NCBI GenBank assembly: GCA_017550385.1
Contig: JAFZPJ010000010.1
Location: 1-35,709, forward strand
Origin: Clostridiales bacterium
GTDB taxonomy: Bacteria > Bacillota > Clostridia > Saccharofermentanales > Saccharofermentanaceae
Direction of reading: 5' to 3'
DNA: 35,709 nucleotides
Notes under the pieces: model-generated
What the model was told of the DNA's origin: nothing
The model's input: only the letters and a program-made list of their open reading frames with translations
The model's database searches: none
Shown here: piece by piece, positions 1-35,709 of the stretch
How the letters are laid out: every line of letters begins with the position of its first letter
How positions within the stretch are numbered: position 1 is the first letter of the stretch
Program-made: the position numbers and the translations under genes

Positions 1-2
1 AG

Positions 3-53
3 GAAGAATTAATGGGAGAGCATTTTGTCATTAGCGATGGTGGTATTGTATGA
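3..53 (+). CDS. possible C-terminal tail of an upstream gene, partial
   Basis: From the left edge one frame is open and reads EELMGEHFVISDGGIV before a TGA at 51-53. The composition is protein-like and the frame is on the same strand as the next gene, so it may be the last 16 codons of a gene cut by the window edge. Nothing in so short a tail identifies a family. It could also be chance. Confidence 0.35.
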   Translation, partial: EELMGEHFVISDGGIV

Positions 54-100
54 CATGCGCAAATTCCGGTTTGTCGGGTTGAGGATATAGCCTTTTATCT

Positions 101-115
101 CGCAATATAATTGCG
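101..115 (+). promoter_or_regulatory. dyad covering a TATAAT box upstream of the EFR1 gene
   Basis: CGCAAT-ATA-ATTGCG is a perfect 6-bp inverted repeat. The -10 hexamer TATAAT (106-111) lies inside it, 21 bases before the ATG of the EFR1 gene. No good -35 is visible at normal spacing (TTGAGG at 79-84 is 21 bases away). The dyad may be an operator over the -10 box, so that a bound protein would block initiation. This is inferred from symmetry and position only. Confidence 0.35.
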
Positions 116-132
116 TACGAGAGTGTGAAAAA

Positions 133-894
133 ATGATTGGTATATATTTTAGCGGGACAGGAAATTCAAAATATGCAGCGGAGTTATTCTGTAAAGAGTA
201 TGACAATGAATCCAGAACATATTCCATAGAGGATACAGAAGCTTTAACAGCAGTAACAGAGTCGGATCTTATCGTATTTACATATCCGGTTCAGTTTAGT
301 ACTGTTCCGAAGATCGTGCGGGATTATATTACAGATCATAGTGAGTTGTGGATGAATAAAAGGGTTTTTATAATCGCAACGATGGGGCTTTTCAGTGGTG
401 ATGGATCAGGGGTGCTCGGACGTCTTTTGCTAAGTTGCGGCGCTAAAGTAATAGGCGGGCTTCATCTTAAGATGCCGGACAGTATAGCTGACGAGAAGGC
501 ATTAAAGCGTCCGCCTGAAAAGAATAAAGAACTTGTAAAACTGGCGGAACAGAAAATAAAAGAATCTGTAAAGCGGTTGAAAGCCGATAAGCCGACACAG
601 GAAGGTATGGGTGTTTTGTGCAGGCTGGCCGGTTTCTTTGGACAGAGAGCGTACTTTGGCCATAAGACCAGAGCATATACCTCAAAACTTAAGGTTGATA
701 CTGACAAATGTATCGGGTGCGGACTGTGTGAAAAGTTGTGTCCGATGAATAATATTTCAATTAAGGATCAAAAAGCAGTTTCAAGCGACCGCTGTACCAT
801 GTGCTATCGCTGTATCAATAAATGTCCTAAACAGGCGCTTACTCTTCTTGGGAAAAGGGTTGTAGAACAGTGCGGGATTGATAAGTATATTTAG
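133..894 (+). CDS. EFR1-type flavodoxin-ferredoxin fusion protein
   Basis: This 253-residue protein joins a flavodoxin-like FMN-binding half to a bacterial ferredoxin half. The N-terminus reads MIGIYFSGTGNSKYAAELF, the flavodoxin phosphate-binding loop S-G-T-G-N-S. The C-terminus carries two [4Fe-4S] motifs: C193-x2-C196-x2-C199-x3-C203 and C221-x2-C224-x2-C227-x3-C231, each followed by Pro. That order is characteristic of the clostridial EFR1 family of putative electron-transfer proteins, whose partners are mostly unknown. It has no signal peptide or membrane segment, so it should act in the cytoplasm. It stands alone on this strand, followed by the remnant of a phosphatase gene that may once have shared its transcript. 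The ATG has a modest GAGTG ribosome site. Confidence 0.85.
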   Translation: MIGIYFSGTGNSKYAAELFCKEYDNESRTYSIEDTEALTAVTESDLIVFTYPVQFSTVPKIVRDYITDHSELWMNKRVFIIATMGLFSGDGSGVLGRLLLSCGAKVIGGLHLKMPDSIADEKALKRPPEKNKELVKLAEQKIKESVKRLKADKPTQEGMGVLCRLAGFFGQRAYFGHKTRAYTSKLKVDTDKCIGCGLCEKLCPMNNISIKDQKAVSSDRCTMCYRCINKCPKQALTLLGKRVVEQCGIDKYI

Positions 895-905
895 GGAGAA
901 CTCTA

Positions 906-1013
906 TTGAAGGTAGCTATTATTAGACATGCAGAAGTGGATTTTTGCTGGAGCAGTCGTTATTCTTTGCGGGCTCTCTTTTGTGTTTGTAAATTTGTCGT
1001 AAGTTTGTCGTAA
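906..1013 (+). pseudogene. truncated histidine phosphatase remnant
   Basis: Twelve bases after the EFR1 stop, preceded by AGGGAGAA, a TTG-started frame reads LKVAIIRHAEVDF followed by CWSSRYS. That is the signature N-terminus of the histidine phosphatase (phosphoglycerate mutase-like) superfamily: a beta strand, then R-H with the phospho-acceptor His. After about 21 codons the sequence stops resembling the family and ends at TAA, whereas family members run to 180-250 residues. No continuation is visible in other frames before the next gene. I read it as a decayed or deleted gene of which only the 5' end remains. A short functional peptide is unlikely because the rest of the catalytic pocket is missing. 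Confidence 0.5.
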
Positions 1014-1265
1014 GTTGTGTATAATAATCAAGCTCTCGTTTTTGAAAGACTTGATTTTATTGACTTTCAGGGCTTTGATAATCTTAAGTTGTGGAAACCC
1101 GCAGTTTCCACCAGATTATAGATGAGTAATTTTGTATAATTAGATTCCGAATGAATTGTCTTTTGTTTTCGGACCGGACAGTTTTGTCTTGTCCGGAAAT
1201 TCGCTGTTTATGTCGTGTTCTTGCCTCGGGTTTTGCATTAACTTGTGGCAAGGAAGGAGGAACGA
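1014..1265 (+). promoter_or_regulatory. non-coding stretch with hairpins and leader of the XRE gene
   Basis: No gene is visible here. It holds an 8-bp perfect hairpin, GTGGAAAC/GTTTCCAC (1091-1111, loop CCGCA), with no T tract after it. A TATAAT box (1135-1140) could be the -10 of the XRE gene, although no convincing -35 precedes it. A second hairpin, CCGGACA/TGTCCGG (1174-1196, 9-base loop), would lie in the leader of a transcript started there and might be an operator or an RNA structure. Near the left edge the 11-base unit TTTGTCGTAAG is repeated directly. Confidence 0.4.
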
Positions 1266-1904
1266 ATGGACCAGAAGAAAACTGGAAATTTCTTAAAAGA
1301 ACTGCGTAAAGAAAAGAACTTTACACAGGAACAGGTCGCAGACAAGCTCGGAGTATCAGGGCGTACCATATCAAGATGGGAAACGGGGGCATATATGCCG
1401 GATATTTCCTTACTGGTTGATATCGCTGAAATGTACGATGTTGATGTCCGCGACATAATCGACGGCGAAAGGAAAGACAAAGACATGAACAGCGAAGTAA
1501 AAGAAGTAGCAGTAAAGATGGCTGATTATTCGGCTATGCAAACCGAGAATCTGAAGAAATGGATAAAGACGATGAGCGTATCGCTTCTTATCGTATCGGC
1601 ATTCCTGGTGATCATGGAGATCGTTTCGCAAATCATGATGATAAGGGTGAACGGCACCACTGATCTCAGATTGAATACGATATATATTATTGAGGGATTC
1701 ATGGGTCCGGCATCAATAATGGCATATATTACAATGGCTCTTTCTGTTATGGGAATTGTTTTTGCTACCGGTAAGCACAGACAGTTCGCTAACAGCCATA
1801 AGGCAGGTTCTTTGGTCAAAGCAGGTGTTGTGGTCGCAATATTGCTTGCAGTAATAGCACTGGCGGAAGTTATGCTTATGGTCGGTATGCTTTATATGAT
1901 GTAA
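1266..1904 (+). CDS. XRE-family regulator with C-terminal membrane segments
   Basis: The first 60 residues are a Cro/C1-type helix-turn-helix: FLKELRKEKNFTQEQVADKL is followed by GVSGRTISRWETG, with the typical recognition helix and a W-E-x-G end. Residues after about 95 contain three to four hydrophobic segments (starting near VSLLIVSAFLVIM, YITMALSVMGIVF and VVVAILLAVIALAE), so this is a membrane-tethered DNA-binding protein. Such proteins are common in Firmicutes and often sense envelope or antimicrobial-peptide stress, but the signal here is unknown. The open frame reaches back to a GTG at 1245. I prefer the ATG at 1266 because AAGGAGG ends six bases before it. The next gene has its own promoter, so this one is probably monocistronic. 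Its targets might include the paired-dyad promoters in this window, which is a guess. Confidence 0.8.
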   Translation: MDQKKTGNFLKELRKEKNFTQEQVADKLGVSGRTISRWETGAYMPDISLLVDIAEMYDVDVRDIIDGERKDKDMNSEVKEVAVKMADYSAMQTENLKKWIKTMSVSLLIVSAFLVIMEIVSQIMMIRVNGTTDLRLNTIYIIEGFMGPASIMAYITMALSVMGIVFATGKHRQFANSHKAGSLVKAGVVVAILLAVIALAEVMLMVGMLYMM

Positions 1905-1936
1905 CCGTGATCTGTTAAACCAACTGATCTTATTCC

Positions 1937-1965
1937 TGAGAAGACCCTGCAAAGGGTCTTTCTCA
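1937..1965 (+). terminator. intrinsic terminator after the XRE gene
   Basis: The arms AAGACCCT (1941-1948) and AGGGTCTT (1953-1960) pair perfectly around GCAA. The stem extends outward with TGAG/CTCA after a one-base bulge. A short T-rich stretch (TCTTTCTC) overlaps the 3' arm. It lies about 35 bases after the stop, as expected for a factor-independent terminator, though the T tract is weak. Confidence 0.6.
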
Positions 1966-2087
1966 TAACGACAATTACATGTGGGTTTTGCTCTATCTAA
2001 TTGTTATTGTTGATTATCCGCAGATGGAAGCAAGCATCTGTCTTAGAAATGAACTGAAGAAGATGGATGAATGATCCCGAAAAACTG

Positions 2088-2144
2088 TTGACATAGTAGC
2101 AAACTTATACTAACATATCGATAGATGGTAGCAGAATAATACTA
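2088..2144 (+). promoter_or_regulatory. promoter with two TAGTA-N9-TACTA dyads
   Basis: A perfect -35 TTGACA (2088-2093) is followed after 17 bases by TAACAT, a plausible -10. The spacer is occupied by an inverted repeat TAGTA-N9-TACTA (2094-2112). A second copy, TGGTA-N9-TACTA (2126-2144), lies with its centre 32 bases further on, just past the likely start of transcription. The same pair, in the same place relative to TTGACA, is found at 8000-8058 upstream of another gene. This looks like a repressor operator pair shared by both. No regulator in the window can be assigned to it. Confidence 0.6.
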
Positions 2145-2171
2145 ACGTCGAGAGTAATAGGAGTGTTGACT

Positions 2172-2726
2172 ATGGATAAGATCGGTAAAAGCGGAATAGC
2201 AAGACTCATATTTCTGGTCCTGATAATCGCCCTTTGTGCTTCGTATGCGGTATATTTTGCTGTAACGTTAAGCGATCACAGCTCCGGGCTCCTTGAGAGC
2301 TTCCATACATTCTCTAATATTGATTATAAGAAGTCATCAGTTCATTTCCTTATGTGGTTGTTTGGTACGGGGATCGATGCTGTTGTCATCTATGTCCTTG
2401 CCATTGTAAGCCTGGTCGTTCTTGCTGCTGAATCAGTGATCTCGTTGGTACCGATCATCTTACTACGCATTATCGGACTTCGTAAAAAAACAAAGGTCTC
2501 ACAAAAAGAGTATTCGATATCAAAATGGATCCACATCGGAGCTTTCGTTATTGCAGTTCTGACCGGTCTTGTCCTCACTGAGTTCAAGGGGATAGTCTGG
2601 ATAGTCTTGTTCAATCTGGTCTGGGCGCTCTTTTTGCTGATATATTCTTCAGGCCTCAAGTCGAAAAGGAGGAAGCCGGCTGAGCCTGCAAGCACTGATA
2701 ATTCTGTGGATCCGAGTGAATTGTAA
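2172..2726 (+). CDS. small membrane protein of unknown function
   Basis: This 184-residue protein matches no family I recognise. It has an N-terminal membrane segment (starting ARLIFLVLIIALCASYAVYF), a short extracytoplasmic loop, a long hydrophobic stretch that could hold one or two spans (from DAVVIYVLAIVSLVVLAAE), and two further spans near WIHIGAFVIAVLTGLVL and IVWIVLFNLVWALFLLIY. The tail is basic, then Ser/Pro/Asp-rich. I chose the ATG at 2172 because AGGAG lies eight bases upstream. A GTG at 2163 is in frame but overlaps that site. Control is through the paired-dyad promoter just upstream. The only other gene in the window with that promoter also encodes a membrane protein, so the two may answer the same signal. 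Confidence 0.65.
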   Translation: MDKIGKSGIARLIFLVLIIALCASYAVYFAVTLSDHSSGLLESFHTFSNIDYKKSSVHFLMWLFGTGIDAVVIYVLAIVSLVVLAAESVISLVPIILLRIIGLRKKTKVSQKEYSISKWIHIGAFVIAVLTGLVLTEFKGIVWIVLFNLVWALFLLIYSSGLKSKRRKPAEPASTDNSVDPSEL

Positions 2727-2750
2727 CTGAAGTAGGGGCTGTGTTATAAT
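2721..2750 (+). promoter_or_regulatory. promoter of lysA
   Basis: TTGTAA (2721-2726), an 18-base spacer and a perfect TATAAT (2745-2750) lie about 40 bases before the lysA ATG. The -35 hexamer overlaps the stop codon of the preceding gene. The leader is too short for a lysine riboswitch or a T-box. Confidence 0.55.
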
Positions 2751-2790
2751 TGTGCGTCATTATAATAATTATTGATTTGAGGCACAGAAC

Positions 2791-4068
2791 ATGGAAAAGA
2801 AACCCTTTATTACCAAAGCTCAGGCAGAAGAGATAGCTAAGACATATCCGACACCTTTCCACATCTATGATGAGGCAGGTATAAGAGCTAACTGCGAGGC
2901 GGTCAAGAAGGCTTTCGCATGGAACAAGGGTTTCCGTGAATACTTTGCGGTCAAGGCAACACCCAATCCGTACATCATGCAGATAATCGCAGACTACGAC
3001 TTCGGCTTTGACTGCTCATCAGAGGCAGAGCTGGTCCTGTCGGATGCAGTCGGTGCAGACGGAGCGCACATCATGTTCTCCAGCAACGATACTCCCGCTT
3101 GCGAATATGCTCTGGCACACAAACTCGGCGCGATCATCAACCTGGACGACATCACACACATCCCGTTCCTCGAGAGCATCATCGGCGATAAGTTCCCCGA
3201 GGTCATGAGCTGCAGGTACAACCCGGGCGGAGTATATACACTCAGCAACGGCATCATGGACAACCCAGGAGACTCCAAGTACGGCATGACGAAAGAGCAG
3301 CTCTTCGAGGCGTATAAGCAGATGGCTGCCCGCGGCGTCAAGAAGTTCGGGCTGCACGCTTTCCTTGCAAGTAACACTGTTACAAACGAATATTACCCCA
3401 AGCTTGCAGGAGAACTTTTCGAGCTTGCAAGAGAGGCGCATGAGACGCTCGGGATCGAATTCGCGTTCATCAATCTTTCCGGCGGCGTAGGTGTTGACTA
3501 CCGTCCCGACCAGGAGAGAAACGATATCGCTGCTATCGGCGAGGGCGTAAGGAAAGTATATGAAGAGATCCTCACGCCGGCAGGCATGGGCGATACAGCG
3601 ATCTATGCAGAGATGGGCAGGTTCATGCTCGCTCCTTACGGCGCACTCGTTACGAAAGCCGTCCACGCTAAGCACATCTACAAGGAGTACATCGGTGTTG
3701 ATGCCTGCGCGGCTAACCTGATGCGTCCTGCAATGTACGGTGCATATCACCACATTACCGTGCTAGGCAAGGAAGATGCTCCTTGTGACCACAAGTACGA
3801 CGTTACCGGTTCTCTCTGCGAGAACAACGACAAGTTCGCGATCGACAGGATGCTCCCCGAGATCGAGAACGGCGATTACCTGTTCATCCACGATGCAGGC
3901 GCACACGGTTTTGCCATGGGTTATAACTACAACGGCAGATTGTGGTCAGCTGAACTCCTGCTCAGGCCCGACGGATCCGTTAAACAGATCAGAAGAGCAC
4001 AGAAGCTCAAGGATTACTTCTCAACATTCGACAACACGGAATTCGCAGATAAGCTTCTCAAGGATTGA
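2791..4068 (+). CDS. lysA: diaminopimelate decarboxylase family protein
   Basis: A fold-type III PLP enzyme expected to decarboxylate meso-diaminopimelate to L-lysine, the last step of lysine synthesis. Its 425 residues are normal for the family. The PLP lysine is K55 in YFAVKATPNP. The glycine-rich phosphate site reads NLSGGVGVDY. The C-terminal barrel carries CENNDKF (C343), matching the usual C-E-S-x-D substrate motif with some change, and DAGAHGFAMGYNYN, matching the family's D-x-G-A-Y-G signature. The altered C-E-N-N-D leaves some doubt about the exact substrate, since related enzymes act on ornithine, arginine or carboxynorspermidine. TGAGG precedes the ATG at a usable distance. Its stop codon abuts the stop of the converging MATE gene. 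Confidence 0.82.
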   Translation: MEKKPFITKAQAEEIAKTYPTPFHIYDEAGIRANCEAVKKAFAWNKGFREYFAVKATPNPYIMQIIADYDFGFDCSSEAELVLSDAVGADGAHIMFSSNDTPACEYALAHKLGAIINLDDITHIPFLESIIGDKFPEVMSCRYNPGGVYTLSNGIMDNPGDSKYGMTKEQLFEAYKQMAARGVKKFGLHAFLASNTVTNEYYPKLAGELFELAREAHETLGIEFAFINLSGGVGVDYRPDQERNDIAAIGEGVRKVYEEILTPAGMGDTAIYAEMGRFMLAPYGALVTKAVHAKHIYKEYIGVDACAANLMRPAMYGAYHHITVLGKEDAPCDHKYDVTGSLCENNDKFAIDRMLPEIENGDYLFIHDAGAHGFAMGYNYNGRLWSAELLLRPDGSVKQIRRAQKLKDYFSTFDNTEFADKLLKD

Positions 4069-5439
4069 TCAGAGATCTTCAGGCGTATCATTAACGATAT
4101 TTTTTGCCCAGCCATACTTCCTGTAGTGTATGAACACTACGGGAAGTTTTACTATCTCATCCAGGTTGAGGATGAAGTATACAGCCATGACAGGCAGATT
4201 GAACACGAAAGCAGCCAGTGCTCCCACGGGAACGATGAATGCCCACATGGTAACGGAATCGCATATGAAACCGAACTTGGTATCGCCGCCTGAAGGGAAG
4301 ATGCCGCCAATCAGGACCGCATTGATGGATCTTCCGAGTATGTAGTAGCTGCACATGAGCAGCATGTACATGAGATATTCTTCGGCCTGAGGAGTAAGTT
4401 TAACTATCCACAGTACGAGCGGCGTAGAAGCTGCAGCGATGAGGCCAAGTATGATGCCCGTGATTATCGTAAGCTTGTAGATCCAGTCGCCGTACAACTT
4501 GCCGCGCTCGATATTGCCCGCGCCGAGTTCGTTGCCGACCACGATGGAACCGCCAGAGCCAAGTGCAAAGCAGAAGCAGGATACGAGATCCTTAACGGTC
4601 AGAACGATGGCATTTGCCGCCATGGCATCCTGACCCAGGCGTCCGATGATGACGGATACCATCGTAAAGCCCGTTCCCCAGAGGATCTGGTTCAAGACAT
4701 AAGGCGTCGAGTGCTTGCTGAACCTCTTCCTGAATTCGAGATCCGCGCCGAAGAGATCTTTGAATCCAATCTTCAGTATCTTCGACTTGATCGAGAAGAC
4801 CAGACAGAAAACAAAACCTACGAAAGCGGATATCGTCGTGGCAAGGGCTGCACCGCTAGCTCCCATCTGTGGAAGTCCGAACAGACCGAAGATGAGAACG
4901 GCATTCAGGAATATGTTCAAGATGACCATCACGGTGCTCGCTGCGGTACACTGCTTAACGTATCCGATATTCTTCAGGATGGATTCATACGTTATCGCAA
5001 GAGACATGAACAGATAGGACAGGGATACGTACCTCAGGTAGGGGATGCCTTCTGCGATGACCTCGGGATCGTCCGTATAGATCCGCATGAGACCTTCGGG
5101 CAGGAACATGGCGCATCCGAAGAAAACCGCCGCTATAAACACGGTCAGCAATACGCTGTATCCGAAAAGCTTCCTTATAGAACCCTTGTCACCCTTGCCC
5201 CAGTACTGTGCGGCAAACATCGAAGCGCCGTAAGATATGCCTATGGTGAACAGGTTGAGCACGAAAGTGACCTGCGACGCCTGCGAGACTGCCGACATCG
5301 CATTCTGATCCAGGAACTGAAGCATAATGGTATCCGATACCGGAACGAGCGCGAACATAAAGTTCTGCAGCGTTATCGGCAGAATAAGAGATACCAGCTT
5401 CCTGGTGAATCTGTTGTCACTAAGCATTTTTGAATTCAT
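4069..5439 (-). CDS. MATE-family multidrug/organic cation exporter
   Basis: This 456-residue protein is of typical MATE length, with about twelve hydrophobic segments in two halves. The start, TRKLVSLILPITLQNFMFAL, and the segment that begins SDTIMLQFLDQNAMSAVSQA are characteristic of the clostridial branch of the family, with the conserved Asp in helix 1-2. Such proteins export drugs, dyes or metabolites in exchange for Na+ or H+. Substrates cannot be told from sequence. Neither the ATG at 5439 nor the in-frame ATG four codons later has a good ribosome site, so the start is uncertain by a few codons. It converges on lysA with no intergenic base, and its upstream region is shared divergently with the amidase-like gene. 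Confidence 0.88.
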   Translation of the reverse strand: MNSKMLSDNRFTRKLVSLILPITLQNFMFALVPVSDTIMLQFLDQNAMSAVSQASQVTFVLNLFTIGISYGASMFAAQYWGKGDKGSIRKLFGYSVLLTVFIAAVFFGCAMFLPEGLMRIYTDDPEVIAEGIPYLRYVSLSYLFMSLAITYESILKNIGYVKQCTAASTVMVILNIFLNAVLIFGLFGLPQMGASGAALATTISAFVGFVFCLVFSIKSKILKIGFKDLFGADLEFRKRFSKHSTPYVLNQILWGTGFTMVSVIIGRLGQDAMAANAIVLTVKDLVSCFCFALGSGGSIVVGNELGAGNIERGKLYGDWIYKLTIITGIILGLIAAASTPLVLWIVKLTPQAEEYLMYMLLMCSYYILGRSINAVLIGGIFPSGGDTKFGFICDSVTMWAFIVPVGALAAFVFNLPVMAVYFILNLDEIVKLPVVFIHYRKYGWAKNIVNDTPEDL

Positions 5440-5460
5440 GCGGATATATTATCAAATCGC

Positions 5461-5498
5461 GTGATTTATTAAAGTCACAAAGCTTGTGTTTTAATCAC
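5461..5498. promoter_or_regulatory. dyad in the divergent MATE/amidase-like gene control region
   Basis: GTGATT (5461-5466) and AATCAC (5493-5498) form an outer repeat around CACAA-AGC-TTGTG (5476-5488), giving a nested symmetrical site in the AT-rich 115-base region between two divergent start codons. There is no clear T tract, so an operator is more likely than a terminator. No consensus promoter could be fixed here with confidence. Confidence 0.35.
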
Positions 5499-5554
5499 GA
5501 ATATTGTCGTTTTGTAAGAATCAATAAGAATGTTATCATTCAAAAGAGGTCAAA

Positions 5555-6811
5555 ATGCCGCAGGATTATAACGCAGGGTTCAAAGAGATATTAAGCAGGC
5601 TGGCTCCCGACAAGAAGAAGGAGCTCTATGCTCGTATGCACTCTCTTCCCGCGGAAGAACGTGAGGGCTTCATCAGGGATTTCGTGCAGAAATACGATGC
5701 GCGTAAAACGCATCAAGCAAAGCCCGCACCTCAGGGCAAGGCTCCCAAAAAGAAGAAGGTACACGAGAGACCTTCCGAGCCTGCCGTCAAGAAGGTTAAG
5801 CCGGAAAAGCAACACAAGCCGGAAAAGCCTGCAAAACCGGTTAAGGTTCCGAAGAAGGCAGATAGATCAGAGTTAAAGAAGACGGAAGAAGAGATAAAGC
5901 CGTCCGACAAGAAGGAGAACAAGTCTCCGCTTCTGTCCAAGATAATCGTCGGCATCCTGATCGCCCTGCTGGGTGCCGGTGCCATAGCGATAACTGCTAT
6001 CAATAACCATGAAGACATAAGCAAGCTCTTGAGCATAATAAGGGGAGAGACGCAGGCGGTCGAGACCGCTGCTACGGAGAACGAGTACAAGATTGCAGCA
6101 AGCCTCGCAGTACAGACATCCGCTACTGCTGCTGAGACCGAGGCTGCGACTCCCGCACCTACACCCACGCCTATCGAGATCAAGGCAGATGCTCCTGATC
6201 TTACCGGACTCGTTATCGTCATAGATCCCGGTCATCAGGCTGAGACGGATGAGACAGAGGAGTCTCTGTTCCCGGGTGCTACCGTCGGCAAGCCGCGCTG
6301 CACCAGCGGAGCCGTAGGCGTCGACATCAATACGAGAGAATATGAAGTGACTCTCGAGATCGCTCTCGCGGCCAAGGCTTATCTGGAAGCATGCGGTGCG
6401 AGCGTTATCCTTACAAGAGAAACGAATGATGTAAATCTGTCCAACCAGGAGCGTGCCGACATCGCGGTAGCGGCTTCGCCGGATATCTTCATAAGGATAC
6501 ATGCAGACAGTGTTCCCGATTCGGAAGTGTCAGGCGTAATAGCATATGTTCCCGAGACGGGATCGTATGTCGACAGTGACAAGAAGCTCGCAGACAGCCT
6601 TGGCACCCTGGTGGCTGAAGCCCAGGGCATCGATTATCTCGGGTGCTTTGCCACGAATGCTTACACCGGACTTAACTATGCCGATTCGGTCAAATCGGTA
6701 CAGCTCGTTGTCGGTTTCCTGTCCAACAGCGAGGATGAGGCCAGACTCAATGACGATGCGAACACATACGAGATAGCTGCGGCGATCGCAGAATTCTGCG
6801 GAGAACTTTAA
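5555..6811 (+). CDS. membrane-anchored Amidase_3 (N-acetylmuramoyl-L-alanine amidase-like) protein
   Basis: The order is: a 45-residue N-terminal helical region, a Lys/Pro-rich segment (about 48-125), one membrane span beginning LLSKIIVGILIALLGAG, a Thr/Ala/Pro linker, and an extracellular Amidase_3 domain from about residue 215 to the end. The three zinc ligands of the family are present: H227 (DPGH), E262 (TREYE) and H316 (RIHAD). The second conserved acidic residue, the catalytic Glu in E-x-G-F near the C-terminus, is not. The protein reads SVQLVVGFLSN, with V385 at that position. It may therefore bind peptidoglycan and zinc but cleave poorly or not at all, perhaps acting as a regulator of another amidase. 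AGAGG precedes the ATG. It is followed 68 bases later by a zinc-ribbon gene. Confidence 0.8.
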   Translation: MPQDYNAGFKEILSRLAPDKKKELYARMHSLPAEEREGFIRDFVQKYDARKTHQAKPAPQGKAPKKKKVHERPSEPAVKKVKPEKQHKPEKPAKPVKVPKKADRSELKKTEEEIKPSDKKENKSPLLSKIIVGILIALLGAGAIAITAINNHEDISKLLSIIRGETQAVETAATENEYKIAASLAVQTSATAAETEAATPAPTPTPIEIKADAPDLTGLVIVIDPGHQAETDETEESLFPGATVGKPRCTSGAVGVDINTREYEVTLEIALAAKAYLEACGASVILTRETNDVNLSNQERADIAVAASPDIFIRIHADSVPDSEVSGVIAYVPETGSYVDSDKKLADSLGTLVAEAQGIDYLGCFATNAYTGLNYADSVKSVQLVVGFLSNSEDEARLNDDANTYEIAAAIAEFCGEL

Positions 6812-6879
6812 TAAATATTGTTTGATAATTCGCATTTTTATAGTAACCTAAATTGGTAAGGAAACAGGAGGATAAAAAG

Positions 6880-7467
6880 ATGTCAGCTGATTTTACCGAT
6901 GAACAGATGAGGCAACTTGCTAAGATGAGCTCCGTGGACGAAGTGGATGCGGCGCTTGGCAATAAAGAATCTCTCAAGAGCGAATTCCAGTCCGCTAAGG
7001 AAGTGGAGAGGCTCACGGCTATGGTAGAAGAGCAGCAGACTCTTCTGCATGCAATGTGGCTCATGCTCCAGGAGCACAGCGCTACGAACGAGGAGTTCGA
7101 TGAGTGCCTGAAGAATGCTGTCCTCCTTCGTAAGAGGAAGGACTTCAAGACTGAGAAGGTTTGCCCCAACTGCGGCAAGCTCATGCAGAAGATGGAGAAT
7201 CTCCTCTTCACATATAAGTGCTATTACTGCGGAGCAGAAGATCTCGGCAATCCCTATAAGAAGTATGACGGCATCGATCCTAATGTCGTATACGAGGATC
7301 TGAACGAAGTCGCCCAGGAAGCCGCTGTCGCTGCAGCTGCAGCTGATACAGCACCCGAGATCCCTGACGAAGAAGCAGAACTGCGTAACGCGCAGGAGAT
7401 CTTAAGCAAGGATTACCAGCCCTATGACGTCTCCAAGGACTTGAATTTCGAAGAAGAGGACGTATAA
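6880..7467 (+). CDS. zinc-ribbon protein of unknown function
   Basis: This is a 195-residue soluble, acidic protein. An N-terminal helical half (about 1-90) is followed by one zinc ribbon, C-P-N-C-G ... C-Y-Y-C-G, at about residues 97-117, and by an acidic Ala/Glu-rich tail. I do not recognise the family. The single four-Cys ribbon suggests a structural zinc site, perhaps for nucleic acid or protein binding. The open frame extends to a TTG at 6853, but the ATG at 6880 has CAGGAGG seven bases upstream and is the likely start. The last codons of the gene contain the probable promoter of the tmRNA gene that follows. Confidence 0.7.
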   Translation: MSADFTDEQMRQLAKMSSVDEVDAALGNKESLKSEFQSAKEVERLTAMVEEQQTLLHAMWLMLQEHSATNEEFDECLKNAVLLRKRKDFKTEKVCPNCGKLMQKMENLLFTYKCYYCGAEDLGNPYKKYDGIDPNVVYEDLNEVAQEAAVAAAAADTAPEIPDEEAELRNAQEILSKDYQPYDVSKDLNFEEEDV

Positions 7468-7468
7468 T
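7441..7468 (+). promoter_or_regulatory. promoter of ssrA inside the upstream gene's 3' end
   Basis: TTGAAT (7441-7446), a 16-base spacer and TATAAT (7463-7468) overlap the last codons and stop of the zinc-ribbon gene. They lie about 36 bases before the mature tmRNA 5' end, which leaves a short leader for RNase P to remove. Confidence 0.5.
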
Positions 7469-7503
7469 TACAAACTACCTAATTCTTGAGGACCTTCTAA
7501 CGC

Positions 7504-7878
7504 GGGGATGCACCGGTTTCGACGGGGTCGGAGATACCGGGGAAGCGGGTGGAGGATTCTCGTTGGCCTCCTTAAAAAACGGGAACTTGCAAGTAATTGC
7601 AAACAACACTGAGCTCGTAGCAGCCTAAGGCTACCGTGCTCCTGCCGATCTGTACGCAGGATGCACGTACAACTCAGACCTTGCTCCTTAGAGGTTAAAG
7701 GCGATGTCCTCTTTCCAAAGCTTTGAGGGAAGCGTGTGACATAAATTCATGAAGCTACCGGAACCGACGCCTGACAGCGGGCTACGCGGGAATGGGAATA
7801 ATTCATCCACTGTCTGCACCCGGAGAAGCCTGTTAGATCTGATTTCGGACATGGGTTCGACTCCCATCATCTCCACCA
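7504..7878 (+). ncRNA. ssrA: transfer-messenger RNA (tmRNA)
   Basis: The 375-base tmRNA rescues stalled ribosomes and tags their products for proteolysis. The 5' end GGGGATG pairs with the 3' CATCTCC (one G-U pair), followed by discriminator A and encoded CCA. The T arm reads ATGGG-TTCGACT-CCCAT, and the 5' side has the usual CACCGGTTTCGACGG. The resume codon GCA at 7599 follows AGTAATT, matching the bacterial consensus. The tag ORF (7599-7628) encodes ANNTELVAA then TAA, so with the tRNA-borne Ala the tag is AANNTELVAA. Its stop lies in the loop of the expected hairpin GTAGC/GCTAC. The tag is one residue shorter than in E. coli and ends L-V-A-A rather than A-L-A-A. Confidence 0.96.
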
Positions 7879-7894
7879 CACCTCAGAAGTAGGA

Positions 7895-7925
7895 GGGTTA
7901 CCGGCAGCGGTAACCCGTTTTTATT
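7895..7925 (+). terminator. intrinsic terminator of ssrA
   Basis: GGGTTACCG (7895-7903) and CGGTAACCC (7908-7916) pair perfectly around GCAG and are followed by GTTTTTATT. This is a textbook factor-independent terminator 17 bases after the tmRNA 3' end. Confidence 0.9.
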
Positions 7926-7999
7926 GCTCTGAAATGCCTGAAAAACAAAGGTTTGCGGCTTTTCCGACATGTTTTGCATCGATCACATTATAAAAGAGA

Positions 8000-8058
8000 T
8001 TGACATAGTAGCGGATATATACTAATATTAGGGTGTAGATAGTAACCGTAAGATACTA
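8000..8058 (+). promoter_or_regulatory. second promoter with paired TAGTA-N9-TACTA dyads
   Basis: TTGACA (8000-8005) is followed after 17 bases by TAATAT (8023-8028). TAGTA-N9-TACTA (8006-8024) fills the spacer, and a second perfect copy (8040-8058) lies 34 bases further, centre to centre. The layout is almost the same as at 2088-2144, including the bases TTGACATAGTAGC shared by both. The surrounding sequence is otherwise unrelated, so the resemblance is not simply a duplicated segment. Confidence 0.62.
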
Positions 8059-8089
8059 ACTGTGCGCAAGCAAATTTGCGGAGGTTAAT

Positions 8090-8962
8090 ATGACGATCGT
8101 TAAGAGCCATGTTTGTGATATGTGCGGCGGTCCTCTCGATATCGATCTTGACCGTCAGCTTTATGTTTGTTCTTTTTGCGGTGTTACTCACGATTATGAG
8201 TATTTCCGCGAAGATGATGTTCGTGTGAAAGCAAGAACGGCGTTGTCCGCCGGAGAGTTCGGAGCGGCGAAAGATGCATTTGAGTTTATTCTCTCTAAGG
8301 ATCCTCATGATTTTGAAGCTCTCTGCGGTCTTATACTGTGTCGCAACAAAAAGAAGACGATGAGTTCCATAATGACCGGCAACGGCGTGCACTTCTCTGA
8401 GAAGCTCGAAGAACTCGTCTTTGCAAAAGACAACTGTCTTCCGGAGCATAAAGATTATTTCGAGAAGATCAGCGAAGCGGCAAGACTGTTCGGCAAGTAT
8501 AAAGAGAAGCAGGCCGAGGTGGATAGACTGGAAAGCAAGCGGTCTGAAGAGGCAAAGACATTAGGTGCCCTGAAGCATGATTACATAATCATCGACAATC
8601 GTTTTGTGAACGTTCTTGATGATCTTATGGAAGAAAAGACATCTCGGGGTACACCCGTTATCTTCGGTATCATAATTTTCCTTATGATCATTATAATTGC
8701 TGTCGCAGCTTACGGCGCATGGCTGATCCTTGGAGCAGCTGCAGTGATCGCCGTTATCGCGGCAGTCGTTGCTATCGTGAAAAAACAGAACAAACTGAAA
8801 GGCATCCGTCTGGATATCGCTTCTTCGGAAAAGAGGATGGATGAACTGTCAGACGAGATAAGAAACAAAAAGAACGAGGCAGCAGAGATCCATGCTATGT
8901 ATAGAGAGAAGAAGGAAGAGATCAGTGATGCTGATCCTTTGAAGAACGAAGTTGTAGCATAA
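8090..8962 (+). CDS. zinc-ribbon membrane protein of unknown function
   Basis: The N-terminus of this 290-residue protein is a zinc ribbon, C-D-M-C-G-G at about 9-14 and C-S-F-C-G at about 28-32, of the type found in many clostridial proteins that sense or scaffold. A helical region of about 130 residues includes a TPR-like stretch (ARTALSAGEFGAAKDAFEFI). Two adjoining membrane spans (about 190-230) are followed by a charged coiled-coil tail. The chain therefore makes a hairpin in the membrane with both ends probably cytoplasmic. I recognise no named family. GCGGAGG precedes the ATG. It is expressed from the paired-dyad promoter and ends at a bidirectional terminator, so it is probably monocistronic. 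It shares the ribbon-plus-membrane plan with the gene at 21944. Confidence 0.68.
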   Translation: MTIVKSHVCDMCGGPLDIDLDRQLYVCSFCGVTHDYEYFREDDVRVKARTALSAGEFGAAKDAFEFILSKDPHDFEALCGLILCRNKKKTMSSIMTGNGVHFSEKLEELVFAKDNCLPEHKDYFEKISEAARLFGKYKEKQAEVDRLESKRSEEAKTLGALKHDYIIIDNRFVNVLDDLMEEKTSRGTPVIFGIIIFLMIIIIAVAAYGAWLILGAAAVIAVIAAVVAIVKKQNKLKGIRLDIASSEKRMDELSDEIRNKKNEAAEIHAMYREKKEEISDADPLKNEVVA

Positions 8963-9015
8963 GAGCATATACTCTTCTTGTTTAGGCTGCGGTAAAACGA
9001 TGTTCAGAAAGAAGA

Positions 9016-9050
9016 ATGACAGGATTAGTATCCTGTCATTTCTTGTTGTT
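9016..9050. terminator. bidirectional intrinsic terminator
   Basis: The perfect 10-bp stem ATGACAGGAT/ATCCTGTCAT (9016-9025, 9030-9039; loop TAGT) has a T-rich stretch on each side when read outward: TTCTTGTTGTTT on the plus strand and CTTCTTTC on the minus strand. It sits between converging genes and can serve both. Confidence 0.8.
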
Positions 9051-9055
9051 TCAGA

Positions 9056-10096
9056 TCAAAAACACTTTTTCTCGTGAGTCTGCTTGCAGTTTGCCAGGTT
9101 GGCGCACTTGTAGCAGACCTCGTTGGGGCAGGTGTCTGATGCGAAGAATACGCGGATGTTCTCAAGCGTTGTATCGGCGATATTCTCGAGCGCTTCGTTC
9201 GTCAGGAATGCCTGGTGTGAAGTGACTATGACGTTCGGCATCGATATGAGTCTGGCGAGCGTGTCGTCGTTAACGATGTGGCCTGAGTAATCGTGGAAGA
9301 ATATGTTCGATTCTTCTTCGTATACGTCGAGGCATGCAGCTCCGATCCTGCGCTGCTTGATCCCTTCGAGCAATGCTTCGGAATCGATCAGGGCGCCGCG
9401 TGAGGTGTTGATCAGGACAACGCCCTTCTTCATCTTAGCAATGGTGTCGCTGTTTACCATATGCCTGTTCTCTTCGGTCAGGGGGCAGTGGAACGATATG
9501 ATGTCGCTCCTTTCCCAAAGCTCATCGAGAGATACGTATTCGATGCCTGAATCAACGGCAGGGAACTTATCGTACGCGATGATGTTCATTCCGAATCCGC
9601 GGCAGATATCGATGAAGATCCTTCCGATCTTACCGGTACCGACTACGCCCACGGTCTTGCCGTGAAGGTCGAATCCCGTCAACCCGTTAAGGCTGAAGTT
9701 GAAGTCCTTTGTGCGGATATAGGCTTTGTGGATCCTTCTTATCGATGTGAGCAGGAGTGCCATCGCATGTTCTGCCACGGCATAAGGGGAGTAGGCGGGA
9801 ACACGCACGATGTGGACTTTCCCGTATGCATATTCGACGTCGACGTTGTTGTATCCTGCGCATCTTAACGCAACGAGCTTAACTCCGAGTTCTGCGAGCT
9901 TGTCGATGACTTCCTTGTTGATGTCATCGTTTACGAACACGCACACTACATCGTTGCCTTCAGCGAGTTTTACCGTATCCGAAGTAAGCCTTGTCTCAAG
10001 GAATGTGATATCGAATTCACCGTCACTGTTTGAATCAATGAACGACTGTCTGTCGTAATCCTTGGCATCAAAAAACGCGATCCTGATCTTATCCAT
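9056..10096 (-). CDS. ldhA: D-lactate dehydrogenase (D-2-hydroxyacid dehydrogenase family)
   Basis: An NAD-dependent cytoplasmic enzyme expected to reduce pyruvate to D-lactate in fermentation. The 346 residues carry the Rossmann motif VGVVGTGKIG, the catalytic Arg in NTSRGALID, the Glu region LDVYEEES and the catalytic His in TSHQAFLT. YAVAEHAMALLL is typical of the D-LDH branch rather than the phosphoglycerate or glyoxylate branches. The odd part is the last 24 residues, which hold five cysteines (C323, C328, C331, C337, C345). E. coli-type enzymes do not show such a pattern, and it could bind a metal or form disulfides. GGAAGGAG lies just before the ATG. It is 75 bases downstream of trxA on the same strand. 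Confidence 0.85.
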   Translation of the reverse strand: MDKIRIAFFDAKDYDRQSFIDSNSDGEFDITFLETRLTSDTVKLAEGNDVVCVFVNDDINKEVIDKLAELGVKLVALRCAGYNNVDVEYAYGKVHIVRVPAYSPYAVAEHAMALLLTSIRRIHKAYIRTKDFNFSLNGLTGFDLHGKTVGVVGTGKIGRIFIDICRGFGMNIIAYDKFPAVDSGIEYVSLDELWERSDIISFHCPLTEENRHMVNSDTIAKMKKGVVLINTSRGALIDSEALLEGIKQRRIGAACLDVYEEESNIFFHDYSGHIVNDDTLARLISMPNVIVTSHQAFLTNEALENIADTTLENIRVFFASDTCPNEVCYKCANLANCKQTHEKKCF

Positions 10097-10115
10097 ATTT
10101 ATCTCCTTCCCGCGA

Positions 10116-10170
10116 ACCGTACTTCACGTCTTATATTCTACTCTCCGGCGGCAAGGGTTGCTTGTACGGT
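10116..10170. promoter_or_regulatory. ACCGTAC/GTACGGT repeat between trxA and ldhA
   Basis: ACCGTAC (10116-10122) and GTACGGT (10164-10170) form an inverted repeat 41 bases apart across the trxA-ldhA gap. The core CCGTA/TACGG also occurs in the trxA-hxlR control region. It may be a regulator site. It could instead help form a loose stem in RNA, but no T tract follows. Confidence 0.3.
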
Positions 10171-10171
10171 C

Positions 10172-10495
10172 TTAACCTGCCGCGAGATCATCAAGGTAAT
10201 CTTTCAATACCGGCTTCGGCATAGCTCCCGTTACTCTCTCGACGACCTTGCCGCCTCTCATGAAGACGAAGCTCGGAATGCTCTGTATGCCAAATCTCAT
10301 TGCCAGTTCGCTCTCATCATCGACATTGATCTTGCCGATCTTTACCTTGCCTTCGTATTCCTTCGCGAAATCCTCCACAACGGGGGACATCATACGGCAC
10401 GGACCGCACCATTCCGCGTAGAAATCGATCATGACGGGAATGCTGCTGTTGACTACCTCATTCTCAAAATTGCTCTCATTAAATCTGTATTCCAT
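10172..10495 (-). CDS. trxA: thioredoxin
   Basis: A 107-residue thioredoxin, the normal length, that reduces disulfides in cytoplasmic proteins. The active site is W-C-G-P-C in the segment DFYAEWCGPCRMM. The cis-proline loop reads IQSIPSFVFM, and the glycine pair before the last helix is in FMRGGK. The open frame extends much further upstream, but AAAAGGAGG lies seven bases before the ATG at 10495 and only that part is thioredoxin-like. It is divergent from an HxlR regulator, a family that often senses thiol stress, and is followed by ldhA on the same strand. The context suggests redox-responsive expression, which is an inference. Confidence 0.93.
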   Translation of the reverse strand: MEYRFNESNFENEVVNSSIPVMIDFYAEWCGPCRMMSPVVEDFAKEYEGKVKIGKINVDDESELAMRFGIQSIPSFVFMRGGKVVERVTGAMPKPVLKDYLDDLAAG

Positions 10496-10521
10496 CTTGA
10501 ACCTCCTTTTTGCGGTTGCCT

Positions 10522-10590
10522 TTGATACTTCAAGTATATCTGGTATAATTTCCGTATCAAGTACGCAGATTATATTGACCTGGTACGGAA
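10522..10590 (+). promoter_or_regulatory. hxlR promoter and dyad in the trxA-hxlR control region
   Basis: TTGATA (10522-10527), a 16-base spacer and a perfect TATAAT (10544-10549) form a good promoter for hxlR. Directly after the -10 lies TTCCGTA (10550-10556), matched by TACGGAA (10584-10590). A minus-strand TATAAT (10574-10569) between the arms may serve trxA. HxlR proteins bind inverted repeats near their own promoter, so this pair is the natural candidate operator. Confidence 0.5.
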
Positions 10591-10622
10591 TAACTGACCG
10601 GTACTGATTAAGGAGAATGATC

Positions 10623-10967
10623 ATGAGCAAGAAAGAAGTCCTGTGTGAAGAGATCGCCGGCAAAGGCTGCGGCCTTAAGCGTGTCTTGGACATCATCGGC
10701 GGCAAGTGGAAGATACTGATCCTCTGCCTCATAGATCAGAAGGAGGTCGTAAGGTACGGTGAACTCAGAAGAGGTATATACGGCATTACCAACACTATGC
10801 TCGCTAATTCGCTCAAGGAGATGGAGGCGGACGGCCTGGTCTTAAGGACACAGTACGATGAGATGCCGGTCCGCGTCGAATACAGGCTTACCGACAGAGC
10901 AAAGAGCATCATCCCCATCCTCCTTGAACTGAAAAAGTGGGGAGAGAAGAACATCGATTTGTTATAA
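10623..10967 (+). CDS. HxlR-family winged-helix regulator
   Basis: This 114-residue protein has the full HxlR domain: an N-terminal Cys-containing segment (CGLKRVLDIIGGKWKILIL), the winged helix (RYGELRRGIYGITNTMLANS then LKEMEADGLV) and a C-terminal dimer helix. Members act as dimers and several (YodB, HypR) sense electrophiles or disulfide stress through an N-terminal Cys. Here cysteines at about residues 7 and 16 are in the right region. The ATG at 10623 is preceded by AAGGAG at seven bases. An in-frame ATG two codons earlier is too close to that site. It is divergent from trxA, with a dyad between them, so control of trxA and itself is likely but not shown. Confidence 0.88.
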   Translation: MSKKEVLCEEIAGKGCGLKRVLDIIGGKWKILILCLIDQKEVVRYGELRRGIYGITNTMLANSLKEMEADGLVLRTQYDEMPVRVEYRLTDRAKSIIPILLELKKWGEKNIDLL

Positions 10968-11000
10968 TTAGTCAGTTTTGCAAATATGGGGGTATCTGCA

Positions 11001-11942
11001 ATGAGTTTATTCAAAGACAAAGTTTTGAGAAGCCCGAGGACATGGACGGACTTTATCCTCCTGACGGGTCTTCTTGCGGTAGTGATCTTTCTTATCGGCG
11101 AGCTGATCTTCCAACTGCTGGGAGTATGCTTTCTGGTATACCCGTTCTCACCCGATCCGGATATCCGGGAATTCATGTCAGTCTATGCAAGCTTCTTCGG
11201 TGCATGGCCTGCGTTTATCCTTATATTCCTGATCTTCAAGGGCAACCGTCCTATCCTGAAGGAATTCCTTCCCGATAAGAAGATCAAGATACTTATAGGA
11301 CTTCTCGCCGGAGGTCTTGCAGGATTCGTTCTTAATTCGATCTCTGTAGGCGGCGCGTATCTTATGGGAGACTTAGACTTCTCTTTCTACGGGATCGAGA
11401 TCATGCCGCTCCTCGGATTCGCCATCTTCGTGTTCATCCAGTCCGGTGCCGAAGAGATAATGACCAGATGCTATATGTATCAGAAGCTCAGAAGAAGATA
11501 TAAGAATCCTCTGGTCGCTATCCTGGGCAATTCTCTTCTGTTCATGGCAATGCATCTCGGCAACAACGGCCTCACTCCGGCAGCTTATGCCGAACTCTTC
11601 CTCTGGGGCGTGATGTTCTCGCTCGTCATCTTCTACTATGATAACCTCTGGGCATCGATCGCGATGCATGCATCCTGGAATTTCACGCAGAACATATTCT
11701 ACGGTCTTCCCAACAGCGGCATCGTCTCGAAATACTCTGTCTTCAAGCTTGAAGCGGCATCCGACGGCATCTTCTACGACACGGGCTTCGGCGTCGAAGG
11801 CTGCTGGGGTTCCGTAGCCGTTCTTCTGCTCGCCATTGCCGTTCTGGTCATCATCAATAAGAAGAAGGAATGCAATGACCTCTGGGTAAATTGGGAGAGG
11901 CCTTCTTCCAAGAAGAGAAAGCCTGCTGCGGAGACAGCCTGA
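11001..11942 (+). CDS. CPBP-family intramembrane protease
   Basis: This 313-residue protein with about eight membrane segments has the CPBP (CAAX protease/bacteriocin-processing, ABI) motifs: E151-E152 in AEEIMTR, a conserved His in F-x-x-x-H (FMAMHLG, H185) and H223 in MHASWN. These residues form the metal-free or metal-assisted active site of the Rce1-like family. The substrates of bacterial members are mostly unknown. The tail after the last span is basic and Lys-rich. GGGGG at 10988-10992 suits the ATG at 11001 better than the in-frame ATG at 10986, which that run overlaps. Its stop overlaps the start of the methyltransferase as TGATG, so the two are translationally coupled. A TATAAT at 10963-10968 has no -35 at normal spacing. 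Confidence 0.85.
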   Translation: MSLFKDKVLRSPRTWTDFILLTGLLAVVIFLIGELIFQLLGVCFLVYPFSPDPDIREFMSVYASFFGAWPAFILIFLIFKGNRPILKEFLPDKKIKILIGLLAGGLAGFVLNSISVGGAYLMGDLDFSFYGIEIMPLLGFAIFVFIQSGAEEIMTRCYMYQKLRRRYKNPLVAILGNSLLFMAMHLGNNGLTPAAYAELFLWGVMFSLVIFYYDNLWASIAMHASWNFTQNIFYGLPNSGIVSKYSVFKLEAASDGIFYDTGFGVEGCWGSVAVLLLAIAVLVIINKKKECNDLWVNWERPSSKKRKPAAETA

Positions 11943-12757
11943 TGGATAACAGAGACAGATTAGGCGGCACCTTTGATACGGCTGTCCCGCTCTATGACAA
12001 GATGCGTCCCGGTTATCCCGACGATATCTACAACGCCATCTTCGACTATGTTCATATCGATGCAGGCAGCAGGGTCGTTGAGGTCGGAAGCGGCAGCGGT
12101 CAGGCTACCCTTCCTGTGCTTAAGACGGGCTGCTGTCTGACTGCCGTTGAATACGGAGAGAACTTCACAGATCTTCTCAGAGACAAGTTCAAGGACTATG
12201 AGAAGTTCGATGTCGTTACCGCCAAGTTCGAAGACGCACGGCTCGAAGCAGATTCATATGACCTCGTGTTCTCTGCGACCGCATTCCATTGGGTGCCGGA
12301 AGAACTCGGTTATCCCAAGGTGTATTCCATCCTGAAGGAGGGAGGTGCTTTCGCACGTTTTGCGAACAGACCGCAGATAAGCACTAAGGATCCTGCTCTC
12401 CTGCAGGAGATAGACGATATCTACGACGAGTACTACAACAAGTTCTACGGCATTAAGCAGGGCTCCCGAAAACGTTTTACGGAAGAGACGGCAAGGGATA
12501 TTGCAAACATCCCTGCCAAATACGGTCTTACGGACATCAGGTATCATCTGTTCCACCGCGACAGGGTCTTCTCGGCTGAGGAATACGTTCAGCTTCTGGG
12601 GACTTATTCAGACCATATCGCGATAGAAGAGAGCATGAGAAAGGCATTCTTCGACAAGATAGAAGATGCGATAGAACGCCGCGGAGGCAGCATCACGATC
12701 AACGATACGCTCGATCTTGAACTTGCAAGGAAAAAGACGGTAAAACTGTCCGATTAA
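11942..12757 (+). CDS. class I SAM-dependent methyltransferase
   Basis: This is a 271-residue methyltransferase. SAM-binding motif I is VVEVGSGSGQAT (about residues 38-49), the acidic end of strand 2 is AVEYGENF, and the post-strand-4 segment is YDLVFSATAFHWVPEE. The last is typical of the Methyltransf_11/25 group that includes trans-aconitate and UbiE-like enzymes. The substrate is not evident. F-H-W after strand 4 suggests a small-molecule rather than a nucleic-acid substrate, which is weak evidence. The start ATG shares the A of the TGA of the CPBP gene, with GGAG eight bases upstream. No terminator is visible before addB, so some read-through is possible. Confidence 0.85.
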   Translation: MDNRDRLGGTFDTAVPLYDKMRPGYPDDIYNAIFDYVHIDAGSRVVEVGSGSGQATLPVLKTGCCLTAVEYGENFTDLLRDKFKDYEKFDVVTAKFEDARLEADSYDLVFSATAFHWVPEELGYPKVYSILKEGGAFARFANRPQISTKDPALLQEIDDIYDEYYNKFYGIKQGSRKRFTEETARDIANIPAKYGLTDIRYHLFHRDRVFSAEEYVQLLGTYSDHIAIEESMRKAFFDKIEDAIERRGGSITINDTLDLELARKKTVKLSD

Positions 12758-12832
12758 AGGTCCTGTCTGAGCTTTTATTCTTTGCCGATTATTTATAGAA
12801 TATGGTAAAGCAAGAGCGAGGGAGGTTATCAG

Positions 12833-15800
12833 GTGATCAAGGTATATCGTTATCCGGGCACGGACTGCATAACCCCCGAGGTGATAAGAAGAGAACTTGC
12901 CACATCAGATGACGGCAGGGATCTTATCTTTGTGGTTCCCGAATTTGCCAAGGCACAGGTTGAGCGTGAGATCATAGGGCAATTGGAAGACGCCTGCTCG
13001 GCACGTGGCGCCGGTATCGATTCCGAAGGCGGGAAGATCCCCGTCTTGTCTTCTTTTACCGGAGGCGACGTCGTGAGCTTCATTACGCTGTCCACCAGGA
13101 TACTGGACAGCATGGGTCTGGAAGCATCGGGATCCGGTTCGGATATCATGATGAGATGTGCGATCTATTCCATCCTTGCCAACTACAGCAGCGACTTCAG
13201 ATCCTTCGGCAAGCTCACGAACAGGTTCGAGTACATCAACATGCTGATCAACCTTCTCGGAGACTTCAGCAGATACGGGATAAGAAGAGAAGAACTCGAT
13301 GAAGCTATAGGAGCATCAGCACCTTTCTCGGCTGAATACAGGAACAAGCTCGAAGACCTGAGACTTGTTATGGATGCCGTCGATAAGATGAACGCACAGT
13401 TCGGATTATCACTGCTCAAGGACAGGATCTCGGAAGCATCCCAGGCCGTTATGGCGTTATCCGGGTCTGAACTCGCATCAAGGCGCATGGCGGGACTTCG
13501 GAAGCTCCTGTCTTCCAGGTTTGTATTTATCGGCTTTGGTGCAGGAAGGAAGCTGACACCGCAGGAATATACGCTTGTTAAGCTTATCTCAGGCAAGGGC
13601 GGAGATCTCAGGTTCTACACGCTCTCTACGGGCAATGAACAGGAGGCGGCTCTTCCGATATATAAGGTCGGCAATGAGTTCACTTCAGCGATGCGTTCTG
13701 CAGGCGCGAATGTCGAAGACCTGGCATACCGTAACGAAGGCGGGATGTGCGGCCTGTTCGAAGCTTTCGCGCGCGGAGAGGATTATAAGGGTGACAAGAC
13801 AGACAAGGTCCGTCTTGCTGCGATCAGCGGCACCGACAATCAGATAGGATACGTCTTCTCCGAGGTGATCAAGCTCACCAGAGACGAAGGTTACAGATAC
13901 AGGGATATAAGGATCGTCTGCTGTGATGAGGACATGGCTTCGAGACTCAGGAGCAACGCCGAGCTCTACGGTCTTGGTATATTCATCGACCGTAAGATAG
14001 ATCTGTGGTCAACCGTAATTCCCATGTTCGCGGAGACGGTATTGGAGCTTCCCGTCCACAACTACCGCATAAGCGATATCCTCCGTGCCATGAGGTGCGG
14101 GATCATCAAGCTGCCTCCGTTCATCACGGACAGCTTCGAGAATTACTGCAGGAGCAGGAACATCACTGACGGCAGAAGGCTCTTCCGCGAGAGCGTCTAT
14201 CTCAAGAAGAGTGAAGACGGCGATGAACACCGTCAGAAGATCTACTTCAGCATGCCGTATGACGGCTTTAAGGAAGGCAGCCAGACGGATGCCGGCGAAT
14301 TCTTCTGGAACAGCATAGTCGTCAAGAAGATAATCCCGCTTAAGGACCTGGCAGAGAAGATCAATTCCGAGAAGGAATTGAGCGGCAAGGCAAAGCTCCT
14401 TAAGGAACTGATCGACAGCCACAGGGAGGACGTGGAAGCGCTTAGCAAAGAGCAGCTCGATGCAGGCGACGGTTCCTCCGCATCAGCACTCGTCAGAGGC
14501 TATGACGAGATGATGCAGCTGCTGACTTTCTTCACGCATGAGATGAATGATGTCCCGATAAGCCAAAGAGCTTTTATCTCGCTCATCAGGACCGACATGA
14601 AGAACAGGGTCGAAGGCACGATCCCGCTGAAGGTCGATTCCATCGAGATCACAACGCCGGACAGGGCGTTCGTCGCGCCATGCAAGGTCATGTTCCTTCT
14701 CGGAGCGACCAGGGATAATTTCCCGCACAGGAAGAGTGCTGAAGGGCTTCTGAGTTCGGGTGAACTGCGTAATCTCGCCGATTCCGTGAAGGACTGCGAG
14801 CTCCCTGACAAGGATGAAGTGAAGTCGCGCGAAGAGACGGTGACGTGCTGTCTTATGCTCGGTACCGTTACTGACAGACTGTATATGGTCCACAATGCCG
14901 ATAAGAACTTCACGAGCTGCGTATTCGATTACCTCAGAGCGTGTGTTGAAGATGACAGTATCGTGAGAGGGTTTAGCAATCCCGCCAAGGGCGTGTTCCA
15001 TAAGAGGAATCATGATTTCAGGACTGCGTCGATCGCGCCTGAGGTTATGGACAGGCTTCTTACGACAGGCAATAAGAAGAGCCTTCCCGGAAGTGTCTCT
15101 GCGTTCGAGGAATACAACAACTGCGCGTTCAAGTATATGCTGGACCGCATCCTTAAGATAAGGGAGCGCGATGACAATACCGAGATCGATACGAGCGGAT
15201 TCGGAACCCTGATACACAGCATGTATGAGATAGGCCTGAGCAGCATAGGAGGAGAGGGCTTCCGTGAGAATGCCGACAGACTCCTTAACGACGATAAGGC
15301 TTATGAGGATGCCGTGAACGAGGCATACAGGAGCGCGGTGATCAAGGAATCGATCCCCGGTTCTCTCGAAGAGGACGGCGAGACGATCGCCGGAGAATTC
15401 GACATGAACATCGGAATGAAGCTCAAGAGAATGTACAAGCTTACATTCAGAGGGATACTTGAAGACCTGAACTCCGAAGGCTTGATCCCAACCGGATTTG
15501 AAGTTCCGATAGGCGATAACGAAGATGTAAGGATAGACAGCAGCAGGATCGAAGAGAAGACCGGTCTGCACCTGGCATTCTCGGGTTATGTCGACCGCGT
15601 AGATACCGATGAGGAAGCAAAGCGCATAAGGATCATCGATTACAAGAGCGGAGGCAAGAACATCAATCCGAAGCAGCTGTTCTACGGAACTCAGATACAG
15701 CTTCCCGTCTATACCAAGGCTCTGTCTGACAGATATGAGATACCACCGGAGAATTGTGATTACGGATACTTCAATGTCGGACTTAAGCCGGCCAAGAACA

Positions 15801-16105
15801 AGGGCGCTGCGGAGTTTGCTCCCAAGATGTCAGGGTACAAACAGGAAGAGATGTCGGCAACTCTTGAGTATTCCCAGCAAGTGCTGACCAAAACTGCAGA
15901 GAGCATCAAGAGCGGAAGAGCGGACGCGCTCGTCTGTCCGGCTCATAACTACTGCAGCTTCTGCCCGTACGGCGGAGCGTGCGGCAATATACCGTCATCA
16001 CCGATAGCTGCGGTCCCGCCGCTCGGCTACGATGCAAAAAAGGCAGATTACAAAGACGCGATCCGCGCTGCGGCAGAAGGCGATACAGGAGAAGACAATG
16101 AGTGA
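12833..16105 (+). CDS. addB: ATP-dependent helicase/nuclease subunit AddB
   Basis: AddB pairs with AddA to resect double-strand breaks to Chi-like sites. At 1090 residues it is close to the B. subtilis protein. The C-terminal RecB-type nuclease has D936-Y-K938 in IIDYKSG and QLPVYTKAL after it. The iron-sulfur cysteines are C764 (NNCAFKY) and C1041-x2-C1044-x5-C1050 in the C-terminus, the known AddB arrangement. What is missing is the N-terminal Walker A. Where B. subtilis AddB has G-R-S-G-S-G-K-T, this protein reads YRYPGTDCIT before the strand DLIFVVPE, so nucleotide binding in this subunit is probably lost. It starts with GTG behind GGGAGG and overlaps addA by eight bases. Confidence 0.92.
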   Translation: MIKVYRYPGTDCITPEVIRRELATSDDGRDLIFVVPEFAKAQVEREIIGQLEDACSARGAGIDSEGGKIPVLSSFTGGDVVSFITLSTRILDSMGLEASGSGSDIMMRCAIYSILANYSSDFRSFGKLTNRFEYINMLINLLGDFSRYGIRREELDEAIGASAPFSAEYRNKLEDLRLVMDAVDKMNAQFGLSLLKDRISEASQAVMALSGSELASRRMAGLRKLLSSRFVFIGFGAGRKLTPQEYTLVKLISGKGGDLRFYTLSTGNEQEAALPIYKVGNEFTSAMRSAGANVEDLAYRNEGGMCGLFEAFARGEDYKGDKTDKVRLAAISGTDNQIGYVFSEVIKLTRDEGYRYRDIRIVCCDEDMASRLRSNAELYGLGIFIDRKIDLWSTVIPMFAETVLELPVHNYRISDILRAMRCGIIKLPPFITDSFENYCRSRNITDGRRLFRESVYLKKSEDGDEHRQKIYFSMPYDGFKEGSQTDAGEFFWNSIVVKKIIPLKDLAEKINSEKELSGKAKLLKELIDSHREDVEALSKEQLDAGDGSSASALVRGYDEMMQLLTFFTHEMNDVPISQRAFISLIRTDMKNRVEGTIPLKVDSIEITTPDRAFVAPCKVMFLLGATRDNFPHRKSAEGLLSSGELRNLADSVKDCELPDKDEVKSREETVTCCLMLGTVTDRLYMVHNADKNFTSCVFDYLRACVEDDSIVRGFSNPAKGVFHKRNHDFRTASIAPEVMDRLLTTGNKKSLPGSVSAFEEYNNCAFKYMLDRILKIRERDDNTEIDTSGFGTLIHSMYEIGLSSIGGEGFRENADRLLNDDKAYEDAVNEAYRSAVIKESIPGSLEEDGETIAGEFDMNIGMKLKRMYKLTFRGILEDLNSEGLIPTGFEVPIGDNEDVRIDSSRIEEKTGLHLAFSGYVDRVDTDEEAKRIRIIDYKSGGKNINPKQLFYGTQIQLPVYTKALSDRYEIPPENCDYGYFNVGLKPAKNKGAAEFAPKMSGYKQEEMSATLEYSQQVLTKTAESIKSGRADALVCPAHNYCSFCPYGGACGNIPSSPIAAVPPLGYDAKKADYKDAIRAAAEGDTGEDNE

Positions 16106-19100
16106 TAAGAGACCTACGCCGGATCAGCAGGCGATAATCGATTGCAAGACTGATAATATACTGGTCCCCGCAGCTGCAGGGTCCGGTAAGACTACGGTCA
16201 TGATAGACAGGATCGTATCCAAGATAATCGGAGATATGCGTGACGATTCGATCCCCGATCGCGAGAAACATTCGCTGGACAGCATTCTTGTAGTTACGTT
16301 CACTGTGGCGGCCGCGGAACACATGCGCGAGAAGGCGGAGAGTGCCCTTGATGAAGCGATAGCAGAGAACAAGGCCGATCCCGATATGGTGGCGAAGCTT
16401 GCAAGGCAGAAGGAACTCCTTCCCAATTCGTACATACAGACTTTCGATGCGTTCTGTGCGAGAGTCGTCAAGGAGAAGGGTTACTGTGCGGCGGATTCCG
16501 CTAAGGCGGATGTTTTTGATCCGGCAAACATCGTGCTGGACGGCAACGAACTAACGCTTCTCAAACATTCTGCCGCACGTCAGGCCATAAGGGCGATGTA
16601 CGACGAAACCGGATCAGAGACGGATCCGTTTGTCAGGCTGACTCTCAGGTTCGGTGACGGAAGATCCGATACGAGCCTCGAGCAGACGACCTGCGAGATA
16701 TACGATACCTTAAGAAGCCTTCCGGATTACCTGAACAGGATCAAGGCAGAATACGATCAGCGTAAGGCGCTTGAATCAGAAGGCAAGTTAGTTTGCGGTG
16801 AGAAGCTCAAAGCGGTGGCAGGCGACATCATTACACTGCTGTCAGACTACGCCAGAGTGATCAGGTCCGACGGCGGAGTGCTGGAATATCTTAAGGATAA
16901 TGAGACGTTCTATGTGCTTACTTCGGAGAAGACTCCCGAGGCCAGGAATGCGGCTTCTGTCAGTGCGGTGGAAGATATCCTCTCTCTTATCGACAGACAG
17001 GTGAGAAGGCACGAAGAAGGCGTTATTACTGACGGCTTGGAAGAACTGTATCTTATCAGCCGCGAGTGGAATGAACTGCTTGACTTCAAGTTCTCTTACA
17101 TGACTCGCTCGTGCAAGGTCTTCAAGGAGAACGAAGAACTGATGCTCGAATACCTGGATAAGGCGGCACAGATCAAGGCGGTAACGAGACTCGTTAAGGG
17201 TGCGCCAACAAAGCTCGAGCACCCGCTCGATCCGCCGAAAGCTCTCTGCACATTCCTTACAGGCGGACTCGGAGCTTATGAGAGTTATGAGGAGCTTAAG
17301 GCTGAGCAGCTCGCGCTCCAGAAGGAACGCACGGAGATGATAGGCGCTTTTGTAAGGCTCATAGAGAAGACGGATGAATACTATGCAGAGCTCAAGACCG
17401 CAGTTCACGGCATGGACTTCGCAGATCAGGAATATGCTGCGTTCGATATCCTGGATCACGAAGATGCGGTTGATTTCTACAGGAATAAGTTCGTGGAGAT
17501 CTATATCGATGAGTACCAGGACAACACCAGGCTACAGGACGAGATCATAAGCAAGATTGCAAGGCCTTCGGGCAACGTGTTCAGGGTAGGCGACGTCAAG
17601 CAGAGCATATACAAGTTCAGGCATGCCGAGCCCGGCATATTCAACGAGAAGATAGATGCCTATGAGGAAGGAAGAGAGAAGGGACAGGTACTCCCGCTCA
17701 CGGAGAACTTCAGGAGCAGTCCGCAGATACTGGCATTTGTAAACCATATCTTCGAACAGGCGATGACGAGAGAGGCATCTGAAGTCGGATACACTGCCAA
17801 GCAGAGGCTCAACTATCCCGAGAACAGTCCTTCTGCCGATCAGGGAGAAGAAGGCCTGCCGAGACTTCTCATCGTTAATGCTGACGGCGCGGGAAGCTTC
17901 GACGTATATGACGAAGATGATGAAGATGCCGAAGAAGAATACGGTTCTTACGATAACGATACTCATGAGATCTCATCTTCGGGTGATGACGAGGACCAGC
18001 CGCTCGATTCGAAGATCAAGGCGCTCTGCCTCGGAGTCGAGAAGGAGATCAGAACTTACATGTCACAGTTCGATCCTGAGTCTGAAGACTATGAGCAGCA
18101 CTATTCCGATATCTGTGTACTGACTTCGATCAGGAGCGAAGCTGAAGTCATATCGGAATACCTGGACAGTCACGGCCTCCCTTCTACGGGAAGAGTGACG
18201 ACGAGCGTGTTCGGTGACCTCGATATCAGAGGCCTTATCGGATTCATCATCTGCCTCGGCAATTCCCTGAGAGACGAGTATCTTGCAGGAGTCCTGCTCT
18301 CGCCTTACAAGAACACGAACTTTACCGTTAACGATATCGCTGAAGTCCAGGCATATATCCTGGAGAACGCTCCGCACCTTACGAGGGAGAACCTCATCAA
18401 CAGACTCAGGGTGTTTGCCGCTAACGCGGGCGGAGAACTCGCAGAGAGTATTGGTGCTTTCCTTGAAGATTACGATGACCTCAGGATGAAAGCGATGACC
18501 TGTGACATAGACGAGATCGTCGAGCTCATCTTCAAGCGCACCGAGATCAAGGCGACGGTCAAGCGTAAGGAAGGCAGCTTCGACAAGCTCACGATCCTTA
18601 AAGACTGGCTCTGCGCAAACTTCAAGAGGTTCGGATGCGACATCTCCGGCATTGCCGAAGAACTTGAGAAGATGAGGATCCAGATCAACGAGGATGCTAC
18701 CATCGAGACGAGCCTTAATGAGAAGAACAAGATCGTCTGCATGAATTTCCATAAGAGCAAAGGCTTGGAGTATCCGTTCGTTATCTTTGCGCTTAAGGAC
18801 AGGGGCAAGTCTTTCTCGGTCGGAAGATTCTCCTTCGATGCTCATGCCGGTTTTGTTCTCGAAGACTATGACGATAAGGCGCTTGCGAGGACCGATTCCA
18901 TCGAACAGAAGGTCTATCTCATAGACGCTCTTCTTGAAGAGAATGCCGAGACGCTCAGAGATCTCTATGTTGCTCTCACACGTGCGCAGACGAGACTGTC
19001 TGTCGTTACCTGGGACTTCCTGGACAATAAGAGGAATAAGGCAATAGAAGCGGCTGTGCGCGCGGACTGCCTTGCTCCTTCAGATAAGTTCACCAGACTC

Positions 19101-20102
19101 GACTGGCTGAGGGGAAGCGGTACGATGTGCTGCGATCTGTTCATGTCCCTTATCAGGACAGATTCTGATGATGCCAAGCTGATAAGGAATACTTTCGATA
19201 CGGATATCGGGAAGCTCGTAGGATTCAAGGCCTGCACGACTAAGGCGGACCAGGATCCCGGATGTCTTCCCGGCAACAGAGGATTTGTCGTCGAGCTCCT
19301 GTCCGAACAAGAGACTGCGGAATTGGATCTGGAATCCGAATCTCACAGGATAACGGCTGACGATACGGAAGAAGCACCTTCCGAAGACAGTTCGCTGTTC
19401 GACGCCAAGGGTAACAAGACCTTCGATGATTATGTTCACGAAGACGAGACTCTCATACCGTTCAAGGTGTCGGTCACGGGCATCAGGCACGGCAGCATGG
19501 AAGAGACCAGGCATGTCGATCTTGAGGTCAGGGATGCATCAGAATACGACAATACCGGAAGCGGCACTCTTAATGCGGCCACCAAGGGAACAATACTTCA
19601 TAAGCTGATGCGCTTCATCGATACGGAAGCGCTCAGGAGCGGCTCCGATCTGATCGCTGAGATTGACAAACTGATCGGCATGAAGATGTTCGAAGAATAC
19701 AGCGCAGATAACGTAAGGAAGACTGCCGAAGAATTCAGGAGCGGAATACTGACCTTCGCTTCAAGCGATATCTGCAAGGCCTTCGAGCAGGCGACCGATG
19801 TGGGCAAAGCCGAATGCGAGAAGCCGATCGTATTTGCCGTCCCTGCGACCGATAAGAGCAGCGATTTCGCGCTGGTCCAGGGTAAGATAGACCTGATGAT
19901 CGAACAAGATGACGGATGGGTCGTACTGGATTACAAGACCGAGAGATCAGATATGCCTGATGCTGAGAGCAGAGCCGCTGATGCAAGAGACAAACACGGT
20001 TTCCAGCTTACGAGCTACAGTTCTGCATTGGAAGCTTCAGGCATGAAGGTCAAGGCGAGATACGTCTACCTGGTAAGGTTCGGCGAGTTCGTGGAAGTCT
20101 GA
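16098..20102 (+). CDS. addA: ATP-dependent helicase/nuclease subunit AddA
   Basis: The motor and second nuclease of AddAB. This 1334-residue protein is a UvrD/Rep-type SF1A helicase with Walker A AAAGSGKTT (26-33), motif II Y469-I-D-E-Y-Q-D475, and further helicase motifs such as NFRSSPQI, MNFHKSKGLEYPFV and LYVALTRAQTRL. The C-terminal nuclease has D1265 (GKIDLM), D1278-Y-K1280 and QLTSY. It is about 100 residues longer than the B. subtilis protein. Part of the excess is a very acidic insertion near 603-635 (runs such as YDEDDEDAEEE and SSSGDDEDQP) between helicase domains. The ATG at 16098 has CAGGAGA upstream and overlaps the addB stop. The open frame before it belongs to addB in another phase. 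Confidence 0.95.
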   Translation: MSDKRPTPDQQAIIDCKTDNILVPAAAGSGKTTVMIDRIVSKIIGDMRDDSIPDREKHSLDSILVVTFTVAAAEHMREKAESALDEAIAENKADPDMVAKLARQKELLPNSYIQTFDAFCARVVKEKGYCAADSAKADVFDPANIVLDGNELTLLKHSAARQAIRAMYDETGSETDPFVRLTLRFGDGRSDTSLEQTTCEIYDTLRSLPDYLNRIKAEYDQRKALESEGKLVCGEKLKAVAGDIITLLSDYARVIRSDGGVLEYLKDNETFYVLTSEKTPEARNAASVSAVEDILSLIDRQVRRHEEGVITDGLEELYLISREWNELLDFKFSYMTRSCKVFKENEELMLEYLDKAAQIKAVTRLVKGAPTKLEHPLDPPKALCTFLTGGLGAYESYEELKAEQLALQKERTEMIGAFVRLIEKTDEYYAELKTAVHGMDFADQEYAAFDILDHEDAVDFYRNKFVEIYIDEYQDNTRLQDEIISKIARPSGNVFRVGDVKQSIYKFRHAEPGIFNEKIDAYEEGREKGQVLPLTENFRSSPQILAFVNHIFEQAMTREASEVGYTAKQRLNYPENSPSADQGEEGLPRLLIVNADGAGSFDVYDEDDEDAEEEYGSYDNDTHEISSSGDDEDQPLDSKIKALCLGVEKEIRTYMSQFDPESEDYEQHYSDICVLTSIRSEAEVISEYLDSHGLPSTGRVTTSVFGDLDIRGLIGFIICLGNSLRDEYLAGVLLSPYKNTNFTVNDIAEVQAYILENAPHLTRENLINRLRVFAANAGGELAESIGAFLEDYDDLRMKAMTCDIDEIVELIFKRTEIKATVKRKEGSFDKLTILKDWLCANFKRFGCDISGIAEELEKMRIQINEDATIETSLNEKNKIVCMNFHKSKGLEYPFVIFALKDRGKSFSVGRFSFDAHAGFVLEDYDDKALARTDSIEQKVYLIDALLEENAETLRDLYVALTRAQTRLSVVTWDFLDNKRNKAIEAAVRADCLAPSDKFTRLDWLRGSGTMCCDLFMSLIRTDSDDAKLIRNTFDTDIGKLVGFKACTTKADQDPGCLPGNRGFVVELLSEQETAELDLESESHRITADDTEEAPSEDSSLFDAKGNKTFDDYVHEDETLIPFKVSVTGIRHGSMEETRHVDLEVRDASEYDNTGSGTLNAATKGTILHKLMRFIDTEALRSGSDLIAEIDKLIGMKMFEEYSADNVRKTAEEFRSGILTFASSDICKAFEQATDVGKAECEKPIVFAVPATDKSSDFALVQGKIDLMIEQDDGWVVLDYKTERSDMPDAESRAADARDKHGFQLTSYSSALEASGMKVKARYVYLVRFGEFVEV

Positions 20103-20105
20103 TGT

Positions 20106-20218
20106 TGTTCCTTTTACAGTTGTGAATACGGGAAAAACACTACTAGAAAAACTACTAATCAGACAATAGTAGTATTTGCAGTAGCGAATTGAAGAAAAAC
20201 GCAACTATAAAAGGAACA
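20106..20218. repeat. 113-bp nested inverted repeat between addA and tadA
   Basis: The outer arms TGTTCCTTTTACAGTTG (20106-20122) and CAACTATAAAAGGAACA (20202-20218) match in 16 of 17 positions. Inside is a perfect second pair, ACTACTA (20151-20157) and TAGTAGT (20167-20173). The element fills exactly the gap between the two converging stop codons. It could be a large bidirectional terminator or a small MITE-like insertion. There is no long T tract and no clear target-site duplication. Confidence 0.65.
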
Positions 20219-20722
20219 CTACTTGCCTGAATCTCTCTTCCTGATGTTACGGAAGAAGTCGAGCATCATCTTCGAGCAGGGCTCCTCCAGGATGCCGCCT
20301 TCGAACTCGACCTTGTGGTTATGACCATGGGACACGTCGAAAATATCATTGCACGACACAACTGCTCCGCTCTTGGGCTCATACGCGCCGAAATACACCT
20401 TCCGTATCCGCGACTGTATGATCGCACCGGCGCACATCGTGCAGGGCTCCAAGGTAACATACATGTCGCAGTCTTCAAGTCTCCAGTCGCCAAGCTTCTT
20501 GCAGGCTTTGTTGATGGCTACGATCTCGGCATGGGCAAGAGAGTTGCCCTTTGTAAGCCTCAGGTTATGGGCTCTTACGAAGACCTTGCCGTCCTTAACG
20601 ATAACGCAGCCGATAGGACACTCGGCAAGGTCGATTGCCTTCTCGGCCTGCTTTATCGCCTCGAGCATGAAGCGCTCGTGGTCGTTCGCGGGTTTAAGAT
20701 CAGGAAAGAGTCTTGATTTCAT
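20219..20722 (-). CDS. tadA: tRNA-specific adenosine deaminase TadA
   Basis: TadA converts A34 to inosine in tRNA-Arg(ACG) and is normally essential. The 167 residues contain the zinc and catalytic motif H-A-E in LAHAEIVAI and the P-C-T-M-C-A-G-A motif that supplies the two zinc cysteines. GDWRLEDCDMYVTLEPCTMC is highly typical of the family. The C-terminal helix carries the usual basic tail. A GTG lies five codons upstream, but the ATG at 20722 gives the normal N-terminus. A TATAAT (20733-20728 on the minus strand) just ahead would be compatible with a short leader. It converges on addA across a nested inverted repeat. Confidence 0.92.
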   Translation of the reverse strand: MKSRLFPDLKPANDHERFMLEAIKQAEKAIDLAECPIGCVIVKDGKVFVRAHNLRLTKGNSLAHAEIVAINKACKKLGDWRLEDCDMYVTLEPCTMCAGAIIQSRIRKVYFGAYEPKSGAVVSCNDIFDVSHGHNHKVEFEGGILEEPCSKMMLDFFRNIRKRDSGK

Positions 20723-20790
20723 GTGACGATTATACACCTTTCGCAGATTTTAATTTATACTCTTCTCGATGACATGACATGGAGGGATCA

Positions 20791-21156
20791 ATGGTACTTC
20801 AAAAGCTCGAACATGATATGACTGTTTGCAAGGTAGCATCTGTTGCTGACCTTGACCTGAACAGGGAATTCTTCTTTATCGGCAAGACCGATGAGGAAGT
20901 ATCTCTCGTATGCCTTACTGAAGACACACCTGCCGATACCACTGAGCGCGATGACGGATGGAAGGGCTTCCGCATACAGGGCGTACTTGATTTCTCGCTC
21001 ATCGGGATACTCTCGAAGATATCTTCGATCCTTGCAGAGAACAAGATCGGTATCTTTGCAGTATCGACTTACAACACCGACTACATCCTGGTAAAAGAAG
21101 AGAACTTCGATAAAGCACTTGAGGTGCTCGCTGAAGCAGGATACGAGATAGACTGA
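20791..21156 (+). CDS. ACT-domain protein
   Basis: This 121-residue protein is made of two small domains, of which the second (DFSLIGILSKISSILAENKIG then IFAVSTYNTDYILVKEENF) is a clear ACT fold, the ligand-binding unit of amino-acid regulated enzymes. The first half (HDMTVCKVASVADL) resembles the N-terminal part of the stand-alone ACT proteins grouped in COG3603. Those are thought to bind amino acids or related ligands, with no known reaction. GGAGGG precedes the ATG at 20791. An in-frame ATG at 20779 would overlap that site. The HAD hydrolase gene follows after 16 bases, probably on the same transcript. Confidence 0.8.
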   Translation: MVLQKLEHDMTVCKVASVADLDLNREFFFIGKTDEEVSLVCLTEDTPADTTERDDGWKGFRIQGVLDFSLIGILSKISSILAENKIGIFAVSTYNTDYILVKEENFDKALEVLAEAGYEID

Positions 21157-21172
21157 CACAGGAGATATATTG

Positions 21173-21781
21173 ATGAACATCTATGTTGATTTTGACGACT
21201 GCCTGTGCGAGACCGCGAGGTCCTTCTCGGATATCGTGAAGGAAGAATTCGGTATCGATGTGCCTTATGAGAAGATGAGGTATTTCAACCTGCAGAAGTC
21301 TTTTGACCTTAACGACGAACAGTACGAGTGGCTGCTCATCAAGGGACATGAACCGGATGTTCTCCTTGCTTACGAAGAGACTCCGGGCGCTGTAGCAACC
21401 GTGAATGAATGGATAGACAGGGGTCACAATGTCTCGATAATAACGGGGCGTCCGTTCAACGCTTACGATACTTCCAGAGAGTGGCTCGACACTCACGGTC
21501 TTAAGAACGTCGAACTGTTCTGTCTCAACAAGTACAGCAGAGACGGCAGCATGTATAACAGCAGCTTCAGCCTCGAACTTGAAGACTACTACAAGATGAA
21601 GTTCGATGCTGCAGTAGAAGACTCGCCTTCCGCGTTCAGGTTTTTCGAGCATCTGCCGGAGCTTCAGGTGATGGTGTATGACCGCCCGTGGAACAGAGAG
21701 GGAGAATTCCCGAACGGCAATTACACAAGGTGTCTTGACTGGGAGAGCATAAGGCAGAAGATCGCCGCAAGCGCAAGTTGA
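21173..21781 (+). CDS. HAD-family hydrolase, 5'-nucleotidase-like
   Basis: This 202-residue protein starts IYVDFDDCLCETARS, the HAD motif I D-x-D with the nucleophile Asp and an adjacent D-C. Motif II is in SIITGRP. The late acidic motif is VEDSPSAF followed by a strand, VMVYDRPWN. The layout fits the 5'(3')-deoxyribonucleotidase/YqfW group of phosphatases with an alpha-helical cap between motifs I and II (about 20-75). Substrate is unknown, but a nucleotide or sugar phosphate is likely. The ATG at 21173 has GGAG eight bases before it. A TTG at 21170 is also in frame. The stop codon overlaps the -35 hexamer of a consensus promoter for the next genes. Confidence 0.78.
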   Translation: MNIYVDFDDCLCETARSFSDIVKEEFGIDVPYEKMRYFNLQKSFDLNDEQYEWLLIKGHEPDVLLAYEETPGAVATVNEWIDRGHNVSIITGRPFNAYDTSREWLDTHGLKNVELFCLNKYSRDGSMYNSSFSLELEDYYKMKFDAAVEDSPSAFRFFEHLPELQVMVYDRPWNREGEFPNGNYTRCLDWESIRQKIAASAS

Positions 21782-21806
21782 CATCCCTTAATAATAATAA
21801 TATAAT
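21778..21806 (+). promoter_or_regulatory. perfect consensus promoter upstream of the zinc-ribbon gene and rpoD
   Basis: TTGACA (21778-21783), a 17-base spacer and TATAAT (21801-21806) match the sigma-70/sigma-A consensus at all twelve positions and at ideal spacing. The -35 hexamer overlaps the TGA of the preceding gene. It should be strong. The leader of about 130 bases includes the dyad at 21851-21864. Confidence 0.85.
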
Positions 21807-21850
21807 TCGAGGTTGCTATAAGTATAACTATGCCTATTTGCTTGAGTACC

Positions 21851-21864
21851 GCCGTAATTACGGC
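21851..21864. promoter_or_regulatory. 14-bp perfect palindrome in the leader
   Basis: GCCGTAATTACGGC is a perfect palindrome about 40 bases after the likely transcription start. It could be a regulator site acting as a roadblock on the strong promoter. An RNA hairpin is unlikely because there is no loop. The rest of the 162-base gap shows nothing else. Confidence 0.4.
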
Positions 21865-21943
21865 ATGATGAACAGCGAATTTACTTTACAGCATATGCGG
21901 AGTTTGGCTTAGAGCTCAAATCACGAATTAAGGATGGTCTTTA

Positions 21944-22675
21944 ATGGCTACTACACAAGGTATGTGCACGAACTGCGGTTCGCTGGTCATTTTCGATGAC
22001 AGAGATGAGAACTGCGAGTGCGTCTTTTGTCACTGCGTCTTTCCGGCAGCGGAAGCAATAGAGCTTCTTGCCAATCCGGACGGACACGAGTTCAAGAATG
22101 AGAAGTTCGAAGCTCAGGAGGGCGGCAAGCATTACTATGCTACTCCCATGCAGCCTGACATCGTTGCCAAGGCTGTACAGAGAGACAAGATATCCAAGGC
22201 TAAGAGTGATGATCTCAAGATCAAGCCCAATGAGTTCGAACTGTCGCCCAACGACGTTAAGGCTCCGGCCAAGATGGTCATTGCCATCATTGCAGCTGCT
22301 GTCGTTTGCGTAGGTATCATCCTCGCTATAGCTTGGCCTATGTACAACACCAGAACTCAGCTCACCGATGCGATGGTAAGCAAGCTCGATACGGTCTTTG
22401 AAGGCCAGGCTGACGTCGACCTCTCACTTAACGATGACGGATATGCTGCAGGTTACTGCATCTCAGGCAAGACATGCCAGAATCTGAAGGTAGAGACTTC
22501 CGATGAGATCGATGAAGCAGCAGCACAGAAGATCTTCGACAACTATTGCGATCTCAGGGCATCCGAAGGCGGAGATAACGCTAAGTCTTCCGCAGATGTT
22601 ACGGTTGAGATCTACACTCCGACAACGATCTATACGGTAAAGGCTGACGGTGTTACGGTCAGCGAAGCAGACTGA
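21944..22675 (+). CDS. zinc-ribbon single-span membrane protein
   Basis: The N-terminus of this 243-residue protein is a zinc ribbon (C-T-N-C-G at about 8-12, C-V-F-C-H at about 27-31). Next come a charged region, one membrane span near 109-132 (starting MVIAIIAAAVVCVGIILAIAW) and a C-terminal domain of about 110 residues, probably outside the cell, with three cysteines and a beta-rich pattern. The ribbon would face the cytoplasm. I recognise no family. It resembles the protein at 8090 in its ribbon (C-x2-C-G followed by C-x-F-C) and in joining it to membrane segments. A consensus promoter drives it, and rpoD follows 15 bases after its stop, so it is probably co-transcribed with the main sigma factor. 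Confidence 0.7.
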   Translation: MATTQGMCTNCGSLVIFDDRDENCECVFCHCVFPAAEAIELLANPDGHEFKNEKFEAQEGGKHYYATPMQPDIVAKAVQRDKISKAKSDDLKIKPNEFELSPNDVKAPAKMVIAIIAAAVVCVGIILAIAWPMYNTRTQLTDAMVSKLDTVFEGQADVDLSLNDDGYAAGYCISGKTCQNLKVETSDEIDEAAAQKIFDNYCDLRASEGGDNAKSSADVTVEIYTPTTIYTVKADGVTVSEAD

Positions 22676-22690
22676 TGAGGTATTCGATCA

Positions 22691-23941
22691 ATGACAGATT
22701 TTGACAAGGCATTTACATCAGCTAAGAAGCTTGCAGGAAAGAGGAAGAAGTCCCTTACGGCAGCTGAACTCGAATCAATTACTGATAACTACAAGATGGG
22801 CCCCGATGACATGCTCGCTCTCAGGACAGAACTTGAGAATGCAGGCATCACCGTAAGCGAGCCCGAAGTCGATCTCGATCTTGATATCGATCTCGATAAG
22901 ATCGAGGAGGTCGAGGAGATCGAAGAGATAGAGAAGATCGAGAAGATCGAAGACATTGATAAGCTCGACGATCTGGACAAGATAGAAGATCTCGAGAGCA
23001 TCGCTAATCTCGAGGGACTCGAAGGTCTTGAGAACATCGACAGTCTCGACCTCGAACCCATCGATGACGATGATGCCGTAGTAGATACCGATACTTCCGT
23101 AGATGACAGCAACGGCGTCGACGACTCGGTCAAGATGTACCTCAAGGAGATCGGTAAGATCGACCTTCTCGAACCCGAGGAAGAGCGCATCATCGCACAG
23201 AAGATGGCTGAAGGCGATGAGGATGCCAAGGAGACGCTCATCAATTCCAACTTGAGACTCGTTGTATCCATCGCCAAGAAGTACATGAACCGCGGCCTGT
23301 CGCTCCTCGATCTAATCCAGGAAGGCAACATCGGTCTCATCAAGGCAGTCGACAAGTTCGACTATACAAAGGGATTCAAGTTCTCCACATATGCAACATG
23401 GTGGATCAGACAGGCTATCACAAGAGCCATCGCCGATCAGGCACGTACGATCCGTATTCCCGTTCATATGGTAGAGACCATCAACAAGCTTACAAGGATC
23501 CAGAGACAGCTCGTCCAGGATCTCGGAAGGGAACCTACAACGGATGAACTCGCAGAGGCTATGGGCATGGAGCCTGCAAAGATCCGCGAGATCCAGAAGA
23601 TATCACAGGATCCTATCTCCATCGACAAGCCTGTCGGTGAGGAAGAGGATTCACACCTCGTAGACTTCATCTCCAACGATGAGCTCGCTGCTCCTGAAGA
23701 AGAGGTTGCAAGGAATCTCCTCAAGGAAGACCTCATCAAGGCACTCGGCACGCTTACAGAGCGTGAGCGTAAGGTCATCGAACTCAGATTCGGTCTTAAG
23801 GACGGCGTTCCGATGACACTCGAGCAGGTCGGTAAGAAGCTCGGCGTTACGCGTGAGCGTATCAGACAGATCGAGGCAAAGGCTATCAGAAAGCTCTCCA
23901 GAGCTTCAAGCTCCAAGAAACTGGAAGGTTACATAGACTAA
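22691..23941 (+). CDS. rpoD: primary sigma factor (RpoD/SigA)
   Basis: The housekeeping sigma factor, 416 residues. A short region 1.1-like domain (about 1-52) is followed by an unusual acidic repeat region (57-127), region 1.2 ([14 protein letters not shown]), region 2 ([35 protein letters not shown], which contacts the -10), region 3, and region 4 with [17 protein letters not shown], the -35 recognition helix. All core residues look intact. The region between 1.1 and 1.2 holds sixteen tandem tripeptides of the form I/L/V-E/D-x (71-118). Many Firmicutes have a short or charged linker there, but not one this regular. The ribosome site is weak (GAGG 15 bases away). dnaG, the usual upstream neighbour, is absent. 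Confidence 0.96.
22901..23044 (+). repeat. degenerate 9-bp tandem repeat inside rpoD
   Basis: Sixteen consecutive 9-base units, of which ATCGAGGAG and ATCGAGAAG are typical, encode I/L/V-E/D-x triplets without a break. One unit (I-A-N) lacks the acidic residue. The units differ at third positions and by A/G changes, so the array is old or selected rather than a fresh slippage product. The acidic stretch also continues irregularly on both sides. Confidence 0.8.
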
Positions 23942-23959
23942 CGAAGTCGGAGGTCTCAA

Positions 23960-25477
23960 GTGTCCGACCGTAAGATTTATTCTTTCTACAAAGGTTTATT
24001 TCCGGGGGACGTTTTGAACTTTTCAAAACGTTCTCCTTTTGTCAAGGAAATAATGCTGGAGAGGATATATCCCAGACGCGTTATCCTTCCCATGAAGATG
24101 CATTACGGCGTGCCGGCAGTACCGATCGTAGGGAAGGGTGATCTTGTCAAAGCAGGCCAGTGCGTCGGCCTTCCCGAGAAAGGCGCTTTCTCCGTTCCCG
24201 TTCATACGGGCGTATCCGGCAAGGTTACGGACATCAAGGAGATAACGCTTCCCAACGGCATCAGGACTCCCGCAGTATTCATCGAAAACGACATGAAGCG
24301 CACGCGCCTCGATTCGCTCAAGCCGAGGAGCTCCCTGAAACTGTCTGCGACTGAGACCATAGGCGTCATCAGGAATGCCGGCATCTGCGGAATGGGCGGT
24401 GAGGGCATCCCGACTGCGGCAAAACTTGCCAGGGCAAGGGGAAAAGCCGTCACGGATTTCCTCGTCAACTGCCTTCAGAGCGAACCATATTCCACATCCG
24501 ATCTTACTGCGATCGTCGAATATCCTGACTATGTAGTCATGGGCGCCGCTGCCTGCGCGAGAGCCGTAGGTGCGGCAAATCTTTACTTCCTGATCTCCAA
24601 GGACAGGAAGGTTGAACGTGCCGCACTGGAAGCTTCCATCTCAAGGGCAAAGCGCGACTTCGAAGACCTCAATATCGAGATCAAGCTCTTCCGCGAGCGT
24701 TTCCCGCAGGGTTACTACAGACTTGTGGGTAAGGCTCTCTACGGCAAGATCATCGAAGAAGGAGAGACCATCGAAGATATCTGCGATGCAGTACTCTTCA
24801 ACTGTTCGACCATGCTCGCTTGCTGGGAAGCGATATCAGACAATATCCCTATGATGAGCAGGATCGTATCGCTGTCAGGAGGATCTTCCGGCGGACATAA
24901 CGTGCTCGTTCCTATCGGCACACCGGTATCCGAGCTTCTTGCAAATTCATACTCCGAAGACAGTTCGGAGAACAGGATAATCTGGGGCAACTGTCTTACG
25001 GGCATCGAGATCGATGACCCCGAGAACACGCCTATCATCAAGATGACTTCCGTTATCTCGGTAGTAAGGAAGACGGAGATCCCGAGGACTGCGTGCATTC
25101 ACTGCGGACTCTGCTCCGAGTGCTGCCCGGTATCCATATCGCCTAACATAATCTTCGAGATGCTCGCCCAGGGCCTCGGCCAGAAAGCGTCCGAAGAAGG
25201 CGCGAGAAGATGCATATCCTGCGGGTGCTGCTCTTATGTGTGCCCGGCCGGAATAGATCTTACGAGCGCTATTGCCGAGTTCGCCAACCGCGGCAAGGTC
25301 ATCGAAGCCAATACGCTTCTAGACAACAACGCGGCCGATCTCGATTATTCTATGCTCCCCGAGCAGGAGACTGCAGAAGCTTCGCTCCTTGAAGACTATT
25401 CAGAGGACGCCGGAGCAGAAGAGACTAAGGATGACGGTTCCATCGTTCTTCCGTTCGACGGAGGCAAGAAGATATGA
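23960..25477 (+). CDS. rnfC: RnfC-like electron transport subunit
   Basis: In the Rnf complex RnfC is the peripheral NADH- and FMN-binding subunit that passes electrons through two [4Fe-4S] clusters. This 505-residue protein has the N-terminal RnfC sandwich domain, the nucleotide/FMN loop GMGGEGIPTAAKL followed by EPYSTSD, an SLBB-like domain, and two intact motifs: C379-x2-C382-x2-C385-x3-C389 and C418-x2-C421-x2-C424-x3-C428. The tail after 450 is short and acidic, without the long Ala/Lys extension of proteobacterial RnfC. It starts with GTG, six bases after CGGAGG, 18 bases after the rpoD stop. It overlaps rnfD by four bases (ATGA). The family call is firm. Whether it works in a complete Rnf is doubtful. 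Confidence 0.88.
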   Translation: MSDRKIYSFYKGLFPGDVLNFSKRSPFVKEIMLERIYPRRVILPMKMHYGVPAVPIVGKGDLVKAGQCVGLPEKGAFSVPVHTGVSGKVTDIKEITLPNGIRTPAVFIENDMKRTRLDSLKPRSSLKLSATETIGVIRNAGICGMGGEGIPTAAKLARARGKAVTDFLVNCLQSEPYSTSDLTAIVEYPDYVVMGAAACARAVGAANLYFLISKDRKVERAALEASISRAKRDFEDLNIEIKLFRERFPQGYYRLVGKALYGKIIEEGETIEDICDAVLFNCSTMLACWEAISDNIPMMSRIVSLSGGSSGGHNVLVPIGTPVSELLANSYSEDSSENRIIWGNCLTGIEIDDPENTPIIKMTSVISVVRKTEIPRTACIHCGLCSECCPVSISPNIIFEMLAQGLGQKASEEGARRCISCGCCSYVCPAGIDLTSAIAEFANRGKVIEANTLLDNNAADLDYSMLPEQETAEASLLEDYSEDAGAEETKDDGSIVLPFDGGKKI

Positions 25478-26427
25478 TCAGGAAGACTCTCGCACCGTTC
25501 ATCCATACAGAGAAGAACGCACCTTATATCTACCTTACGATAATCGCGGCGCTGGTACCTGCCTGCTGCTACAGCATCTTCTATTACGGCGTCAGGGCTG
25601 CGATAATGCTCCTGGTATGTACGCTGTCATTCATGACCTGCGACATTATCTGTTCCAAGGTGTCCAGGCGTGACGGCAACGGCGAGTATTACGACCTGAG
25701 TTCCATCGTGTCAGGTCTTGTTTTCGCGCTGCTGCTGCCTCCCGATACTCCGGTTTACATCGCGCTGGCGGGCGTGCTGTTCGGTTCGGTGGTAACCAAG
25801 CAGATCTTCGGCGGCGCCGGCTCCAACATAATCAATCCCGCTGCCGGCGGAAGGCTCTTCATAGAGATGGTATTCCCGTCCGGGATGAGGGGCTTTGCAG
25901 AGCCCAGGGAAAACTGGTTCGGCATAGACAGCCTCATCAACGCTCCCTCGGGAGAATTTGTTCCCGAGTATTCTGACCTCAGCCTTATCGAGCTCGTGAG
26001 CGGTAATTTTGCCGGACTGCTCGGTGCTTCATGCGCGGCCCTTGCAGTGCTCGGAGCCATATTCCTCCTGATGCGCGGCAACCTGAGGCTTTATGCTCCG
26101 CTGTCGTACATCGCATCTCTGGCGGTGCTCTACTATGTGATGCATCCGGGTTCCGACATGCTGACATTCATGCTCTCTTCGGGTGTGTTCTTCGTCGCGG
26201 TGTTCATGCTCGGCGACATGACCACGATCCCTTCGAGGTTCGCCGCAGGTGCTTTCGCGGGCCTTGTGTGCGCTGTCCTTACGGTGGTGCTGCTGCCTCA
26301 CGTCTCGTTAGGAATGGCACTTATCGCACCGGTAGTTACCGTTAACCTGATGTCGTTCGTCATGGACTTCTTCTCGAAAACATTCTCCAGGCGCTCCAAG
26401 CCTTCGAGGGAGGTGGATGTCCTATGA
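25474..26427 (+). CDS. rnfD: RnfD/NqrB-like membrane subunit, flavinylation motif not visible
   Basis: RnfD is a polytopic protein that normally carries FMN bound to a Thr in an S/T-G-A-T-type motif. The 317-residue chain has about nine to ten spans and recognisable family segments: APYIYLTIIAALVPACC, GLVFALLLPPDTP, and QIFGGAGSNIINPAAGGRLF (residues 110-129). Where the flavin-linked motif should follow, in the loop around 150-162, the sequence is FGIDSLINAPSGEFV, with no Thr and no G-A-T. The usual G-E-T-S after the next segment is also replaced (LLGASCAAL). The fold is therefore RnfD, but covalent flavin attachment appears lost or moved. Four-base overlaps with rnfC and with the next gene indicate coupled translation. 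Confidence 0.85.
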   Translation: MIRKTLAPFIHTEKNAPYIYLTIIAALVPACCYSIFYYGVRAAIMLLVCTLSFMTCDIICSKVSRRDGNGEYYDLSSIVSGLVFALLLPPDTPVYIALAGVLFGSVVTKQIFGGAGSNIINPAAGGRLFIEMVFPSGMRGFAEPRENWFGIDSLINAPSGEFVPEYSDLSLIELVSGNFAGLLGASCAALAVLGAIFLLMRGNLRLYAPLSYIASLAVLYYVMHPGSDMLTFMLSSGVFFVAVFMLGDMTTIPSRFAAGAFAGLVCAVLTVVLLPHVSLGMALIAPVVTVNLMSFVMDFFSKTFSRRSKPSREVDVL

Positions 26428-27851
26428 TGACCCGCGCCCAGCTCAAGAGGTTCATTGCAGAGTGCGTCATCCTGCTGCTCGTCAGCTCCGTGCTGATCGT
26501 TGCAGGCTATATGGTCTCCTCGACCAAATCCGACATAAGGGTACAGATAAGCCTCGTCGAGCGTTTCAGCCCTGTGCTCAAGGCATCGTCTTTTGCTCCG
26601 ACCGGCGGCGCGGTGCTGGCTGATTATCCGGAGATCAACTCCGTGTATATCGGTTATGACAGCAACGGCGATCCTATAGGTTACGTCATCGATATGACTT
26701 CCGTTGCAGACGACGGGACGAAGCTCCACTTGCTCATCGGATTCGAATACGAGAACGCCAAGATAACCGGCATCACCAGAGTGGGCGACAGCGACGATAC
26801 ATATCAGATGAATCCCAATGCCTTCACTTCGATCACGAACAAGCTGACAGGAGCGCAGGTACCGATCGCTTTCATAAGTGAAGACGATACCGAGGACATC
26901 TCTTCTGAAGAAGCAAATCCCGCTACGGGTCTCAAGGACGGAACGTATTACGCCCAGATGCTGACCGATGATAAGAACGGCTATATTGATTACGTCGAGA
27001 TGGAGATCGAGGACGGCGTCATCACCAAGGTCAAATGGGACGCCTTCAACATAGACCCGACCACCGAGGTCAGGAGCCAGGCATCGCTGTCCGGCGCTTA
27101 TGAGATCCCCGGTATAGACTGGGCGACGCAGTCATATAACATCTGCCACGCGCTCCTCCTTACGCAGGATCCCGAAGCCCTGGCGATGAAGTCCGACGGC
27201 ACGACCGAGATCGTCGACGGCGTTACCTGCAATATCAGGGCGTTCGTGGAACTCTCGCTCGAGTGCATCGAGAACTCTAAGGCGGGCTTCGACAAGAACG
27301 ATTACATGGAGGCCCTGAGCGCTCTCTATAAGAACTGCACGGGCTATGCTCCCGAAGATACCGGCGTCATCAACAAGGACGGTTTCCTTGTGTATTCTTT
27401 CGAGAAGTATCCCGAGAAGTACTGCATCATGACGGATGGCGACGATCCCGAGATAATCGAGGTGCTCAGTGTCCTCGAGATAACGCAGATGATGCCCGAT
27501 GAAGTCGTTGATGACGATGAGCCTGAGGAGACGGAAGATACGGATCAGACCGGCATCACCGAAGAGACGATGGCAGAGACAACAGCAGAGACGGAAGTAA
27601 CGGAAGCGACTGAAGTAACCGAAGAGACCATTCCTGGCAGCACGAATCCGAACGGTGCTGAGGACGGTATCGTTCCAGGCAGCGGTGCCGATAAGCAGAT
27701 CCTTACTGACAGTATCGACGATCTGCCGCTGTCCGAGATAGAGACGTATATCATACCCGACGACCAATACTATGGTGATACGAGGCTGATGGTGCACATG
27801 TGCAACACCTGCTACAAATTCTTCAAAGATTATCTGAACTGGCTGGTATAA
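26424..27851 (+). CDS. divergent RnfG-like protein with an FMN-bind-like domain
   Basis: It occupies the rnfG position and has the same plan: a single N-terminal span (about 11-31) and an extracytoplasmic part. Residues 60-145 resemble the first part of RnfG (IGYVIDMTS ... LLIGFEYENAKITGITRVGD). Residues 169-290 look like an FMN-bind domain (KDGTYYAQM ... NGYIDYVEMEIEDGVITKVKWD). The flavinylation site D-x-V/I-S/T-G-A-T should stand near 265, but the sequence is VDGVTCNIRAFVEL. At 475 residues it is more than twice the usual RnfG length and ends in an acidic Thr/Glu-rich linker (about 365-410) and a small C-terminal region with two cysteines (CNTC). GGGAGG lies about ten bases before the ATG. 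The assignment rests on position and these segments. Confidence 0.62.
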   Translation: MMTRAQLKRFIAECVILLLVSSVLIVAGYMVSSTKSDIRVQISLVERFSPVLKASSFAPTGGAVLADYPEINSVYIGYDSNGDPIGYVIDMTSVADDGTKLHLLIGFEYENAKITGITRVGDSDDTYQMNPNAFTSITNKLTGAQVPIAFISEDDTEDISSEEANPATGLKDGTYYAQMLTDDKNGYIDYVEMEIEDGVITKVKWDAFNIDPTTEVRSQASLSGAYEIPGIDWATQSYNICHALLLTQDPEALAMKSDGTTEIVDGVTCNIRAFVELSLECIENSKAGFDKNDYMEALSALYKNCTGYAPEDTGVINKDGFLVYSFEKYPEKYCIMTDGDDPEIIEVLSVLEITQMMPDEVVDDDEPEETEDTDQTGITEETMAETTAETEVTEATEVTEETIPGSTNPNGAEDGIVPGSGADKQILTDSIDDLPLSEIETYIIPDDQYYGDTRLMVHMCNTCYKFFKDYLNWLV

Positions 27852-27852
27852 G

Positions 27853-29007
27853 ATGGGACTGTTTACTGAGAAATACAATACTCCGTTTGATAACGAGAGC
27901 AGCAGAAGGCCGTATAACGAGAAGCCTACTGCTCTTCACATCAAGCCTGCCGGATACATGACGACGAGAAGTGCGGTGTTCCTCGGATTCACGCTCGTCT
28001 CGCTGTGCATCGAATTCATCTTCGAGGGGCAGCTGCTATGGTGGCCTGCTCTGTGCAGCTTCGCGGTCCTCATGTTCTGGACGTTCACGTTCAGGTTCTT
28101 CATGCCGCGTAAACTCGCAGTACTGTCGCTCATTGCCTGCATAGGCCTGTTCTACGGATCCTGCGTTGCATCTTCGAAGCTCGGCTGGTGCAGCGCTTCT
28201 GCGTGCGCGGGATTCGTTCCCATGGCTCTCGGCATGATGACGCTGTCGAGGTTCTGCGCAGACGGTGAAGAGGAATACCGCCCCGCATCGGTACTGAAGG
28301 AAGTACTCCTTCCTTACCTTGCTGCCGTCTCGGTCGCTCTCGCGGGCACGTTCATAACGGCAATAGCTGAGAAGAGCTATATCTTCATAAGCCTGCTCGC
28401 AGCCACTGCGATCCTCATCTTCGGTTCATGGATGTATTCGGCACTGACGGGAACGCCTCATTATCTGACTTCAAGGGAACTTACGGAATTCTGGAACATC
28501 CCCGTTGCCGACTTCGAGGAGTTCAGGAGATTCTGCATCGCGAGGGCGGAGTTCGCTCTTGTATGTGCCGGATCTATTGCCGTATCTCTGGCATCCACGC
28601 ATTTCCTGGCGCCTGAGATCGCTTCGCTGGTCATCACGCCCGCATCGCTCCTCGTTGCTGTCGGACTCGGATATCTCATGATAATCACGGGCAGGCCCGG
28701 AGACCGCAGATCCATCTTCGGCACGCGCTACTTCATGAGCGAGGCCCTGATCGGCGCCGCGTTCGTAATGCTGCCCTTCATTAAGCTCCTTCCGGGAAGT
28801 CCTTCCCTTACGGCGGTAGTAACGGCATTTGTCTTTGCCGTTTGCGGCGACATCCTCGTGACCGGACTTCTGTCGGTCATAAGGAGAAGACTTATCTTCG
28901 TATCCAAATCCAAATTCATAGACGGACTGCCGTTTTATCTTATACTGGTATCATACGTCATCATGTTGTTCGAGACGGCGATCTACCACATTCCGGGCCT
29001 TATCTGA
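27853..29007 (+). CDS. multi-spanning membrane protein with clustered cysteines, unknown
   Basis: This 384-residue protein starts one base after the stop of the RnfG-like gene, where rnfE and rnfA would be expected. It is not homologous to them by eye. A polar N-terminal 35 residues precede about eleven hydrophobic segments. Cysteines are frequent: C52 and C68 in spans 1-2, C96 and C104 in span 3, C113 and C118 at the start of span 4, C135 after it. RnfA and RnfE carry a [2Fe-2S] cluster between them in the membrane, so a metal or redox role here is conceivable but unproven. No known family is recognised. The tight spacing and absence of a strong ribosome site suggest translation coupled to the RnfG-like gene. 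Confidence 0.6.
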   Translation: MGLFTEKYNTPFDNESSRRPYNEKPTALHIKPAGYMTTRSAVFLGFTLVSLCIEFIFEGQLLWWPALCSFAVLMFWTFTFRFFMPRKLAVLSLIACIGLFYGSCVASSKLGWCSASACAGFVPMALGMMTLSRFCADGEEEYRPASVLKEVLLPYLAAVSVALAGTFITAIAEKSYIFISLLAATAILIFGSWMYSALTGTPHYLTSRELTEFWNIPVADFEEFRRFCIARAEFALVCAGSIAVSLASTHFLAPEIASLVITPASLLVAVGLGYLMIITGRPGDRRSIFGTRYFMSEALIGAAFVMLPFIKLLPGSPSLTAVVTAFVFAVCGDILVTGLLSVIRRRLIFVSKSKFIDGLPFYLILVSYVIMLFETAIYHIPGLI

Positions 29008-29031
29008 TTGGGCCCGATCAGGAGGTTACAT

Positions 29032-30531
29032 ATGCTGACAAAGAGACTTTTTGGAATCGTCATGACTGCCGCGATGGTCATAAGCGGGTTTCCGCTAATG
29101 AGCAGCGCTGCGACGAGCGATGCTGCAGGCGGCATCACGCTGTCCGGTACCTGCCACGTCCAGGACTACGGCGATACCGAGGGAAAGTGGGATGAGACTA
29201 CGGGTATCCTTACTCTCGGCACTAGAGGCCAGTCCAAGAGGGTAGAGGCGATCACGATCAACTTCGAAAACAACACCGGCTACGGCGGAACTCTCCAGTA
29301 CCGTGTTCACGTACAGGACATCGGCTGGCAGGACTACCGCACGGCAGGCGAGATGGCAGGCACGTCAGGCCAGTCGAAGCGTCTCGAAGGAATCGAGATG
29401 GAGCTTACCGGCGACCTCGCTGCATACTACACTGTCGAATATGCCGTGCACATCCAGGACTACGGCGATGCGCAGGGCTTCGTATCTGACGGCGCGCTCG
29501 CAGGTACTACGGGCGAATCCAAGAGACTCGAAGAGGTACAGATAAGGATCGTTCCCAGAGGGACCGGCAATTCCACTTCGGTCAATTACCGTGTCCACAG
29601 ACAGGACTTCGGCTGGGAGAGCACATGGGCAAAAGACGGCAGCGAGTCCGGAACGACAGGCCAGTCCAAGAGACTTGAAGGCATTGAGATCCACCTTACC
29701 GGAAATCAGTATTCCGGCAGTATCGAATACCACACTCACGTTCAGAATATAGGATGGGAGACTGACTGGGCAAAGGACGGTGAGATGAGCGGTACCCAAG
29801 GTCTGAGTTACAGGCTCGAGGGCATCGAGATCAAGCTCACCGGCGAGGTGGCTAACTATTACGATGTATATTACAGAGTTCACGCTCAGGATTTCGGCTG
29901 GCTCGGCTGGGCAAAGAACGGTGAGATGAGCGGTACTTCCGGTCTGTCCAAGAGGCTTGAAGCGATCCAGATCGTTCTCGTAGCCAAGGGTCAGACACCT
30001 CCGGATACGCTCTGCGGCATTACTCCCAACAGACCTGATGATGCGAGCCTGACGGCAGCGGATTTCCCTCCTGGACTCATAACGGAAGGCAATCCTTTTG
30101 CACAGTGGTGCCTTGATACATTCCCCGCAGATCCTAATGCACCCGGCGCAGAAGGGAATACGTTCTACATTGCTTCATACAGCTGGCCTTATAAGTATGC
30201 CGGATCCTCTCCTGCAGGCTGCGACTGCTCGGGCTTCGTTGTGTATGTAATGAGAGAGTATTTCGGCAAGAGCGTGTATCACGGAATGCACAAGCTGGCG
30301 TTCAGCACGGGAACCGTTATCTCTTACAGCGAGCTTCAGCCCGGAGACTGGCTCTGTGATTCCACTTACTATCACGGATACGTCTATTTCTATGTCGGCA
30401 AAGACAACTACGGCCAAGACATAATCCTGGTCGGCAGTACCGACGGCGAGAATACGGTCGTTCCGACATTGAAGAGCTTTGATATCCAGGCCTGGCTTGA
30501 AGAGCCCGGCCACGATCTGAAGAGGGTGTAA
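29032..30531 (+). CDS. secreted ChW-repeat protein with NlpC/P60-like domain
   Basis: A signal peptide (KRLFGIVMTAAMVISG then FPLMSSAAT) leads into six ChW repeats over about residues 37-320. Each has the core V-H-x-Q-D/N-x-G-W (some with Y-G-D) and ends G-x-S-K/Y-R-L/V-E. ChW repeats are typical of clostridial surface proteins and are thought to bind cell wall or host ligands. After a linker, residues from about 380 form an NlpC/P60-type cysteine peptidase: AGCDCSGFVVYVM holds the nucleophile Cys, and YYHGYVYFYVG the catalytic His. It is likely to cut peptidoglycan stem peptides. GGAGG lies six bases before the ATG at 29032. The open frame before it has no ribosome site. Its stop overlaps the next ATG (TAATG). 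Confidence 0.85.
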   Translation: MLTKRLFGIVMTAAMVISGFPLMSSAATSDAAGGITLSGTCHVQDYGDTEGKWDETTGILTLGTRGQSKRVEAITINFENNTGYGGTLQYRVHVQDIGWQDYRTAGEMAGTSGQSKRLEGIEMELTGDLAAYYTVEYAVHIQDYGDAQGFVSDGALAGTTGESKRLEEVQIRIVPRGTGNSTSVNYRVHRQDFGWESTWAKDGSESGTTGQSKRLEGIEIHLTGNQYSGSIEYHTHVQNIGWETDWAKDGEMSGTQGLSYRLEGIEIKLTGEVANYYDVYYRVHAQDFGWLGWAKNGEMSGTSGLSKRLEAIQIVLVAKGQTPPDTLCGITPNRPDDASLTAADFPPGLITEGNPFAQWCLDTFPADPNAPGAEGNTFYIASYSWPYKYAGSSPAGCDCSGFVVYVMREYFGKSVYHGMHKLAFSTGTVISYSELQPGDWLCDSTYYHGYVYFYVGKDNYGQDIILVGSTDGENTVVPTLKSFDIQAWLEEPGHDLKRV

Positions 30532-31034
30532 TGAGATTAAGAGAGTACAAGAGTGAAGATGCACCTGTGATAGCAGGCTGGATAAGGAGCGAAGAAGAGC
30601 TCTACAGATGGTCTGCCGATATCTACGGGAAGTACCCGCTCACAGGGAAAGACATAGATGACAATTACTGCCGGGCGGTATCATCCGGCAGGTTCTTCCC
30701 GCTGACTGCCGAAGATGAGGACGGGAACGTGGCGGGACACTTCATCATAAGATATCCCGATCCGAATAATGATGACTCCGTCAGGTTCGGATTCGTCATA
30801 GTCGACCCGGATATCCGCGGCAAGGGATACGGAAGGCAGATGCTGCTCCTCGGTATCGAGTATGTCAGACAGAAGTTTGGAGCCGGAAGGATCGATCTCG
30901 GAGTCTTTGATAACAATCCCAAGGCAAGGCGCTGCTACGAGTCGGTCGGATTTACCGAATGCGGCGAACACCTGGTCGATACTCCCTTCGGTCAGTGGCA
31001 CTGCACGGATATGGAGATGTATACCGATGCTTGA
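30531..31034 (+). CDS. GNAT-family N-acetyltransferase
   Basis: This 167-residue acetyltransferase resembles the RimJ/RimL branch. The acetyl-CoA loop reads VDPDIRGKGYGRQMLLLG (R-G-K-G-Y-G-R), and the end of the fold has DNNPKARRCYESVGF, the usual N-x-x-A-x-x-x-Y-x-x-x-G-F signature. Substrates of such proteins, from ribosomal protein N-termini to antibiotics and small amines, cannot be predicted from sequence alone. It begins within the stop of the ChW gene (TAATG) and ends overlapping the start of tcdA by eight bases, so the three are coupled. A ribosome site is not obvious, in keeping with coupling. Confidence 0.88.
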   Translation: MRLREYKSEDAPVIAGWIRSEEELYRWSADIYGKYPLTGKDIDDNYCRAVSSGRFFPLTAEDEDGNVAGHFIIRYPDPNNDDSVRFGFVIVDPDIRGKGYGRQMLLLGIEYVRQKFGAGRIDLGVFDNNPKARRCYESVGFTECGEHLVDTPFGQWHCTDMEMYTDA

Positions 31035-31740
31035 GCAGTTTACGAGAACGCAGTTGCTGTATGGCGAGGAGGCCATGGAGAAGTTCAGGTCTTCGAGGGT
31101 CGCTGTTTTCGGAGTCGGCGGAGTCGGAGGCTATGTGGTCGAGGCTCTCGCCAGAAGCGGGATCGGCGCGCTCGATCTTATCGATAACGATACGGTCTGC
31201 CTGTCGAACATCAACCGCCAGATAATCGCGACGATGAAGACGGTCGGACAGTATAAGGTCGATGCCGCAGCAGAGAGGGTGCATGATATCAACCCCGACT
31301 GCGTTGTTCGTGCGTACAGATGTTTCTTTCTGCCGGAGACGAAGGATCAGTTTGATTTCGGTGAGTACGACTACGTAGTGGATGCGATCGATACCGTCAC
31401 GGGCAAGCTCGCGATCATCGAGAGCGCCAAGGAAGCAGGCGTGCCGGTAATATCTTCTATGGGGGCAGGAAACAAGCTCGATCCTTCAGGGTTCGAAGTG
31501 GCAGATATCTACAAGACATCGATCTGCCCTCTCGCGAAAGTAATGCGCCGCGAGTGCCGGAAGCGCGGCATCGAATCGCTCAAGGTCGTCTACTCCAAGG
31601 AGGAACCGATAACGCCTGTTGGAGATTGCGGGGAAGATACTGCCAAAAGGGCTGTCCCCGGTTCTACTGCGTTCGTTCCGTCCGTCGTAGGACTCATCAT
31701 CGCAGGTGAAGTCATCAACGACCTGGCCAAGGCCGATTAA
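31027..31740 (+). CDS. tcdA: tRNA threonylcarbamoyladenosine dehydratase (TcdA/CsdL)
   Basis: An E1-like ATP-dependent enzyme that cyclises t6A37 of ANN-decoding tRNAs to ct6A. The 237 residues contain the nucleotide-binding loop AVFGVGGVGGYVVEALARSG, the acidic strand end LIDNDTVCLSNINRQ, and D-A-I-D in VVDAIDTVTGK, all diagnostic of the YgdL/TcdA subgroup of the ThiF/MoeB/E1 superfamily. FTRTQLLYGEEAMEKF is the typical N-terminal helix of TcdA rather than MoeB. The ATG at 31027 gives this normal start. Upstream codons in the frame belong to the overlapped GNAT gene. nnrE follows after 10 bases behind GGAG. Confidence 0.92.
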   Translation: MLEQFTRTQLLYGEEAMEKFRSSRVAVFGVGGVGGYVVEALARSGIGALDLIDNDTVCLSNINRQIIATMKTVGQYKVDAAAERVHDINPDCVVRAYRCFFLPETKDQFDFGEYDYVVDAIDTVTGKLAIIESAKEAGVPVISSMGAGNKLDPSGFEVADIYKTSICPLAKVMRRECRKRGIESLKVVYSKEEPITPVGDCGEDTAKRAVPGSTAFVPSVVGLIIAGEVINDLAKAD

Positions 31741-31750
31741 GGAGTCTGCA

Positions 31751-32374
31751 ATGCCTGTCTGCGTATCTACTGAAGTAATGAGAGCAAGCGATAAATGGAC
31801 GATAGATAATCTCGTGCCGTCCAAGGAACTCATGGCAAGGGCAGGTAAGGCCATCTTCGACAGCTGCGAATGGAAGGCTCCCGTGGGGATCGTCTGCGGC
31901 AAGGGCAACAACGCAGGTGACGGGTTCGTGGTGGCAGGCCTTCTCGCAGATCACGGGATCGAATGCGAGATAGTGCTGCTGTATGAGGATTCGTTCTCGG
32001 AAGACGGCAGATATTACTACGATAAGTGCGTGGCGAAAGGCATAAAGACGGTAAGCACGGGCGATTACGGAAAGTACAACACCATCCTGGACTGCATCTA
32101 CGGCACCGGATTCAAAGGCGAGGTAAGAGAACCTGCAAGAAGTGCGATCGAGCAGATCAATGCTTCTTCCGCATATGTCGTGAGTGCCGACATCAACAGC
32201 GGCCTGAACGGCGATACGGGGCTGGGAGATCTCTACGTCATCTCGGACCTGACGGTCTCGATCGGCACCTATAAGTACGGACACTTCCTCGGTGCGGCAA
32301 AGGATGCGATGAAGGCAAAGGTCAACTGCGATATAGGCATAAAGATAATCGGGGAGACGAGGGAATTGCCTTAA
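31751..32374 (+). CDS. nnrE: NAD(P)H-hydrate epimerase (YjeF N-terminal domain)
   Basis: This 207-residue stand-alone YjeF_N protein is expected to epimerise damaged (hydrated) NAD(P)H so that the S-specific dehydratase can repair it. Key segments are the N-terminal helix MRASDKWTIDNLV, the loop VCGKGNNAGDGFVVAGLLA, DCIYGTGFKGEV and SADINSGLNGDTG, all characteristic. Most bacteria fuse this domain to the dehydratase NnrD; here the dehydratase half is absent and must be elsewhere if present. GGAG is seven bases from the ATG at 31751. It is the last gene of the co-directional run that begins at rnfC or rpoD. No terminator is visible before the tRNA promoter. Confidence 0.88.
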   Translation: MPVCVSTEVMRASDKWTIDNLVPSKELMARAGKAIFDSCEWKAPVGIVCGKGNNAGDGFVVAGLLADHGIECEIVLLYEDSFSEDGRYYYDKCVAKGIKTVSTGDYGKYNTILDCIYGTGFKGEVREPARSAIEQINASSAYVVSADINSGLNGDTGLGDLYVISDLTVSIGTYKYGHFLGAAKDAMKAKVNCDIGIKIIGETRELP

Positions 32375-32384
32375 AGCCCCTTGA

Positions 32385-32412
32385 TTGCAAGGGTTTAGAA
32401 TTGTGTTATAAT
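32385..32412 (+). promoter_or_regulatory. promoter of the tRNA-Arg gene
   Basis: TTGCAA (32385-32390), a 16-base spacer and TATAAT (32407-32412) end 16 bases before the mature tRNA. The leader would be very short, as is common for single tRNA genes. Confidence 0.6.
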
Positions 32413-32428
32413 ACAGTTCGCGTAAAGA

Positions 32429-32505
32429 GATTGTGTAGCTCAGCTGGATAGAGCGACCGCCTCCTAAGCGGTAGGCCAGCGGTTCGAATCCGCTCACGAT
32501 CACCA
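32429..32505 (+). tRNA. tRNA-Arg (anticodon CCT)
   Basis: All four arms fold: acceptor GATTGTG/CACGATC (one G-U pair), D stem GCTC/GAGC, anticodon stem ACCGC/GCGGT around C-T-C-C-T-A-A, and T stem AGCGG/CCGCT around TTCGAAT. The anticodon at 32463-32465 is CCT, which reads AGG. The CCA end is encoded (32503-32505). It is 77 bases long. The 3' half serves as the integration site of the element that follows. Confidence 0.97.
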
Positions 32506-32512
32506 ATGTTTT

Positions 32513-32549
32513 CAAGGGTTTCCGGGTTTTTGGAGGCCCTTGTTTTTTC
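32513..32549 (+). terminator. terminator after tRNA-Arg
   Basis: CAAGGG (32513-32518) and CCCTTG (32537-32542) pair, with TCC/GGA inside extending the stem, followed by TTTTTTCC. It can end the tRNA transcript. Because it lies beyond the likely attachment site, it may have been brought in by the element. Confidence 0.75.
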
Positions 32550-32597
32550 CTCAAAAAGTGGTTGAAGATGGTTGAAAAACATTTGTTTGCCATTTTG

Positions 32598-33827
32598 TTA
32601 GGCTATTTTGTTCGAATTCAACTTCTCTTTTATGTCTTCAACACGCCTTTTGTCTCCGAATGAGTAATGTCTCTCGTTGGTCTGCATAGAGTGACCGAGC
32701 ACCAGACATCTCTCATTTCCGTCAACGCCGGCTGCTATCAGCCTTGCGTTTAAGGCTACTCTGAATGCATGATTATGAGTTATATTGATTCCTAATCGCT
32801 TGCAAACTCGTCTCAGATATCGACCATAACAGTCCTTTTGTACAGGGGATCCGTTTGAATGGTGAAAAAGATACTCCGATTCTCCGGGCAATACCAGTGC
32901 CACATCAATTGCCTTGCGACACTCCTCTGAGATTGGAAACGGGCGGCCTCCGCTGGGATTCATCCTCTCATTCTTCGTATAATCCACATCAACAAAGAAT
33001 TGCTGTTCGCTCAGCTCACTTCTCGGAATCTTCGTTTGTTGACGGTGAATATGAATTATATCTCCATCAATATCACTCTTGCGAAGTGCAGCTAATTCGC
33101 CTGCCCTCATACCGGTTTCTATTGCCAACAGTATCATAGCAGCATGAGGATTAGTGGAATGCTCCATTGCATATGCCTTGATCTGCACGATATCTTCCTC
33201 AGAAAAGGATCTGTCTTCATTGGTCTTGTTTGAAAGATCACAACACTTGTAATAGTCCTGAGCCTGAATATAGCTTACCGGATTCTCTATACAGAGCCTT
33301 TTCCTAATACCGAATTTGAATATCATTCCGATGATCTGAAGCATTTTCTTGAGGGCTTCCTTCTTTGGTTTCCTCTGAAGGAACTCGTTGATCAGCCATG
33401 TCCTGATATCATCCTCAGATATATCAATGAGCCTCTTTTTCTGGATCTTTGGATTCAGATATCCGAAATATCTTCTGTATTCCTTGATCGTCTGCTCGGA
33501 GATCGCACGGGATCTCTTATCCAAAATGAACATCTCAAATACATCTTCGAGAGGTTTTAGTCTGTTGTCGATAGCTTTGTAATGTTCAAAAAGGAAATCG
33601 TATAACTCTTCTTCAGTAGCCTTCTCCACCACCTTCCGTTTACCGTTAACATATACATGGGTAACATAATGACCATCGCGATACTTATTATTTGAACGCA
33701 TTACTGAGATTGCGAGGTCATGTCTTGAATCCACATATATCTTCTTCGCTTTTGGAATCATATCACTTACCAAACACGCGAATTCGGGATTACTTTTTAA
33801 TATTAACATGAGCTCGTTTTCATTCAT
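32598..33827 (-). CDS. int: tyrosine recombinase (integrase)
   Basis: This 409-residue site-specific recombinase should integrate and excise the element at the tRNA gene. The N-terminal 80 residues resemble the arm-binding/AP2-like domain of ICE integrases, followed by a SAM-like core-binding domain (EDVFEMFILDKRSRAISEQT then IKEYRRYFGYL). The catalytic domain has all expected residues: Arg in ETGMRAGELAAL, Lys in VDYTKNERM, H-x-x-R in HNHAFRVAL, His in LVLGHSM, and the nucleophile Tyr in NERHYSF. The gene reads towards the tRNA, the usual orientation. AAAGGAGG lies about 15 bases before the ATG, longer than normal, but an in-frame stop between them excludes an earlier start. Confidence 0.95.
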   Translation of the reverse strand: MNENELMLILKSNPEFACLVSDMIPKAKKIYVDSRHDLAISVMRSNNKYRDGHYVTHVYVNGKRKVVEKATEEELYDFLFEHYKAIDNRLKPLEDVFEMFILDKRSRAISEQTIKEYRRYFGYLNPKIQKKRLIDISEDDIRTWLINEFLQRKPKKEALKKMLQIIGMIFKFGIRKRLCIENPVSYIQAQDYYKCCDLSNKTNEDRSFSEEDIVQIKAYAMEHSTNPHAAMILLAIETGMRAGELAALRKSDIDGDIIHIHRQQTKIPRSELSEQQFFVDVDYTKNERMNPSGGRPFPISEECRKAIDVALVLPGESEYLFHHSNGSPVQKDCYGRYLRRVCKRLGINITHNHAFRVALNARLIAAGVDGNERCLVLGHSMQTNERHYSFGDKRRVEDIKEKLNSNKIA

Positions 33828-33903
33828 AGGTCAGTAACGCTTCCTCCTTTCCCGGTTCGCTGTCAAATGCGACCGTTATTTTGCGTAAGGGCAATTGCAG
33901 CTC

Positions 33904-35253
33904 TTACATTCCGCCCATCTTTAAGCCGTGGGCTTCATACTTTTCTGCCAGTTTTTCCCGTTCCTTCTTGTCCACATGTCCCGATTTGGAAGTCATATCT
34001 GGTTCAGGTTGCTCCTCCGGTTCGATCATCTCTGCAACATCTGCAGCAAGATAAGCACCGACACCAGCAATATCAGGAACAGGCACGGAAGAAGAAAACG
34101 GTGATACATCTTCTCCGTATATATCCTGAAATCTTCCTGCAACTCCTTCCTCGTTCTCTCCAGTGCCGAAGCATATTGCTCGTTCAGCTTCCCAGCCTGT
34201 GACTCCAGCTCCTTCGAGATCTTCTGCGATCTCTGTTCCATTGTCATGGCTATATCGTTCTCCTTTTCCTCCAGCCAATTCACTTCCGAATCGAATATCT
34301 CGCCCAATTGCCTCACGTATTCGGCCATCTGTAAGTTCGTTACCACGTGCCTCAGAAGTATCTCTATCGACCTCACTGCTCTTACCATCGCGCTCCAGTT
34401 CTGCTCCGAGATCATCACGCAAGGTGTCACATTCGCTGCCGTTGATATACTGCTCTTCAATGCCTCTTTGGCTTCCAAGTATCTGTTCTCTGATTCTGAA
34501 CTCATATTCCATTGCCTCCTTTAAGAATTTTGTTTCATGTAGCTTGTTGTCCCTGCATCTCTTACCGTCAGGGGTGGTATAGGTTATGTTCTTTCTCGTA
34601 TCGGTCCATGTGACTTTATAGCCGTGTTCTTCCATGAACCTGATGAATTCTTCCCGCTTCTTTGCTCTCTTCATGGCCTCTTCAATCGTGACAACGAGCA
34701 GTAACTTCCAGCTGTTTTGCTTCTCTATCGCTCTGAATTCTCTTGCTCTCGGCTGCTTCATTCCGTTTTTCTGAGCGGGGATCACGACTGACAGACCGTG
34801 CTCCCGGCACACTTCATCAGACATTTGCCGCCATCTTTGGATGTCATTTTTGTCCGAGTGATACTTCTTTCCCGTAGCAAAACTCACGCTGTTGAACACG
34901 ATATGAGAGTGGATATGGTCTCTGTCGACATGTGTTCCGACTATGCATTCGTACCCCGGGAACTGCTTCTCGGCGAACTCGACGGCCACTTTGTGAGCCA
35001 GTTCAGGTGTGATCTTCTCGTCGGGAGAGAAGGACTGGCAGAGGTGGTAGTACATCCTTCCGTCTGTCTTCCTGTGGTAGTTCTTCGTCAGCATCATGTT
35101 GGTGTATGCCGTATCAGCCGGACAGTTAATTCCCGTTACAAGTTTCCTGCCTTCGTAGGTGGTCTTTGCCTCTTTCATGACATAGCCGATCACCTTTTTC
35201 ATGTCATCACAAGACTTATGACTGCCGTTGTTCAAGAGGTTGATCGTTGCCAT
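33904..35253 (-). CDS. MobA/L-type relaxase
   Basis: The relaxase nicks oriT and leads the strand into the recipient. This 449-residue protein has a catalytic N-terminal domain: candidate nucleophile Y24 in VIGYVMKEAKT, and the metal-binding motif H108-V-D-R-D-H113-I-H115-S-H117, the H-x-D-x-x-H-x-H signature of the MOBP/MobA-L group. Residues after about 250 turn into a Gly/Glu/Asp/Ser-rich, poorly structured tail, and this is where a second ORF is read in another frame. The ATG at 35253 has GGAGG six bases upstream and overlaps the mobC stop (TAATG). A longer open frame exists but belongs to mobC's phase. The gene is 76 bases from the integrase start. Confidence 0.9.
   Translation of the reverse strand: MATINLLNNGSHKSCDDMKKVIGYVMKEAKTTYEGRKLVTGINCPADTAYTNMMLTKNYHRKTDGRMYYHLCQSFSPDEKITPELAHKVAVEFAEKQFPGYECIVGTHVDRDHIHSHIVFNSVSFATGKKYHSDKNDIQRWRQMSDEVCREHGLSVVIPAQKNGMKQPRAREFRAIEKQNSWKLLLVVTIEEAMKRAKKREEFIRFMEEHGYKVTWTDTRKNITYTTPDGKRCRDNKLHETKFLKEAMEYEFRIREQILGSQRGIEEQYINGSECDTLRDDLGAELERDGKSSEVDRDTSEARGNELTDGRIREAIGRDIRFGSELAGGKGERYSHDNGTEIAEDLEGAGVTGWEAERAICFGTGENEEGVAGRFQDIYGEDVSPFSSSVPVPDIAGVGAYLAADVAEMIEPEEQPEPDMTSKSGHVDKKEREKLAEKYEAHGLKMGGM
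34026..34505 (-). CDS. nested ORF inside the relaxase gene: coiled-coil, tail-anchored protein
   Basis: This 159-codon ORF lies wholly inside the relaxase gene on the same strand, one base out of frame. AAAGGAGG stands nine bases before its ATG, formed by the relaxase codons for K-E-A. The product looks like a real protein: a helical first part, a long Glu/Lys/Gln-rich coiled-coil stretch (about 80-135, with runs such as MEQRSQKISKELE), and a C-terminal membrane anchor (FLLPCLFLILLVSVLILLQ, about 138-156). The relaxase frame over the same DNA is low-complexity and Gly/Glu-rich, as expected when the other frame is the constrained one. ColE1 carries mbeB and mbeD inside mbeA in this manner. By analogy it may help mobilization at the membrane, perhaps by aiding contact with the secretion channel. 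No homology is claimed. Confidence 0.65.
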   Translation of the reverse strand: MSSESENRYLEAKEALKSSISTAANVTPCVMISEQNWSAMVRAVRSIEILLRHVVTNLQMAEYVRQLGEIFDSEVNWLEEKENDIAMTMEQRSQKISKELESQAGKLNEQYASALERTRKELQEDFRIYTEKMYHRFLLPCLFLILLVSVLILLQMLQR

Positions 35254-35564
35254 TACCGCCACCTCCTTCGCTCCAGAAGTTCGATGATTCCCTTTCCGAT
35301 CGCACCGTATTCGGATAAGAATCCACCGAGATCCACGACCTGGATCTGACCTGAATTGGCTAGTCTCGTGAGCTGATTGATGTTGTTTCCGAGCGATCGA
35401 TGCTGTCTGTTTAACTCGTCCAACCCCTCGATAACGACGATCTGTTTCCCCATACAGCACCTCGTTATGTAGGAAGTAAGAGTCATATTTGCTTCTTTTG
35501 CACGCTTGGATATAGCATCGTACTCAGCCTGAGTGAGCCTGATGTTTACTCGTTTGTTTCTCAT
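35253..35564 (-). CDS. mobC: MobC-family mobilization accessory protein
   Basis: This 103-residue relaxosome protein should bind oriT and help the relaxase open the duplex. Its N-terminal ribbon-helix-helix reads KRVNIRLTQAEYDAISKRAK and continues TLTSYITRC. The C-terminal half has the MobC signature NNINQLTRLANSGQI. AAGGAGG is seven bases before the ATG. Its TAA overlaps the relaxase ATG, so the two are coupled. The candidate oriT lies directly upstream, which is where it is found in many small mobilizable elements. Confidence 0.92.
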   Translation of the reverse strand: MRNKRVNIRLTQAEYDAISKRAKEANMTLTSYITRCCMGKQIVVIEGLDELNRQHRSLGNNINQLTRLANSGQIQVVDLGGFLSEYGAIGKGIIELLERRRWR

Positions 35565-35588
35565 TTTCTTTCCTCCTTAAAGTGTTAT

Positions 35589-35684
35589 TTCCGGTCTTCC
35601 GGAATAGAGTGGGTTCGGGCTTCTGCCCGACAAGCGGTGTTCGTGTACGCACGAACGCGGTGCTTGCTTTCCGACATAAGCAAG
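35589..35684. other. candidate origin of transfer: four consecutive hairpins
   Basis: Four inverted repeats follow one another upstream of mobC: TTCCGG/CCGGAA (35589-35604), TCGGGC/GCCCGA (35615-35630), GTTCGTG/CACGAAC (35639-35656) and CTTGCTT/AAGCAAG (35663-35684). All arms are perfect, and the loops are 4, 4, 4 and 8 bases. Such clusters next to mobC-relaxase genes are typical of oriT. I cannot place the nick site by a known consensus. Part of the structure could also be promoter or terminator. Confidence 0.55.
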
Positions 35685-35709
35685 AAACCTTGGACAATTT
35701 GGTTTTCTA

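Follow-up and report, generated by a model that had tools for sequence, protein, structure and literature searches.

The Rnf complex (RnfCDGEAB) is a ferredoxin:NAD+ oxidoreductase that pumps Na+ or H+. The window analysed here, a stretch of 35,709 nt (contig JAFZPJ010000010.1, assembly GCA_017550385.1) from a Clostridiales bacterium among the rumen members of the Saccharofermentanaceae, carries an operon at 23960–29007 with counterparts of rnfC, rnfD and rnfG and a gene for a polytopic protein (X), and raises the question of what so reduced an Rnf could do. We propose that the operon is an old Rnf paralog whose product is now a redox module of the membrane that neither pumps ions nor carries covalent flavin, a reading to which we assign a probability of roughly 0.45. 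At the level of sequence, C′, D′ and G′ are shown to derive from RnfC, RnfD and RnfG.

Gene string, distribution and selection

The RnfC-like, RnfD-like, G-like and polytopic genes of the preliminary description were all confirmed (Table 1). rpoD lies immediately 5′ of rnfC′ in 73/78 stretches and cluster c4 is present in 71/80 (the window being counted in both) and also in sister genera. The c4 protein has short N-terminal cysteine pairs (zinc-ribbon-like by eye), one membrane helix and an extracytosolic tail, with no Pfam match above cut-off. No other neighbours are conserved, except for c5 and c6 further upstream in about half of the loci; not every neighbour cluster was identified. The promoter-like site ahead of c4 is the only perfect one of seven (mean of 5.5 in shuffles). 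The hairpin near the start of rnfC′ has, in 34 of 36 distinct segments, a lower folding energy than 297 or more of 300 synonymous recodings, and it is a possible attenuator separating rpoD from the rnf′ genes. The rpoD linkage itself carries no information on function.

Table 1. Features of the conserved gene string and of its encoded proteins.
Feature	Position	Strand	Remarks
Putative sigma-70 promoter	21778..21806	+	12-of-12 consensus TTGACA-17-TATAAT; 137 nt upstream of first gene of presumed operon
c4	21944..22675	+	Opens the conserved gene string
rpoD, sigma-70 factor	22691..23941	+	Stop codon 18 nt upstream of rnfC′
rnfC′ (505 aa)	23960..25477	+	RnfC-like FMN/[4Fe-4S] subunit
Terminator-like hairpin in 5′ end of rnfC′	24004..24036	+	15 pairs, then TTTTG
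Altered nucleotide/FMN pocket of RnfC′ (aa 141-176)	24380..24487	+	GGEGIPT, NCLQSEP
Two [4Fe-4S] motifs of RnfC′	25094..25243	+	C379, 382, 385, 389, 418, 421, 424, 428
rnfD′ (317 aa)	25474..26427	+	NqrB/RnfD family
Site of lost FMN-threonine motif, RnfD′ aa 148-162	25915..25959	+	
rnfG′ (475 aa)	26424..27851	+	RnfG fold interrupted by inserted domain
RnfG N-terminal half of G′	26424..26876	+	Membrane helix and first part of flavoprotein fold
Inserted PplA/CPE2226-type FMN_bind-like domain of G′	26931..27293	+	KSDGTTxIVxGVT
C-terminal tail of G′ completing RnfG fold	27660..27848	+	No SGAT motif
X (384 aa), polytopic	27853..29007	+	Probable degenerate RnfE-RnfA fusion
RnfE-derived half of X	27964..28452	+	By position and via sister-genus X
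RnfA-derived half of X	28498..28998	+	

The distribution of the genes was followed in 115 genomes of the family from five genera (85 of the window's genus and 30 of sister genera); absences rest mostly on MAGs, and the window's own genome is 84.6% complete. G′ is found in 113 genomes (83/85 and 30/30, respectively). RnfA/E (PF02508) has no match in the window's own MAG and is found in 0/85 genomes of its genus versus 28/30 in the sister genera. ApbE, the flavin transferase, is likewise not found in the same MAG, with 3/85 in the genus versus 29/30. The RnfB-specific N-terminal half is matched in 29/30 sister-genus genomes, and no row from the window's genus is among the matches listed (to E ∼7e-9). 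Within that scope the reported lack of RnfB and of RnfA/E was borne out, and the check for a full Rnf elsewhere gave no RnfA/E in the genus. In the sister genera the reduced set coexists with RnfA/E: the group spans five genera, in four of which it stands beside RnfA/E.

In both the RnfC and the RnfD tree the reduced group is set apart from the family's own Rnf, with support of 100/100 each. The dN/dS ratios are 0.045–0.047 for C′, 0.066–0.070 for X, 0.078–0.088 for G′ and 0.117–0.118 for D′, compared with 0.069–0.106 for rpoD. Purifying selection on the operon is therefore strong, and the picture is unlike the decay that the preliminary description had allowed for: ratios of 0.045–0.118 and retention of G′ in nearly all genomes both argue against it. 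A decaying Rnf remnant would account for the many lost motifs, for the disappearance of RnfA/E from the window's genus and for the one genome (G107; loci L185 and L166) in which G′ is split into two frames, but it is largely refuted by selection similar to that on rpoD and by a distribution over five genera, four with RnfA/E alongside; we regard it as highly improbable. The strong conservation of the reduced copy beside rpoD suggests instead that it probably serves a new membrane redox role.

The cytosolic head and the membrane subunits

RnfC′ matches RnfC_N, Complex1_51K and TIGR01945 (267 bits; cut-off 246) and aligns with structure 7zc6_C at E 9.8e-56. All eight cluster cysteines are kept in 78/78 rows of the genus set and in 53/53 over five genera, so both [4Fe-4S] motifs are intact, as had been noted. 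The nucleotide loop, also described as intact, is so only in part. Glu148, Gln173, Lys155, Asn170 and Glu175 are each present in 78/78 rows, where canonical RnfC rows (4/4) have Ala, Glu, Lys, Asn and Glu; Lys155, Asn170 and Glu175 are thus kept, but A148E, F150I and E173Q are substitutions and GGAGF has become GGEGI. Gln173 lies two residues upstream of the conserved Glu-Pro (AECEP in canonical RnfC), and the residue of NuoF aligned here with Glu173 is described as contacting nicotinamide via water (PMC6560083). Because the pocket is altered in all 78 rows, the label 'NADH-linked' is unsupported, and electrons may come from NADH, from NADPH or from a protein. What stands of the proposed distinct NADH-linked redox module is that it is distinct, conserved and derived from Rnf.

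RnfD′ matches PF03116 with 179 bits. Its riboflavin-site residues, Asn121 and Asp248 in the window, correspond to Asn123 and Asp249 of Acetobacterium woodii RnfD and are kept in 69/79 and 75/79 rows of the genus set and in 49/53 and 50/53 over five genera. Since the Asn is missing in 10/79 rows and the Asp in 4/79, riboflavin may go unbound in some members of the genus. No row (0/79, window counted) has an SATP-like FMN motif, in agreement with the preliminary description; locus L173 of sister genus g18 retains it as DTISSATPS.

Neither X nor G′ has a Pfam match. X had been taken for a novel protein in place of RnfA/E, but is most likely to be a degenerate RnfE-RnfA fusion without the membrane [2Fe-2S] cysteines, so that E and A would not have been replaced by an unrelated protein. 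This assignment is well supported, if not certain: for the E half, good support comes solely from the sister genera, and the A half is on weaker ground. X of the sister genera matches RnfE with a probability of 93.8% (E 1.8e-7, 167 columns), and its top two PDB matches are RnfE (E 6.9e-4 and 8.5e-4). X of the window's genus aligns with sister-genus X over residues 161–373 (E 5e-9); compared directly, it gives no match to RnfE (0.3%) and a weak one to RnfA. Canonical RnfE and RnfA have two invariant cysteines each (13 and 14 rows, respectively), and X has no conserved cysteine column, the best reaching 45% of 66 rows.

The rebuilt G′ protein and flavinylation

The two related domains noticed earlier in G′ are an RnfG fold and a PplA/CPE2226-type domain inserted into it. 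The tail that completes the RnfG fold matches RnfG weakly by sequence (hhalign E 0.004–0.01); a helix of the model (residues 447–474) falls inside the range aligned with RnfG/NqrC, and the bridge protein L258 retains DAVSGAT in its RnfG tail. PF04205 was matched in 0/35 genomes of the genus searched, and a conserved Dxx(S/T)GAT motif is absent from the extracytosolic domain of G′, which has xGVT instead.

The SGAT motif of the RnfG part is gone. VDGVT in the inserted domain, outside the RnfG part, aligns with DAISGAT of 2kzx, which places Thr268 at the homologous position of the flavin threonine, and the residue is Thr in 77 of 79 rows (one Ser, one gap). An ordinary Rnf-type system still flavinylated at Thr268, that is, with its motif displaced yet present, would account for this alignment. 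ApbE, however, is not found in 82/85 genomes of the genus, and in sister genera g17 and g19, both with ApbE, the five loci have Glu, Asp, Val, Lys or Arg at this position. We therefore consider flavinylation of Thr268 very unlikely.

An outward electron path could also use non-covalent flavins, or a redox-active disulfide between Cys241 and Cys281 of G′ in place of flavin, and serve an extracytosolic reductase. The FMN_bind/PplA-type fold of the insert and the conservation of Cys241 (79/79) and Cys281 (78/79, one gap) are consistent with such a path; against it, Cys241 is kept in only 2/15 sister-genus loci (L178 and L182), no reductase gene is linked to the operon and the near-absence of ApbE counts here as well. 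This route seems unlikely, less so than a flavinylated Thr268. So far as sequence tells, the operon is supported as a conserved, Rnf-derived module without covalent flavin in the genus.

Proposed function and comparison with known systems

In a non-pumping redox module, electrons would enter from the cytosol at RnfC′, through FMN and then the two [4Fe-4S] clusters, and would pass to riboflavin in RnfD′, a route equivalent to Rnf's NAD(H)-side arm once the ferredoxin arm is removed. Such electrons would be unable to run the ferredoxin:NAD loop or the sodium stroke of Rnf, and their acceptor would most likely sit at the membrane or on its outer face; the rebuilt extracytosolic G′ would serve for output or docking and X as a scaffold. 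The lack of FMN in D′ and G′ speaks against this reading, since it leaves no obvious path from riboflavin to the outer face, as do the altered nucleotide pocket, the rows short of a riboflavin-site residue and the absent or weak direct matches of the genus's X to RnfE and RnfA.

The loss of the outward carriers (FMN in D and G and the [2Fe-2S] cluster) would also fit a redox sensor or regulated scaffold, in which D′, the E-A fusion and G′ relay the iron-sulfur/flavin state of RnfC′ by changing conformation, so as to influence the extracytosolic domain or a transport activity of the E-A fold, with no net electron delivery. RnfC′ and G′ are far better conserved than D′ and X (116, 66, 21 and 7 positions, respectively, conserved at ≥95% in 35 rows), the operon sits in a gene string with rpoD, and Rnf has been proposed to alternate between inward and outward states (PMC11889175). 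Arguing the other way, no signalling domain or conserved target gene was seen, and most rows keep the riboflavin site, for which a pure scaffold would have no use. We regard this alternative as possible, and as less probable than the redox module. Equally tentative is a broader picture of a complete Rnf ion pump rebuilt so that pumping by the Rnf cycle has ceased. Its flavin/iron-sulfur head in the cytosol would drive both a transmembrane body (D′ and the E-A fusion) stripped of most cofactors and a new extracytosolic domain, and the whole would be a one-way membrane reductase or a redox-driven machine for signalling or transport, of enough importance to be tied to the housekeeping sigma factor and to outlast the genus's true Rnf.

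The reduced operon would offer a natural experiment on the parts of Rnf required for electrons to enter and to cross and for ions to be pumped; L173, which retains the FMN motif of D′, and L258, which retains ApbE and the RnfG motif, represent intermediate states. Members are present in strain records (YAD3003, YRB3002, KHP2 and AB4001) as well as MAGs, which may put tests within reach. RnfC and RnfD models, when used for annotation, would imply an energy-conserving Rnf in bacteria that seem to be without one.

Compared with Rnf, the reduced operon shares the gene order and has homologues of C, D and G and probably of E and A, with the RnfC cluster motifs kept and the riboflavin site mostly so. 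It differs in lacking RnfB, in the probable fusion of E and A without conserved cysteines, in the absence of an FMN-threonine from D′ and from the RnfG part, in the PplA-type insert of G′, in the altered nucleotide pocket and in the absence of ApbE from most of the genus. In A. woodii, according to the account in PMC11889175, FMN and two clusters of RnfC are lined up towards RnfD, RnfD carries riboflavin (Asn123, Asp249) and FMN on Thr156, and Na+ pumping is assigned to RnfA/E and not to RnfD.

The insert of G′ resembles the FMN_bind-type domain of CPE2226 (2kzx; PplA-like) in fold and sequence, but lies within RnfG, has D-G-V-T for S-G-A-T and has lost the Thr in two sister genera. The g28 operon (genomes G180 and G181; loci L258–L260) has PplA-like domains inserted at the same place in RnfG and no adjacent rnfB seen; in contrast, ApbE is adjacent, the RnfG tail retains DAVSGAT or DAIAGAT, and E and A are encoded separately, E being assigned by its position and size alone and A through weak profile matches. 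It falls between the two groups in the RnfC tree and among canonical rows in the RnfD tree.

One-way NQR/RNF-like systems with an RnfD/NqrB-NqrF fusion have been described in flavinylation-associated clusters (Meheust et al. 2021, PMC8238504). The idea of one Rnf/Nqr arm used for outward electron flow is shared, but the reduced operon has neither an NqrF domain nor a flavin motif in D′. Na+-NQR (NqrABCDEF) has been proposed to be a duplicated Rnf minus RnfB (PMC4014512), a loss from an Rnf paralog that is paralleled here. Its electrons are fed by NqrF, and no NqrF-like gene is among the four genes of the reduced operon; NqrA is described as having no redox cofactors (PMC12174285), whereas here the cluster motifs persist in RnfC′ and it is the membrane path that is lost. 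If our reading is correct, the operon would be a second remodelling of a duplicated Rnf after that proposed case, and one in the opposite direction: cofactor motifs stay in the soluble head and disappear from the membrane path.

Operon layout and neighbouring genes

Four genes that overlap or abut, rnfC', rnfD', rnfG' and X, follow rpoD and are predicted to encode proteins of 505, 317, 475 and 384 residues, respectively. The frames overlap by 4 nt at both the rnfC'–rnfD' and the rnfD'–rnfG' junctions, with a gap of 1 nt between rnfG' and X. The rpoD stop is separated from rnfC' by 18 nt and the end of c4, the gene 5' of rpoD, from rpoD by 15 nt; 5' of c4 lies a perfect σ70 consensus promoter. 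The position of c4 is kept in 71 of 80 stretches, also in the sister genera (the other four genera of the family). The window derives from a 1.85 Mb metagenome-assembled genome (MAG) that is 84.6% complete (contig G000:C22).

Some loci depart from this layout. Two successive rpoD-cluster frames precede rnfC' in L137, L140, L141 and L157, perhaps through a split or duplication of rpoD, and the single C'–D' frame of genome G033 may be a natural fusion or a sequence error. The cluster of the ChW/NlpC-P60 protein (c24) adjoins the operon only in L091 among 79 loci.

Coordinates of the operon, its neighbours and selected related loci
Feature	Coordinates	Position or content	Remark
c4	21944-22675	N-terminal cysteine pairs, one membrane helix, extracytosolic tail	Pfam: nothing over cut-off
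Operon rnfC'-rnfD'-rnfG'-X	23960-29007		
Hairpin and short T run	24004-24036	First codons of rnfC', just 3' of rpoD	Also at rnfC' start in relatives
ChW/NlpC-P60 protein	29008-30531	3' of operon; six ChW repeats and NlpC/P60 domain	
C'-D' frame, genome G033	L083:4348-6768; L119:4584-7004	Single 806-aa frame	
Split G', genome G107	L185:4406-5732; also L166	Two overlapping frames	Among the three ApbE-bearing genomes of the genus
g28 operon (another family of the order)	L258:2544-9062; also L259, L260	Gene order ApbE-C-D-G-(E)-(A)	

The strong hairpin at the start of rnfC' was compared over 36 distinct segments taken from 71 of 78 stretches, the seven without a matching motif having been dropped before counting. 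In 34 of the 36 it folds lower than 297 or more of the 300 synonymous recodings, codon choice keeping the stem. In a covariation comparison across 32 of these segments, 83.1% of cells pair, versus 42.5–62.5% with the partner slid; five pairs changed on both sides, a number that 130 of 500 shuffles also reach, and on changes the hairpin is outscored by some of the slid controls. Outside this set, in seven of 16 loci (L168 and 15 sister-genus loci) the best local hairpin, of different sequence, lies 42–44 nt past the start, a count made with no null comparison and with two of the seven coming from one genome. The hairpin may be an intragenic attenuator between rpoD and the rnf' genes.

Distribution, descent and constraint

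The preliminary description had singled out a four-gene set built on C, D and a G-like gene, and the same arrangement recurs in relatives, lying on one contig in 34 of 35 genomes of the genus (the window's own included), one of the 34 being G033 with its single C'–D' frame; in the remaining one, G034, the genes are spread over two contigs. The G-like protein was found in 113 of the 115 family genomes, which span five genera, and both genomes in which it was not detected (G077 and G103) belong to the window's genus. The genomes are mostly MAGs; counts of absence draw their weight from the number of genomes, with no single genome carrying them.

An ordinary Rnf elsewhere in the genome was rejected, as Pfam RnfA/E is found in 0 of 85 genomes of the window's genus; it is found in 28 of 30 from the sister genera. 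ApbE follows with three of 85 and 29 of 30, respectively, and is present in 20 of 24 genomes from other families of the order, in which window X as a query found no match. Among the matches listed (to near E 7e-9), the RnfB-specific N-terminal half is matched in 29 of the 30 sister-genus genomes and only the ferredoxin-like part is covered in the window's genus. At ten fetched sister-genus Rnf loci RnfA/E occur together with RnfC- or RnfD-like genes, on contigs other than that of the reduced set. The window's genus has lost its true Rnf.

A search of 188 genomes from the order and a draw of 391 from the class gave matches to most of G' in the family only; elsewhere matches cover mainly the RnfG part or the inserted PplA/CPE2226-type domain singly, the exceptions being G180 and G181, which have both in one place. 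Record labels of the 79 loci (Saccharofermentans, Mageeibacillus, Ruminococcaceae, Oscillospiraceae and Clostridia/Clostridiales) are labels and not a classification, genus and family here denoting the groups g1 and f1; by record title, many come from rumen, other ruminant gut sites or horse faeces. Literature listings from an open-access library showed no printed description of the reduced set.

The RnfC tree sets the reduced sequences apart on one side of a branch (support 100/100); canonical RnfC of the sister genera is a separate group (100/100) beside the canonical RnfC of an order-mate. RnfD sequences fall into the same pair of groups (100/100 and 100/99). Because the groups are separate in both trees, the reduced copy is a paralog, as opposed to a decayed version of the Rnf that the family has today, and it is no younger than the five genera. 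Between the window and L091, dN/dS is 0.045 for C, 0.117 for D, 0.088 for G, 0.070 for X and 0.069 for rpoD; against L092, at a synonymous distance of 0.78 to 1.76, the values are 0.047, 0.118, 0.078, 0.066 and 0.106. All four operon genes are under constraint. Decay is argued against by these ratios and by the near-universal presence of G' in the family.

Cofactor sites and the fourth gene

Cofactor sites were compared over the window and the loci in which each gene was found (78 rows for RnfC' and 79 each for RnfD' and G'), a set in which one or more rows, L168 among them, resemble sister genus g20. The eight cluster cysteines of RnfC' are invariant, in 78 of 78 rows and in 53 of 53 over the five genera, and K155, N170 and E175 are retained. 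Three positions that are A, F and E in four of four canonical rows differ in all 78: A148E, E173Q and F150 to I, L, V or T. Over the five genera, Q173 occurs in 52 of 53 rows, and all 53 have E, D or N at position 148. The NuoF residue aligned here to E173 makes a water-mediated nicotinamide contact and is termed strictly conserved (PMC6560083). It is therefore doubtful that NADH is the donor, but NADH or NADPH might still serve. The literature search returned no paper joining NuoF, E95Q and NADPH.

The earlier observation that RnfD' has lost its FMN-threonine motif holds across relatives, an SATP-like motif being present in none of the 79 rows; among the sister-genus rows shown, one was seen in L173 (g18). 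At the riboflavin site, with positions from PMC11889175, N is kept in 69 of 79 rows and D in 75. A redox disulfide in G' is unlikely, C241 being present in just two of 15 sister loci.

X is probably a degenerate RnfE–RnfA fusion. An unrelated transporter was considered and rejected: 52 members gave no significant Pfam match (best single E 0.02), and hhalign probabilities against permease-like and MATE-like families (c9 and c12, named by eye) and RnfD are 0.1–0.6%. The N-terminal half of sister-genus X matches RnfE at 94%, that of all 66 rows at 1.5%, and window-genus X alone (52 rows) gives no match to RnfE (0.3%) and only 2.9% to RnfA. RnfE rows are slightly ahead of RnfA rows for the sister-genus C-terminal half, all weak (best E 0.0065), RnfA rows rank first for that of all 66 rows (best E 7.5e-6), and window-genus X aligns with sister-genus X over residues 161–373 of window X (E 5e-9); hhalign E values are one-against-one. 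As window X has no direct RnfE match, its link to RnfE runs through this alignment and the sister genera. When canonical RnfE was searched against 1378 ORFs, six sister-genus X proteins (E 2e-5 to 0.02) ranked right behind true RnfE/A, with noise below them. RnfE/NqrD chains are absent from the fold list for X, an absence that carries no weight in either direction.

Possible electron route and comparison with known Rnf systems

As set out in PMC11889175, the NADH arm of Rnf comprises RnfC (FMN and two clusters), the riboflavin and FMN of RnfD and the FMN of RnfG, and the ferredoxin arm RnfB and the RnfA/E cluster, with Na+ pumped at RnfA/E. What the paralog keeps is the NADH arm's cytosolic end; the rest has been removed. 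The most economical reading, to which we assign a probability of about 0.45, is that electrons would enter at RnfC' and leave at or from the riboflavin for an acceptor that lies within the membrane or past it, G' having been remodelled as a docking or output part. The main rival, in which the set would act as a redox-controlled scaffold, is somewhat less probable.

A common origin with the g28 operon (L258–L260) was considered, and the two trees place that operon differently. No rnfB was seen beside its genes, and its RnfC keeps the Cys motifs and by eye has no usual glycine loop. Its RnfG carries two inserted PplA-like domains. In the RnfC tree the operon joins the branch that separates the reduced group from the canonical one, with long branches that drew a program warning; the RnfD tree places it among canonical rows (92/81).
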